Shown here piece after piece: positions 1-64,000 of a stretch of 64,000 nucleotides of DNA (position 1 is the stretch's first letter; every line of letters starts with the position of its first letter). The DNA is from Archangium lipolyticum. Its GTDB lineage: Bacteria; Myxococcota; Myxococcia; Myxococcales; Myxococcaceae. The notes under the pieces were generated by a model. The model was not told where the DNA came from and did not search any database. It saw nothing but the letters and a program-made list of their open reading frames with translations. Both the position numbers and the translations under genes were made by a program. The stretch lies in contig NZ_JANKBZ010000015.1 in the NCBI RefSeq assembly GCF_024623785.1, positions 186,001 through 250,000 of the forward strand, given 5' to 3'.

Positions 1-1350
1 AGAGGGGCGGCCATCCTTCGTCGTCACCACGGACGAGGGCTCGGCGAGGCCCGCGGGGAAGCCGCGCGTCCAGAGAGGCTCGCCGTCGATGCGGTCGAAC
101 TTCGCGACGAACAGGTTGCTGCTGCCATTGCCCTTGCCCGGCAGCGGCCCCAGGCCGAGATCGTCCCCGTCATGGTAGGAGCCCGTGACGACCACCCCGT
201 CCTTCTGGTCCATGGCGATGCGCTCGCCGAAGAAGCCAAAGTTCCTCGACCAGCGCTCCTTGCCCTCGCGGGTGTAGGCCACCAGGAAGGCATCACCCTG
301 AACGGGCCGGCTGGTATCCGAGGTGACGGTGCGTCCCCCGAAGGTGAAGGTGCCCGTGAACGTACCGGTCAGGACGATCCGGTCCCCGTGAGCCGCGACG
401 TCGCTGGCCCGGCCGGTGCCGTAGCCGGAGAACCGGATGTAGCGCTCCCAGCGCAGCTGTCCGTCCGGAGAGAGCCGGAGGACGAAGGGAGTGGAGCCCT
501 GGGAGCTGATGCTCCCGCACAGCAGGATGTGGTCCTGACTGTCCACGGTGGCGCCCAGTCCCTCTCCGAATTGCGGAGCGACGTGGACATAGGCCCACAG
601 GTTCTCCCCCCCGGGGGAGTATTTGGTGACGAAGGCACTGGGACCGAAGAAGCCCTCATCCGGATCCGGCCTCGAGGTGATGCGTCCGCTCCCGAAGTCC
701 ACCGAGCCCACCAGGGTCCCGGTCATGAGGATGTTGTCGTGGCTGTCCGTCAGGAGGTCGAACACGGAGAGGAACCCGGGGTCGGCCTCCCACGAGCGCT
801 TCCACAGAAGCCGTCCCTGACGGTCGAACTTCAACAGGTACTCCCCTTCCCAGACGGGGCCATCTCCGAAGTCCACGCCCAGCGCACCGACCGCGATGAG
901 GATGTTGTGCTTGGAGTCCACGACGACACGGCGGCCGAAGACACCGCCATCCACGCCGGGGCCGGGACCGAAGACCTTCACCCACTCCAGACAGCCGCTC
1001 TCCTGGTCGTAGCGCGCGAGCGCGATCGCCGAGCTGGTCGGGCCTCCCGGTGCCGTCAGGACCCTGTCGCCCAGGTCGATGTTCCCGGTGAAGCTATACA
1101 AGGCGAGCAGGTGTTCCTCCCCATCCTTGACGAGCGTTCCATACTTCTCCGCGGGGAACTCGCCGAGGATGACCGGCTCTCCGGAGATCTGCCGGGCCCA
1201 CCGGATGGCGCCGGTGAGGGGCCCCTGCTCGTGGGCCTGCGCCGTCGTCGCGAGCGTCCCGGGCTCGTCGAGCGCCGGCCCACCGCACGCGGCGAGCCCC
1301 GCGACCAGCAGCAGCGGCAACACACCCCTTCTTCCACTTGAACGTCCCAT
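1..1350 (-). CDS. Lipoprotein with beta-propeller-like repeats (partial, runs off the left edge)
   Basis: The reading frame is open from an ATG at 1350 down to base 1, so about 450 residues of the N-terminal part are present and the C-terminus lies outside the window. The start is supported by a GGAGGGGG ribosome site about 7 bases upstream. The N-terminus has a basic stretch, a Leu-rich core and a lipobox (GLAAC, Cys about residue 23), so it is a type II exported lipoprotein. The mature part repeats a pattern of the kind 'D..GR.LW' followed by 'D...NIL..G...G..DFG', about every 50-60 residues. This is typical of SBBP/PQQ-like beta-propeller proteins, which are numerous in myxobacteria. Outer-membrane location is inferred. 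The ligand is unknown and no catalytic residues are visible. Confidence 0.8.
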   Translation of the reverse strand, partial: MGRSSGRRGVLPLLLVAGLAACGGPALDEPGTLATTAQAHEQGPLTGAIRWARQISGEPVILGEFPAEKYGTLVKDGEEHLLALYSFTGNIDLGDRVLTAPGGPTSSAIALARYDQESGCLEWVKVFGPGPGVDGGVFGRRVVVDSKHNILIAVGALGVDFGDGPVWEGEYLLKFDRQGRLLWKRSWEADPGFLSVFDLLTDSHDNILMTGTLVGSVDFGSGRITSRPDPDEGFFGPSAFVTKYSPGGENLWAYVHVAPQFGEGLGATVDSQDHILLCGSISSQGSTPFVLRLSPDGQLRWERYIRFSGYGTGRASDVAAHGDRIVLTGTFTGTFTFGGRTVTSDTSRPVQGDAFLVAYTREGKERWSRNFGFFGERIAMDQKDGVVVTGSYHDGDDLGLGPLPGKGNGSSNLFVAKFDRIDGEPLWTRGFPAGLAEPSSVVTTKDGRPS

Positions 1351-1504
1351 GGTGAATCCCCCTCCGTCTTGCCCGGGCATTGCATCCCGGCGCGGGGGAA
1401 CCGTGCTCACGCTCGCGGTCGTTACCTCTGTCCCTCAGGGTGATTCCGGCGTTCACCGGAAGACGCTGGTGCCTGGCTGCATGGTGGGCGCGTGGCCGAT
1501 GAAG

Positions 1505-2224
1505 TCAGCGCGGCCAGCGGTAGCCGTGGACCTCGTAGGAGCCGAGCGGGAACTTGGAGATCTTCACGGAGTCGCTCTGGTTGCCGCCCAGCAGCTCGAT
1601 GTGGGTCGCCGTCGAGCCGACGTAGAACGCGACATGGAACCCCGTCGAGGAGCCCGTGGCGGCGTCGCTCTGGGCGCCCTTGCGCTTGATGACGGTGATG
1701 GCCCCATAGCGCGGCGAGGAGAGGGGCTCGCCCCACTCCAGCCAGCTCCTGGCCTGCGCGTTGTTCGTCCCGGAGTATCCCGCCTTCTTCATGACCCAGT
1801 TGACGAACGAGGAGCACCAGGGCGTCTCGTCATCCTTGGCGCGGAGGCTCGTCGCGCCGTGGTACTCGACGATGCGGCTGTTGTTCTGACCCGCCCCTTT
1901 CTCCTCGCTCTCGCCCACCTCGCCGGAGGCGATGGTCATCCACGGTGCGCGCCCCGCTTCCGAGGGCTCCGCGGACGGAGCCGCGAACGCCTGCCTTGAG
2001 ACAGGGGCCGAGGGGGGCTGGCCCAGCGCCGCCCAGGTCTTGGCGCCCACCACCCCATCCGCGGTGAGGTGCCGGGCCTTCTGGAACCGGACCACGGCCT
2101 CGTGGGTCTTCTGTCCGAAGTCCCCGTCCTCGGGCAGCTGCGGGCTCGGCTTCAGGACGGTGTTCAGGAGCGATTGCAATTGACTGACTTCGGCTCCCCT
2201 GCTGCCTTTCTTGAGTGTCTCCAC
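1505..2224 (-). CDS. Peptidoglycan-binding domain plus TIGR02594/CHAP-like cell-wall hydrolase
   Basis: A 239-residue protein. Residues about 1-65 match a PG_binding_1 domain (LKKGSRGAEV, then DGDFGQKTHEAV and a TADGVVGAKTW ending). After a short Ala/Pro linker, residues about 95-239 resemble the TIGR02594 amidase-like family: an 'APWM..A..E.GE' opening, a catalytic-type Cys in ETPWCSSFVNW and a later His in GFHVAFYVG. The GTG at 2224 is chosen because homology begins there and a GAAGGG site lies about 7 bases upstream. An ATG at 2449 would add 75 unlikely residues. There is no signal peptide from this start, so export would need another route (a lysis or secretion system) or the start is wrong. 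The likely substrate is peptidoglycan stem peptide. Confidence 0.72.
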   Translation of the reverse strand: METLKKGSRGAEVSQLQSLLNTVLKPSPQLPEDGDFGQKTHEAVVRFQKARHLTADGVVGAKTWAALGQPPSAPVSRQAFAAPSAEPSEAGRAPWMTIASGEVGESEEKGAGQNNSRIVEYHGATSLRAKDDETPWCSSFVNWVMKKAGYSGTNNAQARSWLEWGEPLSSPRYGAITVIKRKGAQSDAATGSSTGFHVAFYVGSTATHIELLGGNQSDSVKISKFPLGSYEVHGYRWPR

Positions 2225-2501
2225 GATTCGACCCTTCGCCCTGGGCGTGTATGGGTTTGAGTGGAAGACGCGAGATGTGCCTTCACCGTGACTCCGCATC
2301 CGGAGAGCGGGGGGTCTGACATCCCAGGTCACCCTCGAGGACGGCCCCGGAAACGACCTCCGGGAGCCTGTCCGGAGCCCCGGCCATGTCAGACCCATTG
2401 GGTATTCCTTGCTCATGGCCGCCCGAGAGGGGGCCAGGACTTCACACATCCCACCGGGCCCGATCCGTCGCGGCCCCTCATCCCACCTGGAGCATCACGT
2501 C

Positions 2502-3512
2502 ATGGCCAACCGCAACTCCGCCCGCAGCCGTTCCACCGAGCAGACCAAGGCCGCCTTCGAGGAGCTGGCCCGGAAGACCCGCAACAAGCCCGTGGTCTCG
2601 GCCAAGGAGCAGGAGGCACGTCACGCCCACGCCCGCAACGTCCTCACGGATGTCTCCGGCCTCACCGCCGAGTCCGCCGTCAAGAAGGTCACCGAGGCCG
2701 GCCTCACCATCAACAAGACGCTCGCCGGCATCAACGAGCAGGTGATGGCGCTCGTCGAGGAGCTCAAGCAGCTCGACGAGGCCATCCAGCTCAAGAACGA
2801 GGAGCTCTCGGTCCTGCACGGCAAGGACATCGCCGCCAGCGCGCTGGACCTGCTCGTCACCGAGTACGACAAGAAGAAGGCGGAGCTCCAGGCGGAGATG
2901 GAGCGGCTGCAGAAGGAGATCGCCGACACCCGCGCGAAGTTCGCCACGGACCTGGCGGCGGAGCGGGAAGCCACCGAGCTGGCGCGCAAGCGGGCCGAGG
3001 AGGCGTACCAGTACGACATCCAGCTTCAGCGCAAGAAGGAGCAGGACGCCTTCGCCGAGCACCTGCGGCTGCAGACCGCCGCCGAGCGTGACCGCGAGGA
3101 GACGCTGCGCAAGGAGTGGGCGGCCCGCGAGGAGGCCCTGAAGCTGCGCGAGAAGGAGCTGGAGGAGCTGCGCAGGCAGGTGACGGACTTCCCGCTCGTG
3201 CTGAAGAAGGAGACGGACACGGCGGCGGCCATCGCCGGCAACCGGGTGAAGCACGAGTGGGAGGTGAAGTTCACCCTCGCCCAGAAGGACGCGGAGACGG
3301 CGCAGCGGGTGGCGAACATGGAGATCGCCTCGCTCAAGGAGACCAATGGCAAGCAGGCGCAGGCCCTGCAGACGCTCCAGGCCGAGCTGGCCGAGGCCAA
3401 GCGCCAGGTCCAGACCATCGCCGAGAAGGCGCTGGAGTCCGCCTCGGGGGCTCGCGCGCTCGCCGAGGTGCAGGGTGTCATCGCCAACCGCGACTACGCC
3501 AAGGGCAAGTAG
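2502..3512 (+). CDS. Long coiled-coil protein of unknown function
   Basis: A 336-residue hydrophilic protein. From about residue 65 to the end it is almost continuous heptad-type helix rich in Glu, Lys, Arg, Ala and Gln, with a short break around a DFPLVLKKE segment (about residue 228). There is no signal peptide or membrane segment, so it is probably cytoplasmic. The start ATG has a TGGAG site 9 bases upstream. Its last 19 bases overlap the end of the convergent transducer gene. I do not recognise a catalytic domain. It resembles filament-forming or scaffold proteins annotated only as 'hypothetical' or 'myosin heavy chain-like'. A structural role is an inference from composition alone. Confidence 0.75.
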   Translation: MANRNSARSRSTEQTKAAFEELARKTRNKPVVSAKEQEARHAHARNVLTDVSGLTAESAVKKVTEAGLTINKTLAGINEQVMALVEELKQLDEAIQLKNEELSVLHGKDIAASALDLLVTEYDKKKAELQAEMERLQKEIADTRAKFATDLAAEREATELARKRAEEAYQYDIQLQRKKEQDAFAEHLRLQTAAERDREETLRKEWAAREEALKLREKELEELRRQVTDFPLVLKKETDTAAAIAGNRVKHEWEVKFTLAQKDAETAQRVANMEIASLKETNGKQAQALQTLQAELAEAKRQVQTIAEKALESASGARALAEVQGVIANRDYAKGK

Positions 3513-6500
3513 CCGGCGGGAGCGGGGGGCACGAGCCCCCGCCCCACGCTGTCGCGCAGGTGGGGCGAGGCGGCCAGCCCTCGCGTCAGCGCCTCCCTCG
3601 CCCGGTCCACTTCCGTCATCTCCCGCAGCACCTCGTCGATGGCGGCGTTCTGCTGGTGGATGGCCGCGGCGATCTGCCGGGCGGCGCCGCGGTACTCCTC
3701 CACCAGCGCGGAGAGCTGGCGCAGCTCCTCGGAGAGCCGGTGCGCCTGTGCCAGCCCTTCCCGCAGCCGCGCTCCCCTCTCGCGCACCGTCTCGGCCAGT
3801 GCACGCGTCTCGCGGGTGATGCCCTTGAGCAGGCGCTCCGCCTCGCGCGTGGCCTGGCTGGAGCTCTCCGCCAGCCCCCGCAGCTCCCGGGCGATGACCG
3901 AGAAGACCCGGCCCGCGTCCCCGGCCTGCATGGCCTGGATGGAGGCGTTGAGCGCCAGCACGTCGCACTCCGACGCGAGCTGCCGCAGCAGGGTCGTCGT
4001 GGCACCGACGCGGCCCGCGTGCGCCTCCAGCGCGCCCAGCCGCTCCTCCACTCCCAGCTCGTGCGCCCGCAGGGCCTCCAGGCCCCGCTGGCCCTCGGCG
4101 ATGGCCGCCTCTCCCACGCGGCGGAAGGTCTCGCTGCGCTCGGCCCGCTCCAACACCGCGGCCGCCTGGAACGCCGCCATGGAGGACGTCCTCTTCACCT
4201 CGCGCATGGTGGCGTCCGCCTCCGCCACCGCCACCGCCTGCCGCTCGAAGCTCTCGGCCTGTCTCGACCGCGAGGCGCGCAGCTTCCCGGAGGCCTGCTC
4301 GAGCCGCGCGTTGTCCTCGACCACCTCGCGCGTCAGCCGCCCCAGCTCCTTGAAGATGGGGGCCGTGGCCAGCGAGAGGATGCCAATCTCATCGGTGGAG
4401 ACCCACCGGGGCAGGGGCGGCTCCCGGCCCGCGAGGCTCTCCTTGTCGGCCTGGCCCGCCATGTCGGCGATGCTCACCAGCGACGTCTCCAGCTCGCGGG
4501 TGCCCCGGGCGAGCTGTGACGCCATCCGCCGGGCGATCCGTCCCGCCTGCAGCACCAGCAACGTGCCCATCAACGCCAGCTCCCACCCGGACTCCACGGC
4601 CAGGGCCGTCAACCGCAGGGCGGCCTCGCTCCGGGTACACCCCAGGACGACGGCCATCGTCGACAGGGCACAGATGGCCGACAGCCCCATCAGGTACGGC
4701 AGGTACCAGTCCAAGGAGCGCCAGAAGGGCCAGCTCCCCGGAAGCTCCACCTCCGGGTGGCCGAGGAACCGCCTCGACGCCAGGGGCCGCACCACGTCCT
4801 CCATGCGCAGCATCTCCGGCACGCTGGCGAAGGCGGCCACCAGCAGGGACATGAGCGCGCACGGCACGGCGCGCCATGCATCGCCCCCGTACAGCACACA
4901 GCACCCCCACGCGGCCACCAGGCTCGCGGCGGCGAGCAGGAGGATCTGCGCGACGCCCTGACGCCGGGGCAGCTCCAACATCCGCCGCAGCCGCGACTCG
5001 GGGCTCGCGCCAGCGGGAGACTCCAGGGCCCAGTCCGCCAACCGCCGCGCCATGCGCACGGGCACCAGCGCCCCGCAGATCAGCAGGAGCGGGAGGAGCC
5101 CCGTCACCGCCGCCTCCGGGGCGTACTTCGGCTCCAACCCCAGCAGCAGCCACATCAGCCAGGCGCTCGGACCCACCCAGAGCAGCAGCGTGAGGAGCTG
5201 GACGCGCACGAGGCCCTTCACCAGCAGGGAGCGCTCCTGCTCGCTCCCGGACGCGGGGCCCGTCTCCGCGGCCACGCCCTGCTCGCGCACCGAGGCGATG
5301 ACCTTCCCGGCCAGCTCCTTCACCTCCAGGGTGACCTCGGAGGAGTCCCGGGCCTGGTGGGAGACCCTGCCCGCCACCTCCAGGAGGCCGGAGACGGCCT
5401 GGGAGAGCCGGGCGATGCCCTCGTTCTGCTCGCCGAGCACACCGGCGATGGTGCGGGCCGCCTCGGCGCTCTCCTCGGCGGACGTGGCGATCATCCCCAG
5501 GGCCTCTCCCGCCTCGCGCACCTGCCGCATGTCGCGTGCGACGCTGGCGGCGCCCTGCTGCGTCGTCCGCACCGCCTCGCGCAGGGCGCCGCGCATGTCC
5601 TGGAGGTGCTCGTGCACCCGCCGGGTCGCCGCGAGGGAGCGCTCCGAGAGGAGCCGGGACTGCAGGGCCACGTTGGAGAAGTCCCGGGCCAGGGCTCCGG
5701 AGCCCGCGGACTCGATGGAGGCATTGAGCGCGAGCTGGCGGGATTGGACGAGCAGCTCCTGCACCCGTCCCGTGAGGGACTCGAGCTGTCCGGTGGACGC
5801 CTCGAGCGACAGCAGGCGGGCCGAGAGCTGCCCGGAGTCGTCCTGGAGCCCGGTGAGGCTGGCGATGCCCTGATGGACGGCGGCCAATCCGGACTGGCGG
5901 GAGGCGCTGGCCCTCTCGGCCAGGCCGATCACCGCCTCCGCCTTGAGCACCGACAGCTCGGAGGTCTTCAGCAGCCCCTGGGCGTGGGCGCGGGTGTTCT
6001 CGAGCGCAGTGACCTGGCCCTCCAGCTTCTCGCGCTGCTCCTCCTGGCTGCGTCCCAGCTCCTCCGCGGACAGCTGGAGCTGCTGGCCCGACTCACGCAG
6101 CCGCCGCGCCAGCTCGTTCAACCCCAGCAGGGCGCGGGTGGTGACGATGGCCAGGCGTCCCAGCTCGTCGGTGGAGATCCACTCTGGAGGCTGGTAGTCG
6201 CCCGTCGCGGCCTGCTCGAGCGAGCGCTGGAGCCGCCGCGCGCCCAGGTCGATCTGCCGGGCGATCCTCCAGGTGGACAGGATGCCGAGCCCTCCGAAGA
6301 AGAGGCCCAGCAACACCAACGTCAGCTCGAGCTGGAGCTGCCCTTGCGCGCCCCTGCCCTTGCTCCAGAGGATGCCGCCGGGCACCGCCAGGGCACAGGC
6401 GAGCGTGAGGCCCGAGATGTAGGGCAGGAACCAGCGCAGCCTGCGCCACAGCAGGGGACGGGGAGCGGGCCGCACCCAGGGCGCGCGGTGGAACTCCTCC

Positions 6501-6979
6501 ACCGCCTGGGGGAGCAGGGAGTCCTCCACCCCTTGAAGGTGGTGGACGAGGACGAAGGCCATCAGCACCACCTGCACGGCGGCGCACGCGAGGGCCAGCC
6601 CCATCCCGCGCTCGAAGTACCAGCAGTACGCGAAGCAGGCCGCCACCTGCATGACGGTGATGAGGCCCAGGTGGAGCAGGTGCAGTTGCTGGGGCAGCTC
6701 GAGGATGCGCGCGATCCGGGGCCCTGGCGGTTCTCCCGGCCGCGGCTCCAGCGCCAGCCGCATGAGCCGGACCTGCAGGGGCATGGCGAGCACCAGCCGG
6801 TAGAGCCCGAGCGCCACCACGACATGGATGCCCAACAACTTCCACATCTGCCCGCCGGTGAGCCCGAGCATCAGGCCGAGCAGGTACACCGTGGGACCCA
6901 GTCCCAGCAGGGTGGAGATCAGATTGACGGCGCGGCGCCGCCGGACGAGCGACTCGACGTTGACCTCTCCCTCTCCCAT
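3494..6979 (-). CDS. Double methyl-accepting chemotaxis-like transducer (two fused MCP-like halves)
   Basis: A 1161-residue protein built of two similar halves. Half 1: hydrophobic segments between about residues 20 and 235, a HAMP-like stretch ending in 'PEWISTDELG' (about 265), then a helical signalling region with LALNASIESA (about 416). Half 2: hydrophobic segments between about 587 and 812, again 'PRWVSTDEIG' (about 858), then LALNASIQAMQAGDAGRVFS (about 1008), close to the MCP consensus LALNAAIEAARAGExGRGF. No sizeable periplasmic ligand domain is seen between the membrane segments. The first signalling region is more degenerate than the second. The start at 6979 is the ATG preceding the first conserved region, with a weak AAGG-type site. 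No cheA, cheW or cheB gene lies nearby, so its signalling partner is unknown. Confidence 0.75.
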   Translation of the reverse strand: MGEGEVNVESLVRRRRAVNLISTLLGLGPTVYLLGLMLGLTGGQMWKLLGIHVVVALGLYRLVLAMPLQVRLMRLALEPRPGEPPGPRIARILELPQQLHLLHLGLITVMQVAACFAYCWYFERGMGLALACAAVQVVLMAFVLVHHLQGVEDSLLPQAVEEFHRAPWVRPAPRPLLWRRLRWFLPYISGLTLACALAVPGGILWSKGRGAQGQLQLELTLVLLGLFFGGLGILSTWRIARQIDLGARRLQRSLEQAATGDYQPPEWISTDELGRLAIVTTRALLGLNELARRLRESGQQLQLSAEELGRSQEEQREKLEGQVTALENTRAHAQGLLKTSELSVLKAEAVIGLAERASASRQSGLAAVHQGIASLTGLQDDSGQLSARLLSLEASTGQLESLTGRVQELLVQSRQLALNASIESAGSGALARDFSNVALQSRLLSERSLAATRRVHEHLQDMRGALREAVRTTQQGAASVARDMRQVREAGEALGMIATSAEESAEAARTIAGVLGEQNEGIARLSQAVSGLLEVAGRVSHQARDSSEVTLEVKELAGKVIASVREQGVAAETGPASGSEQERSLLVKGLVRVQLLTLLLWVGPSAWLMWLLLGLEPKYAPEAAVTGLLPLLLICGALVPVRMARRLADWALESPAGASPESRLRRMLELPRRQGVAQILLLAAASLVAAWGCCVLYGGDAWRAVPCALMSLLVAAFASVPEMLRMEDVVRPLASRRFLGHPEVELPGSWPFWRSLDWYLPYLMGLSAICALSTMAVVLGCTRSEAALRLTALAVESGWELALMGTLLVLQAGRIARRMASQLARGTRELETSLVSIADMAGQADKESLAGREPPLPRWVSTDEIGILSLATAPIFKELGRLTREVVEDNARLEQASGKLRASRSRQAESFERQAVAVAEADATMREVKRTSSMAAFQAAAVLERAERSETFRRVGEAAIAEGQRGLEALRAHELGVEERLGALEAHAGRVGATTTLLRQLASECDVLALNASIQAMQAGDAGRVFSVIARELRGLAESSSQATREAERLLKGITRETRALAETVRERGARLREGLAQAHRLSEELRQLSALVEEYRGAARQIAAAIHQQNAAIDEVLREMTEVDRAREALTRGLAASPHLRDSVGRGLVPPAPAGYLPLA

Positions 6980-7122
6980 GGAATGCCTTGCCCTGGAGCC
7001 CCGGAAGAGGGCCCCGCACGGCTCCTGGGCCGCTCGAAGCTCAAGACGTCGGGGAGGGAGGGTTGTGACGCCACATCTTGCGCTTCCGCGCGCCCCATCC
7101 CCAGCTTTGGAGGAGGCTCGCC

Positions 7123-9918
7123 ATGCCCACCCGCGCCCGGAAGACTCCGCCCCGCAAGACACCCACCCTGGCCCGTACCCACTCCCGGCGCACCCGGGCC
7201 GCTCGAGCCCCCCGCGCCCAGCCGGCCCCCCGTGAGAAGTGGGTGTACCTCTTCGACGAGGGCCGCGGAGACATGAAGGATCTGCTCGGCGGCAAGGGGG
7301 CCAACCTGGCGGAGATGACCCGCATCGGACTCCCCGTGCCGCCCGGCTTCATCGTGACCACGCGGGCGTGCAATGCCTTCCAGGCCGAGGGCGGATTCCC
7401 CGAGGGCCTGTGGGAGCAGGAGCTGGCGGCCCTGCGGACGCTGGAGAGACGGACGGGCCGCACGCTCGGAGACCCGGAGAACGCGCTGCTCGTCTCGTGC
7501 CGCTCGGGGGCGAAGTTCTCCATGCCCGGGATGATGGACACCCTGCTCAACATCGGGCTGAACGACGAGGTCGCCGAGGGGCTCGTCGCCGAGACGGGGG
7601 ATGCGCGCTTCGTCTACGACGCCTACCGCCGGCTGGTGCAGATGTTCGGCACCGTCGTGCTCGGGCTGCCCGACGAGCCCTTCGAGCATGTGCTGGAGGA
7701 GTACCGGCGCCAGCGTGGCATCCAGAACGACGCGGCCCTGCCCGCCGAGGACCTGAAGGCCATCACCCAGGCCTTCCAGCGCATCATCCGCGAGAAGTCC
7801 GGCCGCGACTTCCCGAAGGAGCCCATCGAGCAGCTGCGGCTGGCCACCGAGGCGGTCTTCCGCAGCTGGAATGGCAAGCGCGCGGTGGACTACCGCAACG
7901 CGGCCGGCATCGCGCATGACCTGGGCACGGCCGTCAACATCGTCACCATGGTGTTCGGCAACCGGGGCGAGGACTCGGGCACGGGCGTGGTGACGACGCG
8001 CAACGTGTCGACGGGCGAGCGGGAGATGGAGGGCGACTACCTCACCAACGCCCAGGGCGAGGACGTGGTGTCGGGCACGCGCCCCACGCTGCGCATCGCC
8101 GCCCTGAAGGAGCAGCATCCGAAGCTCCACGCCCAGCTCGAGCGCATCTGCCAGAAGCTGGAGCGGCACTTCCGGGACGTGCAGGACGTCGAGTTCACCA
8201 TCGAGCGGGGCAAGCTGTGGATGCTCCAGACGCGGGACGCCAAGAGGACGGCGCAGGCCGCGGTGCGCATCGCGGTGGAGCTGGCCCGGGAGCGGCGCAT
8301 CACCCGGAAGGAGGCGGTGCTGCGGGTGAAGCCGGAGCAGGTGGACTTCTTCCTGCACCCGCGCTTCTCGTCCGCCGAGGTGAAGGCGGCGCGGGAGCGG
8401 GGGGACCTGCTCGCCACGGGGTTGAACGTCTCGCCTGGCGCCGCCAGCGGCGTGGTGGCCCTCGACGCCGACACCGCCGAGCGCTGGAGCAAGGAGGAGA
8501 AGAAGGCCGTCATCATGGTGCGGCCGGAGACGAAGCCGGACGACGTGCACGGCATGCTGGCGGCCCGGGGCATCCTCACCAGCCGGGGCGGGCGGACCAG
8601 CCACGCGGCGCTGGTGGCGCGGCAGTTCGGCAAGCCGGCGGTGGTGGGCGTCGCGGAGATGGAGGTGGACTGCGAGAAGCGGCAGCTCACGGTGGCCGGG
8701 CGCGTGCTGCGCGAGGGGGACACCGTCTCCATCGACGGCACCACGGGCGAGGTCTTCGCGGGCACGCTGGAGACGGTCATCCCGGACCTGTCGGACCCGC
8801 ACCTGCTCGAGCTGCTGAAGTGGGCCGATGAGCTCCGCGAGCTGGGCGTGTACGCGAACGCGGACTACCCGCGCGACGCGAAGCTGGCGCGGGAGCTGGG
8901 CGCGGAGGGCCTCGGGCTGTGCCGCACCGAGCACATGTTCTTCGAGACGGAGCGCCTGCCGCACGTGCAGCAGATGATCCTCGCCCGCACGGACGAGGAG
9001 CGCGCCGAGGCCCTGGCGTGGCTGCTGCCCTTCCAGCGGGAGGACTTCCTCGGCCTGTTCCGGGCGATGGACGGCCTGCCCGTCACCATCCGGCTCATCG
9101 ACCCGCCCCTGCACGAGTTCCTCCCCAACCATGACGGGCTGTTGCACGACGTCACCGAGCTGGAGACGCGGCTGGAGCTGCTGAAGGACGGGCCCGAGGC
9201 GGCGGGAATGCGGGCCAGGCTCGCCCAGAAGCGCCGCCTGCTGGAGGCGGTGGAGTCGATGCGCGAAACCAACCCCATGCTAGGCCTGCGCGGGGTGCGG
9301 CTGGGCATCCACCTGCCGGCGCTGGTGCGCATGCAGGTGCGGGCCATCTTCGAGGCGGCCTGCCAGTGCGCCCGGGAGGGCGTGCGCGTCTTCCCGAAGG
9401 TGATGATTCCCCTCATCGCGCACAGCAACGAGCTGCGGGTGGAGAAGGAACTGCTCGAGGCCGAGGCCCGCGAGGTGATGAAGGAGCAGGGCCTGGAGGT
9501 GGCGTACCAGTTCGGGACGATGATCGAAATCCCCCGGGCGGCGCTCACCGCGGACCAGATCGCCCAGGACGCGGAGTTCTTCTCCTTCGGGACGAACGAC
9601 CTCACGCAGACGACGTACGGCATCTCGCGTGACGACGCGGAGACGGGCTTCCTGAGCGAGTACCTCCAGAAGCGCATCCTCCCGGAGAACCCCTTCGCCA
9701 CGGTGGACCAGCGGGGGGTGGGCGCGCTCATGGAGCTGGGGGTGAAGCTCGGCCGGAAGACGCGGCCGAAGCTGGACGTGGGCATCTGCGGCGAGCACGG
9801 AGGGGACCCGAAGACGATCGCCTTCTGCCACCGCATCGGGCTCGACTACGTGTCGTGCTCGCCCTACCGCGTGCCCATCGCGCGGCTGGCCGCGGCCCAC
9901 GCGGCGCTCACGTCCTGA
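7123..9918 (+). CDS. ppdK: Pyruvate, phosphate dikinase
   Basis: A 931-residue enzyme interconverting pyruvate + ATP + Pi and PEP + AMP + PPi. It contains the N-terminal nucleotide-binding domain (GGKGANLAEMTRIGLPVPPGF), the swivelling phosphohistidine domain with GGRTSHAALVARQFGKPAVVG (catalytic His about residue 494), and the C-terminal PEP/pyruvate TIM barrel with FGTNDLTQTTYG and a GICGEHGGDP motif near the end. The start ATG has a GGAGGAGG site upstream. The first about 40 residues are an unusual Arg/Pro/Thr-rich extension before the conserved 'KWVYLFDEG', absent from typical bacterial PPDKs of about 875 residues. It is probably monocistronic and divergent from the transducer gene. Its likely role is gluconeogenic or anaplerotic carbon flow in an amino-acid-feeding organism. 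Confidence 0.95.
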   Translation: MPTRARKTPPRKTPTLARTHSRRTRAARAPRAQPAPREKWVYLFDEGRGDMKDLLGGKGANLAEMTRIGLPVPPGFIVTTRACNAFQAEGGFPEGLWEQELAALRTLERRTGRTLGDPENALLVSCRSGAKFSMPGMMDTLLNIGLNDEVAEGLVAETGDARFVYDAYRRLVQMFGTVVLGLPDEPFEHVLEEYRRQRGIQNDAALPAEDLKAITQAFQRIIREKSGRDFPKEPIEQLRLATEAVFRSWNGKRAVDYRNAAGIAHDLGTAVNIVTMVFGNRGEDSGTGVVTTRNVSTGEREMEGDYLTNAQGEDVVSGTRPTLRIAALKEQHPKLHAQLERICQKLERHFRDVQDVEFTIERGKLWMLQTRDAKRTAQAAVRIAVELARERRITRKEAVLRVKPEQVDFFLHPRFSSAEVKAARERGDLLATGLNVSPGAASGVVALDADTAERWSKEEKKAVIMVRPETKPDDVHGMLAARGILTSRGGRTSHAALVARQFGKPAVVGVAEMEVDCEKRQLTVAGRVLREGDTVSIDGTTGEVFAGTLETVIPDLSDPHLLELLKWADELRELGVYANADYPRDAKLARELGAEGLGLCRTEHMFFETERLPHVQQMILARTDEERAEALAWLLPFQREDFLGLFRAMDGLPVTIRLIDPPLHEFLPNHDGLLHDVTELETRLELLKDGPEAAGMRARLAQKRRLLEAVESMRETNPMLGLRGVRLGIHLPALVRMQVRAIFEAACQCAREGVRVFPKVMIPLIAHSNELRVEKELLEAEAREVMKEQGLEVAYQFGTMIEIPRAALTADQIAQDAEFFSFGTNDLTQTTYGISRDDAETGFLSEYLQKRILPENPFATVDQRGVGALMELGVKLGRKTRPKLDVGICGEHGGDPKTIAFCHRIGLDYVSCSPYRVPIARLAAAHAALTS

Positions 9919-10011
9919 CCCCCCCGAGCAACACGGGCGCGAAGTGCGCGATAATGGCATGGCGCGCCCCTGAAACCCGGGTGGCGGCTCGACAGGGGAG
10001 GACGTGACGCC

Positions 10012-11718
10012 ATGGCCATCAGTGGAACGAACCGGAAGTCCGAGGGCATCCAGCATCGGCAACCCGCGGAGGCGAAGCCCGCCGAAGCGAAGTCCGAGGT
10101 GAAGAGCCAGGACGGCACCCGGAACCAGGCCGACACGGCGCGGACGGAGGCGCGGGGCGGCTCCCCCTTCCAGGCGGACCGCTACGAGCCCGCGGCACGG
10201 GCCCAGCCCCAGGCCCTGGCCGCCCCGCGCACGGGCGCCCCCCAGCAGGTGGATCCGCACGGCCGGGCGGAGGAGGCGCGCAACGGCGCCGAGGCCGCCG
10301 CGCGCCTGCTCGAGGAGAACAACTACCCCACCGCGGAGTGGGAGCGCATCCGGGGGAGCGACTTCCTCCAGACGGTGGAGAAGCACAAGGACGACCCCGC
10401 CTTCCTCGCGGACATGTACAAGGCGCTCGGCCCGGCCAACACGGCCCGGATGCTGGAGAACGCGGGGCGGGCCGCGGAGACGCGGGCGGACCTCGACATG
10501 GCGGCTCGCAGCCTGGGGACCGCCTTCTCCTCGGGCCAGTTCTCCGTGGCCGAGCAGCGGATGTTCGGCGAGCAGGCGGCGCGGGACGTGAACACCGCGC
10601 TCACCGTCTCGCAGGTGCTGGGCTCCACCGCCTCGGCGCCTGGCGCGGACGAGATGCGGCGCGGCTTCCTGGACGCGGCGATGACGCCGGGCAAGGCGCT
10701 GGGCTCCGGCCGTGACGCGGGCCTGTGGGCGCGCGCCGCTGGCGAGGCGATCGCCGGAGACAAGAGCGGGCACTCCCTTCAGGAGTACGTGGGCCGCATG
10801 ACGGAGGGCGAGCGCACGCGCTTCTTCGAGAACGGCATCAACCAGGGTCCGTCCTGGGGGCCGCGCTCCAGCGACATGCCCTTCAACGGCCTGGAGGACG
10901 TGATGCGCCAGGCCAGCGCCCGGGGCCTGCTGCCGGCGCGCATCGAGCTGCTTCGCGTGCCCAACGACGCCGAGCTGATCGACCGGCTCAACGCGCTGCG
11001 GACCGACAAGCTCACCCCGGAGCAGGAGGCCCACATCCGCAACCTGTCCTCCCCGGAGGAGCGGCGGATGTTCCTCGCCACGGTGAAGGAGCTCGAGGCG
11101 GTGAAGGCGGGCTCGCTCAGCCCCTCGCAGTACATGACGAACGTCATGCAGGCCGCGGCGGACATCGCCGGCAACGACGGGAAGAAGTTCGCCCACCTGG
11201 TGCACTTCGCCTTCAACGAGCCGGAGAACGCGGGCTACCACGAGACCGCGCGCAAGGCGCTCGGCGGAGGCAACATCCCGGCGGGCTCGCTCCTGGAGAC
11301 GACCTTCAAGGAGCTGGATGGTGACCTCAACAACGCGGCGGGCGGGTTCAACCCGAACATCACCGACACCGCCTCGGCCAGCACCGTCACCCACCACTTC
11401 GCGGAGTTCCTGGCCGTCGGCAGCTCGTTCCAGGGCATTCCCGCGGTGGGCAACGCGGCCGTCGAGCACATCGACGACAAGGCCACCAACCCGGGTGACG
11501 TGCGCAGCGGCTACTTCGGGGTGATGCTCGGCAACGCGCTGAAGGATGGGAAGGTCACCCCGCAGCAGGCGGTGGACTTGTACCGCTGGGCGTACACCAA
11601 CCAGCCGTCCTCGATGGATCCGCCGCCCTGGGGCACCCAGGAGACGGGCGCGTACCTGGATCCGAGCAAGGATTTCGACATCAACGCCTGGATGCGGATG
11701 TACGAGGAGGCGAAGTAG
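10012..11718 (+). CDS. Unrecognised 568-residue protein with a disordered N-terminus
   Basis: The first about 85 residues are low-complexity, rich in Ala, Pro, Gln, Lys and Glu. The remaining about 480 residues are mostly helical with no motif I recognise. There is no Sec or Tat signal and no membrane segment. A GGGGAGG site lies about 10 bases before the ATG. It stands alone between ppdK (same strand, 93 bases upstream) and the convergent ribonuclease gene. The architecture (disordered N-terminus, compact helical body, no signal peptide) is reminiscent of proteins exported by contact-dependent secretion systems, but nothing nearby supports that directly. Function unknown. Confidence 0.7.
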   Translation: MAISGTNRKSEGIQHRQPAEAKPAEAKSEVKSQDGTRNQADTARTEARGGSPFQADRYEPAARAQPQALAAPRTGAPQQVDPHGRAEEARNGAEAAARLLEENNYPTAEWERIRGSDFLQTVEKHKDDPAFLADMYKALGPANTARMLENAGRAAETRADLDMAARSLGTAFSSGQFSVAEQRMFGEQAARDVNTALTVSQVLGSTASAPGADEMRRGFLDAAMTPGKALGSGRDAGLWARAAGEAIAGDKSGHSLQEYVGRMTEGERTRFFENGINQGPSWGPRSSDMPFNGLEDVMRQASARGLLPARIELLRVPNDAELIDRLNALRTDKLTPEQEAHIRNLSSPEERRMFLATVKELEAVKAGSLSPSQYMTNVMQAAADIAGNDGKKFAHLVHFAFNEPENAGYHETARKALGGGNIPAGSLLETTFKELDGDLNNAAGGFNPNITDTASASTVTHHFAEFLAVGSSFQGIPAVGNAAVEHIDDKATNPGDVRSGYFGVMLGNALKDGKVTPQQAVDLYRWAYTNQPSSMDPPPWGTQETGAYLDPSKDFDINAWMRMYEEAK

Positions 11719-11739
11719 CGGCCCGGGGCACGGGGCCGC

Positions 11740-11761
11740 GGCCCGCCGGAAGCGGCGGGCC
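11740..11761. terminator. GC-rich hairpin between convergent genes
   Basis: A perfect 9-bp stem (GGCCCGCCG / CGGCGGGCC) with a GAAG loop lies 22 bases after the stop of the unknown protein gene and 12 bases before the stop of the convergent ribonuclease gene. It has no U-tract on either side, so bidirectional termination or 3'-end stabilisation is inferred from position only. Confidence 0.5.
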
Positions 11762-11772
11762 TGGGCGAAGGC

Positions 11773-12819
11773 TCAGCGTGAGTAGCCCACCGCGTCGATG
11801 GTGAACCGCGAGGGACACTTGCTGCGGAAGTCTGGCGGGGCCATGCCGATCAGCTCGCTCAGGCTCGCCCCCGGCTCGATCTGGGGCGGCAGGGAGATGA
11901 AGACATCCGTCAATTTGCCTCCGGCGCAGCTCAATTGCAGCCGGCTGCGAGCCTCGGCGCCCAGGGCGGTGTCCACCTGCTTCAGGAAGTCTTCCATCGC
12001 GACCTGCTTGCCCATGTTCTCGGCCATGTACTTGTTGATGCCCGAGCCGTTGAACTGGCGGACGAGGTCCATGGCCACCTCGTAATACTGGTCGATGTCC
12101 CAATCCACCTGGCAGGTGCCATGCTTGAACCACTCATGGCGCTCCAGACAGGAGGCGGTGCCGGGCATCACCTGGCTCAACTGCTTGGCCACCTCTGGAT
12201 TCAGCCCGAGGTCGGGGTAGTCGCAGAACTCGCGCGGCTTCCGCCTGTTCTCACAATTGCCATAGTTGATGCCGCACGCCTCCCGGTTGGGCCAGAGGCC
12301 GTGCAGGGTGAAGTTGCCCGAGGACTGGAAGGTGGCGGGGAAGTTGACGGCGCACTCCTTCTTGCTGCGGTGGCTCTCGCAGAAGGCCGGCTGCCAGCTG
12401 AGGGCCAGCTTGAAGCTGTCCTGCAGGCCCGCGGTTCTACAGAGGGAAGGGTCGTCCGCGTCGATGGGCGCCTCGGGCTGGGTCGGACCCTCGACCCCTG
12501 GCGATACCCCACTCAGCGTCTGCCTTCCGCAGCTGGCCTCCACCCACCGCTCCGGGGGATTGGCGTCTTCCACACGCACCCGGAACCAGTCGGGCTGGTT
12601 GGGGCGGTTCACCTCCAGGATGACATAGGCGTCACCGGGCTCGAGGTGCGCCTTGTCCGGGTTGCTCTTCTTCTTCTTCGAGACGAAGGCTTCGCAATCC
12701 CTCTCCGCTTGCAGGGTGCCACTGACGGGAACACTCGCCCAGGCGCCAGGCCCGAGACCGAAGAGGACACTGGCCACCAGGAGCGCGGTGATGGAGCGCC
12801 CGTGCAGTTCCATGGTCAT
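11773..12819 (-). CDS. Secreted T2-family ribonuclease
   Basis: A 348-residue protein with a signal peptide (about residues 1-29, ending AWA). An N-terminal region of about 95 residues looks like a small SH3-type accessory domain. The catalytic T2 domain runs from about 135 to 340. Both family signatures are present: CAS1 as FTLHGLWPNR (His about 173) and CAS2 as HEWFKHGTC (His 228, Glu 229, His 233), along with many Cys expected to form disulfides. The T2 enzymes cleave RNA through a 2',3'-cyclic phosphate intermediate, typically in the periplasm or outside the cell. The ATG at 12819 has a GGAG site 5 bases upstream; a second ATG six bases on is an alternative. A nutritional or predatory RNA-degrading role is inferred. 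Confidence 0.9.
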   Translation of the reverse strand: MTMELHGRSITALLVASVLFGLGPGAWASVPVSGTLQAERDCEAFVSKKKKSNPDKAHLEPGDAYVILEVNRPNQPDWFRVRVEDANPPERWVEASCGRQTLSGVSPGVEGPTQPEAPIDADDPSLCRTAGLQDSFKLALSWQPAFCESHRSKKECAVNFPATFQSSGNFTLHGLWPNREACGINYGNCENRRKPREFCDYPDLGLNPEVAKQLSQVMPGTASCLERHEWFKHGTCQVDWDIDQYYEVAMDLVRQFNGSGINKYMAENMGKQVAMEDFLKQVDTALGAEARSRLQLSCAGGKLTDVFISLPPQIEPGASLSELIGMAPPDFRSKCPSRFTIDAVGYSR

Positions 12820-12916
12820 CGATTCTCCGTTGCTGTGGGGTGTGGCCGCGCAACGTATGTCCTCTTCAATTCCCCATCACCGGGCAACGAGGATGCGAGT
12901 CGCGCGCCGCACAATC

Positions 12917-13049
12917 CTAGAGCCGCAGCCCTCGGGGAATCACGAGCCGTGCGACAAACTCGAACAAGCCATTGACCAGCAGGGCGAGCCCGGCCGCCGG
13001 CACGGCGCCCTGGAGGATGAGAGGAATGTCATCCAGCCGGATGCCGGTG
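12917..13049. repeat. Direct repeat copy 1: duplicated 3' end of the OpuBC-like gene
   Basis: Bases 12921-13049 are identical, over 129 bp, to 14954-15082. The homology continues with one mismatch through the stop codon: CTC-TAG here, CTG-TAG in the intact gene, both Leu-stop on the minus strand. Beyond these limits the flanks diverge completely. The duplicated stretch encodes the last about 43 residues of the permease domain. Confidence 0.97.
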
Positions 13050-13132
13050 CAGGGGGCTACCCCGCCCTGGGCCCAGGGCATGGTTCGTGTAGCCGACAGC
13101 TCGCCCACCTTGCCTGAAACGAAGCGCGGCAT
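12917..13132 (-). pseudogene. Orphan 3' fragment of the OpuBC-like permease gene
   Basis: This 71-codon frame ends in the same 43 residues (from TGIRLDDIPL to PRGLRL) as the permease domain at 14950-16437, but its first 28 codons are unrelated sequence. It has no signal peptide or complete permease fold. I regard it as a leftover gene end created by duplication, not a functional gene. Confidence 0.85.
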
Positions 13133-13179
13133 GCACTTCTAGAATGACCTTCGCCGTGGCTTGGCAAGGAGACCCATGG

Positions 13180-14019
13180 ATGCTGGGACCCACGATTGGG
13201 TTGAGAAAAAAGACCATCGCCCTCGGCTCCGGGCTGAGTGCGGCAACCGCACTGCTGCTGGCTGGGTGTGCCACTCCAAGCGGTGGACGACCTCCCCTGC
13301 TCACCCCGAGCTACAGCAACGCCGCTCCCGCCGCCAGCTTCGACTCCGCGACGGCAAGCTGCCGGCACAACCCCAGCGCATGCCTCGCCATGGTCGGCAA
13401 GGAGGTCGCCTCCGCTGCCGCCGTGGTGAGGCTAGCTCTCGACGAGGACACGCGAAGATCCGTCGAAGAGGAACTGACAAGGTGCGCGGATTCCGCTCGC
13501 TCGGAGGTCCTCCTTCGGCACGAGGGCGACTTCAAGGAACTGACTCCCAATGCGGACGAGTGCAACCAGCCGGCGAAGAACGCGCCCCGCAGGAACGTCA
13601 CGTGGGCCATGCAGCTCGGCACGGAGATGCACGAGCAGGCCCGCGACTGTGTCGAAGCCGCGTTGAGCAAGCTGCTTCCGGGTCGCTTCAGCCTGGAGCA
13701 GCGCTACCTCTACGACGGACAGACAGGCCACAAGAGGCTGGTCAGTACAGCGGAGGAGCGCCTTCTGGAGAAGACCGGCAACGCAGGGGAGCTGAAAGGC
13801 TCCCTCAAGCCCGACGTGGTCATCCACTCAGGCGATCCACTCGATGTAAGAGCCGTCTACGACTTCAAGTTCCCCTGTGTGAACACCGACAAAGCCCCCG
13901 ATTGGTACGAGTACCCACCTGGGCACCCCTATCAAGGCTCCAACCAGGGCAGGATGTATCAGGAAGCGTTTGGCGAAGAAGCCGCTCGTATCGTTCCCCG
14001 CCTGGGAGTCATTCGATGA
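13180..14019 (+). CDS. Lipoprotein with PD-(D/E)xK (VRR-NUC-like) nuclease domain, SitA-like toxin candidate
   Basis: A 279-residue protein. Residues 1-30 form a type II signal peptide (RKK, hydrophobic core, lipobox LLLAGC with Cys 30). The middle part has several Cys. The C-terminal domain carries a PD-(D/E)xK signature: KPDVVI (Asp 212), then VYDFK (Asp 228, Lys 230), followed by a QxxxY motif (Gln 256, Tyr 260). This arrangement is known from VRR-NUC-type nucleases. The start at 13180 has an AAGGAG site 8 bases upstream; an ATG at 13144 and a TTG at 13201 are alternatives. The stop overlaps the next start (ATGA), implying translational coupling to its probable immunity gene. A lipoprotein toxin with a polymorphic nuclease end matches the SitA toxins of Myxococcus xanthus, delivered by TraA/TraB outer-membrane exchange. 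That assignment is by architecture only. Nuclease activity and delivery are inferred. Confidence 0.75.
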   Translation: MLGPTIGLRKKTIALGSGLSAATALLLAGCATPSGGRPPLLTPSYSNAAPAASFDSATASCRHNPSACLAMVGKEVASAAAVVRLALDEDTRRSVEEELTRCADSARSEVLLRHEGDFKELTPNADECNQPAKNAPRRNVTWAMQLGTEMHEQARDCVEAALSKLLPGRFSLEQRYLYDGQTGHKRLVSTAEERLLEKTGNAGELKGSLKPDVVIHSGDPLDVRAVYDFKFPCVNTDKAPDWYEYPPGHPYQGSNQGRMYQEAFGEEAARIVPRLGVIR

Positions 14020-14927
14020 GTGGGCACTACCCGAGAATCCGTATCCATGCGGAGAGCGGCTACCTCCTGATACGCGATGGCCTGACCCTCACCTTCTACA
14101 TGCGGCGCGCTCATGCGGAGGTAGCGCCCGCCGTGCTCCGCGCGCTGGGAATCTACCGCTCCATGGTCGGCCCCAACGCACTTGGCTTGTACACCGACGC
14201 CGAGGGCAACTGGCACGAGCTCGATGATGCAGGCTGGGACCACGTCCGGCGCGAGATACTCTCGAACCAACGGTTTGCCTTTCACCTGACGGATGCATCC
14301 ACCACCGAGGATCGTTACCGATTCCGGTACCATGGCAAGCCCCTCAATGACCCCTCACTGGGTAACAAGCCGGGCGCGGTGTCAGCGGTCTCCTTCTGGC
14401 TTCCCACGGAATATCTCGAGGAACACGGCCCTGACCGGGTGCGCGCTCTGGCAATCGAAATAGCGGCGCTCCTCCCTTTCTGCTCGGGTCACGCGGGCCT
14501 CTCCTTCAATTGCGAGACCGACCTGGTGGGTGTGAAGCGTGAAGTTCGCAAGCTCTGCTTCCGCTACCCTGGCATGGACATCCCAGAGCTGGGTTACACC
14601 TCCTGGGAGATCGGCACACGTGTGCGAGGCCCTGCCTGGTTGACCTTCCTGGGACAACCCGTCCTGGGCGAGCTCGGGGGAGTCGAGAACCTGCGAGCGC
14701 GGCTACGCTCGCCCGAAACCACCGTCCAGGACATGGGAGCGGAGCGCGCTGTCATCATCCTGGGTCCATGGCCCGAGGCGGGCGACGCAGAGAACGGAAG
14801 GGACCTGCCCGCCTACCGGGAACTGGCGCGCGTGCTGGAGCCCTGGCTCTTTCATGAGAAACCCCTCCGTGGCGGCACCTTCACCCCGGAGGACCTGCTC
14901 CGCTGGGAGCGTCGCTTCCTCGATTGA
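14016..14927 (+). CDS. DUF3396 family protein, probable immunity protein for the upstream nuclease
   Basis: A 303-residue protein with no signal peptide, expected in the cytoplasm, where an immunity protein against a nuclease would act. Its layout (an N-terminal strand-rich part about residues 1-110, 'FWLPTEYLEEHG' about 128, 'LLPFCSGHAGLSF' about 150, and a final 'PLRGGTFTPEDLLRWERRFLD'-type end) fits DUF3396. From memory, this family is associated with immunity to VRR-NUC effectors. The ATG lies inside the stop region of the nuclease gene (4-base overlap), as in many toxin-immunity pairs. It ends 22 bases before the convergent OpuBC-like gene. The pairing and cognate role are inferred from coupling and family. 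Confidence 0.8.
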   Translation: MSGHYPRIRIHAESGYLLIRDGLTLTFYMRRAHAEVAPAVLRALGIYRSMVGPNALGLYTDAEGNWHELDDAGWDHVRREILSNQRFAFHLTDASTTEDRYRFRYHGKPLNDPSLGNKPGAVSAVSFWLPTEYLEEHGPDRVRALAIEIAALLPFCSGHAGLSFNCETDLVGVKREVRKLCFRYPGMDIPELGYTSWEIGTRVRGPAWLTFLGQPVLGELGGVENLRARLRSPETTVQDMGAERAVIILGPWPEAGDAENGRDLPAYRELARVLEPWLFHEKPLRGGTFTPEDLLRWERRFLD

Positions 14928-14949
14928 AGCACCACGCGGAGAAGTCGAG

Positions 14950-15082
14950 CTACAGCCGCAGCCCTCGGGGAATCACGAGCCGTGCGACAAACTCGAACAA
15001 GCCATTGACCAGCAGGGCGAGCCCGGCCGCCGGCACGGCGCCCTGGAGGATGAGAGGAATGTCATCCAGCCGGATGCCGGTG
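14950..15082. repeat. Direct repeat copy 2: 3' end of the intact OpuBC-like gene
   Basis: This is the second copy of the 129-bp perfect repeat (14954-15082) plus the stop codon region 14950-14953. It lies in frame within the intact transporter gene. It begins 22 bases after the stop of the DUF3396 gene, so the inserted segment ends essentially at this copy. Confidence 0.97.
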
Positions 15083-16437
15083 AGGATGGGCTGTCCGTAG
15101 CCCCCGGCACCGATGAGAGCCCCCAGCGTGGCGGTACCCACGTTGATGACGGCGGATGTCTGGATGCCCGCGAGGATGGACGGCGCGGCCATGGGCAGTT
15201 CCACCAGGCGCAGGCGCGCGCCGGACGGCAGACCGAGCGCCTCGGCGGACTCGCGCACCTCGGGTGGAATGCCGGAGAGCCCGGCCGCCGTGTTCCGGAT
15301 GATGGGCAGCAGGCTGTAGAGGAACAGCGCCACGATGGCGGGCCTCGAGCCGATGCCCAGCAGCGGAATCATGAACACGAGCAGCGCCAGCGATGGCACC
15401 GTCTGGATGATGCCGGCCAGCGCGAGCACGCCCTGCCCCACCCTCGGCCGCCTCGCCACCAGCACGCCCAGGGGCACCGCCACCACGATGGCCGCGAGCA
15501 GGGACAGGCCCACGAGGAACAGGTGCTCGCGCGTATGCCTCCACAGGCTCGCGCCCCACCCCTCCCCTCGCACCGTCACCACCAGTCCCAGCTCGCGCTC
15601 CAGGAACGTGGCGGCCACCTGCCGCTCGGGGACACGCTGGAGCTTCGCCCGCGCGTTCAGCTCCACCATCTCCCCCTCGGAGATGCGGCCCTCCAATCGT
15701 CCGAACGCGGCCACCGCCTCGGGGGCGCGCTCGACCAGGTCCGCGCGGAAGACGAGCACGGCGTCGTACGCGGGGAAGTGCCTCAGGTCGTCCTCCAGGA
15801 CACGCAGGCCGTAGTACTGGATCTCCGCGTCGGTGGAGTACAGGTCCGTCACCTGGATGGCGCCGCTCTCCAGACCCCGGTAGGCCAGGTCATGGTCGAG
15901 CCCGCGCACATCCTTCTGGGGCAACGCGTAGCGGGCGCGCAGGGAGGGCCAGCCGTCACCCCGGTCCATGAACTCGTTGCTGAAGCCGAAGCGCAGCTCC
16001 GGGTGCTTGCGCAGGTCGGAGAGGGTCCGGATGCCCAGCCGCTCTGCCTCGTCCTCCTTCATGCCGAGCGCATAGGTGTCATTGAAGCCCAGGGGCGCGC
16101 TCATGCGCAGGCCCTCGGCGGCGAGCGCCTGGCGCAGGGCCTCTTCATCGGGCAGCGGGCGGCCGGCGAAGATCTCCTGGCGCAGGGTGCCGGTATACTC
16201 GGGGTACACGTCGATCTCCCCCCGGCGCAGGGCCTGCCAGAGCACCTGGGTGCCGCCGAGCTCGCGCCGATGTGCGGCCTTCGCGCCGGTGCTCCGAACG
16301 AGCTGCGTCACCATGTCACCGAGGATGACGGACTCGGTGAACTTCTTGGAGCCCACGCGCACGGGAGGCTCTTCCGAGGACGTGCCGGAGCACGACGCGG
16401 CGAGCACCAGGAGCAGGCTGGCGGCGAGGGCCCTCAT
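14950..16437 (-). CDS. Osmoprotectant ABC transporter, fused substrate-binding lipoprotein and permease
   Basis: A 495-residue fusion. Residues 1-16 are a lipoprotein signal (lipobox LAASC, Cys 16). Residues about 25-295 are an OpuBC/ProX-type betaine/choline-binding domain (opening VRVGSKKFTES, then DVYPEYTG). Residues about 310-495 are an OpuBB-type permease with about five membrane helices and an EAA-like loop (AEALGLPSGARLRLVELPMA). In a fusion this order puts the binding domain outside the inner membrane, so the N-terminal signal may act as the first anchor. Its start overlaps the ATPase gene stop by 4 bases (ATGA). It probably imports glycine betaine, choline or carnitine under osmotic stress. 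The last 43 codons are duplicated at 12917-13049. Confidence 0.88.
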   Translation of the reverse strand: MRALAASLLLVLAASCSGTSSEEPPVRVGSKKFTESVILGDMVTQLVRSTGAKAAHRRELGGTQVLWQALRRGEIDVYPEYTGTLRQEIFAGRPLPDEEALRQALAAEGLRMSAPLGFNDTYALGMKEDEAERLGIRTLSDLRKHPELRFGFSNEFMDRGDGWPSLRARYALPQKDVRGLDHDLAYRGLESGAIQVTDLYSTDAEIQYYGLRVLEDDLRHFPAYDAVLVFRADLVERAPEAVAAFGRLEGRISEGEMVELNARAKLQRVPERQVAATFLERELGLVVTVRGEGWGASLWRHTREHLFLVGLSLLAAIVVAVPLGVLVARRPRVGQGVLALAGIIQTVPSLALLVFMIPLLGIGSRPAIVALFLYSLLPIIRNTAAGLSGIPPEVRESAEALGLPSGARLRLVELPMAAPSILAGIQTSAVINVGTATLGALIGAGGYGQPILTGIRLDDIPLILQGAVPAAGLALLVNGLFEFVARLVIPRGLRL

Positions 16438-17177
16438 GACTGGCGGCCCTCGAAGGGCAGACGTTGGGCCTGGAAGAAGCGGGTGACGAAGGGGTCGGCG
16501 GGAGCGCGCTCCAGCTCGGCGAGCGGGCCCTGCTGGACGATGCGGCCCTCGCGCATCAGCACCACGTGGTCGCCCAGGAAGGCGCCTTCGCCGAGGTCAT
16601 GGGTGACGAGCACCACCGTCTTGCCGAGCCGGGCGAAGATGTCGCGCAGGTCGCCCTGCAGCTCGTAGCGGATCATCGGGTCGAGCGCGCCGAGCGGCTC
16701 GTCGAGCAGGAGCACGTCCGGCTCGAGCAGCAGCGCGCGCATGAGGCTGACGCGCTGGCGCTGGCCACCGGAGAGCTGGCCGGGGTAGCGGTCGAGCGCG
16801 TCCGGGGGAAACCGGGTGAGCTCGACGAGCTCGCGCAGCCGTGCGTGGATGCGCTCCTCGGGCCATTTCAAGTAGCGGGCCATGAGGGTGGTGTTGCCCT
16901 CGGCGGTGAGGTGCGGGAAGAGGCCTCCGCCCTGGAGCGCGTAGCCGATGCGCTGGCGTATGGCGAGCAGGTCCTCGTCACGCAGGGGCTGGCCACGGAA
17001 GAGGACGCGGCCGGTGTCGGGCCGGAGCAGGCCGTTCATCAACCGCAGCAGGGTGGACTTGCCACAGCCACTCGGCCCGAGGAGCACCGTGGTCCGCCCG
17101 GCGGGTATCCGGAGATCGAGCGGATACAGCGCCTGCATGTCGCCGAAGCGTCTGGACACCTGTTCGAGCTCGAACAC
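16434..17177 (-). CDS. Osmoprotectant ABC transporter ATP-binding subunit (OpuBA/OpuCA-like)
   Basis: A 247-residue ABC ATPase. Walker A is GPSGCGKST (about residue 33), the Q-loop lies in the GYALQGGGLFPH stretch, the signature is LSGGQRQRV, Walker B is VLLLDEPLGALD, and the switch His is in VTHD. The sequence GGGLFPHLT is typical of the glycine betaine/choline subfamily. The GTG at 17177 is chosen because an AGGAGG site lies about 7 bases upstream and the family alignment begins there (VFELEQVSRRFG). It lacks the C-terminal CBS domains found in OpuAA/OpuCA, so direct ionic-strength sensing by CBS is not expected. It is translationally coupled to the fused binding-protein/permease gene. Confidence 0.9.
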   Translation of the reverse strand: MFELEQVSRRFGDMQALYPLDLRIPAGRTTVLLGPSGCGKSTLLRLMNGLLRPDTGRVLFRGQPLRDEDLLAIRQRIGYALQGGGLFPHLTAEGNTTLMARYLKWPEERIHARLRELVELTRFPPDALDRYPGQLSGGQRQRVSLMRALLLEPDVLLLDEPLGALDPMIRYELQGDLRDIFARLGKTVVLVTHDLGEGAFLGDHVVLMREGRIVQQGPLAELERAPADPFVTRFFQAQRLPFEGRQS

Positions 17178-17203
17178 GCAGCACCCTCCTCCATCCGTGT
17201 AGG

Positions 17204-18865
17204 CTACTCGCGCCGCGAGCCCGGCGGGGCCACCACGTTCTCCGCGGGCTTGCCGGCTGGCGCGGAGAACGCCGCGTTGCCCCAGGGCGAGGCCACCTCC
17301 GGTGGGAGGAGGGCCTCGGCGCGCAGCACGGGCAGTCCGTTCGGCTGCCGCTGGAGGAAGGCGATGAGCTTCTCGCGAACCAGGCACCGCAGGTCGAACG
17401 CCTTGCCCGCGTCCGACGCGCTCACCAGCACGCGCAGCGTCATCGTCCGCTCGCTGCACCCCGTCACCTGCACCCCCTGCGCCTTGCCGTCCCACAGCTC
17501 GCGGCCCTCCTCCCGGAGGATGCGCGCGAGCTCGGTACGCACCGCGCCCACGTCCGTCTTGTAGTCCGCGTACAGCTCCGCCGTGCCGAGGATCTCCGTC
17601 GACGTCCTGCTCCAGTTCTGGAAGGGCTTGTCGAGGAAGTAGCTCATCGGCACCACCAGCCGCCGCAGGTCCCACACCTTCACCACCACATAGGAGAGGG
17701 TGATCTCCTCGATCCACCCCCACTCGTTCTCCACGATGACGGTGTCGCCGATGCGCACCGGCTGGGTGATGGAGAGTTGGATGCCGCCCAGCAGCGTGGA
17801 GATGGACTTCTGCGCCGCCAGGCCGACGACGAGGCCCGCGAGCCCCGCGGAGGCCAGCAGCGACACGCCCACGTTGCGTACGGCCTCGAACTGCAGGAGC
17901 AGCAGCGAGGCGGCGATGACATAGCTGGCCACCTCGACGATGCGGCGCATCACCGCGAGCTGGGTGCGCAGGCCTCGCACGCGCCCCACGTCCGCACCGG
18001 ACTCGCTGGCCACCTTCTGCTCGATGAAACCGGCGGCCAGCTTGACGAAGCGCACGACGAACCACGCCACCGCGATGATGACCAGTGAGCGCGCGAGCAG
18101 GTCCACCCCGTGCTGCGCGGGCGGTGGCAGCAGCAGCAGGCGCGAGCCCAGCGCCATCAGCACCGCCCCGAGTCCGTAGCGCACCGGACCCCGGCCCGCC
18201 GCGAGCAGCTGATCATCCCAACCGGACTTCGTCAGGCGCATGGCTCGCAGGCCCAGGCCATGGCCCCACCCCTCGAGCACCCGGCTCGCCAGCCCCGCCA
18301 CCCCCACCAGCAGCGCCAGGCCCAACCACTGCCACAGCTCCAGGATCCACAACGGGCGCACGAAGAGGAAGGGAGGCAGCACCTCCAGCATCGGCGAGCC
18401 ATGCTCGGCGAAGAGTGCATCGATGGCGCGGACCGTGTCCTCGCTGAACACCCAGAGAGAGGCACCCTCGGGCCCGTCCACCTTCCGCAGCCGGATGTCC
18501 CGCAGGCCCCGTCCGAGCGGAATCTTCCCGAGGCTGTCATGGAGCGCATCCGTGGGCTCCCCCTGCGGCTCCTGGCTGATGTGCGAGAAGTCGAACCACA
18601 ACGTGCGGTCCACCACGAACATCAACCGCAGCGCGAGCCGCTCGCCCTCGGCGCGCTGCTTCTCCTTTGGCAGATGTGACAACCACAGGTAGTGCGGCAT
18701 GCGAGCCAGGTCCCGGGCGTGCGTGGCATCCAGGAAGCCGGCCACCGTGGCCGCGGGCGTATGGCGATCCACCTCCGCGGGCACCTCACCCAGTCCCTCG
18801 TTGAGCGCGAGGCCGGTGGCCGGTGCCAGCAGCAACATCAGGAAGAAGACGAGGTATCGGTACAT
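17204..18865 (-). CDS. MscS-family mechanosensitive channel with an N-terminal exported domain
   Basis: A 553-residue protein. It has a signal peptide (about residues 1-20), a soluble region of about 135 residues and several membrane helices from about 165 to 330. The pore helix is a glycine/alanine-rich stretch (SAGLAGLVVGLAAQKS, about 352-367), followed by the MscS beta domain with 'PVRIGDTVIVENEWGWIEEI'-type sequence. A cytoplasmic alpha/beta domain follows, with a proline-rich tail. It would release solutes on hypo-osmotic shock. Placed 27 bases upstream of the OpuBA-like gene on the same strand, it forms a solute uptake/release group. Whether they share a transcript is not certain. Confidence 0.88.
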   Translation of the reverse strand: MYRYLVFFLMLLLAPATGLALNEGLGEVPAEVDRHTPAATVAGFLDATHARDLARMPHYLWLSHLPKEKQRAEGERLALRLMFVVDRTLWFDFSHISQEPQGEPTDALHDSLGKIPLGRGLRDIRLRKVDGPEGASLWVFSEDTVRAIDALFAEHGSPMLEVLPPFLFVRPLWILELWQWLGLALLVGVAGLASRVLEGWGHGLGLRAMRLTKSGWDDQLLAAGRGPVRYGLGAVLMALGSRLLLLPPPAQHGVDLLARSLVIIAVAWFVVRFVKLAAGFIEQKVASESGADVGRVRGLRTQLAVMRRIVEVASYVIAASLLLLQFEAVRNVGVSLLASAGLAGLVVGLAAQKSISTLLGGIQLSITQPVRIGDTVIVENEWGWIEEITLSYVVVKVWDLRRLVVPMSYFLDKPFQNWSRTSTEILGTAELYADYKTDVGAVRTELARILREEGRELWDGKAQGVQVTGCSERTMTLRVLVSASDAGKAFDLRCLVREKLIAFLQRQPNGLPVLRAEALLPPEVASPWGNAAFSAPAGKPAENVVAPPGSRRE

Positions 18866-18882
18866 CTCTCTCCCCTAAACTA

Positions 18883-18896
18883 ATTTGAGTTCAAAT
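18883..18896. promoter_or_regulatory. AT-rich palindrome just upstream of the mscS-like gene
   Basis: ATTTGA-GT-TCAAAT forms a 6-bp inverted repeat inside an AT-rich patch (18876-18902), unusual in this GC-rich genome. It lies 18 bases before the start codon of the channel gene. It could be a promoter core or an operator. No clear -35/-10 pair could be assigned. Confidence 0.35.
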
Positions 18897-18991
18897 CAAA
18901 TAGCGGAGGACGATTTCGTTCCCCACGAGCCCGGAAGAACCAACCGCTCGCCCTGCTGGCTGGTCGGAGGGTGCTGCTGCTCCGGCGGCCC

Positions 18992-19492
18992 CTACTTCTC
19001 ACAAGGGACGGAGGAACACTCGCCCCACATGCCGCGCCCGGCCCGCCGGGCCGAGGACTCCAGGGACTGGAACTCCGAGCGCCGCGACTCGCCCGCGGGA
19101 GCGATGTAGAGGACGCAGGCGTAGCCGCGCTCGGCGAGCAGTGCGTTCACCTCCTGCCCATCCACGCTCACGTACGCGAGCAGCCGCCCGTAGCGGTCCG
19201 TACACGCCTCTCCGTACCGCAACCGCACGACACGGCCCTCGACGAGCGAGCGGTTGAAGTCACGGGACTCGGCACCGAAACACTCGTGCTTGCCCCCCGT
19301 GCTCTCCGGAGTGTCCACGAGCAGGTAGCGCACGCGCTCGCCGCTCTGGAGCACCACGGTGTCACCGTCGATGACCCTCGACACCACACCGGCGCTCGGG
19401 CCACAGGCGGACTCCGAGCCGCATGCACACAGGACGATGAGCACGCACCCGAGCACCACCGCGAGCACCCGCCAGGCACTCACGGCGCGCAT
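18992..19492 (-). CDS. Secreted thermonuclease (staphylococcal nuclease fold)
   Basis: A 166-residue protein with an N-terminal export signal (hydrophobic core VLAVVLGCVLIVLCAC; the Cys may be a lipidation site, but the lipobox is imperfect). The SNase domain shows VIDGDTVVL (metal-binding Asp residues), the RYLLVDTPE segment (Asp and Glu of the active site) and RYGRLLAYV (second Arg of the site). Extra Cys pairs suggest disulfides. It cleaves DNA and RNA in a Ca-dependent manner in known members. Its start overlaps the end of the lamin-tail gene by 13 bases, so it is the third gene of a probable operon with that gene and the HhH-barrel gene. Confidence 0.88.
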   Translation of the reverse strand: MRAVSAWRVLAVVLGCVLIVLCACGSESACGPSAGVVSRVIDGDTVVLQSGERVRYLLVDTPESTGGKHECFGAESRDFNRSLVEGRVVRLRYGEACTDRYGRLLAYVSVDGQEVNALLAERGYACVLYIAPAGESRRSEFQSLESSARRAGRGMWGECSSVPCEK

Positions 19493-20691
19493 GGACGGTT
19501 CTCCGCACCGGGAGTGCCCCGGTCCACCGCGTTGTAGAGAACGCCCCCGGGTGTCGAGCAGAAGCTCCCCGCCTCATCATTGCGCACGGCGTCCTTCCGC
19601 GTGGGATCGAGCTGCCGGGACACGCCGGGGAGCGAAGTGCCCGTCCAGGTCACTTCATCGAGCAGCGTCCCATTCAGGGACAACCGCAGCGCATGGGTTC
19701 CCCCGCTGTTGCTCAGACCGAAGGAAAAGGTCGCCAACACGGACCGCACGCCCCCGTTGGTCGAGGACTCCCTGCTCCGCGCGAACACCACCTGGGTACC
19801 ACCCCTCACCTCCAGGCACTGCCTGTCATTGAGCAGGGTTCCCCCACCGCTCTCGTCCGAGAGCAACACCCCATTGAGGTCCACATCTCGCAGGGCATGC
19901 ACCTCCACCCACTCTCCCTGCGCATCCGCCACGGCCTTCGGATCGGACATGACCTCGGTGATGACCAGCTCACCAGGACCAGGGCGCGACACGGGCCGGA
20001 GCGTGCCCATGCCAGGAGACAGACACGTGTCCCCGGGCACACCCGCATCCGCGGTCCCCCCCGCATCGACGGACACACCTCCATCCCCGCCTCCAGGCGG
20101 ATTCGCACAGGGCGGGTTCGCGGTCCCGGGGCTCGCCCGTGGGCCACTGCCCGAGCCGGGCGCGGGTGCATCACACCAACGGCTCGTGTCGTCATTGTCG
20201 AGCGCATCCGGCACGAGCCTTCCGTCGTAGATGCGCGCCACACCCGAGCGGAGCGGCGCGATGTAATGCACCTCGTCCACGACGACATCTCCACAGCGCA
20301 GACCGATGAGCCCACCCGTGTTGCCCAGGGAGCCCAGCGTGTCGCCGTACGAGTGATTCACATGGGCCGGCAACTGCTCGACGCGCACGTCCCCGAGCAC
20401 CCGGTAGCCCCTCGCATCCACCGGCATGGACTCCTCGAAGAGGTATGCCCGCTCCTGCGAGCCATCCAAGCGCGCCGCGTAGAGCAACAGCCCCTTCAGG
20501 TCCACCGCCGCGCTCCCCGGGTTGTGGAGCTCCATCCACTCCTGTCCGGTGTCCGCGCCCGCCGGGTCCGGCAGCAGCTCGGTGATGACGACATCTCCGG
20601 GCCTCCATCCCTCACAGGATGGCTCCACTTCATCGAAAGACAGACCACAGGCGCTGCTCGCGAGCGCCAGGGCCAGGACAGCACGAGACAT
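19480..20691 (-). CDS. Surface protein with two lamin-tail (LTD) domains
   Basis: A 403-residue exported protein. The N-terminus is a short signal ending in SSAC, possibly a lipoprotein though the lipobox is weak. Two lamin-tail domains are visible: one beginning PGDVVITELLPDP (about residue 29) with 'EWMELHNPGS', and one beginning PGELVITEVMSDP (about 235) with 'EWVEVHAL'. They are joined by an Asp/Gly/Ala-rich linker. Bacterial LTD domains are extracellular immunoglobulin-like folds, often found next to nucleases. The ATG at 20691 follows the upstream stop by 32 bases; an in-frame start at 20841 lies inside the upstream gene and is unlikely. It lies between the HhH-barrel gene and the nuclease gene. 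Confidence 0.82.
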   Translation of the reverse strand: MSRAVLALALASSACGLSFDEVEPSCEGWRPGDVVITELLPDPAGADTGQEWMELHNPGSAAVDLKGLLLYAARLDGSQERAYLFEESMPVDARGYRVLGDVRVEQLPAHVNHSYGDTLGSLGNTGGLIGLRCGDVVVDEVHYIAPLRSGVARIYDGRLVPDALDNDDTSRWCDAPAPGSGSGPRASPGTANPPCANPPGGGDGGVSVDAGGTADAGVPGDTCLSPGMGTLRPVSRPGPGELVITEVMSDPKAVADAQGEWVEVHALRDVDLNGVLLSDESGGGTLLNDRQCLEVRGGTQVVFARSRESSTNGGVRSVLATFSFGLSNSGGTHALRLSLNGTLLDEVTWTGTSLPGVSRQLDPTRKDAVRNDEAGSFCSTPGGVLYNAVDRGTPGAENRPCAP

Positions 20692-20723
20692 GACAACGTG
20701 TTTCTCCACGATCGGCTCCAGAC

Positions 20724-22907
20724 TCAGAAACGGCTCTCCAACTCCAGACGGAAGAGGTGCTGCGGCGGCTCGGGGGGCGTGAGCGAGCCCTCGGGGGACT
20801 TCAGGTCCAGCGCGAGCTCGTACCGCCCGCGTGCGCTCCACCCGGGCAGGACCGCCCAGGCCACCTCCAACGAGGTGCGCAGCGCTTGCGTCAGCCGGGT
20901 GTTCTCGGACAGGTCCTCGTCCCGCCAGCTCGCGCGCCCGTGCAGGCGCAGGGACGGCAGCGGCCGGAAGAGGAGCTCCAGCACGGCACGCCCATCCTTC
21001 CGCAAGCCCCTGGGCTGACGGCGGCTGCCCATCAGGGTGTGCTGGTACTGCACGGCGAGCGTCAGCGCCTCGGAGGCCTCGAGCCGCACGCGTCCCGCGA
21101 CGCCGTACTGCTCACCCGCGCAGGGAATCGGCTCTCCGGTGGACAGGGTCCCGTCATTGCCCTCGAAGCACAGCTCCGGCCCGTTGCGCCCGAGGTCCTT
21201 GTTGCGATGCTCCACCCACACCGAGGGCTGGAGCTCCGGTACACCCGTGAAGTCCACCCGGGCGGAGGTGCGCAGGTGGAAGACGCCGGGCGCCTCGCCA
21301 CCGGGAGGCTGCGTCCACACGTCCACCCGACCCGAGAGCCGCCACGCCCCCTCCACCGTGCGGTGCAGGTAGCGCAGCCGGGCACCCAGCTCGTTGCTCG
21401 CGCGCAGGCCCTCGGACTCGTCGGGGCTGGAGACGGCGCGGCTGTAGGGGTTGTCGAAGTCCCGCCCGTAGTAGCGCAGCGTCAGCTCCCACTCCTGGCC
21501 CGGGTCTCCGAGCACGGTGCGCTGGACGGCGCCGAAACCTCCGCGCGGCTGTCCGGAAAGGCCCGCGAAGCTCCGCGCGCCCTCGAAGAAGAGGTCCACC
21601 GGCCCGAGGCCCCATGCGGCATCCGCGCCCACCGCGCCGTAACCGCCACCCATGGGGTAGCGAGCGCTCTCCCGGAAGTCGAGCACCGCGCCCTCCACCG
21701 CCCACACCGGCCAGGCTCCCCAGGCCGTCACCCCCACCCGGGTGCGAGGAGAGACACCCAGGGAGACATGGCCGCCCCCGGCCACCTCGTGGAACACGTC
21801 CGGCAGGGTGCGCGAGACGAAGCGCGCGGGCCCCGGCACCTGCTTCCCGGGGAGCACGGCGAGCACCTCCGGCGCCCGGCACCCCTCCGTGCGCGAGCCC
21901 TGGCAGTCCTTCCGGTCGAACAGCTCGTACTGGGAGAGGTCGCGCGACTGGTGCGAGCCGAAGCCGGTGAGGGACAGCTCCAGTCCCTCCACCTGCCCGT
22001 GCACGGTGCCCACCACGCCGCGAAAGCCTTCCGTCCAGCCGAAGTCCGGGGTGACGCGGCCCTGGGCCTCCTCGCCCACGCATGCGCCCGTTCCCGACAA
22101 CACACAGCGCTTCTCGGGAGTGCCAGGCGTGAGGAAGCTCTCATCGGGAACGAAGCCCTCCGGCGCCGGACGGCCCGTGGTGTCGAGGGTGAGTCGCTGT
22201 CCGAAGCCCAACCGGTACGTGCCCACCAGCACCGAGGCGTGCTCGCCCGCCCAGCGCACGTGGAATTTCGGCGCACGGGGCGTCACGCTGGGGAGCTCGG
22301 CCACCAGCACGCGGCGTCGCGAGTCCAGGCGCACGGAGCCCAGGCGCCGCCGGGTGAGCGAGAGCACGCCTCCACCTCGCAAGCCCAGGGGGCCCTCGGC
22401 CTGGCCCTGGAGCAGCACCGGAGGTACCAACGCATCCGCCGCGGCGTACGCGGTCAGCAGGCGCAGCCGCCCGGAGACGTCCCACGCCCCGCGCGCCTCT
22501 TCCACCAGGAAGGGCCTCAGCCGGCGGAGCTCCGCCGCGGAGAGCACCCCGGCCTCCACCAGCTCTCCCGGCGAGAAAACCCCCTCCCGCCGCGCCCGGT
22601 ACGCGAGGAGCGCATCCACCTGCGCCCAGGTGAGGCCCGGCAACGAGTACAGCGCCTCGCGCGTGGCCGTGCGGAGGTCCACCCCCGTGCGCAGCAGGTC
22701 CAGCAGCGTGTCGAAGCTCTCCCGCGACAGCACCCCGTCCTCGAAGAGCGCTCGCAGGTCCGTCTCGTCGTCGATGGCGAGCCCGGCCTCGTATGGCTCG
22801 GCGCGCGCGCCCGGCGCGGCGAGGAGGGTGCAGGCAATCAGCAGGGCAAACAGGCAGGCGTGTCGCACGGAGCCGGCGCTCTGCACGAAGGAGACCAACG
22901 AGGACAC
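20724..22907 (-). CDS. Outer-membrane beta-barrel with N-terminal helix-hairpin-helix (ComEA-like) region
   Basis: About 727 residues. A signal peptide (core ACLFALLIACTLLAA, cleavage after ARA) is followed by an HhH region with LYSLPGLTWAQVDALLAYR and then GVFSPGELVEAGVLSAAELR, like the DNA-binding repeats of ComEA. The remaining about 580 residues are amphipathic strands with alternating aromatic/small residues and end in an aromatic residue (LELESRF), the usual outer-membrane barrel terminus. The start is uncertain: GTG at 22907 is chosen (GGTGGGG upstream), but GTG 22868 gives the most compact signal peptide and ATG 23039 the longest frame. Similar HhH-barrels are known from Bacteroidetes. 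A role in binding or passing extracellular DNA is an inference from the HhH motif and the nuclease in the same operon. Confidence 0.75.
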   Translation of the reverse strand: MSSLVSFVQSAGSVRHACLFALLIACTLLAAPGARAEPYEAGLAIDDETDLRALFEDGVLSRESFDTLLDLLRTGVDLRTATREALYSLPGLTWAQVDALLAYRARREGVFSPGELVEAGVLSAAELRRLRPFLVEEARGAWDVSGRLRLLTAYAAADALVPPVLLQGQAEGPLGLRGGGVLSLTRRRLGSVRLDSRRRVLVAELPSVTPRAPKFHVRWAGEHASVLVGTYRLGFGQRLTLDTTGRPAPEGFVPDESFLTPGTPEKRCVLSGTGACVGEEAQGRVTPDFGWTEGFRGVVGTVHGQVEGLELSLTGFGSHQSRDLSQYELFDRKDCQGSRTEGCRAPEVLAVLPGKQVPGPARFVSRTLPDVFHEVAGGGHVSLGVSPRTRVGVTAWGAWPVWAVEGAVLDFRESARYPMGGGYGAVGADAAWGLGPVDLFFEGARSFAGLSGQPRGGFGAVQRTVLGDPGQEWELTLRYYGRDFDNPYSRAVSSPDESEGLRASNELGARLRYLHRTVEGAWRLSGRVDVWTQPPGGEAPGVFHLRTSARVDFTGVPELQPSVWVEHRNKDLGRNGPELCFEGNDGTLSTGEPIPCAGEQYGVAGRVRLEASEALTLAVQYQHTLMGSRRQPRGLRKDGRAVLELLFRPLPSLRLHGRASWRDEDLSENTRLTQALRTSLEVAWAVLPGWSARGRYELALDLKSPEGSLTPPEPPQHLFRLELESRF

Positions 22908-23075
22908 CTCGGAGACCCCACCTGCGAGGTGTCCCGGAGGGGGACAGCCATCCAGACAGCGGACCCGGACCGACGCGGACCCACACTTCGGGCGTAGCGA
23001 GGACATCCGCGAGAGGGTTGGCCGGGAGCGCCGGGCCATCTATCTTCGAACCCAGCCGCTCGTCGGCGTCCCCCC

Positions 23076-23846
23076 ATGGGTCACGTGCACATCATCCGAG
23101 ACTTCGCCTCCCCCCAGGAGGGCTTCGCCCGCACCGTGCGCATCTACACGCCGGAAGGGTACGACCAGGCCCCCCACCACCGCTTCCCCGTCCTCTACAT
23201 GCACGACGGGCAGAACGTCTTCGCGCATCCCGAGTCGGCCCTCTTCGACACCTGGTGCGCCAACCTCGTCCTGGAGCACATGGTGGGCGAGGGCCAGGAG
23301 CCATGGATCATCGTGGGCATCGACTCGGGCCCGGGGCGCATGAGGGAGTACTCGCCCTGGGACGATCCGAGCGTCAACGTGAACGGCGGTGGCGAGGCCT
23401 ACTCGCGCTTCCTCGTCGAGACGCTCAAGCCCTACGTCGATGGCGTCTACCGGACGCGCCAGGGCCCCGAGTGGACGGGCATCATGGGCTCATCGCTGGG
23501 CGGGCTGATGTCGCTCTACCTGGGCTGGAGGAACCCCGAGGTGTTCGGCCGCATCGGGGCGCTGTCGCCCTCGGTGATGTGGAGCCAGTACAAGCTGTTC
23601 CAGCACTGGACGGCGCACTCGCGGCGCTGGACGCGCATCTACCTGGACGCCGGGACGCACGAGTGGATCGACCCGGGTGGCGTCCCGCTGCCCTACGGCG
23701 AGGCCACGCGCGACTTCTACTTCCACCTCAAGGGGCTGGGTTACGCCGACCACGAGGTGGCGCTGGTGCTCGAGCCGGAAGGCCAGCACCACGAGCGGGA
23801 CTGGCAGCGGCGGCTTCCGTTCGCCATGCGCTGGCTGCTCGGGTGA
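23076..23846 (+). CDS. Alpha/beta-hydrolase esterase (putative esterase/Fes-like)
   Basis: A 256-residue protein of the esterase D / enterochelin-esterase-like group. The FPVLYMHDGQNVF segment forms the oxyanion region. The nucleophile elbow is GSSLGG within TGIMGSSLGGLMSLY. A late acidic residue and His in 'EGQHHERDWQRRLP' complete the probable triad. No signal peptide is visible. It is divergent from the HhH-barrel gene and followed 10 bases later by a DUF2378 gene on the same strand. The substrate is unknown; esters of hydroxy or phenolic acids are typical in the family. Confidence 0.85.
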   Translation: MGHVHIIRDFASPQEGFARTVRIYTPEGYDQAPHHRFPVLYMHDGQNVFAHPESALFDTWCANLVLEHMVGEGQEPWIIVGIDSGPGRMREYSPWDDPSVNVNGGGEAYSRFLVETLKPYVDGVYRTRQGPEWTGIMGSSLGGLMSLYLGWRNPEVFGRIGALSPSVMWSQYKLFQHWTAHSRRWTRIYLDAGTHEWIDPGGVPLPYGEATRDFYFHLKGLGYADHEVALVLEPEGQHHERDWQRRLPFAMRWLLG

Positions 23847-23856
23847 CGAGGTCCGG

Positions 23857-24426
23857 ATGCGGCCCCGCGAAGTGAAGGGGGAAGACCGGATGGTCTTCGT
23901 CCAGGTGGTGGAGGGTCTGCTCCGGCACGGAGTGGGAGAGCGGGTGACGCCGCGCATGCGGGAGCGCCTGCGCCAGGCGGGGTTGGATCTGGATCGGCCG
24001 CTGTTGCCGGCCTACCGGTTGGACATGTGGAAGCACTGCCTCCACATCATCATCGCGGAGGTGTACCCGGGAGTGCCTCGCGAGGAGGCCTTCCGCCAGC
24101 TGGCGGCGCGGCACGTGGAGGGCTACGGCCAGACGCTGGTGGGCCGCGCGCTGCTGCGGCTGTTGCGGCTGCTCGGGCCCAAGCGCACGGTGCACAGGAT
24201 GGTGCAGGCGCTGCGCTCCTCGGACAACTACACCGAGGTGCAGCTCAAGGAGCTGGGGCCGAGCAGGTACGAGATGTGGATGAACTCGGTGCTGGACGCG
24301 CCGGGCTATGCCGAGGAGCTCTTCACCAGCTTCCTGAGGGTGAGCGGCGCGGAGGAGCCACGGGTGGTCATCGTGCACAGGGAGGAGGAGGGCACCACGT
24401 ACCTCCTCAGCTGGAAGGAGCGCTGA
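23857..24426 (+). CDS. DUF2378 (TIGR02265) family protein
   Basis: A 189-residue member of a family expanded in myxobacteria and of unknown function. Recognisable marks are 'VFVQVVEGLLRHG' near the start, 'GLDLDRPLLPAYRLDMWKHC' and 'NYTEVQL' followed by 'YEMWMNSVLDAPGY'. The ATG at 23857 is used; an internal ATG at 23890 with a stronger AGGGGGAAG site would remove 11 residues and still keep the whole domain. It is probably co-transcribed with the esterase. It has no membrane segment. A second paralogue lies at 53660-54235. Confidence 0.85.
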   Translation: MRPREVKGEDRMVFVQVVEGLLRHGVGERVTPRMRERLRQAGLDLDRPLLPAYRLDMWKHCLHIIIAEVYPGVPREEAFRQLAARHVEGYGQTLVGRALLRLLRLLGPKRTVHRMVQALRSSDNYTEVQLKELGPSRYEMWMNSVLDAPGYAEELFTSFLRVSGAEEPRVVIVHREEEGTTYLLSWKER

Positions 24427-24432
24427 GGGCCG

Positions 24433-25593
24433 TCAGGCCGTGGCCTGGATGAGGCGAACGGCGTCCTGGGTGGCGGCGAGGCTGTCGTGGCGGGTGAGGT
24501 ACATCTCGTTGCCCATGGCGCTGTGGAAGACGGAGGGCATCTCGCGATGCATCAGCAGCGCATCGCCGAGCTTCGCCACCAGCTCGGAGTGGGAGTAGCG
24601 GTAGCGTTTGGAGGCGCGCCGGGCGGTGTGACAGACGTGGTAGCGAGGCGTGTAACGGAAGTCGCGCACGTCATCGCCGGTGAGGATGCGGGTCCAGAGC
24701 CGGTACACGTCGATGTCGCACGCGTAGTTCATCATGTCCGTCATGTAGCCGCCGGGCGGACGCAGGTTGGCCTCGAGGGCGACGTAGCTGCCATCGGAGA
24801 GCCGGAAGAACTCGAGGTGGAACCAGCGCTCGCGCAGGCCGAGCGCGGCCACGGCACGGCGGCCGAGCGTCTCGAGCGCGGGAGGAATCTCCTTGAGGCT
24901 CCAGAAGGAGATGTCGCGCTGTTCGAGGACGACCTCCATGACGCCGTCGCTGTACTCGTGGCTGAGGCGGAAGACGATGTGGCCGTCGCGGTCCACGAGC
25001 CCGTCATAGGTGACGATGGTGCCGCGGACGAAGGCCTGGGCCACGTAGCCGGGGAGGGGCGCGGAGAGGGCGGCGTCGACGTCGGCGTCGGAGGAGACCT
25101 TGAAGGTGCGGGCGGCGCCAACACCCACGTCGGGCTTGAGGACGAGCGGGTAGCCGACCTTCGTGGCGAAGGCCTTCACTCCGGCGGCGTCCTTGACGGG
25201 GATGCCATCGGGGTGGGGGACGCCGGCATTCTTGAAGACATCGTGCATGCCGAGCTTGGTGCGCAGGCGGGCGATGTCGGCGGGGAGGAGGCCGGGGACG
25301 TGGAAGTCCTGACGGAGACGGGCCTCGACCTCGAGCCAGGTCTCGTTGAGGGAGTCGATGCGATCGATACGGCCATGGCGCCAGGTGAGGTAGCCGGTGG
25401 CGCGCAGGAGGGCGTCGTAGTCGTTGAGGTTGGGGGTGAAGAAGTACTCGGAGAGGGACTCGCGCAGCTCGTGGCGGAGGGAGTCGTAGGGGGTATCGCC
25501 GATGCCCAGGACATTGACACCGCGCTCGCGCAGGGCGGTGACGAAGTGGAAGAACTGAGGGGGGAAGTGAGGGGAGATGAAGACGACGTTCAT
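24433..25593 (-). CDS. ATP-grasp domain enzyme
   Basis: A 386-residue protein. An N-terminal nucleotide-binding-like fold (MNVVFISPHFPPQF) is followed by the ATP-grasp core: 'KVGYPLVLKPDVGVGAARTFKV' (nucleotide-binding Lys and Gly-rich loop, about 145-165), 'YVAQAFVRG', then the metal-binding stretch HLEFFRLSDGSYVALEANLRPPGG (Glu and Asn residues). These enzymes join a carboxylate to an amine or thiol through an acyl-phosphate. The actual substrates cannot be told. The ATG at 25593 begins the conserved domain, but no strong ribosome site precedes it. Nothing nearby indicates a biosynthetic cluster. It ends 6 bases from the convergent DUF2378 gene. Confidence 0.8.
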   Translation of the reverse strand: MNVVFISPHFPPQFFHFVTALRERGVNVLGIGDTPYDSLRHELRESLSEYFFTPNLNDYDALLRATGYLTWRHGRIDRIDSLNETWLEVEARLRQDFHVPGLLPADIARLRTKLGMHDVFKNAGVPHPDGIPVKDAAGVKAFATKVGYPLVLKPDVGVGAARTFKVSSDADVDAALSAPLPGYVAQAFVRGTIVTYDGLVDRDGHIVFRLSHEYSDGVMEVVLEQRDISFWSLKEIPPALETLGRRAVAALGLRERWFHLEFFRLSDGSYVALEANLRPPGGYMTDMMNYACDIDVYRLWTRILTGDDVRDFRYTPRYHVCHTARRASKRYRYSHSELVAKLGDALLMHREMPSVFHSAMGNEMYLTRHDSLAATQDAVRLIQATA

Positions 25594-25696
25594 GGGCGGG
25601 CTCGGGCGGGCCTCCTGCGCGACGGGAGCACCATAGCGCGACCCGGGACGCGGCCCACATTCAGGCCCGAGCGGAGGTGAGAACCCGCACACCCGC

Positions 25697-25799
25697 CCTC
25701 CCTCTCCCGCCGGGAGAGGGCCGGGGTGAGGGTACCCGGCCCTTGGGCAACCAACCGTGTATGCCCCCTCTCCCTCTGGGAGAGGGCTGGGGTGAGGGT
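25697..25799. repeat. Dispersed palindromic repeat doublet (copies R1 and R2)
   Basis: Two units about 67 bp apart, at about 25697-25735 and 25764-25799. Each consists of a CCCTCTCCC / GGGAGAGGG palindrome followed by a GGGGTGAGGGT arm. Related units occur at 26346-26449, 56692-56793 and 62400-62438. This is a REP/BIME-like intergenic element. Both units point the same way, opposite to R3/R4. Confidence 0.85.
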
Positions 25800-25842
25800 C
25801 TACCCGGACTGAACACGGGTGCTCCCGTCCCCCCGCCAGTGC

Positions 25843-26142
25843 TCAGGAGCCCGGGGCTCGTCCACCGAGCACGGGAACGAGCCGCTCGCGAACCTCCTTC
25901 AGGTATGCGGAGAGGCCCGTCTTCCCACCGCGCTCATCAAGCACCGAGAGGGACGTTTCCTCCAGGCATGCGCGCACGCGCTCCCCGTCACCTAGAGTGA
26001 GGGCCTCCAGGGCGACCTTGGCGTCTTTCTTGGCGCCATGCTCACGCGCGGTCAGTTGGTGTGCCTCGCGAACAGGATGAAAAGAGAGCCGCTGTCTCTC
26101 GGCTTCGAGCCGGGCCGCCTCCTCCGCGTTCCTGGGCTTCAT
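25843..26142 (-). CDS. Small hypothetical ORF beside the AAA ATPase remnant
   Basis: A 99-residue frame of charged, helical composition (MKPRNAEEAARL at the start), not recognised. It overlaps the tail of the ATPase remnant by about 100 bases in another frame, more than normal operon overlaps. It may therefore be a decayed partner gene, or the frameshifted end of the same remnant. No convincing ribosome site precedes its ATG. Function unknown; it may not be expressed. Confidence 0.4.
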   Translation of the reverse strand: MKPRNAEEAARLEAERQRLSFHPVREAHQLTAREHGAKKDAKVALEALTLGDGERVRACLEETSLSVLDERGGKTGLSAYLKEVRERLVPVLGGRAPGS

Positions 26143-26345
26143 GGCTCGCGGGCTCGCCCACCTTCTCCAGCCAGGACTCACCCACCGTGCTCCAGAACTC
26201 GCCAGGGCTCATCATGTCCTTCCAGCGCTCGAACTCGGGGTGGGCCGTCAGCTTCTCGCAGCGGGCGAAGCCGTTCTCCGCGAGCAAGGTCATCCGGACC
26301 TCCTTCGGGTCGAGGTAGTTCAGGATGAACGGCGAGTGGCTCGTG
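26042..26345 (-). pseudogene. C-terminal remnant of an AAA (AAA_21/AAA_15-type) ATPase
   Basis: The minus-strand frame reads TSHSPFILNYLDPKEVRM immediately downstream of repeat copy R3. It continues with 'TLLAENGFARCEKL', 'FERWKDMMSPGEFWSTVGESWLE' and ends at 26042. 'T.HSP..LN.L.PEEVR' followed by a GE(F/L)W stretch is the usual C-terminus of SMC-like AAA_21 ATPases. The Walker A and B parts are missing: the repeat abuts the gene precisely at this motif. An ATG at 26293 has a good AGGAGG site, but it is probably just the internal KEV codons (AAG GAG GTC). Confidence 0.65.
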
Positions 26346-26449
26346 GACCCTCACCCTAGCCCTCTCCCAGAGGGAGAGGGGACTTCCACAGCCGTGAACC
26401 TGGGACCTCCGATACCCTCACCCCGACCCTCTCCCAGAGGGAGAGGGAG
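26346..26449. repeat. Dispersed palindromic repeat doublet (copies R3 and R4)
   Basis: Two units about 68 bp apart, at about 26346-26380 and 26414-26449. Each has ACCCTCACCC (or close) leading into the CCTCTCCC/GGGAGAGG palindrome. The orientation is the reverse of R1/R2, so the 25.8-26.3 kb segment lies between inverted doublets. R4 ends 23 bases from the stop codon of ettA. Confidence 0.85.
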
Positions 26450-26471
26450 GGGGTGGGTGCTTCGTGGAAGC

Positions 26472-28151
26472 TCAGCTCCTCGTGAGCGGACGGTAGCGGA
26501 TGCGGTGCGGCTCCAGCGCCTCCGCCCCCAGCCGCTTCTTCTTGTCCGCCTCGTAGTCCTGGAAGTTGCCCTCGAAGAAGAACGCCCGGCTGTCTCCCTC
26601 GAACGCCAGGATGTGCGTCGCGATGCGGTCCAGGAACCACCGGTCGTGGCTGATCACCACCGCGCACCCCGCGAAGTTCAGCAGCGCGTCCTCCAGGCTC
26701 CGCAGCGTCTCCACGTCCAGGTCGTTCGTGGGCTCGTCCAGCAGCAGCACGTTGCCGCCACTCTTCAGCATCTTCGCCAGGTGCACCCGGTTGCGCTCGC
26801 CGCCCGACAGGTCCTTCACCCGCTTCTGCTGGTCCTGTCCCTTGAACGCGAAGCCCGCCAGGTACGCACGGCTCGGAATCTGTCCCGCACGGCCCAGGTC
26901 GATGTAGTCCAGCCCGCCGCTCACCTCGTCGAAGACGCTCTTGTCCCCGTCCAGCGCGTCGCGGCTCTGGTCCACGTACGCCATCTTCACCGTCTCGCCG
27001 ATGCGCAGCTCGCCCGCGTCCGGCTTCTCCACTCCCGTGAGCATCCGGAACAGCGTCGTCTTGCCCGCGCCGTTCGGCCCGATGATTCCCACGATGCCGC
27101 CCGGCGGCAGCTTGAAGTTCAGCTCGTCGACCAGCAGCCGGTCCCCGTACGCCTTGCGCAGCCCCTTGGCCTCCACCACCAGGCCACCCAGCTTCGGCCC
27201 GGGCGGAATCGTCACCTCGCCCGTCGGATCCCTCTTCTCCTGCGTCTGGTTGAGCAGATCCTCGTACGCCGCGATACGCGCCTTGCTCTTCGCCTGGCGC
27301 GCCTTGGGCGAGGCCCGCACCCACTCCAGCTCGCGCTTGAGCGTCTTCTGCCGCGCGCTCTCCGACTTCTCCTCCAGCTCCAGCCGCTTCTGCTTCTGGT
27401 CCAGCCAGCTCGAGTAGTTGCCCTTCCAGGGCACTCCCTCGCCGCGGTCCAGCTCCAGAATCCACTCCGCCACGTTGTCGAGGAAGTACCGGTCGTGCGT
27501 GATGCAGACGATGGTGCCCTTGTACTCCTTCAGGGCCTGCTCCAGCCACGCCACGCTCTCGGCGTCCAGGTGGTTGGTGGGCTCGTCCAGCAGCAGCAGG
27601 TCCGGCTTCTCCAGCAGAATCCTGCACAGCGCCACGCGGCGCTTCTCACCGCCGGACAGCTTCGTCACATCCGCGTCCCCGGGCGGCAGACGCAGCGCGT
27701 CCATCGCCATCTCCAGGGTCCGATCCAACTCCCAGCCGTTGCAGGCGTCGATGGCATCCTGCAACCGGCCCTGCTCGGCCAGCAGCTTCTCCATCGCCGC
27801 GTCGTCCATGGGCTCGGCGAACTTCGCGCTCACCTCGTTGAAGCGGTCCAGCAGCGCACGCACCTGCTTGAGGCCCAGCTCCACGTTGCCTTTCACGTCC
27901 AGCGAGTTGTCGAGCTGCGGCTCCTGTGCCAGGTAGCCCACACGTGCGCTCGGGTCCGGCTTGGCCACGCCGAAGAATTCCTTGTCCACGCCCGCCATGA
28001 TGCGCAGCAGCGTCGACTTACCGGAGCCGTTCGGACCGATGACGCCGATCTTCGCTCCCGGGAAGAAGGACAGGTAGATGCCCTTGAGGATCTCCTTGCC
28101 GCCCTTGACCTTCCGCAGGTCCTGCATGGTGAAGATGAAGTTCTGGGCCAT
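26472..28151 (-). CDS. ettA: Energy-dependent translational throttle protein EttA (ABC-F ATPase)
   Basis: A 559-residue protein with two ABC domains and no membrane segments. The first Walker A is GPNGSGKST (about residue 40), signature LSGGEKRRV, Walker [13 protein letters not shown]. An inter-domain linker with '[14 protein letters not shown]' and the Arg/Lys-rich [17 protein letters not shown] arm is typical of ABC-F proteins. The second Walker A is GPNGAGKTT, signature LSGGERNRV, Walker [13 protein letters not shown]. Length and the N-terminal '[16 protein letters not shown]' match EttA. It binds the ribosomal E site and gates translation according to the ATP/ADP ratio. The start ATG follows a GGAGG site about 13 bases upstream. 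Confidence 0.93.
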
Positions 28152-28352
28152 CGTGCTCTTTCTGCCTCCAACTCGGTGACGGGGACGGTGGCGGATAGCA
28201 GGGTGCCGCGGCGGGCTCAAGGCGCTCGGCCGAGCTCCCGCTCTTCCCGGACATGTCTTTCCCGGGCTTCCGCCTCTTCCGCGTGAGAACAGCCCGTACC
28301 ACGCGTCACGTCCTCGGAGTCCTCCCCCCTCCCCCGGAGATGACCTGCCCCC

Positions 28353-28934
28353 CTACTCCCCAGGCGGGATGCCGCGCCGGCCGGGGCCCACCGCGGGGGC
28401 CATCGGCGTGGGGCCACTGCGCAGCAGCCGGAGGTGGAGCGACTTCGCCAGGAAGAAGGCGAAATCCGCGTTCCCGAAGCGCAGCAGGTCCCCGTCCCTC
28501 AGGAGGTACTCCCGCTCGGGCACCAGGGGCTGGCCATTGCGGAAGGTGCTGTTGGTGGAGCGCAGGTCCCTCACGCGGCAGCTGGAGGCCGGCCCGTACC
28601 AGCGCAGCTCCGCGTGGTGCTTGGACACGGACGGGTCGTTGATGACCAGGTCACAGCTCGGCAACCGCCCCACCGCCAGCGAGTCCTGGGAGCGCAGCGG
28701 GGGCAGCGTCGCCACCTGCAACAGGTCGAAATTCAACAGCATCGACACCTGAAGCGCCTCCAGGCTGCCCATGCCGGGGCCCAGCACCGTGCGTTGAGCC
28801 CCCAGCCGCATCGCCATCTGCTCCACCACCGGCCTGGGCGGCTTCTGCACCAGCGCGAACGGACCCACCTGCTGACAGAAGAACGGCTCCGTCAGGCGCA
28901 CCGCCAGTGTCCTCAGCTCCTTCACGGTCAGCAT
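28353..28934 (-). CDS. FHA-domain protein
   Basis: A 193-residue protein. After about 75 residues without a recognised domain comes a forkhead-associated domain: LAVGRLPSCDLVI (the Gly-Arg phosphothreonine pocket), 'SVSKHHAEL' (conserved Ser-x-x-His), 'LRSTNSTFRNG' (Asn-Ser-Thr turn) and 'LRDGDLLRFGNADF'. FHA domains bind phosphothreonine peptides, usually produced by Hanks-type kinases. A kinase with PEGA domain lies 1.9 kb away. It has no signal peptide. It is divergent from the ABC exporter genes, 67 bases apart. Confidence 0.9.
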   Translation of the reverse strand: MLTVKELRTLAVRLTEPFFCQQVGPFALVQKPPRPVVEQMAMRLGAQRTVLGPGMGSLEALQVSMLLNFDLLQVATLPPLRSQDSLAVGRLPSCDLVINDPSVSKHHAELRWYGPASSCRVRDLRSTNSTFRNGQPLVPEREYLLRDGDLLRFGNADFAFFLAKSLHLRLLRSGPTPMAPAVGPGRRGIPPGE

Positions 28935-29001
28935 TGCAGCCCCATTGTAATGCAGTCAGGCCTTTCCGTGAGCCCCGGTGGTGGTAAAGGCGCATCCCAT
29001 C

Positions 29002-29952
29002 ATGTCCTCCACCCCCGCGCTCGAGCTCCGAGGTCTCACGAAGACCTACGGCGGCAAGCTCACGGCCCTCTCCGACGTCAACCTCAGCATCCGCCCCGGG
29101 GAGATCTTCGCCCTGCTCGGCCCCAACGGCGCCGGCAAGACGACCCTCATCGGTTCGGTGTGCGGGCTGGTGAAGAAGACGAGCGGGAAGATCATCCTCT
29201 TCGGCAAGGACCTGGACGAAGATCCGGTGCGCCCGCGCTACGAGGTGGGGCTGGTGCCGCAGGAGATCAACTTCGACCCCTTCTTCACGGTGGCCGAGTC
29301 GCTCCACATCCAGCAGGGCTTCTACGGGCAGCACCGGGACGAGGCGCGGGTACAGGAGGTCCTCACCGCGCTCAACCTTCAGAACAAGGCGGACTCGCTC
29401 ACGCGCGCGCTGTCGGGCGGAATGAAGCGCCGGCTGCTCATCGCCAAGGCGCTGGTGCACAAGCCGAAGCTCGTCTTCCTGGACGAGCCCACCGCGGGCG
29501 TGGACGTGGAGCTGCGCCGGGACTTGTGGACGTACGTGCGCAAGCTGGCCTCCGAGGGCACCACCATCGTCCTCACCACGCACTACCTGGAGGAGGCCGA
29601 GGAGCTGGCTGACCGCGTGGGCGTCATCAACGAGGGCAAGCTGCTGCTGGTGGAGGACAAGAAGGCGCTGCTGCGCCGGCTGGGCGAGAAGCGGCTCGTC
29701 GTCACCTTCACCGACGCCGTCGCCGTGCTCCCCGAGTCCACGCGTCAGATGGGGGCCGTACTCTCCGCCGATGGCTCCACCCTCACCTACGCCGAGCGCG
29801 AGGGCTGCGCTCCCGCCAGCGACATCCTCCGCGCCCTCTACACGCAGGGCCTGCCCGTCAACAACGTGGAGACGCGCCACTCGCGCCTCGAGGACATCCT
29901 CATCGACATCCTGCGCGGCAAGCCCGCCGCCTCCGCCTCGACGACACCATGA
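29002..29952 (+). CDS. ABC-2 type exporter, ATP-binding protein (YadG-like)
   Basis: A 316-residue ATPase. Walker A is GPNGAGKTT (about residue 39), the Q-loop is in GLVPQEINFDPF, the signature is LSGGMKRRLLIAKAL, Walker B is VFLDEPTAGVD, and the switch His is in TTHYLEEAEEL. The C-terminal about 90 residues form the accessory domain usual in DrrA/YadG-type subunits. The ATG at 29002 precedes 'ALELRGLTKTYGG'. Its stop overlaps the permease start by 4 bases (ATGA), so the two form a coupled exporter pair. Substrate unknown; E. coli YadGH is the closest architecture I recognise. Confidence 0.9.
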   Translation: MSSTPALELRGLTKTYGGKLTALSDVNLSIRPGEIFALLGPNGAGKTTLIGSVCGLVKKTSGKIILFGKDLDEDPVRPRYEVGLVPQEINFDPFFTVAESLHIQQGFYGQHRDEARVQEVLTALNLQNKADSLTRALSGGMKRRLLIAKALVHKPKLVFLDEPTAGVDVELRRDLWTYVRKLASEGTTIVLTTHYLEEAEELADRVGVINEGKLLLVEDKKALLRRLGEKRLVVTFTDAVAVLPESTRQMGAVLSADGSTLTYAEREGCAPASDILRALYTQGLPVNNVETRHSRLEDILIDILRGKPAASASTTP

Positions 29953-30710
29953 ACACCATCGGGATGAAGACCCTGCTGGCGAAGGAGGTCCGGCGCTTCA
30001 TGCGCGTGCCGGGCCAGACCGTCCTCTCGCCCCTCATCAGCACCTCGCTCTACTTCCTCGTCTTCGGCTATTCGCTCTCCGGGCGCGTGCACGAGGTCGA
30101 GGGCGTGCCGTACCTGTCCTTCATCGTCCCGGGCCTCGTCTTCCTGGGCCTGGCCAACAACGCCTTCCTCAACAGCAGCTCCTCGCTGTTCATCACCAAG
30201 ATTCAAGGCACGGTGGTGGACCTGCTGGTGGCGCCCCTGGGGCCCCTGGAGCTGATGGCCGGCTTCATCGGCGGAGCCATGGTGCGCGGGCTGATGGTGG
30301 GCGGGCTCACCTGGGCCGTGGCCACGCTCTTCACCGGCTTCCGCCTGGAGCACGCGCCCGCCACCCTCTTCTTCCTGCTGCTCTCCTCCTACACCTTCAG
30401 CGTGCTGGGGGTGCTCGCGGCGGTGTGGGCCGAGAAGTTCGAGCAGATCAACTTCTTCCCCACCTTCGTGATGCTGCCGCTCACCTTCCTGGGCGGCATC
30501 TTCTACTCGGTGCGCACGCTGCCCTCGCCGTGGAACCACCTCAGCCTCTTCAACCCCATGGTCTATATGGTGGAGGGGCTGCGCTACGGGATGCTGGGCA
30601 CCAGCGGCTTCTCCCCTTTGCTGGGCAGCGGAATCCTTCTGGCCCTCGCGGTGTTTGCTACCGGCGTGGCCTGGGCTGCATTGCAATCTGGTTACAAATT
30701 GAAAGCATGA
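29949..30710 (+). CDS. ABC-2 type exporter permease (YadH-like)
   Basis: A 253-residue inner-membrane protein with about six hydrophobic helices. A first helix near residues 25-45 precedes 'VEGVPYLSFIVPGLVF'. The ABC-2 signature region is 'FFPTFVMLPLTFLGGIFYSV...LPSPWNHLSLFNPMVYMVEGLRYG' (split here for length; about residues 173-217). This end motif is characteristic of YadH/NodJ-like permeases. It works with the overlapping ATPase. It ends 92 bases before the kinase gene on the same strand; co-transcription is possible. Confidence 0.9.
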   Translation: MNTIGMKTLLAKEVRRFMRVPGQTVLSPLISTSLYFLVFGYSLSGRVHEVEGVPYLSFIVPGLVFLGLANNAFLNSSSSLFITKIQGTVVDLLVAPLGPLELMAGFIGGAMVRGLMVGGLTWAVATLFTGFRLEHAPATLFFLLLSSYTFSVLGVLAAVWAEKFEQINFFPTFVMLPLTFLGGIFYSVRTLPSPWNHLSLFNPMVYMVEGLRYGMLGTSGFSPLLGSGILLALAVFATGVAWAALQSGYKLKA

Positions 30711-30802
30711 CCACCCGTCCGATGCTTGCCCGCCTGCCTACTCGAACAAGTCACGAATTGGACATTCGCGGATTCTTGGAACCCGGGTTATCGTGACGCG
30801 CC

Positions 30803-32404
30803 ATGGCAGTCCCCTTCGGCAAGTACCAGTTGTTGCGCAAGATCGCCTCCGGCGGGATGGGACAGGTGTTCCTCGCGCTGGAGAAGGGATCTGGGCTGGA
30901 GAGGCTCGTCGTCCTCAAGCTCATCCTGCCGCACCTGGCCGAGGATGAGGACTTCCTCGAGATGTTCCTGGAGGAGGCGAGGCTGGTGGCGCGGCTGGCG
31001 CATCCCAACCTCATCACCATCCTGGAGCTGACGGAGATCGACGGCCGGCACTGCCTGGCCATGGAGTACGTGCAGGGCGACGACGTGCGCCGGATGGAGA
31101 AGTTCGCGCGCTCGCTGAGCAGACCGCTGCCGGTGGGGCTGGTGCTGCGCATCATCGCGGAGGCGGCCGCGGGGCTGCACTACGCGCACCAGGCGAGAGA
31201 CCCCCAGGGCCGGCCGCTGCAGCTGGTGCACCGGGACGTGTCGCCGCAGAACATCCTGGTGGGCTTCGACGGAGGCGTGAAGGTCATCGACTTCGGAGTG
31301 GCCAAGGCGGTGGGCAGCGCGTCGCACACGGCCACCGGAGTGCTCAAGGGCAAGTACCCGTACATGTCGCCGGAGCAGGCCAATGGCCAGCCGGTGGACG
31401 CGCGGAGTGATCTGTTCGCCCTGGGTGTGGTGCTGTGGGAGTTGCTGACGGGCCGGCGCCTCTTCAAGGGCGAGTCGGACATGATGACGCTGCGGCTGGT
31501 GCGGGACTGCCAGGTGGCGAAGCCCTCGCAGCTCAACCCCAAGCTGCCGCCGGGCCTCGACGAGCTGGTGCTCAAGGCGCTGGCGCCCACGCCGCAGGAG
31601 CGCTACCCGGACTGCGGGGCCTTCCGGCTGGCCATCGAGGACTACATCCTCCAGCAGCGGTTGCCGGCCAGCAACGCGCACCTGTCCGCCTTCCTGCGGG
31701 AGGTGTACGCGGAGCGCATCGCGCGCGAGTCGGACCCGGCCAACCTGGACCAGCTCGCCGAGGACACGGACCTGGACGCGAAGACCAATCCGTCCCGCAG
31801 CAGCGTCCGTTCGCAGTCGCAGCGGCCTCCGCTCCCGCCCCCGCCCGGCTCTCCCCCCTCGCAGACGGGGACCCCGGCCGTCTCACCGCCCAGGCCCATC
31901 ACGCTGGTCGCCTCCCGGCCCACGCTGTCCATCAGTCCCCTCCCCGTCACGCGGCGGCGGCGCATGCCGGTGGTGCCGATGGTGGCCGGACTGGGCGCGC
32001 TGCTCATCAGCGCGGGAGTCGCGCTCGTCTTCCTGCGCTCCACGCCCGCGGAGTCCCTCGCGCCCATGCCGGAGCACCCTCCGGTGGCCCAACCCACCCC
32101 ACCCACGCAGCCCGAGCGGGCCCCGGCGCCGCAAGCGGTGACGTTGAAGGTGCTCTCGGAGCCGTCGGGCGCGGTGGTGGTGGTGGATGGGAAGCAGCAT
32201 GGAGAGACGCCGCTGGAACTGCCGCTCACCACGAACGCGCCACCGGTGATGCTCGCCCTGAAGCTGGATGGCTACGAGCCGGTGTCACGCCCGGTGTCCG
32301 CCGGGGACGCACCCGAGGTCTCGGTGAAGCTCACGCCGAAGCCCGCGGTACAGAAGCCCCGCCGCCCCTCGGCCTCGCCGCTGGGCATCAAGACGGACCG
32401 TTGA
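30803..32404 (+). CDS. Membrane-anchored Ser/Thr protein kinase with PEGA domain
   Basis: A 533-residue Hanks-type kinase. Residues about 8-285 form the kinase domain: glycine loop ASGGMGQVF (about 15-23), catalytic Lys 39 in [12 protein letters not shown] (His 143, Asp 145, Asn 150), DFG 163-165, and a PYMSPEQ activation segment end. A Pro/Ser-rich linker follows, then a single membrane helix (about 390-412) and an outer Pro-rich stretch. A PEGA domain (about 450-505, [24 protein letters not shown]) follows. The HRDVSPQN variant is common in myxobacterial kinases. The N-terminal kinase domain should be cytoplasmic and the PEGA end periplasmic. The FHA protein and ABC exporter beside it may be targets, which is inference. 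Confidence 0.93.
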
Positions 32405-32456
32405 GGCGCGCTCCGGGAGTCCCCGTGCTCGCGCGCGGGTGGTACGACTCCCGGCC

Positions 32457-33602
32457 ATGCCGAACCTCACCGCCCCTTCCCTCGCGCTCCCCGTCCTCTT
32501 CGCCGTGATGCTGGGATGCGCCGGAGCCACGTCGAGCACCCGGGCGCTCCCGGCCGCGGACGCGCACGCCGTGGATGCGATCTTCGCCGCCCATGACACC
32601 CCGGAGGCGCCTGGCGCCAGCGTCGTGGTCATCCACGAAGGGCGGGTCGTGCTCAGCCGCGCCTACGGACTGGCGGACCTCCAGACGCGCACCCGGGCCA
32701 CGCCGGAGACCCAGTACCGCCTGGCCTCGCTCTCCAAGCAGTTCACGGCCACCGCCATCATGCTCCTGGCCGAGGAAGGCAAGCTCCGCTACGACGACCG
32801 CGTGGCCGACGTGCTCCCCGGCTTCCCGGCGTACCTGCGCGAGGTCCGCATCCGGCACCTGCTCCACCACACCTCGGGCATCTGGGACTACGAGGCCTTC
32901 GTCCCGGACACCCAGACCGTGCAGGTGAAGGACAGGGACGTCCTCGAGCTGCTCTCCCGCGCCGACCGCACGTACTTCCCGCCCGGGAGCGCGGTGCGCT
33001 ACAGCAACTCCGGCTACGCGGTGCTCGCCCTCGTCGTGGAGCGGGTGGGCGGAATGCCCTTCGCCCGGTTCCTGCACGAGCGCATCTTCGCCCCGCTCGG
33101 CATGCGCTCGACGGTCGCCCATGAGGAGGGCATCTCGACGGTGGCACGGCGCGCCTACGGCTACGTGGCCGATGCGAACGGCTTCCGCCCGAGAGACCAG
33201 AGCCCCACCAGCGCGGTGCTGGGAGATGGTGGCATCTACTCGTCCGTGGCGGAGCTGGTGGCCTGGGACGCGGCGCTGGACGCGCACACGCTCGTCCGTG
33301 CGGACACCCAGCGGCTCGCGTGGACGCCGCCGACGCTGCCGGATGGCGCGTCCGCGCGTTATGGGTTCGGCTGGTTCGTCGATGAGGACGGGGGACGGAT
33401 GCGTCTCTCCCATCATGGCGAGACGAGTGGCTTCACCAACGCCATCGTGAAGTACCCGGAGCAGCGGCTCACGGTCATCGTCCTGACGAATCGTGCCGGC
33501 GGGGAGCCGTGGAGGCTCGCGCAGCGGCTCGCGGACCGCTGGCTCGGCCACGAGACGGAGCGGCGCGAGTGGCCCTTCGAGACCTTCCCCAACGCGCGTT
33601 AG
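32457..33602 (+). CDS. Serine hydrolase of the class C beta-lactamase/PBP4* family, probable lipoprotein
   Basis: A 381-residue exported protein. The N-terminal signal ends in a lipobox-like MLGC (Cys about 21). The serine-protease-like motifs are SLSK (Ser 91, Lys 94), RYSNSGY (Tyr-x-Asn, about 182-188) and HHGETSG (about 322). These are the three motifs of the beta-lactamase/transpeptidase superfamily (COG1680). Members include D-aminopeptidases, esterases and penicillin-binding proteins, so the substrate cannot be set. ATG 32457 is chosen over GTG 32439 because the signal peptide starts there. Downstream is the convergent small secreted protein, 10 bases away. Confidence 0.88.
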   Translation: MPNLTAPSLALPVLFAVMLGCAGATSSTRALPAADAHAVDAIFAAHDTPEAPGASVVVIHEGRVVLSRAYGLADLQTRTRATPETQYRLASLSKQFTATAIMLLAEEGKLRYDDRVADVLPGFPAYLREVRIRHLLHHTSGIWDYEAFVPDTQTVQVKDRDVLELLSRADRTYFPPGSAVRYSNSGYAVLALVVERVGGMPFARFLHERIFAPLGMRSTVAHEEGISTVARRAYGYVADANGFRPRDQSPTSAVLGDGGIYSSVAELVAWDAALDAHTLVRADTQRLAWTPPTLPDGASARYGFGWFVDEDGGRMRLSHHGETSGFTNAIVKYPEQRLTVIVLTNRAGGEPWRLAQRLADRWLGHETERREWPFETFPNAR

Positions 33603-33612
33603 GAGAGGCGCC

Positions 33613-34014
33613 TCACTTCCGGGGAGCCTGGGCGCGCGGGGGCAATACCTCGATGGACGTGGCGACCCGGACGCCGCCCTCGCCTCGGAACCAGGTGCGG
33701 ACGGGCATGCCCTCCTGGAGCTGCTCGAGGGTGAGCGAGCCCTGTCCCCCGTCCTGACGGATCGGCAGCCTGTCCTCGTCCTTCACGACCACCTGGACCA
33801 GTGGCTCCCTCGGGCCCACGTCGAGGGTGATGACGTTGCCGGTGGCCCCCTTCACCGTGCCGAGGATGGAGCCGCGTTCCTGCTGGGTGAACTGATCCCC
33901 GGGCGTGGCCTTCTCCTCGATCGCCTTCAGCTCCGGTGGCGTGGGGTCCTCCGCCAGCGCGCCGAAGGCGCACATGGCCACGGTCAGCCCGGCGAGTACG
34001 GTCCGTGAGCGCAT
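33613..34014 (-). CDS. Small secreted protein with DUF5666-like fold
   Basis: A 133-residue protein with a clear Sec signal (MRSRTVLAGLTVAMCAFGALA, cleaved after ALA; positions 1-21). The mature part has a beta-rich pattern: 'GSILGTVKGATGNVITLDVG', 'VVVKDEDRLPIR' and 'LQEGMPVRTWF', ending 'ATSIEVLP'. This resembles OB-like DUF5666 domains and the lipoprotein at 47614-48075 in this window. The start has an AGGAGGT site 6 bases upstream. Periplasmic; function unknown. Confidence 0.75.
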   Translation of the reverse strand: MRSRTVLAGLTVAMCAFGALAEDPTPPELKAIEEKATPGDQFTQQERGSILGTVKGATGNVITLDVGPREPLVQVVVKDEDRLPIRQDGGQGSLTLEQLQEGMPVRTWFRGEGGVRVATSIEVLPPRAQAPRK

Positions 34015-34433
34015 GGCCCACCTCCTGCCGGGAAGCTGCGTCCGGCGACAGGCTCCGCCAACCCATGCCTGCCTCCCCGGACCCCAGGCGGCCCTGATGG
34101 ATGGTCAGATACTCGAACTCGACCATCTTCCCCGTCCGCCGTTACACGGGCTACCTCGGGCGGAGACTGGTGGCGCGGTTGGAGCGCCCCGTGGTGCTGA
34201 CGCGAGCCCCCTCGCGCGCCCGAGCGGTGCTCGGCGACGTGGAGGCCCGATGGCCGATGAGTTCGTCGCCTCCCAACGAGTCGTGCCTCGCGTCGCCGAG
34301 CGCACCGGGTATGGGTGGTTACCCGCGGAGCGAGATGGCACTGCGCGACATCCTCTTCCCGGATACGAGCGCTCGTGTCGCGGCGTAATGTTGGCGGAAG
34401 GGATACCGCCACTTTCATTCTCGGAGGGACCTG
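34015..34433. other. 419-bp gap without a recognised gene
   Basis: Short frames exist on both strands (for example a 95-codon plus-strand frame from 34101), but none has a ribosome site or recognisable protein. The final 50 bases are less GC-rich and contain the GGAGGG ribosome site of the next gene. No hairpin with a U-tract was seen. Confidence 0.6.
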
Positions 34434-34856
34434 ATGGCTTTGATGATAGCCGCGCTGATTCGTCGCAACATGAAGGAATCGACCGCCTTCAAAGTGTCCG
34501 ATGGACATTCCGCGGCCCCACTGTCCATGGAACTGCCCGCCGGAGAATCACTGGTAGGTTGGTACAAGAATCCGCCTCCCTGGGAAGAATCTCTCGTCGC
34601 GTTCACCGACAAGGCCATCTATGCCCTCGAGAAGCAGCAGATCGTCCGAATTGCGCTCGACGACATCATCGACTGCGAATCGCCGCCCTCGAAGAATGAG
34701 GCTGTTGGCGTCAGGGTCCGTACAAGAGACGGTTTCCGGTTCATCCGTATGGCCGGAAGTCGAGGTCCTCAAGGGAAGTTCAAGGATGTGTTCGACCTCC
34801 TCATGATCCTCAAAGTCATCATCGAAGCGAACCAGCGACGCGCCCATCATTCATGA
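34434..34856 (+). CDS. Hypothetical protein, possible PH-like fold
   Basis: A 140-residue protein with a good GGAGGG site 6 bases before the ATG. The centre reads 'PWEESLVAFTDKAIYAL', 'IVRIALDDIIDCE' and 'GVRVRTRDGFRFIRMAG', a strand-strand-strand pattern with a C-terminal helix. It resembles bacterial PH-like/GRAM-type domains, but the similarity is weak. No signal peptide. Base composition is clearly less GC-rich than in flanking genes and the codons are less biased, which suggests recent acquisition. It is isolated between a gene-free gap and the convergent permease gene. Function not assigned. Confidence 0.65.
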   Translation: MALMIAALIRRNMKESTAFKVSDGHSAAPLSMELPAGESLVGWYKNPPPWEESLVAFTDKAIYALEKQQIVRIALDDIIDCESPPSKNEAVGVRVRTRDGFRFIRMAGSRGPQGKFKDVFDLLMILKVIIEANQRRAHHS

Positions 34857-34943
34857 CGTGCGCGGAGACGAGCAGGAACGGCAAGCATGAGGCAGCGGTA
34901 GGCGCTCCAAGGGCATCCAGGTGCCTACGACAGAGCAGCTTTT

Positions 34944-36251
34944 TCAGGCTCCCCCTCCCGTGGCGTAGTGCAGCACCAGCAGGACCGCCAGCACGTACAC
35001 CACCGGGTGCGCCTCGCGCGGACGTCCCGACAACAGCTTCAGCGCCGCGTAGGACACGATGCCCGCGCTGATTCCGTTCGCGATGGAGTAGGTGAAAGGC
35101 ATCAGCGCGATCGTCAGGAACGCCGGCAGCGCGTCATCCATCCGGCTCCAATCCAGCTCGCGCGCTCCACTCATCATCAGCGCCCCCACCACCACCAGCA
35201 CCGGCGCCGTCGCCACCGGCGGAATCGCCGCCAGCGTCGGTACGAAGAAGAGCGACAGCAGGAACAGCACCGACACCACCACCGCCGTCAGTCCCGTGCG
35301 CCCACCCTCCTCCACGCCCGCCGCCGACTCGATGTAGCACGTCACCGTGCTCGTGCCGAACGCCGCCCCCGCCACCGTTCCCACCGCGTCCGCCATGAAG
35401 CCCCGGCCCGCTCCCGGCAGCTCACCGTTCGGCTTCAGGAAGCCTCCGATACGCCCCACTCCCAACAGCGTGCCCGCCGTGTCGAACACGTCCACGAACA
35501 GGAACGCCAGCATCACCGTCAGGAACTTCCCCGTCAGCACCTGCGAGAAGTCGAACGCCCAGAACGTCTCGCGCGGCAGCCCCGGCACGCTCACGAACGA
35601 CTCCGGCGCCTTCGCCAGCCCCAGCCCCCACGCCGCTACCGCCACCACCGCGATGCCTATCAACAACGCCCCCTGCACCTTCCGCGACATCAACGCCCCG
35701 ATGAGCACCAGCCCCGCCAATGCCAGCAGCGGCACCGGCGCGTGCAACACCCCCAGCTGCACCAGCGTCGCCGGGCTGTCCGCCACCAGCCCCGCGTTCT
35801 TCAGCCCGATGAGCGCCAGGAACAGGCCAATGCCCGTCGTCGTGGCCAGCTTGATGGGTGCCGGAATCGCATTGAGGATGATCGTCCGGATTCCTCCGTA
35901 CGACAGCACGATGAACAGCAGGCCCTCGACGAACACCGCCGTCAGCGCGAAGCGCCAGTCCACCCCCAGCCCCTTCACCACCCCATAGGTGAAGTACGCG
36001 TTCAGCCCCATGCCCGGTGCCAGCGCGAACGGGAACTTCGCGTACACCCCCATCAGCAGCGTGCCGAACGCCGCTCCCAGGGCCGTGGCCACCGTCACAT
36101 CCGCCACCGGCATCCCCGCCTCGGACAGAATCTGCGGGTTGACCAGCAGGATGTAGGCCATGGTCAGGAACGTCACCAGGCCCGCGCGCAGCTCCGTCCC
36201 CACGGACGAGCCCCGCTCACGGATGAGGAAGAAACGCTCGAGAGCTTCCAT
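34944..36251 (-). CDS. NCS2-family purine permease (AzgA/PbuG-like)
   Basis: A 435-residue inner-membrane protein with about 12-14 hydrophobic segments. Family marks are 'GLVTFLTMAYILLVNP' near the N-terminus, 'FALAPGMGLNAYFTYGV' (about residue 74), 'FVDVFDTAGTLLGVG' and 'GTSTVTCYIESAAGVEEGGRTG' (about 290-311, quoted in part as GTSTVTCYIESAAG). These fit the adenine/guanine/hypoxanthine:proton symporter group. The ATG at 36251 starts MEALERFF; a longer ATG at 36284 adds 11 residues. No purine riboswitch was recognised upstream (only 42 bases separate it from the kinase gene stop). Confidence 0.92.
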   Translation of the reverse strand: MEALERFFLIRERGSSVGTELRAGLVTFLTMAYILLVNPQILSEAGMPVADVTVATALGAAFGTLLMGVYAKFPFALAPGMGLNAYFTYGVVKGLGVDWRFALTAVFVEGLLFIVLSYGGIRTIILNAIPAPIKLATTTGIGLFLALIGLKNAGLVADSPATLVQLGVLHAPVPLLALAGLVLIGALMSRKVQGALLIGIAVVAVAAWGLGLAKAPESFVSVPGLPRETFWAFDFSQVLTGKFLTVMLAFLFVDVFDTAGTLLGVGRIGGFLKPNGELPGAGRGFMADAVGTVAGAAFGTSTVTCYIESAAGVEEGGRTGLTAVVVSVLFLLSLFFVPTLAAIPPVATAPVLVVVGALMMSGARELDWSRMDDALPAFLTIALMPFTYSIANGISAGIVSYAALKLLSGRPREAHPVVYVLAVLLVLHYATGGGA

Positions 36252-36293
36252 GGGGCGCCCATATAGACGCCCCCACGCCCCCACCCCAGCCTT

Positions 36294-37976
<1,683 letters not shown>

Positions 37977-38080
37977 CGATGATCCTCTACGACGGGGCCC
38001 CCCACCGTGTGTCGGAGCACCAGTCTACCCTCCCCTTCCGCCGAGCCGCGAGTACCCGGCCAGCACCCGGAAACGAAAGA

Positions 38081-38107
38081 GGCGCGGGGAGTCACACTCC
38101 CCGCGCC
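38081..38107 (-). terminator. Rho-independent terminator after the discoidin-domain gene
   Basis: A perfect 12-bp stem (GGCGCGGGGAGT / ACTCCCCGCGCC, loop CAC on the plus strand) lies 32 bases beyond the stop of the minus-strand gene at 38140. On the minus strand it is followed by TCTTTCGTTT. Confidence 0.8.
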
Positions 38108-38139
38108 CGGTACTTCACCCATCGTGGGTGAGGCCTTCG

Positions 38140-39423
38140 TTACTCGGTGATTTCACGCACGCTCAACCACTTGAAGTCCACGTCCGAGGCACTGTCCCAG
38201 CGGAAGGTGGCCAGGGGGCCGCCCCAGACGATGGGCGCGGCGGCCACGGAGCCACCGCAGTGATCGAGGTCACCGCCGATCTGCCCGTAGTCCATGGTGT
38301 CGTAGACCTTCTTCCAGGTCACCTTGTCCGCGTTGTCGTTGAGCCACAGCTCCAGCTTCACCGCGGGCTTCCCGTTGTAGGCGGTGTTCTTCATGATGGA
38401 CTTGAAGCCCACCCAGCGGCCCTTGAGCGAGGTGGTGGCCGTCTTGTACGCGGTCTGGTCGTAGCTCACGTGCCAGGACTCCTTCTGCCAACGGGCGCGC
38501 CCGTCGTAGTGGAGGCTGCCCTTGTACGAGGAGCCCTCGCACGCCAGCGAGTCGGTGTGGCGGCCACCGCGCGCGTACCAGGCGAAGTTGTCGCTCATGT
38601 CGCTGGCGGCGTTCACCTTGATGAAGCCGGTCATCTCCACGTTCTTCCAGTCGTTGGCGGCCTGCATGTAGCCGCGGCTCGCCAGCACGTCCGGGTCATA
38701 CGTGGGGATCTTCTTCGAGTCGTAGCCGGTGGAGGTCTTGGCGTGCATGCGCACCTGGCTGCTCTTCATCTTCCAGGAGCCGTCCGCGTTGCGCGTGATG
38801 GTGTCCTGCGGGTCGAAGCGCGAGTCCTGCAGCGCGTTGTCCTTGAGGAACCACGTCTCGCCGCCCGCCTTCGTCGGGTAGATCATCGTGACGCCGAAGA
38901 CGTCCTTGCCCGTCTCGGGAGTCGGGGTGGGCGTCGGGGTGGGCGCCGGATCGCCGGAGGTGGGCGCGGCGAGCTCGGAGATGCTCGCCCAGTTGTTCAT
39001 GGTGTTGCCATCGACCGTCACGCGCACGTAGCGGGCGCTCTGCGCGGGGAAGGTGTAACGCTCGGCGGAGGCCGTCGTCCCGGAGGAAGTGCCCGAGAAC
39101 GCCTGCGTGAAGGTGTTGCCGTCCGACGAGACGGAGATGGTGAAACGGCTGGCCCGCTCGTTGCCCCGGTACCAGGCGATGTCCAGGGCGCTCAGGGACT
39201 TCACGGCACCCAGGTCCGCCTGGAGCCACTGACCGCGGCCATCCGCGGACCAACGGGTGGGCAGGCTGCCGTCGATGGCATTGGCCGGCGTGTTGCCGTC
39301 ATCCGCACTCGCGATGGCGGAGACGAAGCCACCGGCCGCCAGGGCCTGGGACGCGGTGAAGGTGACGAGGGAGACGAGCCCGAAAGCGGCCAGCTGCCGG
39401 CGGCGGGAGGGGAGTCGATTCAT
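38140..39423 (-). CDS. Secreted discoidin (F5/8 type C)-domain protein with a C-terminal lectin/lyase-like domain
   Basis: A 427-residue protein with a signal peptide (MNRLPSRRRQLAAFGL start, cleaved after ALA). Residues about 35-155 form an F5/8 type C carbohydrate-binding domain (ASADDGNTPANAIDGSLPTR, 'WLQADLGAVKSLSALDI', 'ARYVRVTVDGN'). A Thr-Pro repeat linker (PTPTPTPTP) joins it to a domain of about 255 residues with many Trp and Tyr ('EMTGFIKVN', 'NFAWYARGGRH', 'GRWVGFKSI', 'KLELWLND'). This looks like a concanavalin-type jelly roll found in polysaccharide-binding or polysaccharide-lyase proteins. No catalytic residues can be named. It is probably secreted and targets a cell-surface or environmental glycan. 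ATG 39423 has a GGAAG site. Confidence 0.82.
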   Translation of the reverse strand: MNRLPSRRRQLAAFGLVSLVTFTASQALAAGGFVSAIASADDGNTPANAIDGSLPTRWSADGRGQWLQADLGAVKSLSALDIAWYRGNERASRFTISVSSDGNTFTQAFSGTSSGTTASAERYTFPAQSARYVRVTVDGNTMNNWASISELAAPTSGDPAPTPTPTPTPETGKDVFGVTMIYPTKAGGETWFLKDNALQDSRFDPQDTITRNADGSWKMKSSQVRMHAKTSTGYDSKKIPTYDPDVLASRGYMQAANDWKNVEMTGFIKVNAASDMSDNFAWYARGGRHTDSLACEGSSYKGSLHYDGRARWQKESWHVSYDQTAYKTATTSLKGRWVGFKSIMKNTAYNGKPAVKLELWLNDNADKVTWKKVYDTMDYGQIGGDLDHCGGSVAAAPIVWGGPLATFRWDSASDVDFKWLSVREITE

Positions 39424-39873
39424 CACTATGTCGCTTCCTTTGCGGTGAAGGGACCGGTGCGCCGGCAGGACTTCCAGCAGGGCACCCATCCCGAGTGTTG
39501 GCCATGGAACACTCGCTCCTCCAATCAATTCCTGAGAATTTCTCAGTAATTACAAGTGGTTGCGAGCATACCCCTCCCTATGGAGTCGCATCGGTCCGAT
39601 GGACTCCCGGAGTCGGGCCGCCAGCGCGCGACCCGTGTAGGCCCTGCGCTGGCTGCTCGCCTACCGACCTGAGAGGTCGGAGGGGAGGGGGCGGTATAGC
39701 AAGTCACTTTCCACGTTCCCAGCCTCGGCCAGACCGGGAACCGGAGCGCTGGCCGCCTGGGGGGGTGCTGGGGTGGGAGGGATGAGGAGGGGTGCGCTTC
39801 CTGTCATCGGACCCCGGGTCCAGTTTTCGACAGACCCCCGAACGATTACGGGGGACCACAGGGAGGCAACACC
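39424..39873. other. 450-bp divergent intergenic region
   Basis: This region separates the divergent discoidin-protein and outer-membrane-barrel genes and presumably holds both promoters. An AT-richer patch lies at about 39517-39560. A 7-bp hairpin (CCGACCT/AGGTCGG, about 39664-39680) has no U-tract. No ORF with a ribosome site was found. Confidence 0.6.
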
Positions 39874-40482
39874 ATGGGTTTCAAGAAGAGCTGGGGTCTC
39901 GGCGCAGCCGCGGCGGCCGCGCTGCTGGCCTTACCCGCATTCGCCCAGGACGACGTGCGCATCTACGACCCGGACCGGGGAGCGGACCGCGGCATCACCA
40001 ATGACCTGGGCATCTCCGTGACCGGCGGCTTGAACGCATACACGGGCGACCTGGGAGACAACACGGGCGCGGGCGCGTCCCTCGGCATCCAGGCCGACTC
40101 GAGGCCCCTGCCCCTGCTGGGCGTGGAGCTCGGCTACGCGGGCTCGCGCAACCCGTTCGAGAACTTGGACGGCGCGCTGTGGCGGCACAACGTGGGCGCG
40201 CTGGCGAAGGTGGGCCCCAAGCTCGGCAGCGAGGGCAACCTGATGCCCTTCGTCGGCGCGGGCTTCGGCGTGAGCGTGCTCAACCCGAGCGGCGACTCGG
40301 AGGTCATCTTCGACAATGACTTCGTCACCGAAGTGCCCCTGGCCGCGGGCGTCGACTACCGGTTCGGTGCGATCCGGGCCGGCGCGCGCGCGACCTACAG
40401 CTTCCTCGGCGGCGAGAACCTGGGTCTGGCGCAGGACGGCAACAACATCAACGTCGGCCTCAACGTGGGCGGTGCCTTCTAG
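39874..40482 (+). CDS. Small outer-membrane beta-barrel protein
   Basis: A 202-residue protein with a signal peptide (cleaved after PAFA, about residue 24). The mature part is glycine-rich with alternating hydrophobic residues: 'ISVTGGLNAYTGDLGDNTG', 'LGVELGYAGSRNPF', 'NLMPFVGAGFGVSVL', 'GAIRAGARATYSFLGG'. The end is NVGGAF with a terminal Phe. This is the pattern of an OmpA/OmpW-type eight-stranded barrel. A GGGAGG site lies 8 bases before the ATG. Function unknown; it may be a structural or adhesion porin. Confidence 0.82.
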   Translation: MGFKKSWGLGAAAAAALLALPAFAQDDVRIYDPDRGADRGITNDLGISVTGGLNAYTGDLGDNTGAGASLGIQADSRPLPLLGVELGYAGSRNPFENLDGALWRHNVGALAKVGPKLGSEGNLMPFVGAGFGVSVLNPSGDSEVIFDNDFVTEVPLAAGVDYRFGAIRAGARATYSFLGGENLGLAQDGNNINVGLNVGGAF

Positions 40483-40511
40483 TCACACCGCCCACGTGGC
40501 TCCAGCGGGGC

Positions 40512-42356
40512 TCAGCCCGTGATGCGCACCACCACGGCCGAGGGCCCCTCGAGCCGGACGACCCCGCTTCGCAGCGGCTCCTCGCGCGAGGTGCCGCCGA
40601 AGCGGGGCGCTTCGCTCCACAACACCAGCCGGGCGCCAGCGGGCAGCCGGTGCTCCAGCGTGCCGCGCACGTTGACGAGCACCTGCAGCGAGCCCTCGGG
40701 ACCCCGGCGCTCCAGCACCAGCGCGTGCTCACCCAGGGGCCGTGCGTCGTACTGGCCCCGGCGGTTGTGCCTCAGGGCCGGATCCGTGGCGCGCAGGTGC
40801 AGCAGCTCGCGGTAGAGGGCGAGCACCCCGGCGTGCTCCGGCCGCTCGGCCTCGCTCCAGTCGAGCCTCGAGCGCGCGAAGGTCTCCACGGCCTGCGGGT
40901 CCGGCACCTCCTCACCGGCGAAGCGCGCGAAGCCGGCGAACTCCTTGCGCCGCCCCTCCGTCACCAGCTTGCCCAGCTCGGCGTTGTGGTCCGTGAAGTA
41001 GAGGAAGGGCGTGCTCGCGTTCCACTCCTGCCCCATGAAGAGCAACGGCGTGTAGGGCGAGAGCAGCAGCAGCGTGCTCATGGCGCGGAAGGCCGCCGGG
41101 GACACGTCCGCCCCCAGCCGTTCGCCATGCGCCCGATTGCCCACCTGGTCGTGGTTCTGGATGCAGTGCACCAGGCGCCAGGGCTCGGTGCCCTCCACCG
41201 GCGTGCCCCGGGCACGGCCATGCACCTGGGAAGTCTGCCCCTCGTAGAACCACCCCTGCCGCAGCGTGCGCGCGAGGTCCTCCGCGCTGCCGGTGTAGTC
41301 CCGGTAGTAGCCCTCGCTGTCGCCCGCGAAGGCGCGGCGCATCTGGTGGTGGAAGTCATCCGCCCAGACGCCGTCCAGCCCGTAGCCGCCCTGGGCGGGC
41401 GGACGCACCAGGCGCGTGTCGTTGCGCTCGTCCTCGGCGATGACCACCACGCGCCGTCCGGGGGCCGAGGCCCTCGCGCGCTCGGCGATCTCCGTGAGGA
41501 GGTGGGACCTGCCGTCATCGATGATGGCGTGGGCCGCGTCCAGCCGCAGCCCGTCCGCGTGGTAGTCGCGGATCCACATCTCCACGTTGGAGAGCACCAG
41601 CGAGCGCACCACCTCGGCGCCCTCGCCGTCGTAGTTGACGGCCTCGCCCCACGGGGTGTGATGGCGCCCGGTGAAGTAGTAGGGCGAGTAGCAGCGCAGG
41701 TAGTTCCCGTCCGGCCCGTAGTGGTTGTAGACGGCGTCGATGAGCACCGCGAGCCCCTCGGCGTGGGCCGCGTCGATGAGACGCCGCAGGCCCTGGGGGC
41801 CGCCGTACTCCGCCTGGGGCGCGAAGAGGTCCACCCCGTCGTAGCCCCAGTTGCGCGAGCCCGGGAAGCTGGCCAGCGGCATCAGCTCCAGCGTGGTGAT
41901 GCCCAGCGCCTTGAGCGAGCGCAGGCGGGGGATGAGGGCCTCGAAGGTGCCCTCGGGCGTGGCGGTGCCCACGTGCACCTCATAGATGACCTGGGCCTCC
42001 GGGTCCGGCCCCTTCCACGCGGCGTCCGTCCAGGCGAAGTCCGGCACCACCACCTCGGAGGGGCCGTGCACACCGTCCGGTTGTGAACGGCTCCACGGGT
42101 CCGGAAAGGGACCCTCGCCATCCACCCGCAGCTTGTAGCGCACGCCCGCGCCCTCGCCCGGAAGTGTCGTGGAGAAGAAACCGTGGCCCTCGTCGGCCAT
42201 GGGCAGCGAGGAGCCTGGCTGCCCGTCCCGGCCGAACAGCACCACCTCGACCTTGTGATGTCCGGGGGCCCAGACGCGCCACCGGACACCCGTACCCGGT
42301 TCCACCCATGCGCCCAGGCGATGAGTCCGCCCCCGCGTGTCCTCTGCTCGTTCCAT
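40512..42356 (-). CDS. treZ: Malto-oligosyltrehalose trehalohydrolase
   Basis: A 614-residue GH13 enzyme that releases trehalose from the end of maltooligosyltrehalose. It has an N-terminal CBM48/isoamylase-like domain (WRVWAPGHHKVEVVLFG), then the barrel with 'LELMPLASFPGSRNWGYDGV' (TreZ-type GYDG), DAVYNHYGPDGNYL, nucleophile region GLRLDAAHAI, acid/base VVVIAEDE, and NHDQVGNR. An additional 'LLFMGQEW' segment is typical of the subfamily. ATG 42356 has an AGGTGG site; a GTG two codons earlier is an alternative. Its usual partner treY is not in the window. It contributes to trehalose formation for osmotic or developmental stress. Confidence 0.95.
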   Translation of the reverse strand: MERAEDTRGRTHRLGAWVEPGTGVRWRVWAPGHHKVEVVLFGRDGQPGSSLPMADEGHGFFSTTLPGEGAGVRYKLRVDGEGPFPDPWSRSQPDGVHGPSEVVVPDFAWTDAAWKGPDPEAQVIYEVHVGTATPEGTFEALIPRLRSLKALGITTLELMPLASFPGSRNWGYDGVDLFAPQAEYGGPQGLRRLIDAAHAEGLAVLIDAVYNHYGPDGNYLRCYSPYYFTGRHHTPWGEAVNYDGEGAEVVRSLVLSNVEMWIRDYHADGLRLDAAHAIIDDGRSHLLTEIAERARASAPGRRVVVIAEDERNDTRLVRPPAQGGYGLDGVWADDFHHQMRRAFAGDSEGYYRDYTGSAEDLARTLRQGWFYEGQTSQVHGRARGTPVEGTEPWRLVHCIQNHDQVGNRAHGERLGADVSPAAFRAMSTLLLLSPYTPLLFMGQEWNASTPFLYFTDHNAELGKLVTEGRRKEFAGFARFAGEEVPDPQAVETFARSRLDWSEAERPEHAGVLALYRELLHLRATDPALRHNRRGQYDARPLGEHALVLERRGPEGSLQVLVNVRGTLEHRLPAGARLVLWSEAPRFGGTSREEPLRSGVVRLEGPSAVVVRITG

Positions 42357-42540
42357 GTCCACCTACTTATCCACCCTGACGCCACGAGGAACGTGTCCTC
42401 CGAGCCCATGAGGCAGGGAGATGTTCACTGGTGGCCCTGTTGCACGGTGTTCGCCCCCTCCGAGAGCGGCCGGGCAACGGGAGTGTCTCCAGGCAACGCT
42501 TGTCCGGTGCCGTCGCTGCCGGAAAGATGCCGCCCACTTC

Positions 42541-43680
42541 ATGAGCCCACGTCCCGACCATCTGCAGGCACTCCCCTTCGAGCATGGCCAGTCCGTTCGC
42601 GAGCGCGTCGCCGCGCTGGAGGTGCTCTCCCCACGGGAGATCGACGAGCGCCTCTCCGGGCTCGGCTACCGTGGCCAGAAGGAGGCCCGGCGCGCGGCGT
42701 CGGTGCTGGCCTACCGCCACCTGCAGCGGCTGCGGCGCATCCACCTGGAGGGCATCGCCCCCGAGCCCGGCACTCGCGAGAACTGTCTGTTCCTGGGCCC
42801 CACCGGCAGTGGGAAGACGTTCCTGGTGGAGCTGCTCTTCCGGGAGATCCTCGGGGTGCCCACGCTCATCGTGGACGCCACGCAGTTCTCCGAGACGGGG
42901 TACGTGGGAGACGACGTGACCACGATGCTCTCGCGCCTCTACGAGTCAGCGGGCGGGGACGCGGCGTGGGCGGCCTGTGGGGCCATCTGCATGGACGAGT
43001 TCGACAAGCTCGCCACCAGCCGCTCCGATGCCCGCTTCGCCGGGCAGCAGACCACCAAGGACGTGAGTGGCTTCGGCGTGCAGCGCGGCCTGCTCAACCT
43101 GCTGAGCGCGCCGAGGGCGGACTTCCCGCCGGACTTCGGCTTCACCAGCCGCACGCCGCCCATGCCCATGGAGCTGTCGGCGCTCACCTTCATCGCCTGC
43201 GGGGCCTTCAGCGGGCTGAAGGGCACGGCCGAGGAGCTGGGGACGAAGGAGCGCATGGGCTTCGGGCGTGAGGTGCGCAAGCGCGAGCCGGTCATCGCGG
43301 AGGCGGTGACGGAGGATCAGCTCGAACAGACGACGGCGTTCGCGCGCTACGGCTTCATCCCGGAGCTGATCGGCCGCTTCAGCCGGATCGTCTCCTTCGC
43401 GCCGCTGGACGCGACGACGCTGGGCAGCATCCTCGAGGACAACGTGCTGCGCGCCTACGAGCGCGAGTTCGCCCACGAGGGCCTGACGTTGGTGGTGGAG
43501 CCCGCGGTGCGCGAGTGGGTGGTGGCGCGGGCGCTCAAGCGGGAGACGGGGGCACGCGGCCTGCGTGCCGCCCTGGTGCCGCAGCTGGAGCGCGCCGCGT
43601 ACGACCACTTCGGCGAGCCCCAGGTGTCCACCGTGCGCCTGGTGCTGGACGGCGATCAGGTCGTCACCGTCGCCGGGTGA
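42541..43680 (+). CDS. ClpX-like AAA+ unfoldase lacking the N-terminal zinc-binding domain
   Basis: A 379-residue AAA+ protein. Walker A is LGPTGSGKT (about 85-93), the 'ATQFSETGYVGDDV' pore-1 region resembles ClpX 'TEAGYVGEDV', and Walker B is CMDEFDKLA (Asp 152, Glu 153). 'RYGFIPELIGRFSRIV' is the ClpX sensor/R-finger stretch and TGARGLRAAL the C-terminal sensor 2. True ClpX begins with a Cys4 zinc domain recruiting adaptors, and none is present here. The IGF-type loop that docks ClpP is not evident in the region after Walker B. It may therefore be a stand-alone remodelling ATPase. The start is uncertain: ATG 42541 begins the protein-like sequence, but the ribosome site is weak, and an ATG at 42421 is upstream. 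Confidence 0.8.
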   Translation: MSPRPDHLQALPFEHGQSVRERVAALEVLSPREIDERLSGLGYRGQKEARRAASVLAYRHLQRLRRIHLEGIAPEPGTRENCLFLGPTGSGKTFLVELLFREILGVPTLIVDATQFSETGYVGDDVTTMLSRLYESAGGDAAWAACGAICMDEFDKLATSRSDARFAGQQTTKDVSGFGVQRGLLNLLSAPRADFPPDFGFTSRTPPMPMELSALTFIACGAFSGLKGTAEELGTKERMGFGREVRKREPVIAEAVTEDQLEQTTAFARYGFIPELIGRFSRIVSFAPLDATTLGSILEDNVLRAYEREFAHEGLTLVVEPAVREWVVARALKRETGARGLRAALVPQLERAAYDHFGEPQVSTVRLVLDGDQVVTVAG

Positions 43681-43721
43681 GAAAAGAAAACGCGATGCCG
43701 GTACGAGCCTCCGGCACCGCG
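43681..43721 (-). terminator. Rho-independent terminator after the LysM-protein gene
   Basis: An 11-bp stem (43691-43701 with 43711-43721, one wobble pair) lies between two convergent genes. Read on the minus strand it is followed by TTTTCTTTTC, so it terminates the LysM gene (stop at 43783). It starts just 1 base after the ClpX-like stop. Confidence 0.75.
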
Positions 43722-43782
43722 CGTCCATCCAGGTCCCGGAGAGCCGTCTCTCGAGCGTCCCCCCGTCCTCGTGCGGCTCCGC

Positions 43783-44466
43783 TCAGCCGCGGTACTGGTG
43801 GATGGACATGATGGGGTAGTTCATCGAGGAGATGGAGATCCTCTGCGAGCCATCCGGGTTCACGTTGTTGGACCCGATGAACTGGGGCTTGCCGTCCTTC
43901 ATGCCGGCGAACATCACCACGTGGTGGCCGCCGTTGGTCTTCAGGCACACCACGTCACCCGGCTTCGCCTCGGACAGCGACACGCGCTTGAAGTTCGGGT
44001 CCTTGTCCAGGTTGGCCTGCAGGCCCACCACCGCGTTGTGGTGCTGGCCGTTGGTGATCTGCCCCGCCTGCTCCAGGCACGCGGACACGAAGTTGGCGCA
44101 GTTCACGTTGTTGGGGACCCAGTCCTCCATGTCCGAGCCCACGCCGCCCTTCTCCAGCTTGAGGTTGCCGGCGTTCTTGCCCAGGTGCGACATCGCGATG
44201 TCGAAGGGGCTGCCCTTGGGACCCTGCGAGGCCGGGCCCACGGAGCCGGGACCCTGGGTGCCCGGCGTCGACGGGCTGCCGCTGTTGCCCCGCGAGGGGC
44301 CGGGCTCGAAGCTGTCACGCGAGCCGGGGATGTTCAGCGACTTGCCCGCGTAGATCAGGTTCGCGTCCTTGATCTGCGGGTTGGCCTTCATCAGCGCGCT
44401 CACCGTCGTGTTGTGGCTCCTGGCGATCGCGGACAGCGTGTCTCCGGACTTGATGCGGTAGCTCAT
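43783..44466 (-). CDS. LysM plus NlpC/P60- or CHAP-like peptidoglycan hydrolase
   Basis: A 227-residue protein. LysM occupies about residues 2-47 (YRIKSGDTLSAIARSHNTT, 'NPQIKDANLIYAGKSLNIP'). After a Ser/Pro/Gly linker, residues about 90-227 form a cysteine-peptidase-like domain with NVNCANFVSACLEQAG (candidate nucleophile in NCANFVSAC), 'AKPGDVVCLKTNGGHHVVMFAG' (candidate catalytic His) and a C-terminal 'HQYRG'. No Sec signal is seen, like the PG_binding protein at 1505-2224; both are type 'LysM or PG_binding + amidase' without a leader. An AGGAGC site precedes the ATG. It probably cleaves peptidoglycan peptides. Export route unknown. Confidence 0.8.
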   Translation of the reverse strand: MSYRIKSGDTLSAIARSHNTTVSALMKANPQIKDANLIYAGKSLNIPGSRDSFEPGPSRGNSGSPSTPGTQGPGSVGPASQGPKGSPFDIAMSHLGKNAGNLKLEKGGVGSDMEDWVPNNVNCANFVSACLEQAGQITNGQHHNAVVGLQANLDKDPNFKRVSLSEAKPGDVVCLKTNGGHHVVMFAGMKDGKPQFIGSNNVNPDGSQRISISSMNYPIMSIHQYRG

Positions 44467-44661
44467 GGCCGCTCCTGGGCGGAAGATTCGGAAGTAACAA
44501 ACTCGAAGAAATTGTCGGGCCCGGGGGTGGAGAAGTTGCTTCCTCCCTGCATCGAATCCGCCTCCGCCCCCCACTTTACTCTCAGTCTCCAAGAAAAGAC
44601 GACGCATTAATCTTGAGTAGCAATATTTCCTCGTGATACCTGGAAAACCAGGGTCACGACC

Positions 44662-45840
44662 ATGCAACGTCCATCCAAGAAGGCCGCCGTCACGATCGGC
44701 GCCCTGCTGCTCATCATCCTCGGGGCGGCGCTGCTCTCGCGCCGCTCGGACTCCAGCGGGGGGGAATCCCCGGAGACCTTGGCCAACACGGCCTCCCCGT
44801 CCGGGAGCGCCCGGGCCGCCGCCGCACCGACCCGGCCCGGAGGCCCGGACCAGCCCCAGGAGCGCCGTCCCAAGGAGGACGTGCTGCCCATGCCGGGGTG
44901 CTGGGAGGGCGTGGGCGAGTTCGACGAGAACGCCTCGCTCGACAACTTCCGCCAGGCCCTGGCCGCGGCGGTGGGCGCGGGAGATCGCGAGCTCGCGCAG
45001 TACCTCCAGGAGCGGCTCACGGAGCTGGTGGGGGATGACGCGGGCAAGGCGCTCCAGGTGCTCGACTGGGCGGAGAAGTCCCACCAGCCGGAGCTGGGCG
45101 TCTACATGGAGGCGCTGAAGGCCACGGGCGCCGTGCAGGACCCGAAGGTGGCCGAGCGCCTGCTGAAGATGGGCGAGGACAAGGGCTCGCAGCTGGTGAA
45201 CCGGGCCGCGGCCATGGACGCGCTGGAGACGCAGAAGCGCCTGTCACCGGCCAACATCCAGCGGTTGAAGGCCGTCGCGATGGACCTGTCGGCGGACTCG
45301 GCGGGCTGGGTGGCCACGCGCACCCTCGGCCGGGTGATGAAGGAGGACTTCGAGCGCACCGGCAACTTCGCTCCCTATTGGAAGGAGCTGCTCGACATCG
45401 GCGAGAAGTCCGAGGACATGGCCGTGCGCCTGCTGGCGCTGGAGATGCCCTCGTACTCGAACCCCGTCATCGGCGGCGACTCGATGGAGCGGCTCACGCA
45501 GATCCTGCGCACGGACCGTGAGCGCGACGTGCGTGAGATGGCCGCCTTCCGGCTCGCCGTGACGCAGGAGCCGGACAAGGCGCTGGAGGCCTACCGCGCC
45601 GCCTTCCCCGCCGAGCAGGACGAGTGCGTGCGCTGGGCCATCTTCCGCTTCGCCGTGCGCGCCGCGGGTGCCCGGGCGCTGCCGCTGCTCGCGCAGATGG
45701 CCGCGCAGGACCCGCGCTTCCTCCAGGACTACCAGGACTTCCAGCGGCTCTACGCCGAGGGCGCGGTGGACTTCGCCCGCGTCTGGATGGGCAAGGAAGA
45801 GCGCCACCAATGCATCATGGAAGAAGGAGCGCCGCACTGA
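44662..45840 (+). CDS. Membrane-anchored HEAT-like repeat protein
   Basis: A 392-residue protein. A single N-terminal membrane helix (KKAAVTIGALLLIILGAALL, residues 6-25) is followed by a Ser/Ala/Pro linker. From about residue 85 it is repeated helical hairpins with 'A..L......D' and 'R.AA..AL' spacing, typical of HEAT/Armadillo-like solenoids. The body should lie in the periplasm. Its stop overlaps the start of the next gene (TGATG), another helical-repeat protein. With the M23-like peptidase gene, 43 bases after the second gene, these form a three-gene operon. No enzyme motif. A scaffold or regulator of the peptidase is possible but unproven. Confidence 0.75.
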   Translation: MQRPSKKAAVTIGALLLIILGAALLSRRSDSSGGESPETLANTASPSGSARAAAAPTRPGGPDQPQERRPKEDVLPMPGCWEGVGEFDENASLDNFRQALAAAVGAGDRELAQYLQERLTELVGDDAGKALQVLDWAEKSHQPELGVYMEALKATGAVQDPKVAERLLKMGEDKGSQLVNRAAAMDALETQKRLSPANIQRLKAVAMDLSADSAGWVATRTLGRVMKEDFERTGNFAPYWKELLDIGEKSEDMAVRLLALEMPSYSNPVIGGDSMERLTQILRTDRERDVREMAAFRLAVTQEPDKALEAYRAAFPAEQDECVRWAIFRFAVRAAGARALPLLAQMAAQDPRFLQDYQDFQRLYAEGAVDFARVWMGKEERHQCIMEEGAPH

Positions 45841-46847
45841 TGACTCGCATGTCTCATGGACACCGCTCCACCGGCTGGCGCGTGGCGCTGCTCGCCGCCG
45901 CGGCCTGGCTGCTGCCCGCCGGCGCCTCCGCCGCCGGCACCGACAAGACGCCCCTGCGCCAGGTGACGTGCTCGTTCACCGGCATGGTGGACGAGCTGCG
46001 CGCGGCGCTGAAGTCCGGCTCGCCCGCCTACCGCAAGTACGTGAAGGAGCGGCTGAAGGTGGCCGCCCGGGCCATGCCCGCCGACGAGCTGCTCGCCGTC
46101 ATCCAGCAGGAGAGGGATGCCGACACGCTGGAGGCCCTGGGCGCGGCCCTGGCCGGCAAGGCCAGCTTCAGCGAGGACGCCACGCTCCTCCAGCCGCTGC
46201 TCGCGCGCGCGGCGGGGGATGCCGATCCGGGCCTGCGCGCCGCGGCGGTGCGAGGGCTGCGCGGCACCGGCTCGGTGGACGCGATGGCGAAGAACGGCGG
46301 CGTGGTGACGTACGAGCAGCTCATCCGCGACAGCGCGCCCGAGGTGCGCCAGGCGGTGGTGGAGAACCTCGTCCACGAGAGCGCGAAGGTGTACTTCGGC
46401 CACGACCGCACCGTGTCCGAGACGGCCGTCAACACGGCGCTGGCCGCGAAGGACCCCGAGGTGGCCGCGAAGCTGCTGTCCGAGGTCTCCATGGAGCAGG
46501 TGGGCCACGGCACGGTGGAGCAGCTCCGCCAGCAGCTGCGCTCGGACAACGCGAGCCTGCGCGGGGCGGCGGCGACGGCGCTCGGCGGCGTGCCCGGGGC
46601 GGAGTCCGCGAGCGTGCGCGACTCGCTCGTCGAGCTCTACCGCACGGACAAGGACCCGGCGGTGCGCAAGGCGGCGCTCCAGGGAATCGTCCGGCTGGGC
46701 ATGGGCGGCGCGCTGTCCACGCTCGAGTCGCTGCGGGGCGTGGCGCCCGCGATGGATCCGGAGATCGACGCCTGGCGGACCGCGCTCGGGATGAACCTCC
46801 AGGAGTGGGAGCTGCTGCTCCGGGAGAAGGAGCGTCTGCGCAAGTAA
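45840..46847 (+). CDS. Exported HEAT-repeat protein
   Basis: A 335-residue protein with a Sec signal (core VALLAAAAWLLPAGASA; cleavage about residue 31). The mature part shows clear HEAT-type repeats: 'DPGLRAAAVRGLRGTG', 'APEVRQAVVENLVHES', 'NASLRGAAATALGGVPG', 'DPAVRKAALQGIVRLG'. The start ATG shares a base with the previous stop (TGATG), and an AAGGAG site lies within the end of that gene, so translation is coupled. Periplasmic solenoids of this kind usually bind proteins. Partner unknown, but the peptidase gene follows directly. Confidence 0.82.
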   Translation: MTRMSHGHRSTGWRVALLAAAAWLLPAGASAAGTDKTPLRQVTCSFTGMVDELRAALKSGSPAYRKYVKERLKVAARAMPADELLAVIQQERDADTLEALGAALAGKASFSEDATLLQPLLARAAGDADPGLRAAAVRGLRGTGSVDAMAKNGGVVTYEQLIRDSAPEVRQAVVENLVHESAKVYFGHDRTVSETAVNTALAAKDPEVAAKLLSEVSMEQVGHGTVEQLRQQLRSDNASLRGAAATALGGVPGAESASVRDSLVELYRTDKDPAVRKAALQGIVRLGMGGALSTLESLRGVAPAMDPEIDAWRTALGMNLQEWELLLREKERLRK

Positions 46848-46890
46848 CGGGGGGAACGCAGTTCCGCAGTGCAACCTCAGAGGAGGCAGT

Positions 46891-47436
46891 ATGAACGTGA
46901 AGAAGATGCTGTACGCCGCCGTGGCCCTCACGGCCGGCTGGGCGGGCGTGGCCGTCTCCGCCACCGCGAAGGGTCCCATCTGCGAGACCACCGCGAACGT
47001 GAACTCGACCACGTACTACAACTGCTCGGGCAGCAGCCACACCGCGCTCGACATGGGCAACGCGTCCTGCGGTGAGTGGAACCACCGCGCCATGCTCTCC
47101 GGCAGCTACTACTACCGGTACTACGGCGGCTGTGCGGCGGCCTGCTACGGCTCGACCTGCAACGGCGGCGCGGGCAACTACTACGTCGTCACCGGCTCCA
47201 ACGGCTGGGAGCACCGCCAGCTTCACATCTACGCCAACGTCAGCTCCGGCTCGAAGACGTGCGACGGCTGCGCGCTGGGCCTCGTGGGCGGCACCGGCAG
47301 CGCCACCGGCCCGCACGTGCACGCGGACAACCGTCAGTACGGCACCCGCAAGTCGGCCTGGTACACCAGCAAGGGCACCACCTGCGGCTCCAGCGCCTAC
47401 TGCGGCAACGTGGTCGGCTACCCCACGCTTCAGTAG
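46891..47436 (+). CDS. Secreted M23 (LytM/beta-lytic)-like zinc peptidase
   Basis: A 181-residue protein with a signal peptide (about 1-24, ending VSATA). The M23 zinc-site pattern is visible: SSHTALDMG (His 50, Asp 54) and TGPHVHAD (His 142 and His 144), with 'HIYANVSSG' at about 112 where M23 peptidases have their active-site His. It is unusually rich in Cys (about ten) and in Tyr/Ser/Gly, suggesting a disulfide-stabilised extracellular enzyme. Such enzymes cleave peptidoglycan cross-bridges or glycine-rich peptides. An AGGAGG site precedes the ATG. It is the third gene of the HEAT-repeat operon and is followed by a strong hairpin. The fold call rests on motif spacing only. Confidence 0.7.
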   Translation: MNVKKMLYAAVALTAGWAGVAVSATAKGPICETTANVNSTTYYNCSGSSHTALDMGNASCGEWNHRAMLSGSYYYRYYGGCAAACYGSTCNGGAGNYYVVTGSNGWEHRQLHIYANVSSGSKTCDGCALGLVGGTGSATGPHVHADNRQYGTRKSAWYTSKGTTCGSSAYCGNVVGYPTLQ

Positions 47437-47444
47437 TAGTCCCC

Positions 47445-47478
47445 CTGCCCCGCTCCTCCACCTCGCGGAGCGGGGCAG
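47445..47478 (+). terminator. Hairpin after the M23-like peptidase gene
   Basis: A perfect 12-bp stem CTGCCCCGCTCC / GGAGCGGGGCAG with a 10-base loop lies 8 bases after the stop. It has no U-tract, but its position at the operon end supports a terminator or mRNA-end stabiliser. Confidence 0.6.
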
Positions 47479-47613
47479 CTCCTCCCGGCCGGTGGCCCGC
47501 CCGCTCGCCCCACGGGCAGGAGACCCGAGGCCCCATGCCCATTCGCTTGTGACCGCTCGCTCCGGCTCCCCACCTTGTCCCAAGGGAACCGTTGAACGCG
47601 GCGGAAGGAAGGG

Positions 47614-48075
47614 ATGGGCATGCACAAGTGGACATGGAGCCTGACGGCGGTGGCCCTGCTCGGCCTCGCTTCCGGCTGCAACAAGGGGAACAACGAGAAC
47701 GCGAATGACCGGGGCGTGGTCGCGACGGAGCGCGGCCGCATGGGCGAGGAAGCCCCGGTGGAGAACGAGAGCGTCACCGAGCAGAAGCCCGAGGTCATCG
47801 GCGGCGAGGACCTGGCGGACCAGGAAATCTACGGCACGGTGACGGGAATGGGCGCCCAGAGCATCACGGTGCGCGACAACAGCGGGAGCACCACGATGAC
47901 GCTCGCGCTGCAGGAGGACACCCGCTTCCTCAGCCAGGGCCAGCCGGCGCAACGCACCCAGCTGCGCGAGGGCGTGCAGGTGCGTGCCTCCTATGACGAG
48001 CTGGGGGGCAAGTACGAGGCCACCACGGTGGAGCTCTTCCCCAAGGCGGCGAAGCCCCAGACCCCGGAGAAGTGA
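47614..48075 (+). CDS. Lipoprotein with DUF5666-like domain
   Basis: A 153-residue protein with a lipoprotein signal (lipobox GLASGC, Cys about 22). An Asn/Glu-rich spacer follows, then a beta-rich domain: 'DQEIYGTVTGMGAQSITVRDN', 'TMTLALQEDTRFL', 'REGVQVRASYDELGGKYEAT' and 'VELFPKA'. The layout matches the small secreted protein at 33613-34014. The ATG at 47614 follows GGAAGGAAGGG closely; the ATG two codons later (47620) has better spacing. It is probably co-transcribed with the DUF5335 gene 11 bases downstream. Function unknown. Confidence 0.78.
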   Translation: MGMHKWTWSLTAVALLGLASGCNKGNNENANDRGVVATERGRMGEEAPVENESVTEQKPEVIGGEDLADQEIYGTVTGMGAQSITVRDNSGSTTMTLALQEDTRFLSQGQPAQRTQLREGVQVRASYDELGGKYEATTVELFPKAAKPQTPEK

Positions 48076-48086
48076 GAGGTGTTCCC

Positions 48087-48467
48087 ATGCAGCATCACAC
48101 GCGAGAGATTCCCCGCGAGGTGTGGTCCGACTACCTCACCCTGCTGAGCAGCATCGAGCGGGACCACCAGGTCCGTGTCGAGGCAGGGAGTCCGGACCTG
48201 GGCGAGCAGACGGTGGCCGCGAGCCTGCCGCTGGTGGACATCTCCGTCGAGGAGAAGGGCAGCGACGAGGGGGCCATCGAGGTGACGGTGGGACGGCCCG
48301 GCGAGGAGATCACCCACCGCATCCTGCACCCGGAGCACGTCTGGGCCGAGGAGAGCGACAGCGGAGACATCGAGTGCCTGGACATCGAGGACTCGGACCA
48401 CGTGAAGACGCTCATCTACTTCGAGCCGCGGCTGGGGCTCGAGGAGGGCCTGTCCCAGCAGGTGTAG
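48087..48467 (+). CDS. DUF5335 family protein
   Basis: A 126-residue acidic cytoplasmic protein. 'REIPREVWSDYLTLLSSIERDH' at the start and 'PLVDISVEEKG' with 'HRILHPEHVWAEE' in the middle are the DUF5335 pattern. The ATG at 48087 has a GAGAGGTG site. It follows the lipoprotein gene by 11 bases. Family function unknown. Confidence 0.75.
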   Translation: MQHHTREIPREVWSDYLTLLSSIERDHQVRVEAGSPDLGEQTVAASLPLVDISVEEKGSDEGAIEVTVGRPGEEITHRILHPEHVWAEESDSGDIECLDIEDSDHVKTLIYFEPRLGLEEGLSQQV

Positions 48468-48552
48468 CCGGAAACGGCGAGGCCGGAGACGCCCCACCCC
48501 CCAAGAGGTGGTGCATCCCCGGCCCCTGTGTCAGCTCAGACGAGCGGACGGA

Positions 48553-49356
48553 TTACGGGTACAGCGCGCGGGCGCCGGTCTTGTCCAGGCTGGTCAGCAC
48601 GAGGTCGCCCGTCTGGGTGCCGTTGCACTGGGGGTAGTGCATGACGGAGGCGCGGTCGTAGGTGCTGGTCAGCGCGCGCCACTGGTTGTCCTCGTAGCAG
48701 CCGGAGGAGGTGGAGCGGGTGTGCTCGTGGCGGAAGCCGAGCGTGTGGCCCAGCTCGTGGCGCAGCACGCCCGTCAGGGTCCAGGAGCCCGAGCTGCCGA
48801 AGGCGCTGGTGTCGATGAGGACGTTGCGGGCCGAGCGGCTGGAGTTCGGGAAGAACGCGCGCGCCACGTAGCCGGCGCCGCTCACCTGGCGCACGTCGAA
48901 CACCACCGCCGACTGGGACGCGGTGCAGTTGGAGTCGTAGCTGCTGCTGTGCACGAAGTTGACGTTGGCGGTGGCCTCCCAGGCCGCGGTCGCGCTGTTC
49001 ATCGCGCTCACCACGGTGTTGTAGCGCGAGCCGAACGAGGAGGAGCTCACGCAGTAGGTGATGTTGCGGGCCGCGGTGGCGCTCCACTTGATGTCGCGGC
49101 CGCTCACGTAATACACGGCCAGCCCGCCCTCGGCGGTACCTACGTCGCCGTTGGCAACGAAGTTGTCATAGTACTCGCGCAGACCCTGCACGCCCTCGAC
49201 GGCCTCGTCGCCGTTGACGACGTAGACGTCGCCCTCGTCCTTGATGGCCTGGGCCTGGAACTCCTCGAACGTCGGGATCTGCTGCTCGGCGGCCTCGGGG
49301 CCACCGCAACCAACAAGAGCCACACCAGCCAGCAACGCCATCGAAAGCTTGCGCAT
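48553..49356 (-). CDS. M57-like (zincin) metalloprotease lipoprotein, copy A
   Basis: A 267-residue lipoprotein (lipobox LVGC, Cys 17). A propeptide-like region (about 20-75) precedes the catalytic domain. The zinc motif is HELGHTLGFRHEH (His 200, Glu 201, His 204, His 210) with a Met-turn at SVMHYPQ (about 240). This is the metzincin-type HExxHxxGxxH arrangement seen in M57/M10-like peptidases. It has four Cys in the catalytic part. ATG 49356 has an AAGGA site. A near-identical paralogue (copy B) lies 493 bases upstream on the same strand. A predatory or matrix-degrading role is inferred. Confidence 0.88.
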   Translation of the reverse strand: MRKLSMALLAGVALVGCGGPEAAEQQIPTFEEFQAQAIKDEGDVYVVNGDEAVEGVQGLREYYDNFVANGDVGTAEGGLAVYYVSGRDIKWSATAARNITYCVSSSSFGSRYNTVVSAMNSATAAWEATANVNFVHSSSYDSNCTASQSAVVFDVRQVSGAGYVARAFFPNSSRSARNVLIDTSAFGSSGSWTLTGVLRHELGHTLGFRHEHTRSTSSGCYEDNQWRALTSTYDRASVMHYPQCNGTQTGDLVLTSLDKTGARALYP

Positions 49357-49849
49357 GGGGGATTCCTTTTCGGGAACTTCAGGGGGTTGGCACGGCCGCC
49401 TGGGTTTCCCCAGCCGCGGTCGCGCGCCGCCTCCCATGAGCAACCGCCGGGCCAACCGTCCACGCTTCGGGAAATCGCGGACTTGGCGAGGATGGCGCGG
49501 GGAGTCGTGGAGTATTGGGAGTCCAGGTATTCCTGGGTTCCCTGTAAAGGACCCTGACTTTTCGCGCGAAATCCCTCGTGGTGCCGGGCGTTTATCCGCT
49601 TCCCGTCATCACTGTCCGACTCTCGGACGAGGTGTCGCCGTATCAGACAGCGGGCACACGTCTCCTGATGGAGGACCTCTCCAACAAGGAAACGGCCACG
49701 GACTCGGTCCAAATACAGCCACGGCGGCAAGTACAACCACAACAGCGGGCACCGCATTCATTGAAGGGCCAAGGAAGCGCCCTCCCGAGGACGGGAGGGT
49801 GGGCTTCCCTGGCCCGGACATCACCTACGAGGCCCAGGGGGCCTGGGGA
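49357..49849. other. 493-bp intergenic region between the tandem metalloprotease genes
   Basis: No ORF with a recognised product. Bases just upstream of copy A (49357-49390) resemble those upstream of copy B (50648-50680), with GATTCCTTTT shared, so the duplication includes the 5' untranslated region. A hairpin at about 49773-49808 (CCCTCCCG/CGGGAGGG core) lies 42 bases after the copy B stop and may terminate it. The rest is less GC-rich and probably holds the copy A promoter. Confidence 0.55.
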
Positions 49850-50647
49850 CTACGGGTACAGCGCGCGGGCGCCGGACTTGTCGAGGCTGGTCAGCACGAG
49901 GTCGCCCGTCTGGGTGCCCCTGCACTGCGGGTAGTGCATGACGGAGGACGAGTCGTAGCTGGTCAGCGCGCGCCAGTTGGCGTCCTCGTAGCAGCCGGTG
50001 CTGCTCAGCCGGGTGTGCTCGTGGCGGAAGCCGAGGGTGTGGCCCAGCTCGTGGCGCAGCACGCCGGTCAGCGTCCAGACGCCCATGTTGCCGAAGGCGC
50101 TGCTGTCGATGAGGACGTTGCGGGCCGAGCGGCTGGAGTTCGGGAAGAACGCGCGCGCGGTGTAACCGGCGCCGGTCACCTGGCGCACGTCGAACACCAC
50201 CGCCGTCTGGGACGCGGTGCAGTTGGAGTCGTAGGCGCTGCTGTGCACGAAGTTGACGTTGGCGGTGGCCTCCCAGGCCGCGGCCGCGTTGTTCATCGCG
50301 CTCACGACGGTGCTGTAGCGCGAACCGAAGGAGGAGGAGCTCACGCAGTAGGTGAGGTTGCGAGCCGCGGTGGAGCTCCACTTGATGTCACCGCCGATGT
50401 AGTACACGGCCAGCTCGCCATTGGCGGTGCCCACTTCGCCGTTGGCCACGTAGTTGTCGTAGTACGCGCGCAGCCCCTGGACGCCCTCGACGGCCTCGTC
50501 GCCGTTGACGACGTAGACGTCGCCCTCGTCCTTGATGGCCGAGGCCTGGAACTCCTCGAACGTGGGGATCTTCTGCTCGGCGACCTCGGGACCACCGCAA
50601 CCAACGAGGGCCACACCAGCCAGCAACGCCATCGAAAGCTTGCGCAT
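49850..50647 (-). CDS. M57-like (zincin) metalloprotease lipoprotein, copy B
   Basis: A 265-residue paralogue of copy A, about 85-90% identical by eye over the whole length, with the same lipobox (Cys 17), HELGHTLGFRHEH site and SVMHYPQ Met-turn. Differences include SGRDIKW becoming GGDIKW, NQWRALTSTYDRAS becoming ANWRALTSYDSSS (two residues shorter in all), and scattered conservative changes. Both copies keep every catalytic residue, so both should be active. The very long upstream ATG frame (50908) is not used because the lipoprotein signal begins at 50647. Confidence 0.88.
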   Translation of the reverse strand: MRKLSMALLAGVALVGCGGPEVAEQKIPTFEEFQASAIKDEGDVYVVNGDEAVEGVQGLRAYYDNYVANGEVGTANGELAVYYIGGDIKWSSTAARNLTYCVSSSSFGSRYSTVVSAMNNAAAAWEATANVNFVHSSAYDSNCTASQTAVVFDVRQVTGAGYTARAFFPNSSRSARNVLIDSSAFGNMGVWTLTGVLRHELGHTLGFRHEHTRLSSTGCYEDANWRALTSYDSSSVMHYPQCRGTQTGDLVLTSLDKSGARALYP

Positions 50648-50986
50648 CGGGATTCCTTTTTCGGGGACTGCAGGGGGGGATAAGGAGCGCGCTCGCCCGG
50701 GACTCCCCGGCCACGACCGCGTTCTCATTCCCTGAGCAACCCCCGAGCCAGGAATACGGCTCCTTGGAATTTCCAGGACTTGGCTGGATTCGCCTGGATT
50801 CCAGTGGAGCATCCGCGCTCCAACCGGGGCGCCAGGGATGCCAAATCCCTTTACACTCCACTCTCCAAGATTCTGAGATTTCCAGAACCTGAGAACAAGA
50901 CGGTACACCTGTCCTGGAATCGAACACCTGCTGTCGCCTGGGCGGCCACACGCCCGGTCACGCCGCGGCGCGGCGGAGAGAGAGGA
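50648..50986. other. 339-bp intergenic region upstream of metalloprotease copy B
   Basis: No gene. It contains an AT-richer patch (about 50820-50910) that likely holds the promoter of copy B on the minus strand. It then runs into the stop of the Rieske gene, also on the minus strand. No clear promoter hexamers could be assigned. Confidence 0.5.
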
Positions 50987-52036
50987 TCAGCCGTGGGCGG
51001 CCTCGGGCCCCTGGGCGGGCTCGGACGAGGTGCTGGCGTCGGCCTGGGCGAAGTAGATGCGCTCGAGCAGCTTGCGGTGGTGGATGAGGGGCTTGTCGTA
51101 CTTGCCCAGCCGCATGCCCTTCATGCTGTAGGGGGTGTGGGCCACCAGGGGGATGAAGCGGGCGTCGTCGCGGACCTCGAACCAGCTCAGTAGGAGGGCG
51201 GCGCGACGCATCAGCGGCATGAGCGGGCGCAGGCGCTCGTCGTGGAGCTGGACGAAGGAGAAGAAGTGCAGGCGCGTGGTGCTCGCCGTCTCCGGCACGA
51301 AGAAGATGACGGCGCGGTTGACGAAGGGGCGCTGCTGGCCGGTGGGGCTCGTCCAGGTGATGGTGTAGTCGGTGCGCACGGGGTCGAAGCGCGTCACCCA
51401 GTGGTTGTGGAAGATGTCACCGTTGCGCAGCAGCAACAGGGGAATCAGGTACGAGGGCCGCTGGGGCGCGCTGTAGCGCACCTCGGTGCGGTCATCGAAG
51501 TTGTGGGCCTCGTACTCGATGTCCTTCGTCTGGGCGCGGCTCCACCCGAGGCGGGTGTGGACGAAGGGGGTGTGCTCGTCCTCGCTGAAGTTGTCGAGGG
51601 CCACGTGTAGCGGCGCGCGGAAGAGCATGGAGAAGGTGCCGTTGAAGTCGTAGCCCTGGGGAACGAAGTCGGGGAAGGCGGAGGGGGGCGCGTCCCGGGC
51701 GGCGAGCCACAGGGAGTCGAAGCGCTCGACGAGCTGGAAGGAGCGCGCGTCGCACTTCTTGAGGTCGGGCTGGCTGGGGCTGCGGCCGTGGCCGTCGGCG
51801 TCGAAGAGCCAGCCGTGGTAGGGGCACTCGAGGCGGCCCTCGGGGGTGACACGGCCGGCGGACAGCGGGGCCAGACGGTGGGGGCAGGCATCGGCGAGCG
51901 CGGCGGGGCGGCCCTGGGCATCGCGGAAGAGGACGTAGGCGCGGCCGGCGAGCTCCACGCGCACCGGCTTCTCCTTGAGCTTCCGGGAGGGCAGAACGGG
52001 GTGGAAGAAGCGGGTGACGTCGGGCATGAGCTCCAT
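50987..52036 (-). CDS. Rieske-type oxygenase (aromatic ring-hydroxylating/VanA-like alpha subunit)
   Basis: A 349-residue protein. The Rieske [2Fe-2S] ligands are CPHR (Cys 51, His 53) and CPYHGW (Cys 71, His 74). The mononuclear iron site shows DNFSEDEHTPFVH (His-x4-His), with the third acidic ligand expected in the C-terminal half. N-terminal 'FFHPVLPSRKLKEKPVRVEL' resembles single-component and VanA-like oxygenases. It needs a reductase/ferredoxin partner, which is not in the window. The start is ATG 52036, or ATG 52027 three codons later. Substrate unknown; demethylation or hydroxylation of an aromatic or polyketide is possible. It is divergent from the cardiolipin synthase gene. Confidence 0.87.
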   Translation of the reverse strand: MELMPDVTRFFHPVLPSRKLKEKPVRVELAGRAYVLFRDAQGRPAALADACPHRLAPLSAGRVTPEGRLECPYHGWLFDADGHGRSPSQPDLKKCDARSFQLVERFDSLWLAARDAPPSAFPDFVPQGYDFNGTFSMLFRAPLHVALDNFSEDEHTPFVHTRLGWSRAQTKDIEYEAHNFDDRTEVRYSAPQRPSYLIPLLLLRNGDIFHNHWVTRFDPVRTDYTITWTSPTGQQRPFVNRAVIFFVPETASTTRLHFFSFVQLHDERLRPLMPLMRRAALLLSWFEVRDDARFIPLVAHTPYSMKGMRLGKYDKPLIHHRKLLERIYFAQADASTSSEPAQGPEAAHG

Positions 52037-52187
52037 GGCCGCAGTATATGCGCGGGGCCTGGGACACCGCCGGGGGCGCCCTGTCTGAAGGATGCTGGAC
52101 GGAGCCCACTCCCGCGTCGCCGCCGGACTGGGACCGTGCACATACTGACCGCTCGTCCCGGCCCCGACCCGGCCGGGCGGAGGACGG

Positions 52188-53645
52188 ATGACGCTGGAAT
52201 CGCTGCTCCTGGAGGTCTGGCCCCACGTGGCGGCGGCGTTCGCGGTGGTGGCCAACCTGCTGGCCACCGGGCACGCGGTACTGCGCAAGCGGGACGTGCG
52301 CGCGGCGGTGGCCTGGGTGGGGCTGGTGTGGCTGGTTCCGCTGGTGGGAGTGGTGCTGTACCTGCTGCTGGGCATCAACCGCATCCGCCGCCGGGGCCGC
52401 TCGCTGGCGCTGCGCCAGGAGCACGGCCAGTTTCCTCCGAGGCCGGAGGTGACGGCGTGCACCCCCGAGGAGCTCGCGGTGGCCATGCTCCCGGCGGCGC
52501 ACCTGGCCTCGCTGGCCCGGCTGGTGGACGAGGTGGTGCACCACCGGCCCCTGCTGCCGGGCAACCGGCTCGTCCCCTTGGAGGCCGGAGCGGGCGCCTA
52601 CCCGGCCATGCTGGACGCCATCGAGGCGGCGCGCACCTCCATCTCGCTGTGCAGCTACATCTTCGACAACGACGAGGCGGGCCGGCGCTTCGTGGAGGCC
52701 CTGGGGCGCGCGGTGAAGCGCGGGGTGCAGGTGCGGGTGCTCATCGACGCGCTGGGGGCGCGCTACGACTGGCCGCCCATCACCGGGCGCCTGCGCCGGG
52801 CGGGGGTGCGGGTGGCGCGCTTCCTCCCCACGCTGCTGATGCCGGCGCGCCTGCCCTTCATGAACCTGCGCAACCACCGCAAGCTGCTGGTGGTGGACGG
52901 GCGGGTGGGGTTCACCGGGGGGATGAACATCCGCGAGCACTTCCTGCCCGGCCATGGCGACGCGAGGGACCTGCACTTCCGGGTGGAGGGGCCGGTGGTG
53001 GGGCAGTTGCAGGAGACGTTCGCCGAGGACTGGGCCTTCACCACGAAGGAGCGCCTGCAAGGGGAGGCGTGGTTCCCGCCGCTGGAGCCCGTGGGGCCGG
53101 TGTTGGCGCGGGGGATTCCGGATGGCCCGGACGAGGACTTCGAGACCCTGCGCTGGACGCTGCTGGGGGCATTGGCGTGCGCGCGCTCCACGGTGCGCAT
53201 CGTCACGCCCTACTTCATCCCGGACTCGGCGCTCGTCACGGCGCTGAACGTGGCGGCGCTGAGGGGCGTGCGGGTGGACGTGGTGCTACCCGAGCGCCTC
53301 AACCTCCCGGTGGTGCAGTGGGCCGCCACCGCGCAGCTGTGGCAGGTGATGCGCCCGAACTGCCGCATCTTCCTCACGGCGCCCCCGTTCGATCACACCA
53401 AGCTGATGGTGGTGGACGGGGTGTGGTCGCTGGTGGGCTCGGCGAACTGGGATCCGCGCTCGCTGCGGCTCAACTTCGAGTTCGACGTGGAGTGCTACGA
53501 TCCGGAGCTCGCCATGCGGCTGGAGGGCCTCATCGAGGAGCGGCTGAAGCGTGCGCGGCAGCTCACCCAGGAGGAGCTGAGCGCCCGGTCCCTGCCCATC
53601 CGGCTGCGGGATGGCGTGGCCCGGCTGCTGTCGCCGTACCTGTAG
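52188..53645 (+). CDS. cls: Cardiolipin synthase
   Basis: A 485-residue inner-membrane enzyme of the phospholipase D superfamily. Two N-terminal membrane helices (about 12-30 and 42-60) precede two HKD motifs: NHRKLLVVDGRVGFTGGMN (His 230) and FDHTKLMVVDGVWSLVGSAN (His 403). A C-terminal 'ARLLSPYL' ends the protein, as in ClsA-type enzymes. It condenses phosphatidylglycerol with another phospholipid to make cardiolipin. A Gly/Ala-rich GC context gives the ribosome site CGGAGG about 8 bases upstream. It ends 14 bases before the convergent DUF2378 gene. Confidence 0.92.
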   Translation: MTLESLLLEVWPHVAAAFAVVANLLATGHAVLRKRDVRAAVAWVGLVWLVPLVGVVLYLLLGINRIRRRGRSLALRQEHGQFPPRPEVTACTPEELAVAMLPAAHLASLARLVDEVVHHRPLLPGNRLVPLEAGAGAYPAMLDAIEAARTSISLCSYIFDNDEAGRRFVEALGRAVKRGVQVRVLIDALGARYDWPPITGRLRRAGVRVARFLPTLLMPARLPFMNLRNHRKLLVVDGRVGFTGGMNIREHFLPGHGDARDLHFRVEGPVVGQLQETFAEDWAFTTKERLQGEAWFPPLEPVGPVLARGIPDGPDEDFETLRWTLLGALACARSTVRIVTPYFIPDSALVTALNVAALRGVRVDVVLPERLNLPVVQWAATAQLWQVMRPNCRIFLTAPPFDHTKLMVVDGVWSLVGSANWDPRSLRLNFEFDVECYDPELAMRLEGLIEERLKRARQLTQEELSARSLPIRLRDGVARLLSPYL

Positions 53646-53659
53646 GCGCGCGCGCCGCC

Positions 53660-54235
53660 TCAGGCGTTGGCCACCCGGGACACGGCCTCCGTCCAGCGGA
53701 TGTCGAAGGTGCAGCCGGTGGCGTCGAAGGACAGCACTTCCACGTGCACGTCATGAGCGCCGGCCACCTGCTGCGCCCGGAGGATGAGCCCCACCATGAA
53801 GGAGGGGTGGTCGCAGAGGACGTCGTTCATCCACAGCTCGACGTGCTGCGGCGAGTGGTCCACCAGCCGCACCTCGCTGAAGTTGTTGCCGCCGCGGAGG
53901 TCCTGACTGATGCGCGCCAGCGTCAACCCGAGCCCGAAGGCCGGGGCGAGCCCCGCCACCACGCGCCCCACGAACGTCTGGAGGTAGCCCTCCAGGAAGT
54001 GCTCCCCCATCCAGCCATGCGCCTCGGAGGGAGACAGGTCCGGGTAGAGCGCCTCGGAGGCGATGCGCACGAACGTCTTCCACTGCTCCAGGGGGTAGGA
54101 GATGGCGAGTGGATGCTCCAGATCCAACCCCGCCTCCAGCAACCGGGCCCGGGCCTCGGAAGACAGGCGCGCCCCCAGACCGCGCACGAAGAGCGCTTCG
54201 ACGGTCGTGGCGAAGACCTGTTTCTCCAGCGGCAT
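53660..54235 (-). CDS. DUF2378 (TIGR02265) family protein, second paralogue
   Basis: A 191-residue paralogue of the protein at 23857-24426. It shares 'VFATTVEALFVRG', 'GLDLEHPLAISYPLEQWKTF', 'LYPDLSPSEAHGWMG', 'GYLQTFVGR', 'NFSEVRL' and 'HVELWMNDV' in the same order. An AGGAGG site lies 6 bases before ATG 54235. A longer ATG at 54289 adds 18 residues and is not needed. Family function unknown; cytoplasmic. Confidence 0.85.
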   Translation of the reverse strand: MPLEKQVFATTVEALFVRGLGARLSSEARARLLEAGLDLEHPLAISYPLEQWKTFVRIASEALYPDLSPSEAHGWMGEHFLEGYLQTFVGRVVAGLAPAFGLGLTLARISQDLRGGNNFSEVRLVDHSPQHVELWMNDVLCDHPSFMVGLILRAQQVAGAHDVHVEVLSFDATGCTFDIRWTEAVSRVANA

Positions 54236-54375
54236 GACGGCCTCCTCGGCTCCTCCAAGGAAAGCGGCTCCAACACAGAGGCGCATCACGCGCCACTACC
54301 GAACGATCAGCTTCTCACAAAACAAGACACTTCCGCCAGACCACGGGGGGCGGTGTTGGACCGCGAGCCCACGAG

Positions 54376-57300
54376 TCAGGAGGGAACACGGCCGACGAGC
54401 GCGAGGATGGTGTCGCCGTAGCGCTCGGCCAGCTTGGGGCCCACGCCGTGGATGCGTTGCAGCGCGGCACCATCGCGAGGGCGCGCGGTGGCGATGGCAC
54501 CGAGCACCTTGTCGGTGAGGATGCGGAAGGCGGGGACGCGCCGTTTGCGTGCCTCGGCGAGCCGCCACGTGCGCAGGGCCTCCACGAGTTGGGGCGAGGC
54601 CGTGCTCACACCGAGCGTCGCCCCGCTACGCCTGGAGCGCTCCAACGCCCGTGCCAGGGCCTCGCGGCCGCGAGGCGCCCGAGGCACCTCCACCCGCTCC
54701 GCCATGTCACCCTCGAACTCGTAGTCGTACTCGACCTCGGTCCGGGCCGGAGCCGAGCGCTTCCTCCTGCCTCCGGAAGCGGCTGCCTTGCGGCGCGACG
54801 TGCGGCGGCTTCCTCCGGCCGCGGAGGACGCCTTGGCCCGCGAGCCCCGGCGCTTGCGCGCGGGAGCCTCGTCCGCAGGCCGTGGCAGTTGTACCTGTCC
54901 CGGTGCGGGCTCGCGCGTCCTCCGGCCCTCGGGCGTGAGCGTCACGCGCTGGAAGGTGATGTTCTGCCCGTCCTTCTCGAAGGTGTCCTCGGACAGGCGC
55001 ACGAGCCCCGCCCGCACCAGTCCCCCGAGCAGCCGCTCGAAATCGCGGCGTGGGAGCGCCTCGCCGAACAGCTCCCGGTGAAGCCGGCCGGTGGCCTGGG
55101 CATCGCGCTCGTGGAGCGTCCCGAGGATGCGCGCGAGCGCCTGGGCCTCCGACGCGGAAGGCTCGCCGAAGCGCAGGGTGGCGCACGACTCGGGCGCGCA
55201 GACATCGCACAGGCCGCACGCCGCGCCCGTGTCCTGCACGTCACCGAAGTGCTCCACCAGGTGCCGCATCCTGCACCCGTGCGACTCGGCGTAGCGCGCC
55301 ATGTGCTCCAGCTGCGACTGCTTGTGCTCCCGCTGCGTCGTGTACGCGGCCATCCAGCCCGGCCGCCCGCGCTTCACGGACTCGTCCGGCGTCACCTCCA
55401 CGCCGCCGTGGATCCACAACTGCTCGAGCGCCTTGTCGAAGACCTCGGACTCCATGCGCACCCGCGCCGACAGCGCCTCCTTGGGCTCCGGCTCCTCGCG
55501 CGTGGCGCGGTAGATGCGCTCGAGCACCGAGGGCTCGGGGTAGTCGCGCTGGTGGAAGAACTCGTGCGTGCGCCGGTCGATGAAGGAGTGCAGCAGCACC
55601 GCGCGCGAGGGCTTCCCATCCCGGCCCGCGCGCCCCAGCTCCTGGTAGTAGCCCTCCACGCTCGCGGGCAGCGCCGCATGCACCACCGTGCGCACGTCCG
55701 CCTTGTCGATGCCCATGCCGAAGGCCGTCGTCGCCACGATGACCTCCAGCCGGCCATTGAGGAACCGCGTCTGCACCTCGTCGCGCTCCGTGGCACTCAT
55801 GCCCGCGTGGTAGGTGCCCGTGCGGAACTCCGCGCCGAGTTCCTCCGTGTACCGCTCCGCGTGCTTGCGCGTCGCCGCGTAGACGATGGCCGGACGGTGC
55901 GCCGGGTCCGCGAGCAGCTCGCGGATGGCGTCGGCGCGCTGGCTCGGATTGAGCTCGCGCACCTCGATGGCGATGTTGGTGCGCCGGAAGCCGTGGATGA
56001 AGGTGCGCGCGGGCGCGCTCCCCGTGCCCTTGAGCCCCAGCTGCTGGACGATGTCCCGCTGTACCCCCGGTGTCGCCGTCGCGGTGAGCGCCACGACCGG
56101 CGCCGGACGGAGCATCGGCAGCCGGGCCCCCAGCAGCCGGTAGTCCGGGCGGAAGTCGTGCCCCCACTGCGAGATGCAGTGGGCCTCGTCCACCGCCACG
56201 AGTGCCGGTGTCCGCCGGGCCAGCAGCTCCACGAAGCCCGGCACCCCCAGCCGCTCGGGCGCGATGAAGAGGAAGTCCAGCCTCCCCTCCAGGTACTCCG
56301 CGCACACCTGGCGCGAGGTGGCACGGTCTCGTCCCGAGTGGATACGCTCCGCCGCCAGACCGAGCGACTGGAGCCGCGCCACCTGGTCCTCCATCAGCGC
56401 GATGAGTGGGCTGATGACCAGGGTCGTTCCCGCTCGCGCCAGACCCGGCAGCTGGTAGCAGAGGGATTTGCCCGCCCCCGTCGGCATGACCAGCAGCAGG
56501 TCCTTGCCCTCCGTCGCCGCACGGCACACCGCCTCCTGGTACGGCCGGAAATCCGAGAAGCCGTACACCTCGTGCAGCAGTCCTCGCAGGGCGTTCGGCG
56601 GCGTGGGCTCGCGTGGCTTGCGCTCAGGTCGCGTGTTGGGCGCGACGAGGGTGAGGGACGGGCGCGCGGTGGTGCGCGGGGATTTGGGAAGACCCTCACC
56701 CTGACCCTCTCCCAGGGGGAGAGGGGATTCACGCGGAGCCAACCTGGGGGTCCGCGTACCCTCTCCCCGTCCCTCTCCCGGAGGGCGAGGGGTGGTGGGC
56801 GGCGGCATCGGCAGATTGGGCGGAACCTTTCCCACCACCTCGATGACGTAGGCCTCGATTCCCTTCAGGAACGAGTCCAGGTCTCCGCTGCCCCGCTCGA
56901 TGCGCTGCAGCCACGCCTCCCATTGTCCCGTCATCGCCGGGCTCTTCACGTCCGGATGCACCACCCGGATGAGCGCGATCCCCTTCTCCGTCGCCTCGAA
57001 CGACTTGCCCCTCCTCACCAGATAGCCACGGTCCAGCAGGGTCTCGATGATCGCCGCGCGCGTGGCCGGTGTCCCCAGCCCCGACTCCCTCATCGCGTCC
57101 GCCAGCTCCTTGTCGTCCAGCGTCCGCCCCGCCGTCTCCATCGCCGTCAGCAGGCTCGCGTCCGTGAGCCGGGGCGGCGGCCGCGTCCGCTTCGTCACCG
57201 GCTTCACCTCGCGCACCGAGCGCGCCTGCCCCTTCGCCAGCCCCGATGGCAACTCCTGCTCGTCCTCGGGCTCCTCCGCCTCCCCCTCCCCCTCCTTCTT

Positions 57301-58713
57301 CCCCGCCTCCCGAGGCTTCGGCGCCTTCTGCCCTCCTCCCACGTCCAGCACCTTCCAGCCCTGGCGCTCCACCATCGTGCCCGTGCTCTGGAAGCGGTCC
57401 ACCACCCCGGACGCGTCCTTCGCCGTGACCGCCGTGATGACCGTCGTCACCGACCAGACGAAGTCCTCGTGCCACGCCGCCAGCAGCCGGCGGCAGACGA
57501 GCTCGTAGATGCGCCGCTCCTCCTGCGACAGCCTCGCGCCCTCCGGCGAGGTCGCCGTGGGGATGATGGCGTGGTGGTCCGTCACCTTCGCGTCGTCCAC
57601 GAAGCGCCGCCCCAGCGGGCGCTGTCCCGTGCCCGGCGCGAGCAGCGCCTCCCAGGGCGCGCGGATGGCGTTCACCACGTCCGGCAACGTCTCGGCAATC
57701 TGCTTCGACAGGTGCCGGCTGGAGGTACGCGGGTAGCTCAGCAGCTTGTGCTTCTCGTACAGCGCCTGCGCCAGCTCCAGGGTGCGCTGGGCGCTGTAGC
57801 CATACAGCCGGTTGGCGTGGCGCTGGAGCTCCGTCAAATCGTAGAGCAGCGGCGGCGCCATCCGCTTCGTCTCGGCGGTGACGGACTCCACGGCGGCGTG
57901 GCCCGCCTTCACCCGCTCGACGATGCGCCCGGCCTCCTCGCCATCCGCGGACAGACGCCGCGCCTCGCGCGCGTCCCACTCCTTCTCCTTCCCCGGCTCG
58001 GCGGGACGGAACCAGGTGCCTTGATATTGCCCCTGCGGTCCCTCGGGACCCGCCGGACCGAACGTGGCCAGAATCTCCAGGTAGTCCTTCGGGACGAAAT
58101 CGCGGATGGCCAGCTCGCGCTCCACCACCATGGCCAGCGTGGGCGTCTGCACCCGCCCCACCGACAGCGTGTCCCCGCCCGCCAGCGTGTACAGGCGCGA
58201 CAGGTTCATCCCCACCAGCCAGTCCGCCCGGCTGCGCCCCTTCGCCGCGTCCGCCAGCGGCTCGTAGTCGCGCCCCGGCTTCAGCAAGCGGAAGCCCTCC
58301 CGGATGGCCCCCTCCGTCAGCGACGACACCCAGAGCCGCCGCACCGGCTTGCGGCACCCGGCGGCCTCGTAGATGTAACGGAAGATGAGCTCGCCCTCGC
58401 GCCCGGCGTCCGTGGCGCACACCACGGTGTCCACCTCGGGCGCGTTCATCACCCGGCGCACCACCTTGAACTGGCTCGCCGTCTTCTCCTCCACCACCAG
58501 CGGCCACTCGCGCGGCAGCATCGGCAGCAGCTCGCGCTGCCAGCGCTTCCACTCCGGCCGCATCTCATGCGGCTGTGCCAGTCCCACCAGGTGCCCGATG
58601 GCCCACGTCACCACGTAGCCGTTGCCCCGGTAGCACCCCTCGCCCTGCTCGCGAGCCCCCAGCGCCCGCGCGATGTCGCGCGCCATGGATGGCTTCTCCG
58701 CCACCACGGCCAT
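54376..58713 (-). CDS. Topoisomerase III-RecQ helicase-HRDC fusion protein
   Basis: A 1445-residue single chain. Residues 1-620 are a type IA topoisomerase of the TopB kind: Toprim start MAVVAEKPSMARDIARALG, acidic ATDAGREGELI, 'DTLSVGRVQTPTLAMV', and the catalytic Tyr 327 in LLSYPRTSSRHL. A proline-rich linker (about 635-705) contains translated palindromic repeat. Residues about 706-1290 are RecQ: 'GFSDFRPYQ' Q motif, Walker A MPTGAGKS (about 743-750), DEAH (842-845) in VDEAHCISQWGHDFRPDY, 'QELGRAGRDG', and a zinc site with CRMRHLVEHF and CGLCDVC. A basic linker leads to an HRDC domain at about 1365-1445. ATG 58713 matches the TopB start; ATG 58743 is an alternative with its own GAGGTGGG site. 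It should decatenate and dissolve recombination intermediates, like the Sgs1-Top3 pair. Confidence 0.9.
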   Translation of the reverse strand: MAVVAEKPSMARDIARALGAREQGEGCYRGNGYVVTWAIGHLVGLAQPHEMRPEWKRWQRELLPMLPREWPLVVEEKTASQFKVVRRVMNAPEVDTVVCATDAGREGELIFRYIYEAAGCRKPVRRLWVSSLTEGAIREGFRLLKPGRDYEPLADAAKGRSRADWLVGMNLSRLYTLAGGDTLSVGRVQTPTLAMVVERELAIRDFVPKDYLEILATFGPAGPEGPQGQYQGTWFRPAEPGKEKEWDAREARRLSADGEEAGRIVERVKAGHAAVESVTAETKRMAPPLLYDLTELQRHANRLYGYSAQRTLELAQALYEKHKLLSYPRTSSRHLSKQIAETLPDVVNAIRAPWEALLAPGTGQRPLGRRFVDDAKVTDHHAIIPTATSPEGARLSQEERRIYELVCRRLLAAWHEDFVWSVTTVITAVTAKDASGVVDRFQSTGTMVERQGWKVLDVGGGQKAPKPREAGKKEGEGEAEEPEDEQELPSGLAKGQARSVREVKPVTKRTRPPPRLTDASLLTAMETAGRTLDDKELADAMRESGLGTPATRAAIIETLLDRGYLVRRGKSFEATEKGIALIRVVHPDVKSPAMTGQWEAWLQRIERGSGDLDSFLKGIEAYVIEVVGKVPPNLPMPPPTTPRPPGEGRGEGTRTPRLAPRESPLPLGEGQGEGLPKSPRTTARPSLTLVAPNTRPERKPREPTPPNALRGLLHEVYGFSDFRPYQEAVCRAATEGKDLLLVMPTGAGKSLCYQLPGLARAGTTLVISPLIALMEDQVARLQSLGLAAERIHSGRDRATSRQVCAEYLEGRLDFLFIAPERLGVPGFVELLARRTPALVAVDEAHCISQWGHDFRPDYRLLGARLPMLRPAPVVALTATATPGVQRDIVQQLGLKGTGSAPARTFIHGFRRTNIAIEVRELNPSQRADAIRELLADPAHRPAIVYAATRKHAERYTEELGAEFRTGTYHAGMSATERDEVQTRFLNGRLEVIVATTAFGMGIDKADVRTVVHAALPASVEGYYQELGRAGRDGKPSRAVLLHSFIDRRTHEFFHQRDYPEPSVLERIYRATREEPEPKEALSARVRMESEVFDKALEQLWIHGGVEVTPDESVKRGRPGWMAAYTTQREHKQSQLEHMARYAESHGCRMRHLVEHFGDVQDTGAACGLCDVCAPESCATLRFGEPSASEAQALARILGTLHERDAQATGRLHRELFGEALPRRDFERLLGGLVRAGLVRLSEDTFEKDGQNITFQRVTLTPEGRRTREPAPGQVQLPRPADEAPARKRRGSRAKASSAAGGSRRTSRRKAAASGGRRKRSAPARTEVEYDYEFEGDMAERVEVPRAPRGREALARALERSRRSGATLGVSTASPQLVEALRTWRLAEARKRRVPAFRILTDKVLGAIATARPRDGAALQRIHGVGPKLAERYGDTILALVGRVPS
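56692..56793. repeat. Dispersed palindromic repeat doublet inside the topoisomerase III-RecQ gene (R5 and R6)
   Basis: Two repeat units about 65 bp apart (about 56692-56727 and 56757-56793), with the same ACCCTCACC lead and CCTCTCCC/GGGAGAGG core as copies R3/R4. They are translated in frame as part of the linker (PPGEGRGEG and PLPLGEGQGEG). They lie exactly between the topoisomerase and helicase domains. Confidence 0.9.
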
Positions 58714-59026
58714 CACGCCCCGTCCTCCGTCACCCATGTTCATCCCACCTCATCGCGTCCGGCCCCGACCCTTACCGCGTCCGTCGGGTCTGGCCATCCC
58801 CCTACATACACCACCCCTGCAAGGTCGTTCAGGTATTCAACTTACATACCCGCTGGGCGGGCGAGCGGGCAGGGGGCGCGGATTCCCGGCACTCCCGCCC
58901 AGGCCCGCATCGCGTGGCGCTCATACGCAAGCGGTTGGCGTCCGAGAGGAAAACTCCCGATCGCACTTTGGCCATTATCCGCCCGTCGCCAACGCGCTCA
59001 CGGGCACGCCACGGGGGGAGGAGCCC
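58714..59026. other. 313-bp divergent intergenic region
   Basis: This separates the topoisomerase III-RecQ gene from the orphan gene at 59027. An AT-richer patch at about 58800-58855 (including ACATACACC and TTACATACC) could hold promoters. The last 20 bases carry the GGGGGGAGGAG ribosome site. No gene was recognised. Confidence 0.5.
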
Positions 59027-59491
59027 ATGCATATGAGGTTGGAGAACGGGATGAAGGTGTCGGGTCATCAGGGCCACGGGAAGCGGTTCGAGGGTCAGGC
59101 GGTCGGGGTGGTCCTGCATGTGGGGGGGGAGCAGAGCGCGTCGGTGGTGAGACCTCTGGCCCGGCCGTCGTACATGGCCGGGCAGTTCGAGCGCGATGGG
59201 GGCAACCGACTGGAGGTGCCGCCGTTGGCGTCCTTCGCGGGGGCGAAGCGGACCCAATGGGCGGTGCTGACGGAGGCCAAGGTGCTGGCGGGACTGCGCG
59301 AGGTGGTCACGGGGGTGACGTGCCTCGCATCGGTCCGGCCGATGTCGCCGCGGCTGACGGTGGCCCCCATCGTGCTCGCCAGAGGGGGGGGATTCAGCCC
59401 GGGCCGGGTTTCCCGGAGCGGGCTGGTGGAGTCGGCGCACAGCCACGACGTCGACGCGGTGGAGGACGAGGGGGGAATCTACAGCTGGTAG
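59027..59491 (+). CDS. Orphan hypothetical protein
   Basis: A 154-residue protein, not recognised. A very strong GGGGGGAGGAG site precedes ATG 59027 (MHMRLENGMKV). Composition is rich in Gly, Val and Arg with no signal peptide or membrane helix. 'VVLHVGGEQSASVVRPL' and 'RLTVAPIVLARGGGF' suggest beta-strands. Antisense frames over the region are longer but lack a ribosome site and recognisable protein. A strong terminator 136 bases downstream on the same strand supports transcription in this direction. It lies alone between two divergent/convergent genes. Function unknown. Confidence 0.55.
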   Translation: MHMRLENGMKVSGHQGHGKRFEGQAVGVVLHVGGEQSASVVRPLARPSYMAGQFERDGGNRLEVPPLASFAGAKRTQWAVLTEAKVLAGLREVVTGVTCLASVRPMSPRLTVAPIVLARGGGFSPGRVSRSGLVESAHSHDVDAVEDEGGIYSW

Positions 59492-59626
59492 GACGTTCTG
59501 CTTTTGCGCCTCCCTGGTGCACCGGGGGGCCAGCCAGGTGCTCCCGTGGGGGCGGGACACCAGGGCTGACGACTCATCGACTCCTGCCCCGTAGAGGGGG
59601 AGGGCAGTGAGGTCGAAGTCGGAGTG

Positions 59627-59677
59627 ATGGGGGGTGCCTCGCTTTGAAACGAGGCATCCCCCATGTTTTTTTGTCAC
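59627..59677 (+). terminator. Strong rho-independent terminator
   Basis: A 15-bp stem with one wobble or mismatch (59627-59641 with 59650-59664), an 8-base loop and then G followed by seven T. It belongs to the plus-strand orphan gene (stop 59491). It overlaps the end of the convergent epimerase gene by a few bases. Confidence 0.85.
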
Positions 59678-60855
59678 GGGCTCGCGTGGGACGTGCCGGT
59701 GTGCTGCTGGTGCCAGGCGGCGAGCACCTCGCGCTCGCGCTCCGGGGTGAGGCCGGCCCGCTTCGCCAGCCCCGCCTGCCGTTCCGGGGGCAGCCCGTTG
59801 AACCAGGCCAGCGTGTCACGCGCCGTGTCCACCACCGGGCGGAACTTCAGTCCGCGCGCCACCGCCCGCGCGTTGCTGACGCTGCTCATACCCGCCATCT
59901 CGCCCGCGGGCGGCAACCAGACGGGCATGTCCATCCAGGGCTTCACGTTCTGCTTCTCCAGGAAGCCGGCATCGGCCCAGGTGAAGGTGGCGTCGCTGTT
60001 GCTGGCCTTCTTGCAGGCCTCCAGCAGCTCCCTCATGGTGAGCGGCTTCGCCGGGCCGGTGGCGTTGAAGGTGCCGATGTCCCGGTTCTCGACGGCGAGG
60101 AGCGCGAACTCGGCCAGGTCCCTCACGTCGATGAACTGCACCGGATCCGCGCCGTTGGCGCCAGGGGCGAGCACCTCGCCACCGCGCGCCACGCGCACCG
60201 GCCAGTAGGTGAAACGCTGGGTGGGGTCGTCCGGGCCCACGATGAGGCCAGGGCGGATGATGGTGGTGCGCCCGGGGAAGGCAGCCTCGGCCGCCTTCTC
60301 GCTGAGCGCCTTGAGGGCGCCGTAGTTCTCGCTGACGTTCTCGTCGGTGGGGTCCGCCACCGTGGCCAGCGGCGAGTCCTCGTCCATGCCCGGCCGGGGC
60401 AGCTCCTTGTAGACGGAGATGGTGGAGATGAAGACGTAGTGGCCCACGTTGGGCGCCAGCAGCTCCGCCGAGGCGCGCACGATGCGGGGCACGTAGCCGG
60501 AGGTGTCGATGACGGCATCCCAGCTCCCGCCCTCGAGCGCCTTCAGGCCCTCGCCCACCTTCGGGTCCCTGTCCCCGTGCAGCTTCTCCACGTCCGGGAA
60601 GAGCTGGGGCCGCGTCTTGCCGCGGTTGAAGAGGGTGACGCTGTGGCCCCGCGCGCGCGCCGCCTCCACCAGCTGGGGCCCGAGGAACCCCGTCCCCCCG
60701 AGAATCAGGATGCGCTTGCGCCCGGTGCTCGGCACGGGCGCCTTCGCGGGGCTCTCCCGGTTGGCGGTGGAGGCGGAGGTGGAGGCACAACCCACGGCCC
60801 AGAGCGAGCCGAACGCGGCCGCACCCTTCAAAAACCCTCTGCGAGACAACTTCAT
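59674..60855 (-). CDS. Tat-exported NAD-dependent epimerase/dehydratase family protein
   Basis: A 393-residue protein. It begins with a twin-arginine signal (SRRGFLKGAAAFG) that ends in a lipobox-like WAVGC, so it is probably a Tat-dependent lipoprotein. The mature part starts with a Rossmann fold ILGGTGFLGPQLVEAA (about 48-63). It continues with 'ISTISVYKE' and 'NYGALKALSEKAAE' in place of the strict YxxxK (Tyr and Lys present as Y-G-A-L-K). 'RPGLIVGPDDP' follows. Export of a folded NAD(P)-binding short-chain enzyme explains the Tat signal. Isoflavone reductase-like and mRNA-binding-type paralogues are alternatives. Substrate unknown. Confidence 0.85.
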   Translation of the reverse strand: MKLSRRGFLKGAAAFGSLWAVGCASTSASTANRESPAKAPVPSTGRKRILILGGTGFLGPQLVEAARARGHSVTLFNRGKTRPQLFPDVEKLHGDRDPKVGEGLKALEGGSWDAVIDTSGYVPRIVRASAELLAPNVGHYVFISTISVYKELPRPGMDEDSPLATVADPTDENVSENYGALKALSEKAAEAAFPGRTTIIRPGLIVGPDDPTQRFTYWPVRVARGGEVLAPGANGADPVQFIDVRDLAEFALLAVENRDIGTFNATGPAKPLTMRELLEACKKASNSDATFTWADAGFLEKQNVKPWMDMPVWLPPAGEMAGMSSVSNARAVARGLKFRPVVDTARDTLAWFNGLPPERQAGLAKRAGLTPEREREVLAAWHQQHTGTSHASP

Positions 60856-60916
60856 GCGGACTACCCCCTCTTGATGTGAACGTGCGAAGCGCGGCCTTGT
60901 CTCGAGGCCGCGAAGC

Positions 60917-62224
60917 TCAGCGAGCCGCGTCCGCGGTGGGAGCCAACCCGGAGGCTCCGGCCGAGGGCGTGGAGAAGCGCTGCTGCAGCCGGGCGAGCCA
61001 CAGGGACACCGCGAGCCACAGGCCCGCGAAGGGCACCGCGGTCAGCGCCAGTCCCGCCGCGCCCATCCCCAACGAGTCGAGGCCCGTGTACAGCCACGAG
61101 CTCACCGAGTCGCTCCCCCGGTACACCACCGTGTCGATGAAGCCCTTGGATTTGTACTTCGTCTCGCGGTCCACGCTGGTGAAGAGCACCTCACGGCCGG
61201 GGCGCTCGAAGGCGTAGTGCGAGGCGTTGCGCAGCGACTTGAAGCCGATGAGCACTCCCATCGTGGGCAGCGCCGCCAGCCCGAGGAAGCCGAGCCCGGT
61301 GAGCAACGGCGCCACCGCCAGCGCCACGCCCAGGCCGAAGCGCGTCATGAGCCGCCCCGTCACCAACACCTGCAACACGAGCGTGAGGGCCTGCACCCAG
61401 AACTCGATGCCCGCGAAGGCGGCCGTGCGCGCGTTCGTGCCCGAGGCCAGCCTGTCCACGATGTGGGCCTGCTGGTTGTAGAGGAAGGTGGAGGTGGCGG
61501 CGTAGAGCAATATCTGCAACCCCAGCCCCAGCAGCAGCGGCGAGGAGAACAGCAGCCGCAATCCCGCGAAGATTCCGCCGCCCACCGGCGTCTCCGCGAC
61601 GGCCGCCCGCGGCTGCAGGGTGGAGGCCCGGCGCGACAGCCGCCGCACGCATTGCGCGCTGACCTCCAGCATCACCGCCGTGAAGAGCATCAGGTTCGTC
61701 GCCCCCAGCGGCTCGGCCAGGAGACTCACCAGGAAGGGACCCACCAACATCCCCACCGTGCCCCCCGCGGCGATGAAGCCGAAGAGCCTCCGGCCCTGCT
61801 CGCTCTCGAACAGGTCCGCCATGAAGCTCCAGAAGACGGAGACCACGAAGAGGTTGTAGACGCTCACCCAGACGAAGAAGGCGCGCGCCACGTGGTCGCC
61901 CCCCACGCCCAGCTTCAGCACTCCGAAGAAGCCCAACAGGTTGAGCAGGAAGAAACGGTAGACCAGCGGTATCACCCGCTGCCGCGGCCAGCGCGACACC
62001 AGCGCCGAGAACGCCGGCACCGCCACCAGCATCACCACGAAGGTCGCCGTGAAGAGCCACGACACGTTCTTCACGCCCTTCGCCGTCGCCATCTCGTCCC
62101 GCAGCGGCTTGAGGATGGCGTAGCCGCACATCAGCGTGAAGAAGTACACGAAGGACAGCAGGACCGCTCCCACCTCCTCGTCCTTCACGTTCACGAATCG
62201 CTTGAGCATGAGTGCCGGTGCCAT
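60917..62224 (-). CDS. NTP/NDP exchange transporter family protein (Npt/Tlc-like, COG3202)
   Basis: A 435-residue membrane protein with about 12 helices. The first helix pair contains 'SFVYFFTLMCGYAILKPLRDEM', the conserved 'L(R/K)P(L/V)RDE' motif of ATP/ADP translocases, followed by 'WLFTATFVVMLVAVP'. 'VFWSFMADLFESEQGRRLFGFIAAGGTVGMLVGP' matches the middle of the same family (quoted in part: SFMADLFESEQGRRLFGFI). It is shorter than obligate-parasite translocases (about 500). Family members in free-living bacteria have no proven substrate. The start is ATG 62224, or ATG 62209. It lies 61 bases upstream of the epimerase gene, same strand. Confidence 0.8.
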   Translation of the reverse strand: MAPALMLKRFVNVKDEEVGAVLLSFVYFFTLMCGYAILKPLRDEMATAKGVKNVSWLFTATFVVMLVAVPAFSALVSRWPRQRVIPLVYRFFLLNLLGFFGVLKLGVGGDHVARAFFVWVSVYNLFVVSVFWSFMADLFESEQGRRLFGFIAAGGTVGMLVGPFLVSLLAEPLGATNLMLFTAVMLEVSAQCVRRLSRRASTLQPRAAVAETPVGGGIFAGLRLLFSSPLLLGLGLQILLYAATSTFLYNQQAHIVDRLASGTNARTAAFAGIEFWVQALTLVLQVLVTGRLMTRFGLGVALAVAPLLTGLGFLGLAALPTMGVLIGFKSLRNASHYAFERPGREVLFTSVDRETKYKSKGFIDTVVYRGSDSVSSWLYTGLDSLGMGAAGLALTAVPFAGLWLAVSLWLARLQQRFSTPSAGASGLAPTADAAR

Positions 62225-62399
62225 CCCCGTGGGCCCTCGGACGGGGTTGGCTCCCCTCCGAGCGTGCCGCCACCAACCGCGACACCCCGGTACTATTCCC
62301 AATGCTGATGGGGCACACCAGCCAGCGCTCTGGAACCGGGGCGCTCCGTGACTTCTCGTGAAGCGCTCCCGGTCCGCGGGTACGTGGGGGTGGACCCGG

Positions 62400-62438
62400 T
62401 ACCCTCACCCCGACCCTCTCCCGGAGGGAGAGGGAGGG
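62400..62438. repeat. Dispersed palindromic repeat, single copy (R7)
   Basis: ACCCTCACCCCGACCCTCTCCC followed by GGAGGGAGAGGG (split for length; about 62400-62438) matches repeat units R3-R6 in sequence and orientation. It lies 34 bases downstream of the aminotransferase stop and is not paired within 100 bases. Confidence 0.8.
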
Positions 62439-62471
62439 GCTGGCCGGAGCTGGGACTGGGGCTGGGGGGGT

Positions 62472-63767
62472 CTACTTGCCCGTCACCTGGCGCAACACCG
62501 CCTCCACCCTCGGCAGCGCCGCCTTGATCTCCTCCACCGATACGGCTCCCACCGACAGACGGAACCAGCCCGTGTCCTCCTTCAGACCGAACGCCTGGAA
62601 GGGCACCAGCGCGAACCCCGCCTTTTCCAGCAGCAGCTTGCGGATCTCATCGTTCGTCTTGAGCCCCGCCTTGCCGATCAGATCGAACTGCACCGACAGG
62701 TAGATGGCCCCCTGCGGTGCGATGGAGCGCACCGGCAGCCCCGCCTCCCGCATCGCCGCGAAGCCCTGGTGCAGCGCCACCAGCCGCTCGTCCACCCGCT
62801 TCCGCATCCCCTCCAGGTAGCTCGTCGTGGCCGGCACGTCATCCAGGAAGCGCGCCACCGCCACCTGCTCCGCCTTCGGCGCCCACGCTCCCACGTGCCC
62901 CAACACGTCCTTCATCCGCGAGATGATCGACGGCGGCCCCAGCGACCAGCCCACGCGCACGCCCGTGGCCGCGAACGCCTTCGAGATTCCATCCACGAAC
63001 ACCGTGTACGCCGCCATCTCCGGCACCAGCTCCAGCGGCGTCACGTGCTTCGTCTGCCCGAACGACAGCGTCCAGTAGATCTGGTCGTACATCACGATGA
63101 GCGGCTTGCGCCCCTGCGCCTCGCGCTTGCGGTTCTCCTCCACCACCCGCTGCCCGATGTCCTTCAGGATGTCGGGAGAAATCATCGTGCCCGTGGGGTT
63201 GAGCGGGCTGCAAAGGCATAGCAGACGCGCCTCCGGCAGGTGCGGCGCAAGTTGCTCCACCGTGGGCATGAAGCCGTGGGCAGGATCCGTCACCACCGTC
63301 ACGTGCTTCGCCCCCACCATGTGCGCGTAGTGGTTGTTGTTCCACGAGGGCACCGGGTAGACGACCGTGTCGCCCGGATCCATCACCGCGCGGAAGACGC
63401 CGTAGATGACCGGCCGGGCGCCCGCCGCGATGAGCACGCTCTCCATCGGATACTTCAGGCCCAGCGCGCGCTCGTAGAAGCGCAGCACCGCCTGCCGGAG
63501 CGTCAGCACGCCATCCGAGGGCGGGTAGTTCGTCTCGCCCGCCTTCAAGGCCGCGGCGATGCCCTCCCCCAGCGCGGCGGGGATGGGGAACTCCTTGGGG
63601 CTGAAGTCTCCCACGGTGAGGTTGCACACCTGTTTGCCCTGGGCCACCAGCTCGCGAATCTCTCCGGCGATGCGGAGGATTTCGCTGCCAACGAGGCCTC
63701 GCACCATCGTGCCAACGGTGTCGTCCCGTCGAGCAGGGCCAAGCAGGGAGGTGAGATCAAGAGCCAT
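62472..63767 (-). CDS. Class I/II pyridoxal-phosphate aminotransferase
   Basis: A 431-residue enzyme of fold type I. 'NLTVGDFSPKEFPIP', 'NYPPSDGVLTLRQAV', 'LCLCSPLNPTGTM' (cofactor-binding Asn), 'VMYDQIYWTLSF' (Asp and Tyr stacking region), and the PLP lysine in 'VDGISKAFAATGVRVGW' (Ser-Lys), followed by a terminal Arg in 'WFRLSVG'. This is the aspartate/aromatic aminotransferase group. ATG 63767 has an AGGAGTG site; an ATG at 63833 would add 22 residues. The amino donor cannot be told. The remaining 233 bases to the window end show no gene. Confidence 0.92.
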   Translation of the reverse strand: MALDLTSLLGPARRDDTVGTMVRGLVGSEILRIAGEIRELVAQGKQVCNLTVGDFSPKEFPIPAALGEGIAAALKAGETNYPPSDGVLTLRQAVLRFYERALGLKYPMESVLIAAGARPVIYGVFRAVMDPGDTVVYPVPSWNNNHYAHMVGAKHVTVVTDPAHGFMPTVEQLAPHLPEARLLCLCSPLNPTGTMISPDILKDIGQRVVEENRKREAQGRKPLIVMYDQIYWTLSFGQTKHVTPLELVPEMAAYTVFVDGISKAFAATGVRVGWSLGPPSIISRMKDVLGHVGAWAPKAEQVAVARFLDDVPATTSYLEGMRKRVDERLVALHQGFAAMREAGLPVRSIAPQGAIYLSVQFDLIGKAGLKTNDEIRKLLLEKAGFALVPFQAFGLKEDTGWFRLSVGAVSVEEIKAALPRVEAVLRQVTGK

Positions 63768-64000
63768 GGGGGGGTTCACTCCTGGGGGGGATAACGAGTC
63801 CAGGCGAACCATATACGCGGCGAAGTACGTCACAAGCGGTCCGTGGGATTTTCCACTCCTCCCCGCATGCTCGGTTTCCGAACGCCTGACTGCCCGCTAC
63901 CGGGCAATTCCTTCCACCTCCAATCGATGCAGGCGCGGAAGTCCTCTACACACGGAGGGACACCGGGGCTCCCGGCCCATTCCGGGCACGCAGGGCCCTG

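Follow-up and report, generated by a model that had tools for sequence, protein, structure and literature searches.

Remnant of a two-gene, defence-like ATPase operon beside ettA in Archangium lipolyticum, very probably left by two deletions

A two-gene, defence-like operon between ettA and an ATP-grasp gene of Archangium lipolyticum has very probably been cut by two deletions to the tails of both its genes, with the flanking repeats older than the damage and the remnant likely inactive. The remnant lies in a stretch of 64,000 nucleotides (the window), in which a sequence-only reading had seen an ATPase remnant that may be a decayed defence locus; comparison with the intact gene pairs of relatives supports decay of a defence-like operon. 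By itself, the remnant is ordinary gene decay. It is more telling as a pointer to its intact relatives, a pair made up of an ATPase and a putatively TOPRIM-like partner that has a fixed address beside ettA and whose partner is unrecognised by Pfam.

Read along the minus strand, the window shows ettA, the repeat copies R4 and R3, the ATPase tail, the partner tail, the repeat copies R2 and R1, and the ATP-grasp gene. The conserved left border of this slot, ettA (26472..28154, minus strand), encodes an ABC-F protein (NCBIfam TIGR03719, 958.6 bits with a cut-off of 806.75). The conserved right border is an ATP-grasp-like gene (24433..25599, minus strand), named after a Pfam ATP-grasp_3 match (E 1.4e-4) that at 22.4 bits lies under the cut-off of 23.2. 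The other 5 genomes of the genus each have a best match to it at 89-97%.

The AAA_21 ATPase remnant (26138..26346, minus strand) comprises the C-terminal ~70 of 388 codons and is 91% identical to residues 319-388 of the intact ATPase of Archangium violaceum Cb vi76 (G004, NZ_JPMI01000165.1), whose residue numbering is used for the ATPase throughout. Residues 2-71 of its translation (P0001) match the ATPases of relatives with identity of up to 91%. The frame opens right behind a TGA within R3, reads GSTSHSPFILNYL, and has its first in-frame start codon, a Met, at 26293. Two early observations hold: the tail starts flush at the R3 edge, the frame beginning after the R3-internal TGA, and the fragment has neither a Walker A nor a Walker B region. 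Searched by itself, it matches no Pfam family, and its AAA_21 label derives from its intact homologues. At the junction of deletion 1 (26346..26347, minus strand), R3 is joined to ATPase codon ~319. Pairwise alignment with G004 shows 50 identical nucleotides ending with R3, followed by a gap of ~978 bp. The deletion thus extends from the edge of R3 that faces the operon to a point inside the ATPase gene, with 0-1 nt of sequence common to both ends. The missing upstream part of the ATPase did not turn up elsewhere in the source genome: with residues 1-318 as the query, there were just four matches, each 40-44 residues long and lying in the Walker A region. P0001 and its partner counterpart P0002 (the frame of 25843-26181) occur there in one copy each.

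The second remnant (25843..26142, minus strand) is a 99-codon open frame that is 80% identical to residues 151-242 of the G004 partner. The suspicion that this frame belongs to a partner of the ATPase was correct; it is the C-terminal part of the adjoining partner gene, here called TOPRIM-like on the strength of a structural model discussed below. Comparison with a further Archangium genome, G005, suggests that deletion 2 (junction 26139..26142, minus strand) kept the partner start codon and joined it in frame to codon ~152, with ~450 bp missing, although the alignment program places the gap 18 nt before the start codon. The window thereby retains the start codon and the last ~90 codons. Deletion 2 is separate from deletion 1 and does not lie at any repeat. 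In the alignment, the partner remnant is without the conserved Glu13 and Asp111-x-Asp113, and with the Walker regions gone as well, the remnant is probably dead. Partner residues 1-151 have no match in G000, G002, G003, and G006, in a search that did not include a positive-control genome. A Pfam match of the partner tail to ASL_C2 (E 0.049, 14.5 bits with a cut-off of 27.3) was taken as chance. The partner of G005 (L075:6473-7030) is itself without residues 13 to ~80, Glu13 included, and remains in frame beside a complete ATPase. Within the genus, this is another case of the nuclease-like gene being shortened, distinct from that of the window.

A search of 96 family genomes, counting that of the window, gave matches to P0001 in 32 and to P0002 in 28. 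The 20 matches of P0001 with at least 68% identity outside the window's genome were treated as close homologues, and the surroundings of all of them were fetched. In 20 of 20, the gene directly after ettA encodes the ATPase (361-404 aa), and the partner comes next. The ATPase is complete in every case and the partner (242-262 aa) in 19, the shortened one being that of G005. An intact short protein conserved in relatives, which would have spoken against decay, is absent from this set. The close homologues show, by gene order, an ancestral layout of ettA, ATPase, and partner, followed by the ATP-grasp gene either directly or past other genes. Among the more distant P0001 matches, 11 of 18 were fetched with 9-14 kb of sequence and none has an ettA orthologue; one of them, L243, has a weak 29% match to another ABC-F-like gene.

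G004 is the most direct guide to the ancestral state. It has the window's gene order with both genes complete, and both repeat doublets are present at equivalent sites flanking the operon. By parsimony, the repeats therefore predate the decay. The proposed insertion of the repeat within the gene is therefore not supported. The companion proposal, that the rest of the gene was lost between repeat copies, is not supported either, since deletion 1 runs from the R3 edge into the gene with 0-1 nt common to its ends.

The slot between ettA and the ATP-grasp gene varies in content. ORFs were listed in 15 slots and 10 extra proteins were scanned. In G005, the ATPase and partner follow ettA and the ATP-grasp gene is ~30 kb away; the sequence fetched from this intervening stretch (G005:C1 4567000-4596000) covers its two ends only. 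Judged by the ATP-grasp gene, the nearest sister is G006 (97%); it too is without the operon, and its slot holds a glycosyltransferase and, on the other strand, an endonuclease/exonuclease/phosphatase-family gene. A methyltransferase-like gene fills the slot of G002, and the slot of G003 is 176 bp only. Eleven operon-free slots have both borders: five are empty (124-231 bp; G003, G024, G035, G036, and G038) and six hold other genes (G001, G002, G006, G013, G014, and G037). In G037 (L130:1834-4088) and G020 (L093:6273-8350), the slot contains a different and clear HEC-01A/HEC-01B pair, with E values of 8.8e-98 and 4.2e-25 for the former and 2e-97 and 1.3e-26 for the latter. The slot of G020 carries both kinds of pair. 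Outside the family, an intact operon in a Planctomycetota MAG (L153:2025-4839) lies near an ORF that by eye resembles a phage-type integrase, a hint that the pair can travel.

Two doublets of a palindromic repeat (33-34 nt) flank the operon and face each other, as the sequence-only reading had described with coordinates right to within a few bases. Scored against one 33-nt pattern, R1 (25700-25732, plus strand, the outer copy before the ATP-grasp gene), R2 (25766-25798, plus strand), and R4 (26415-26447, minus strand, the outer copy after ettA) have 0 mismatches, and R3 (26348-26380, minus strand), the inner copy whose operon-facing edge forms one end of deletion 1, has 1. Counterparts stand at equivalent sites in G002, G004, G005, and G006 for R1 and R4 and in G002, G004, and G005 for R2. 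The four facing arm pairs (I1-I4) are 85-94% complementary. The repeats are far beyond chance, because with up to 3 mismatches allowed there are 8 matches in the window (R4 read on the other strand being one of them) against 0 in 100 dinucleotide-preserving shuffles, and the whole source genome has 538 (248 + 290) against 0 for a reversed control pattern. Direct doublets at 25700-25798, 26348-26447, and 56693-56791, as well as in L074, L125, and L141, have start-to-start distances of 65-67 nt, and other doublets of 59 nt; some doublets look as though they had been copied as a unit of ~100 nt. Of 30 other copies fetched, most are single.

R1-R4 match the published TM (earlier PIT) intrastrand-triplex motif in sequence, with triplex formation putative. 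They follow its layout of stem, loop, stem, 2-nt linker, and third strand RGGGTGAGGG, and each of the four stems folds. In Table 1 of PMC4666352, E. coli copy 1 has the stem, linker, and third strand of R1. The main text of that paper does not name myxobacteria; relative to the motif described there, Archangium differs in having 264-596 copies per genome, some of them in direct doublets ~59-67 nt apart. This count, at up to 2 mismatches, holds for each of the six genomes of the genus (group g1). At the same threshold, there are 0 copies in 16 of 16 genomes of the Corallococcus group (g5) and 0 or 1 per genome in g19. Across the family, at least one copy of the repeat is found in 25 of 96 genomes, and it is absent from 16 of 26 genera. 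Its spread is patchy, with counts elsewhere of 182 in G001, 127 in G008, 142 in G010, 322 in G051, and 246 in G080.

The codons that remain bear on how the remnant is to be read. Compared with G004, dN/dS is ~0.09 for the ATPase remnant and ~0.07 for the partner remnant, with no further frameshifts; values between G004 and G005 are similar (0.075 for the ATPase and 0.11 for the partner). Selection on these codons does not appear relaxed; the loss must therefore be recent, or else the 99-codon frame remains in use. A recent loss is the simplest reading of the low dN/dS and the absent frameshifts. That the partner remainder is a working short protein under selection, for example an immunity or regulatory fragment, is improbable. 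In its favour are the native start codon, the in-frame joint, and the low dN/dS, but one in three random deletions falls in frame and most of the measured divergence is probably older than the deletion. Furthermore, the short form is found in none of the 20 close homologues, the shortened partner of G005 missing a different stretch. An assembly or sequencing error that joined unrelated pieces has an even slimmer claim: although the assembly is a draft in 75 contigs and a 538-copy repeat sits at the junction, the flanking sequence is colinear with that of the sister G006, the ATPase and partner tails are in ancestral order, and the doublets sit at ancestral sites, an arrangement that a repeat-mediated misjoin would hardly leave. 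Equally hard to credit is that the repeats are REP/REPIN sequences moved by a Y1 (RAYT) transposase, with the doublets marking a composite mobile element that carries the operon. The repeats are palindromic, dispersed, and sometimes in doublets, and the genome has three Y1_Tnp genes; however, none of the three has a repeat (up to 4 mismatches) in its surrounding 3.2-kb locus, and 18 operon loci of other genera (L076-L093) have no adjoining repeat at up to 3 mismatches. REP sequences have a GTAG or CGTC tag at one end (PMC3733652), and neither tag occurs inside R1-R4. A GTAG is present on the other strand one base outside R2 and also at the G005 copy, and is absent at the G002 and G004 copies.

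To the loss of the operon by two deletions, a role of R3 would add a cause, in that a putative hairpin or triplex at R3 may have brought about deletion 1 via replication stalling or slippage, a mechanism proposed for TM motifs in E. coli. This is possible but doubtful. The end of deletion 1 is flush with the R3 edge, and in E. coli variability is reported to be higher around TM sites (Holder et al. 2015, PMC4666352). On the other side stand deletion 2, which is not at a repeat, and a count of breaks (at least 150 bp) between the source genome and G006. The count covers two stretches of 263,567 and 520,000 bases (~784 kb of a 12.6-Mb genome, 613 kb aligned), with genes called by an ad hoc GC-bias rule and with 18 repeat-free intergenic regions wholly inside breaks (0 with a repeat) set aside beforehand. 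Among intergenic regions, 3 of the 18 that contain a repeat are broken, counting the present locus, as are 38 of the 184 that contain none (odds ratio 0.77, p = 1), the 18 repeat-bearing regions being a small sample. Other length cuts point the same way, with 3/14 versus 25/113 (at least 100 bp) and 1/9 versus 13/68 (150-600 bp). In the Corallococcus group, moreover, 9 of 16 genomes carry the operon and all 16 are without the repeat; because the operon comes and goes in this repeat-free group, the repeats are unnecessary for turnover of the slot. The contact between deletion 1 and R3 is suggestive as a single case, and the repeats as a driver of slot turnover were rejected as unsupported by the break counts and by repeat-free Corallococcus. 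Two breaks of 0.6 and 1.4 kb relative to G006 (C1:379158-379822 and C1:417522) lie 24-34 nt from a repeat. At base resolution, the locus documents a deletion that ends at a TM repeat, and the break count adds a small negative result on the notion that such repeats break genomes generally.

With the variable segment removed, genus labels require 5 changes on the operon tree, the minimum for 6 groups, and the operon tree has 7 of 18 splits in common with the ettA tree. On these sequence trees, the operon fits a long residence in the slot with repeated loss. Exchange between genera is still conceivable, because neither g1 nor g7 forms a single clade there. The operon genes have a third-position GC of 0.59-0.75, below several slot neighbours, with which alone it was compared. 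This composition would be unusual for fully resident genes and argues somewhat against a purely vertical history.

The 20 ATPases (L074-L093) share a mean pairwise identity of 89% over residues 1-43, 17% over residues 44-140, and 70% over residues 141-388, while the partners average 57%. The hypervariable segment 44-140 follows the Walker A helix and precedes the remainder of the protein, and part of it overlaps the least certain part of the ATPase model. The segments are still recognisably related, with z above 6 against shuffles in 26 of 45 pairs within a genus and in 71 of 145 pairs between genera. Among the 30 best middle-segment pairs, G020 pairs only with another genus (g7), and some segments look, by sequence, to have been exchanged between genera. 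A tentative view, and one we hold with less than even confidence, is that the pair forms an old and mostly vertical innate-immunity locus beside ettA, in which the engine of the ATPase stays almost constant and the sensor segment 44-140 is under strong diversifying pressure with occasional exchange between genera, and which is lost once a threat has passed. The segment is a natural place to seek the phage trigger.

The intact ATPase of G004 belongs to Pfam AAA_21 (7.7e-32) or AAA_15, and HEC-01A is the best of 152 PADLOC families (2.5e-35). Its predicted structure resembles PtuA (Foldseek best 8ee4, E 6.4e-15) and SMC heads. Its scores against NCBIfam MADS3 (108.7 of 420 bits) and PtuA (60.6 of 500 bits) are far under the cut-offs.

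The partner is less readily classified. It matches no Pfam family, and the G004 partner also has no PADLOC match up to E 5. In TOPRIM domains, a Glu follows the first strand and an Asp-x-Asp follows a later strand. The partner has a comparable arrangement in its model (pLDDT 88.8) and alignment: Glu13 follows the strand 6-12, and Asp111 and Asp113 follow the strand 105-108. Glu13 is kept in 19 of 20 homologues and both aspartates in 20 of 20. The model also aligns broadly with 6nk8, the TOPRIM domain of OLD (Z 6.6 and rmsd 4.6 over 171 aligned residues, for a 198-residue target), a level of similarity (Z 6-8.6) that is common to Argonaute MID domains and lumazine synthase, so that unrelated Rossmann-like folds score equally. 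Together, the 6nk8 alignment and the placement of Glu13 and Asp111-x-Asp113 in the model suggest that the partner is a TOPRIM-like nuclease. A Foldseek search with the partner model gave nothing under 0.001. Three PDB sequence matches to the partner profile (E 0.55-0.69) were taken as chance.

By analogy, the intact pair is likely an anti-virus gene pair and would work like the ATPase/TOPRIM defence pairs HEC-01, PARIS, and the OLD family. The ATPase would sense a trigger of infection, perhaps via its variable insert, and would then unleash the metal-dependent, TOPRIM-like nuclease. In the lineage of the window, the module may no longer have been worth keeping. The two deletions would have removed it, the larger one ending, by chance or helped, at the putative hairpin/triplex repeat R3.

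Of the known systems, HEC-01 (PADLOC "Hma-embedded candidate" 01, composed of an HEC-01A ATPase and HEC-01B) is similar in having two adjacent, co-directional genes, an AAA_21-type ATPase followed by a small partner; its name appears in a table of PMC10855318. It differs in that the match between partner and HEC-01B is weak and limited to some members (6 of 20 match one model, PDLC04196, best 3.6e-4), and both genes are truncated in the window. PARIS (AriA + AriB), discussed as class 4 OLD in PMC10568477, has its ATPase and TOPRIM nuclease on separate genes, as described in that paper, an arrangement that the present pair would share. The AriA model matches the G004 ATPase (1.1e-30), with the best HEC-01A models scoring above it; in contrast to PARIS, the 20 partners have no AriB or DUF4435 match at E up to 5 within the HMMER filters. 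OLD-family nucleases, GajA of Gabija, and PtuA of Septu and retrons differ from the present pair, in which the two domains sit on two genes, but appear, from the model of the intact ATPase, to share with it the ABC/SMC-head ATPase fold.
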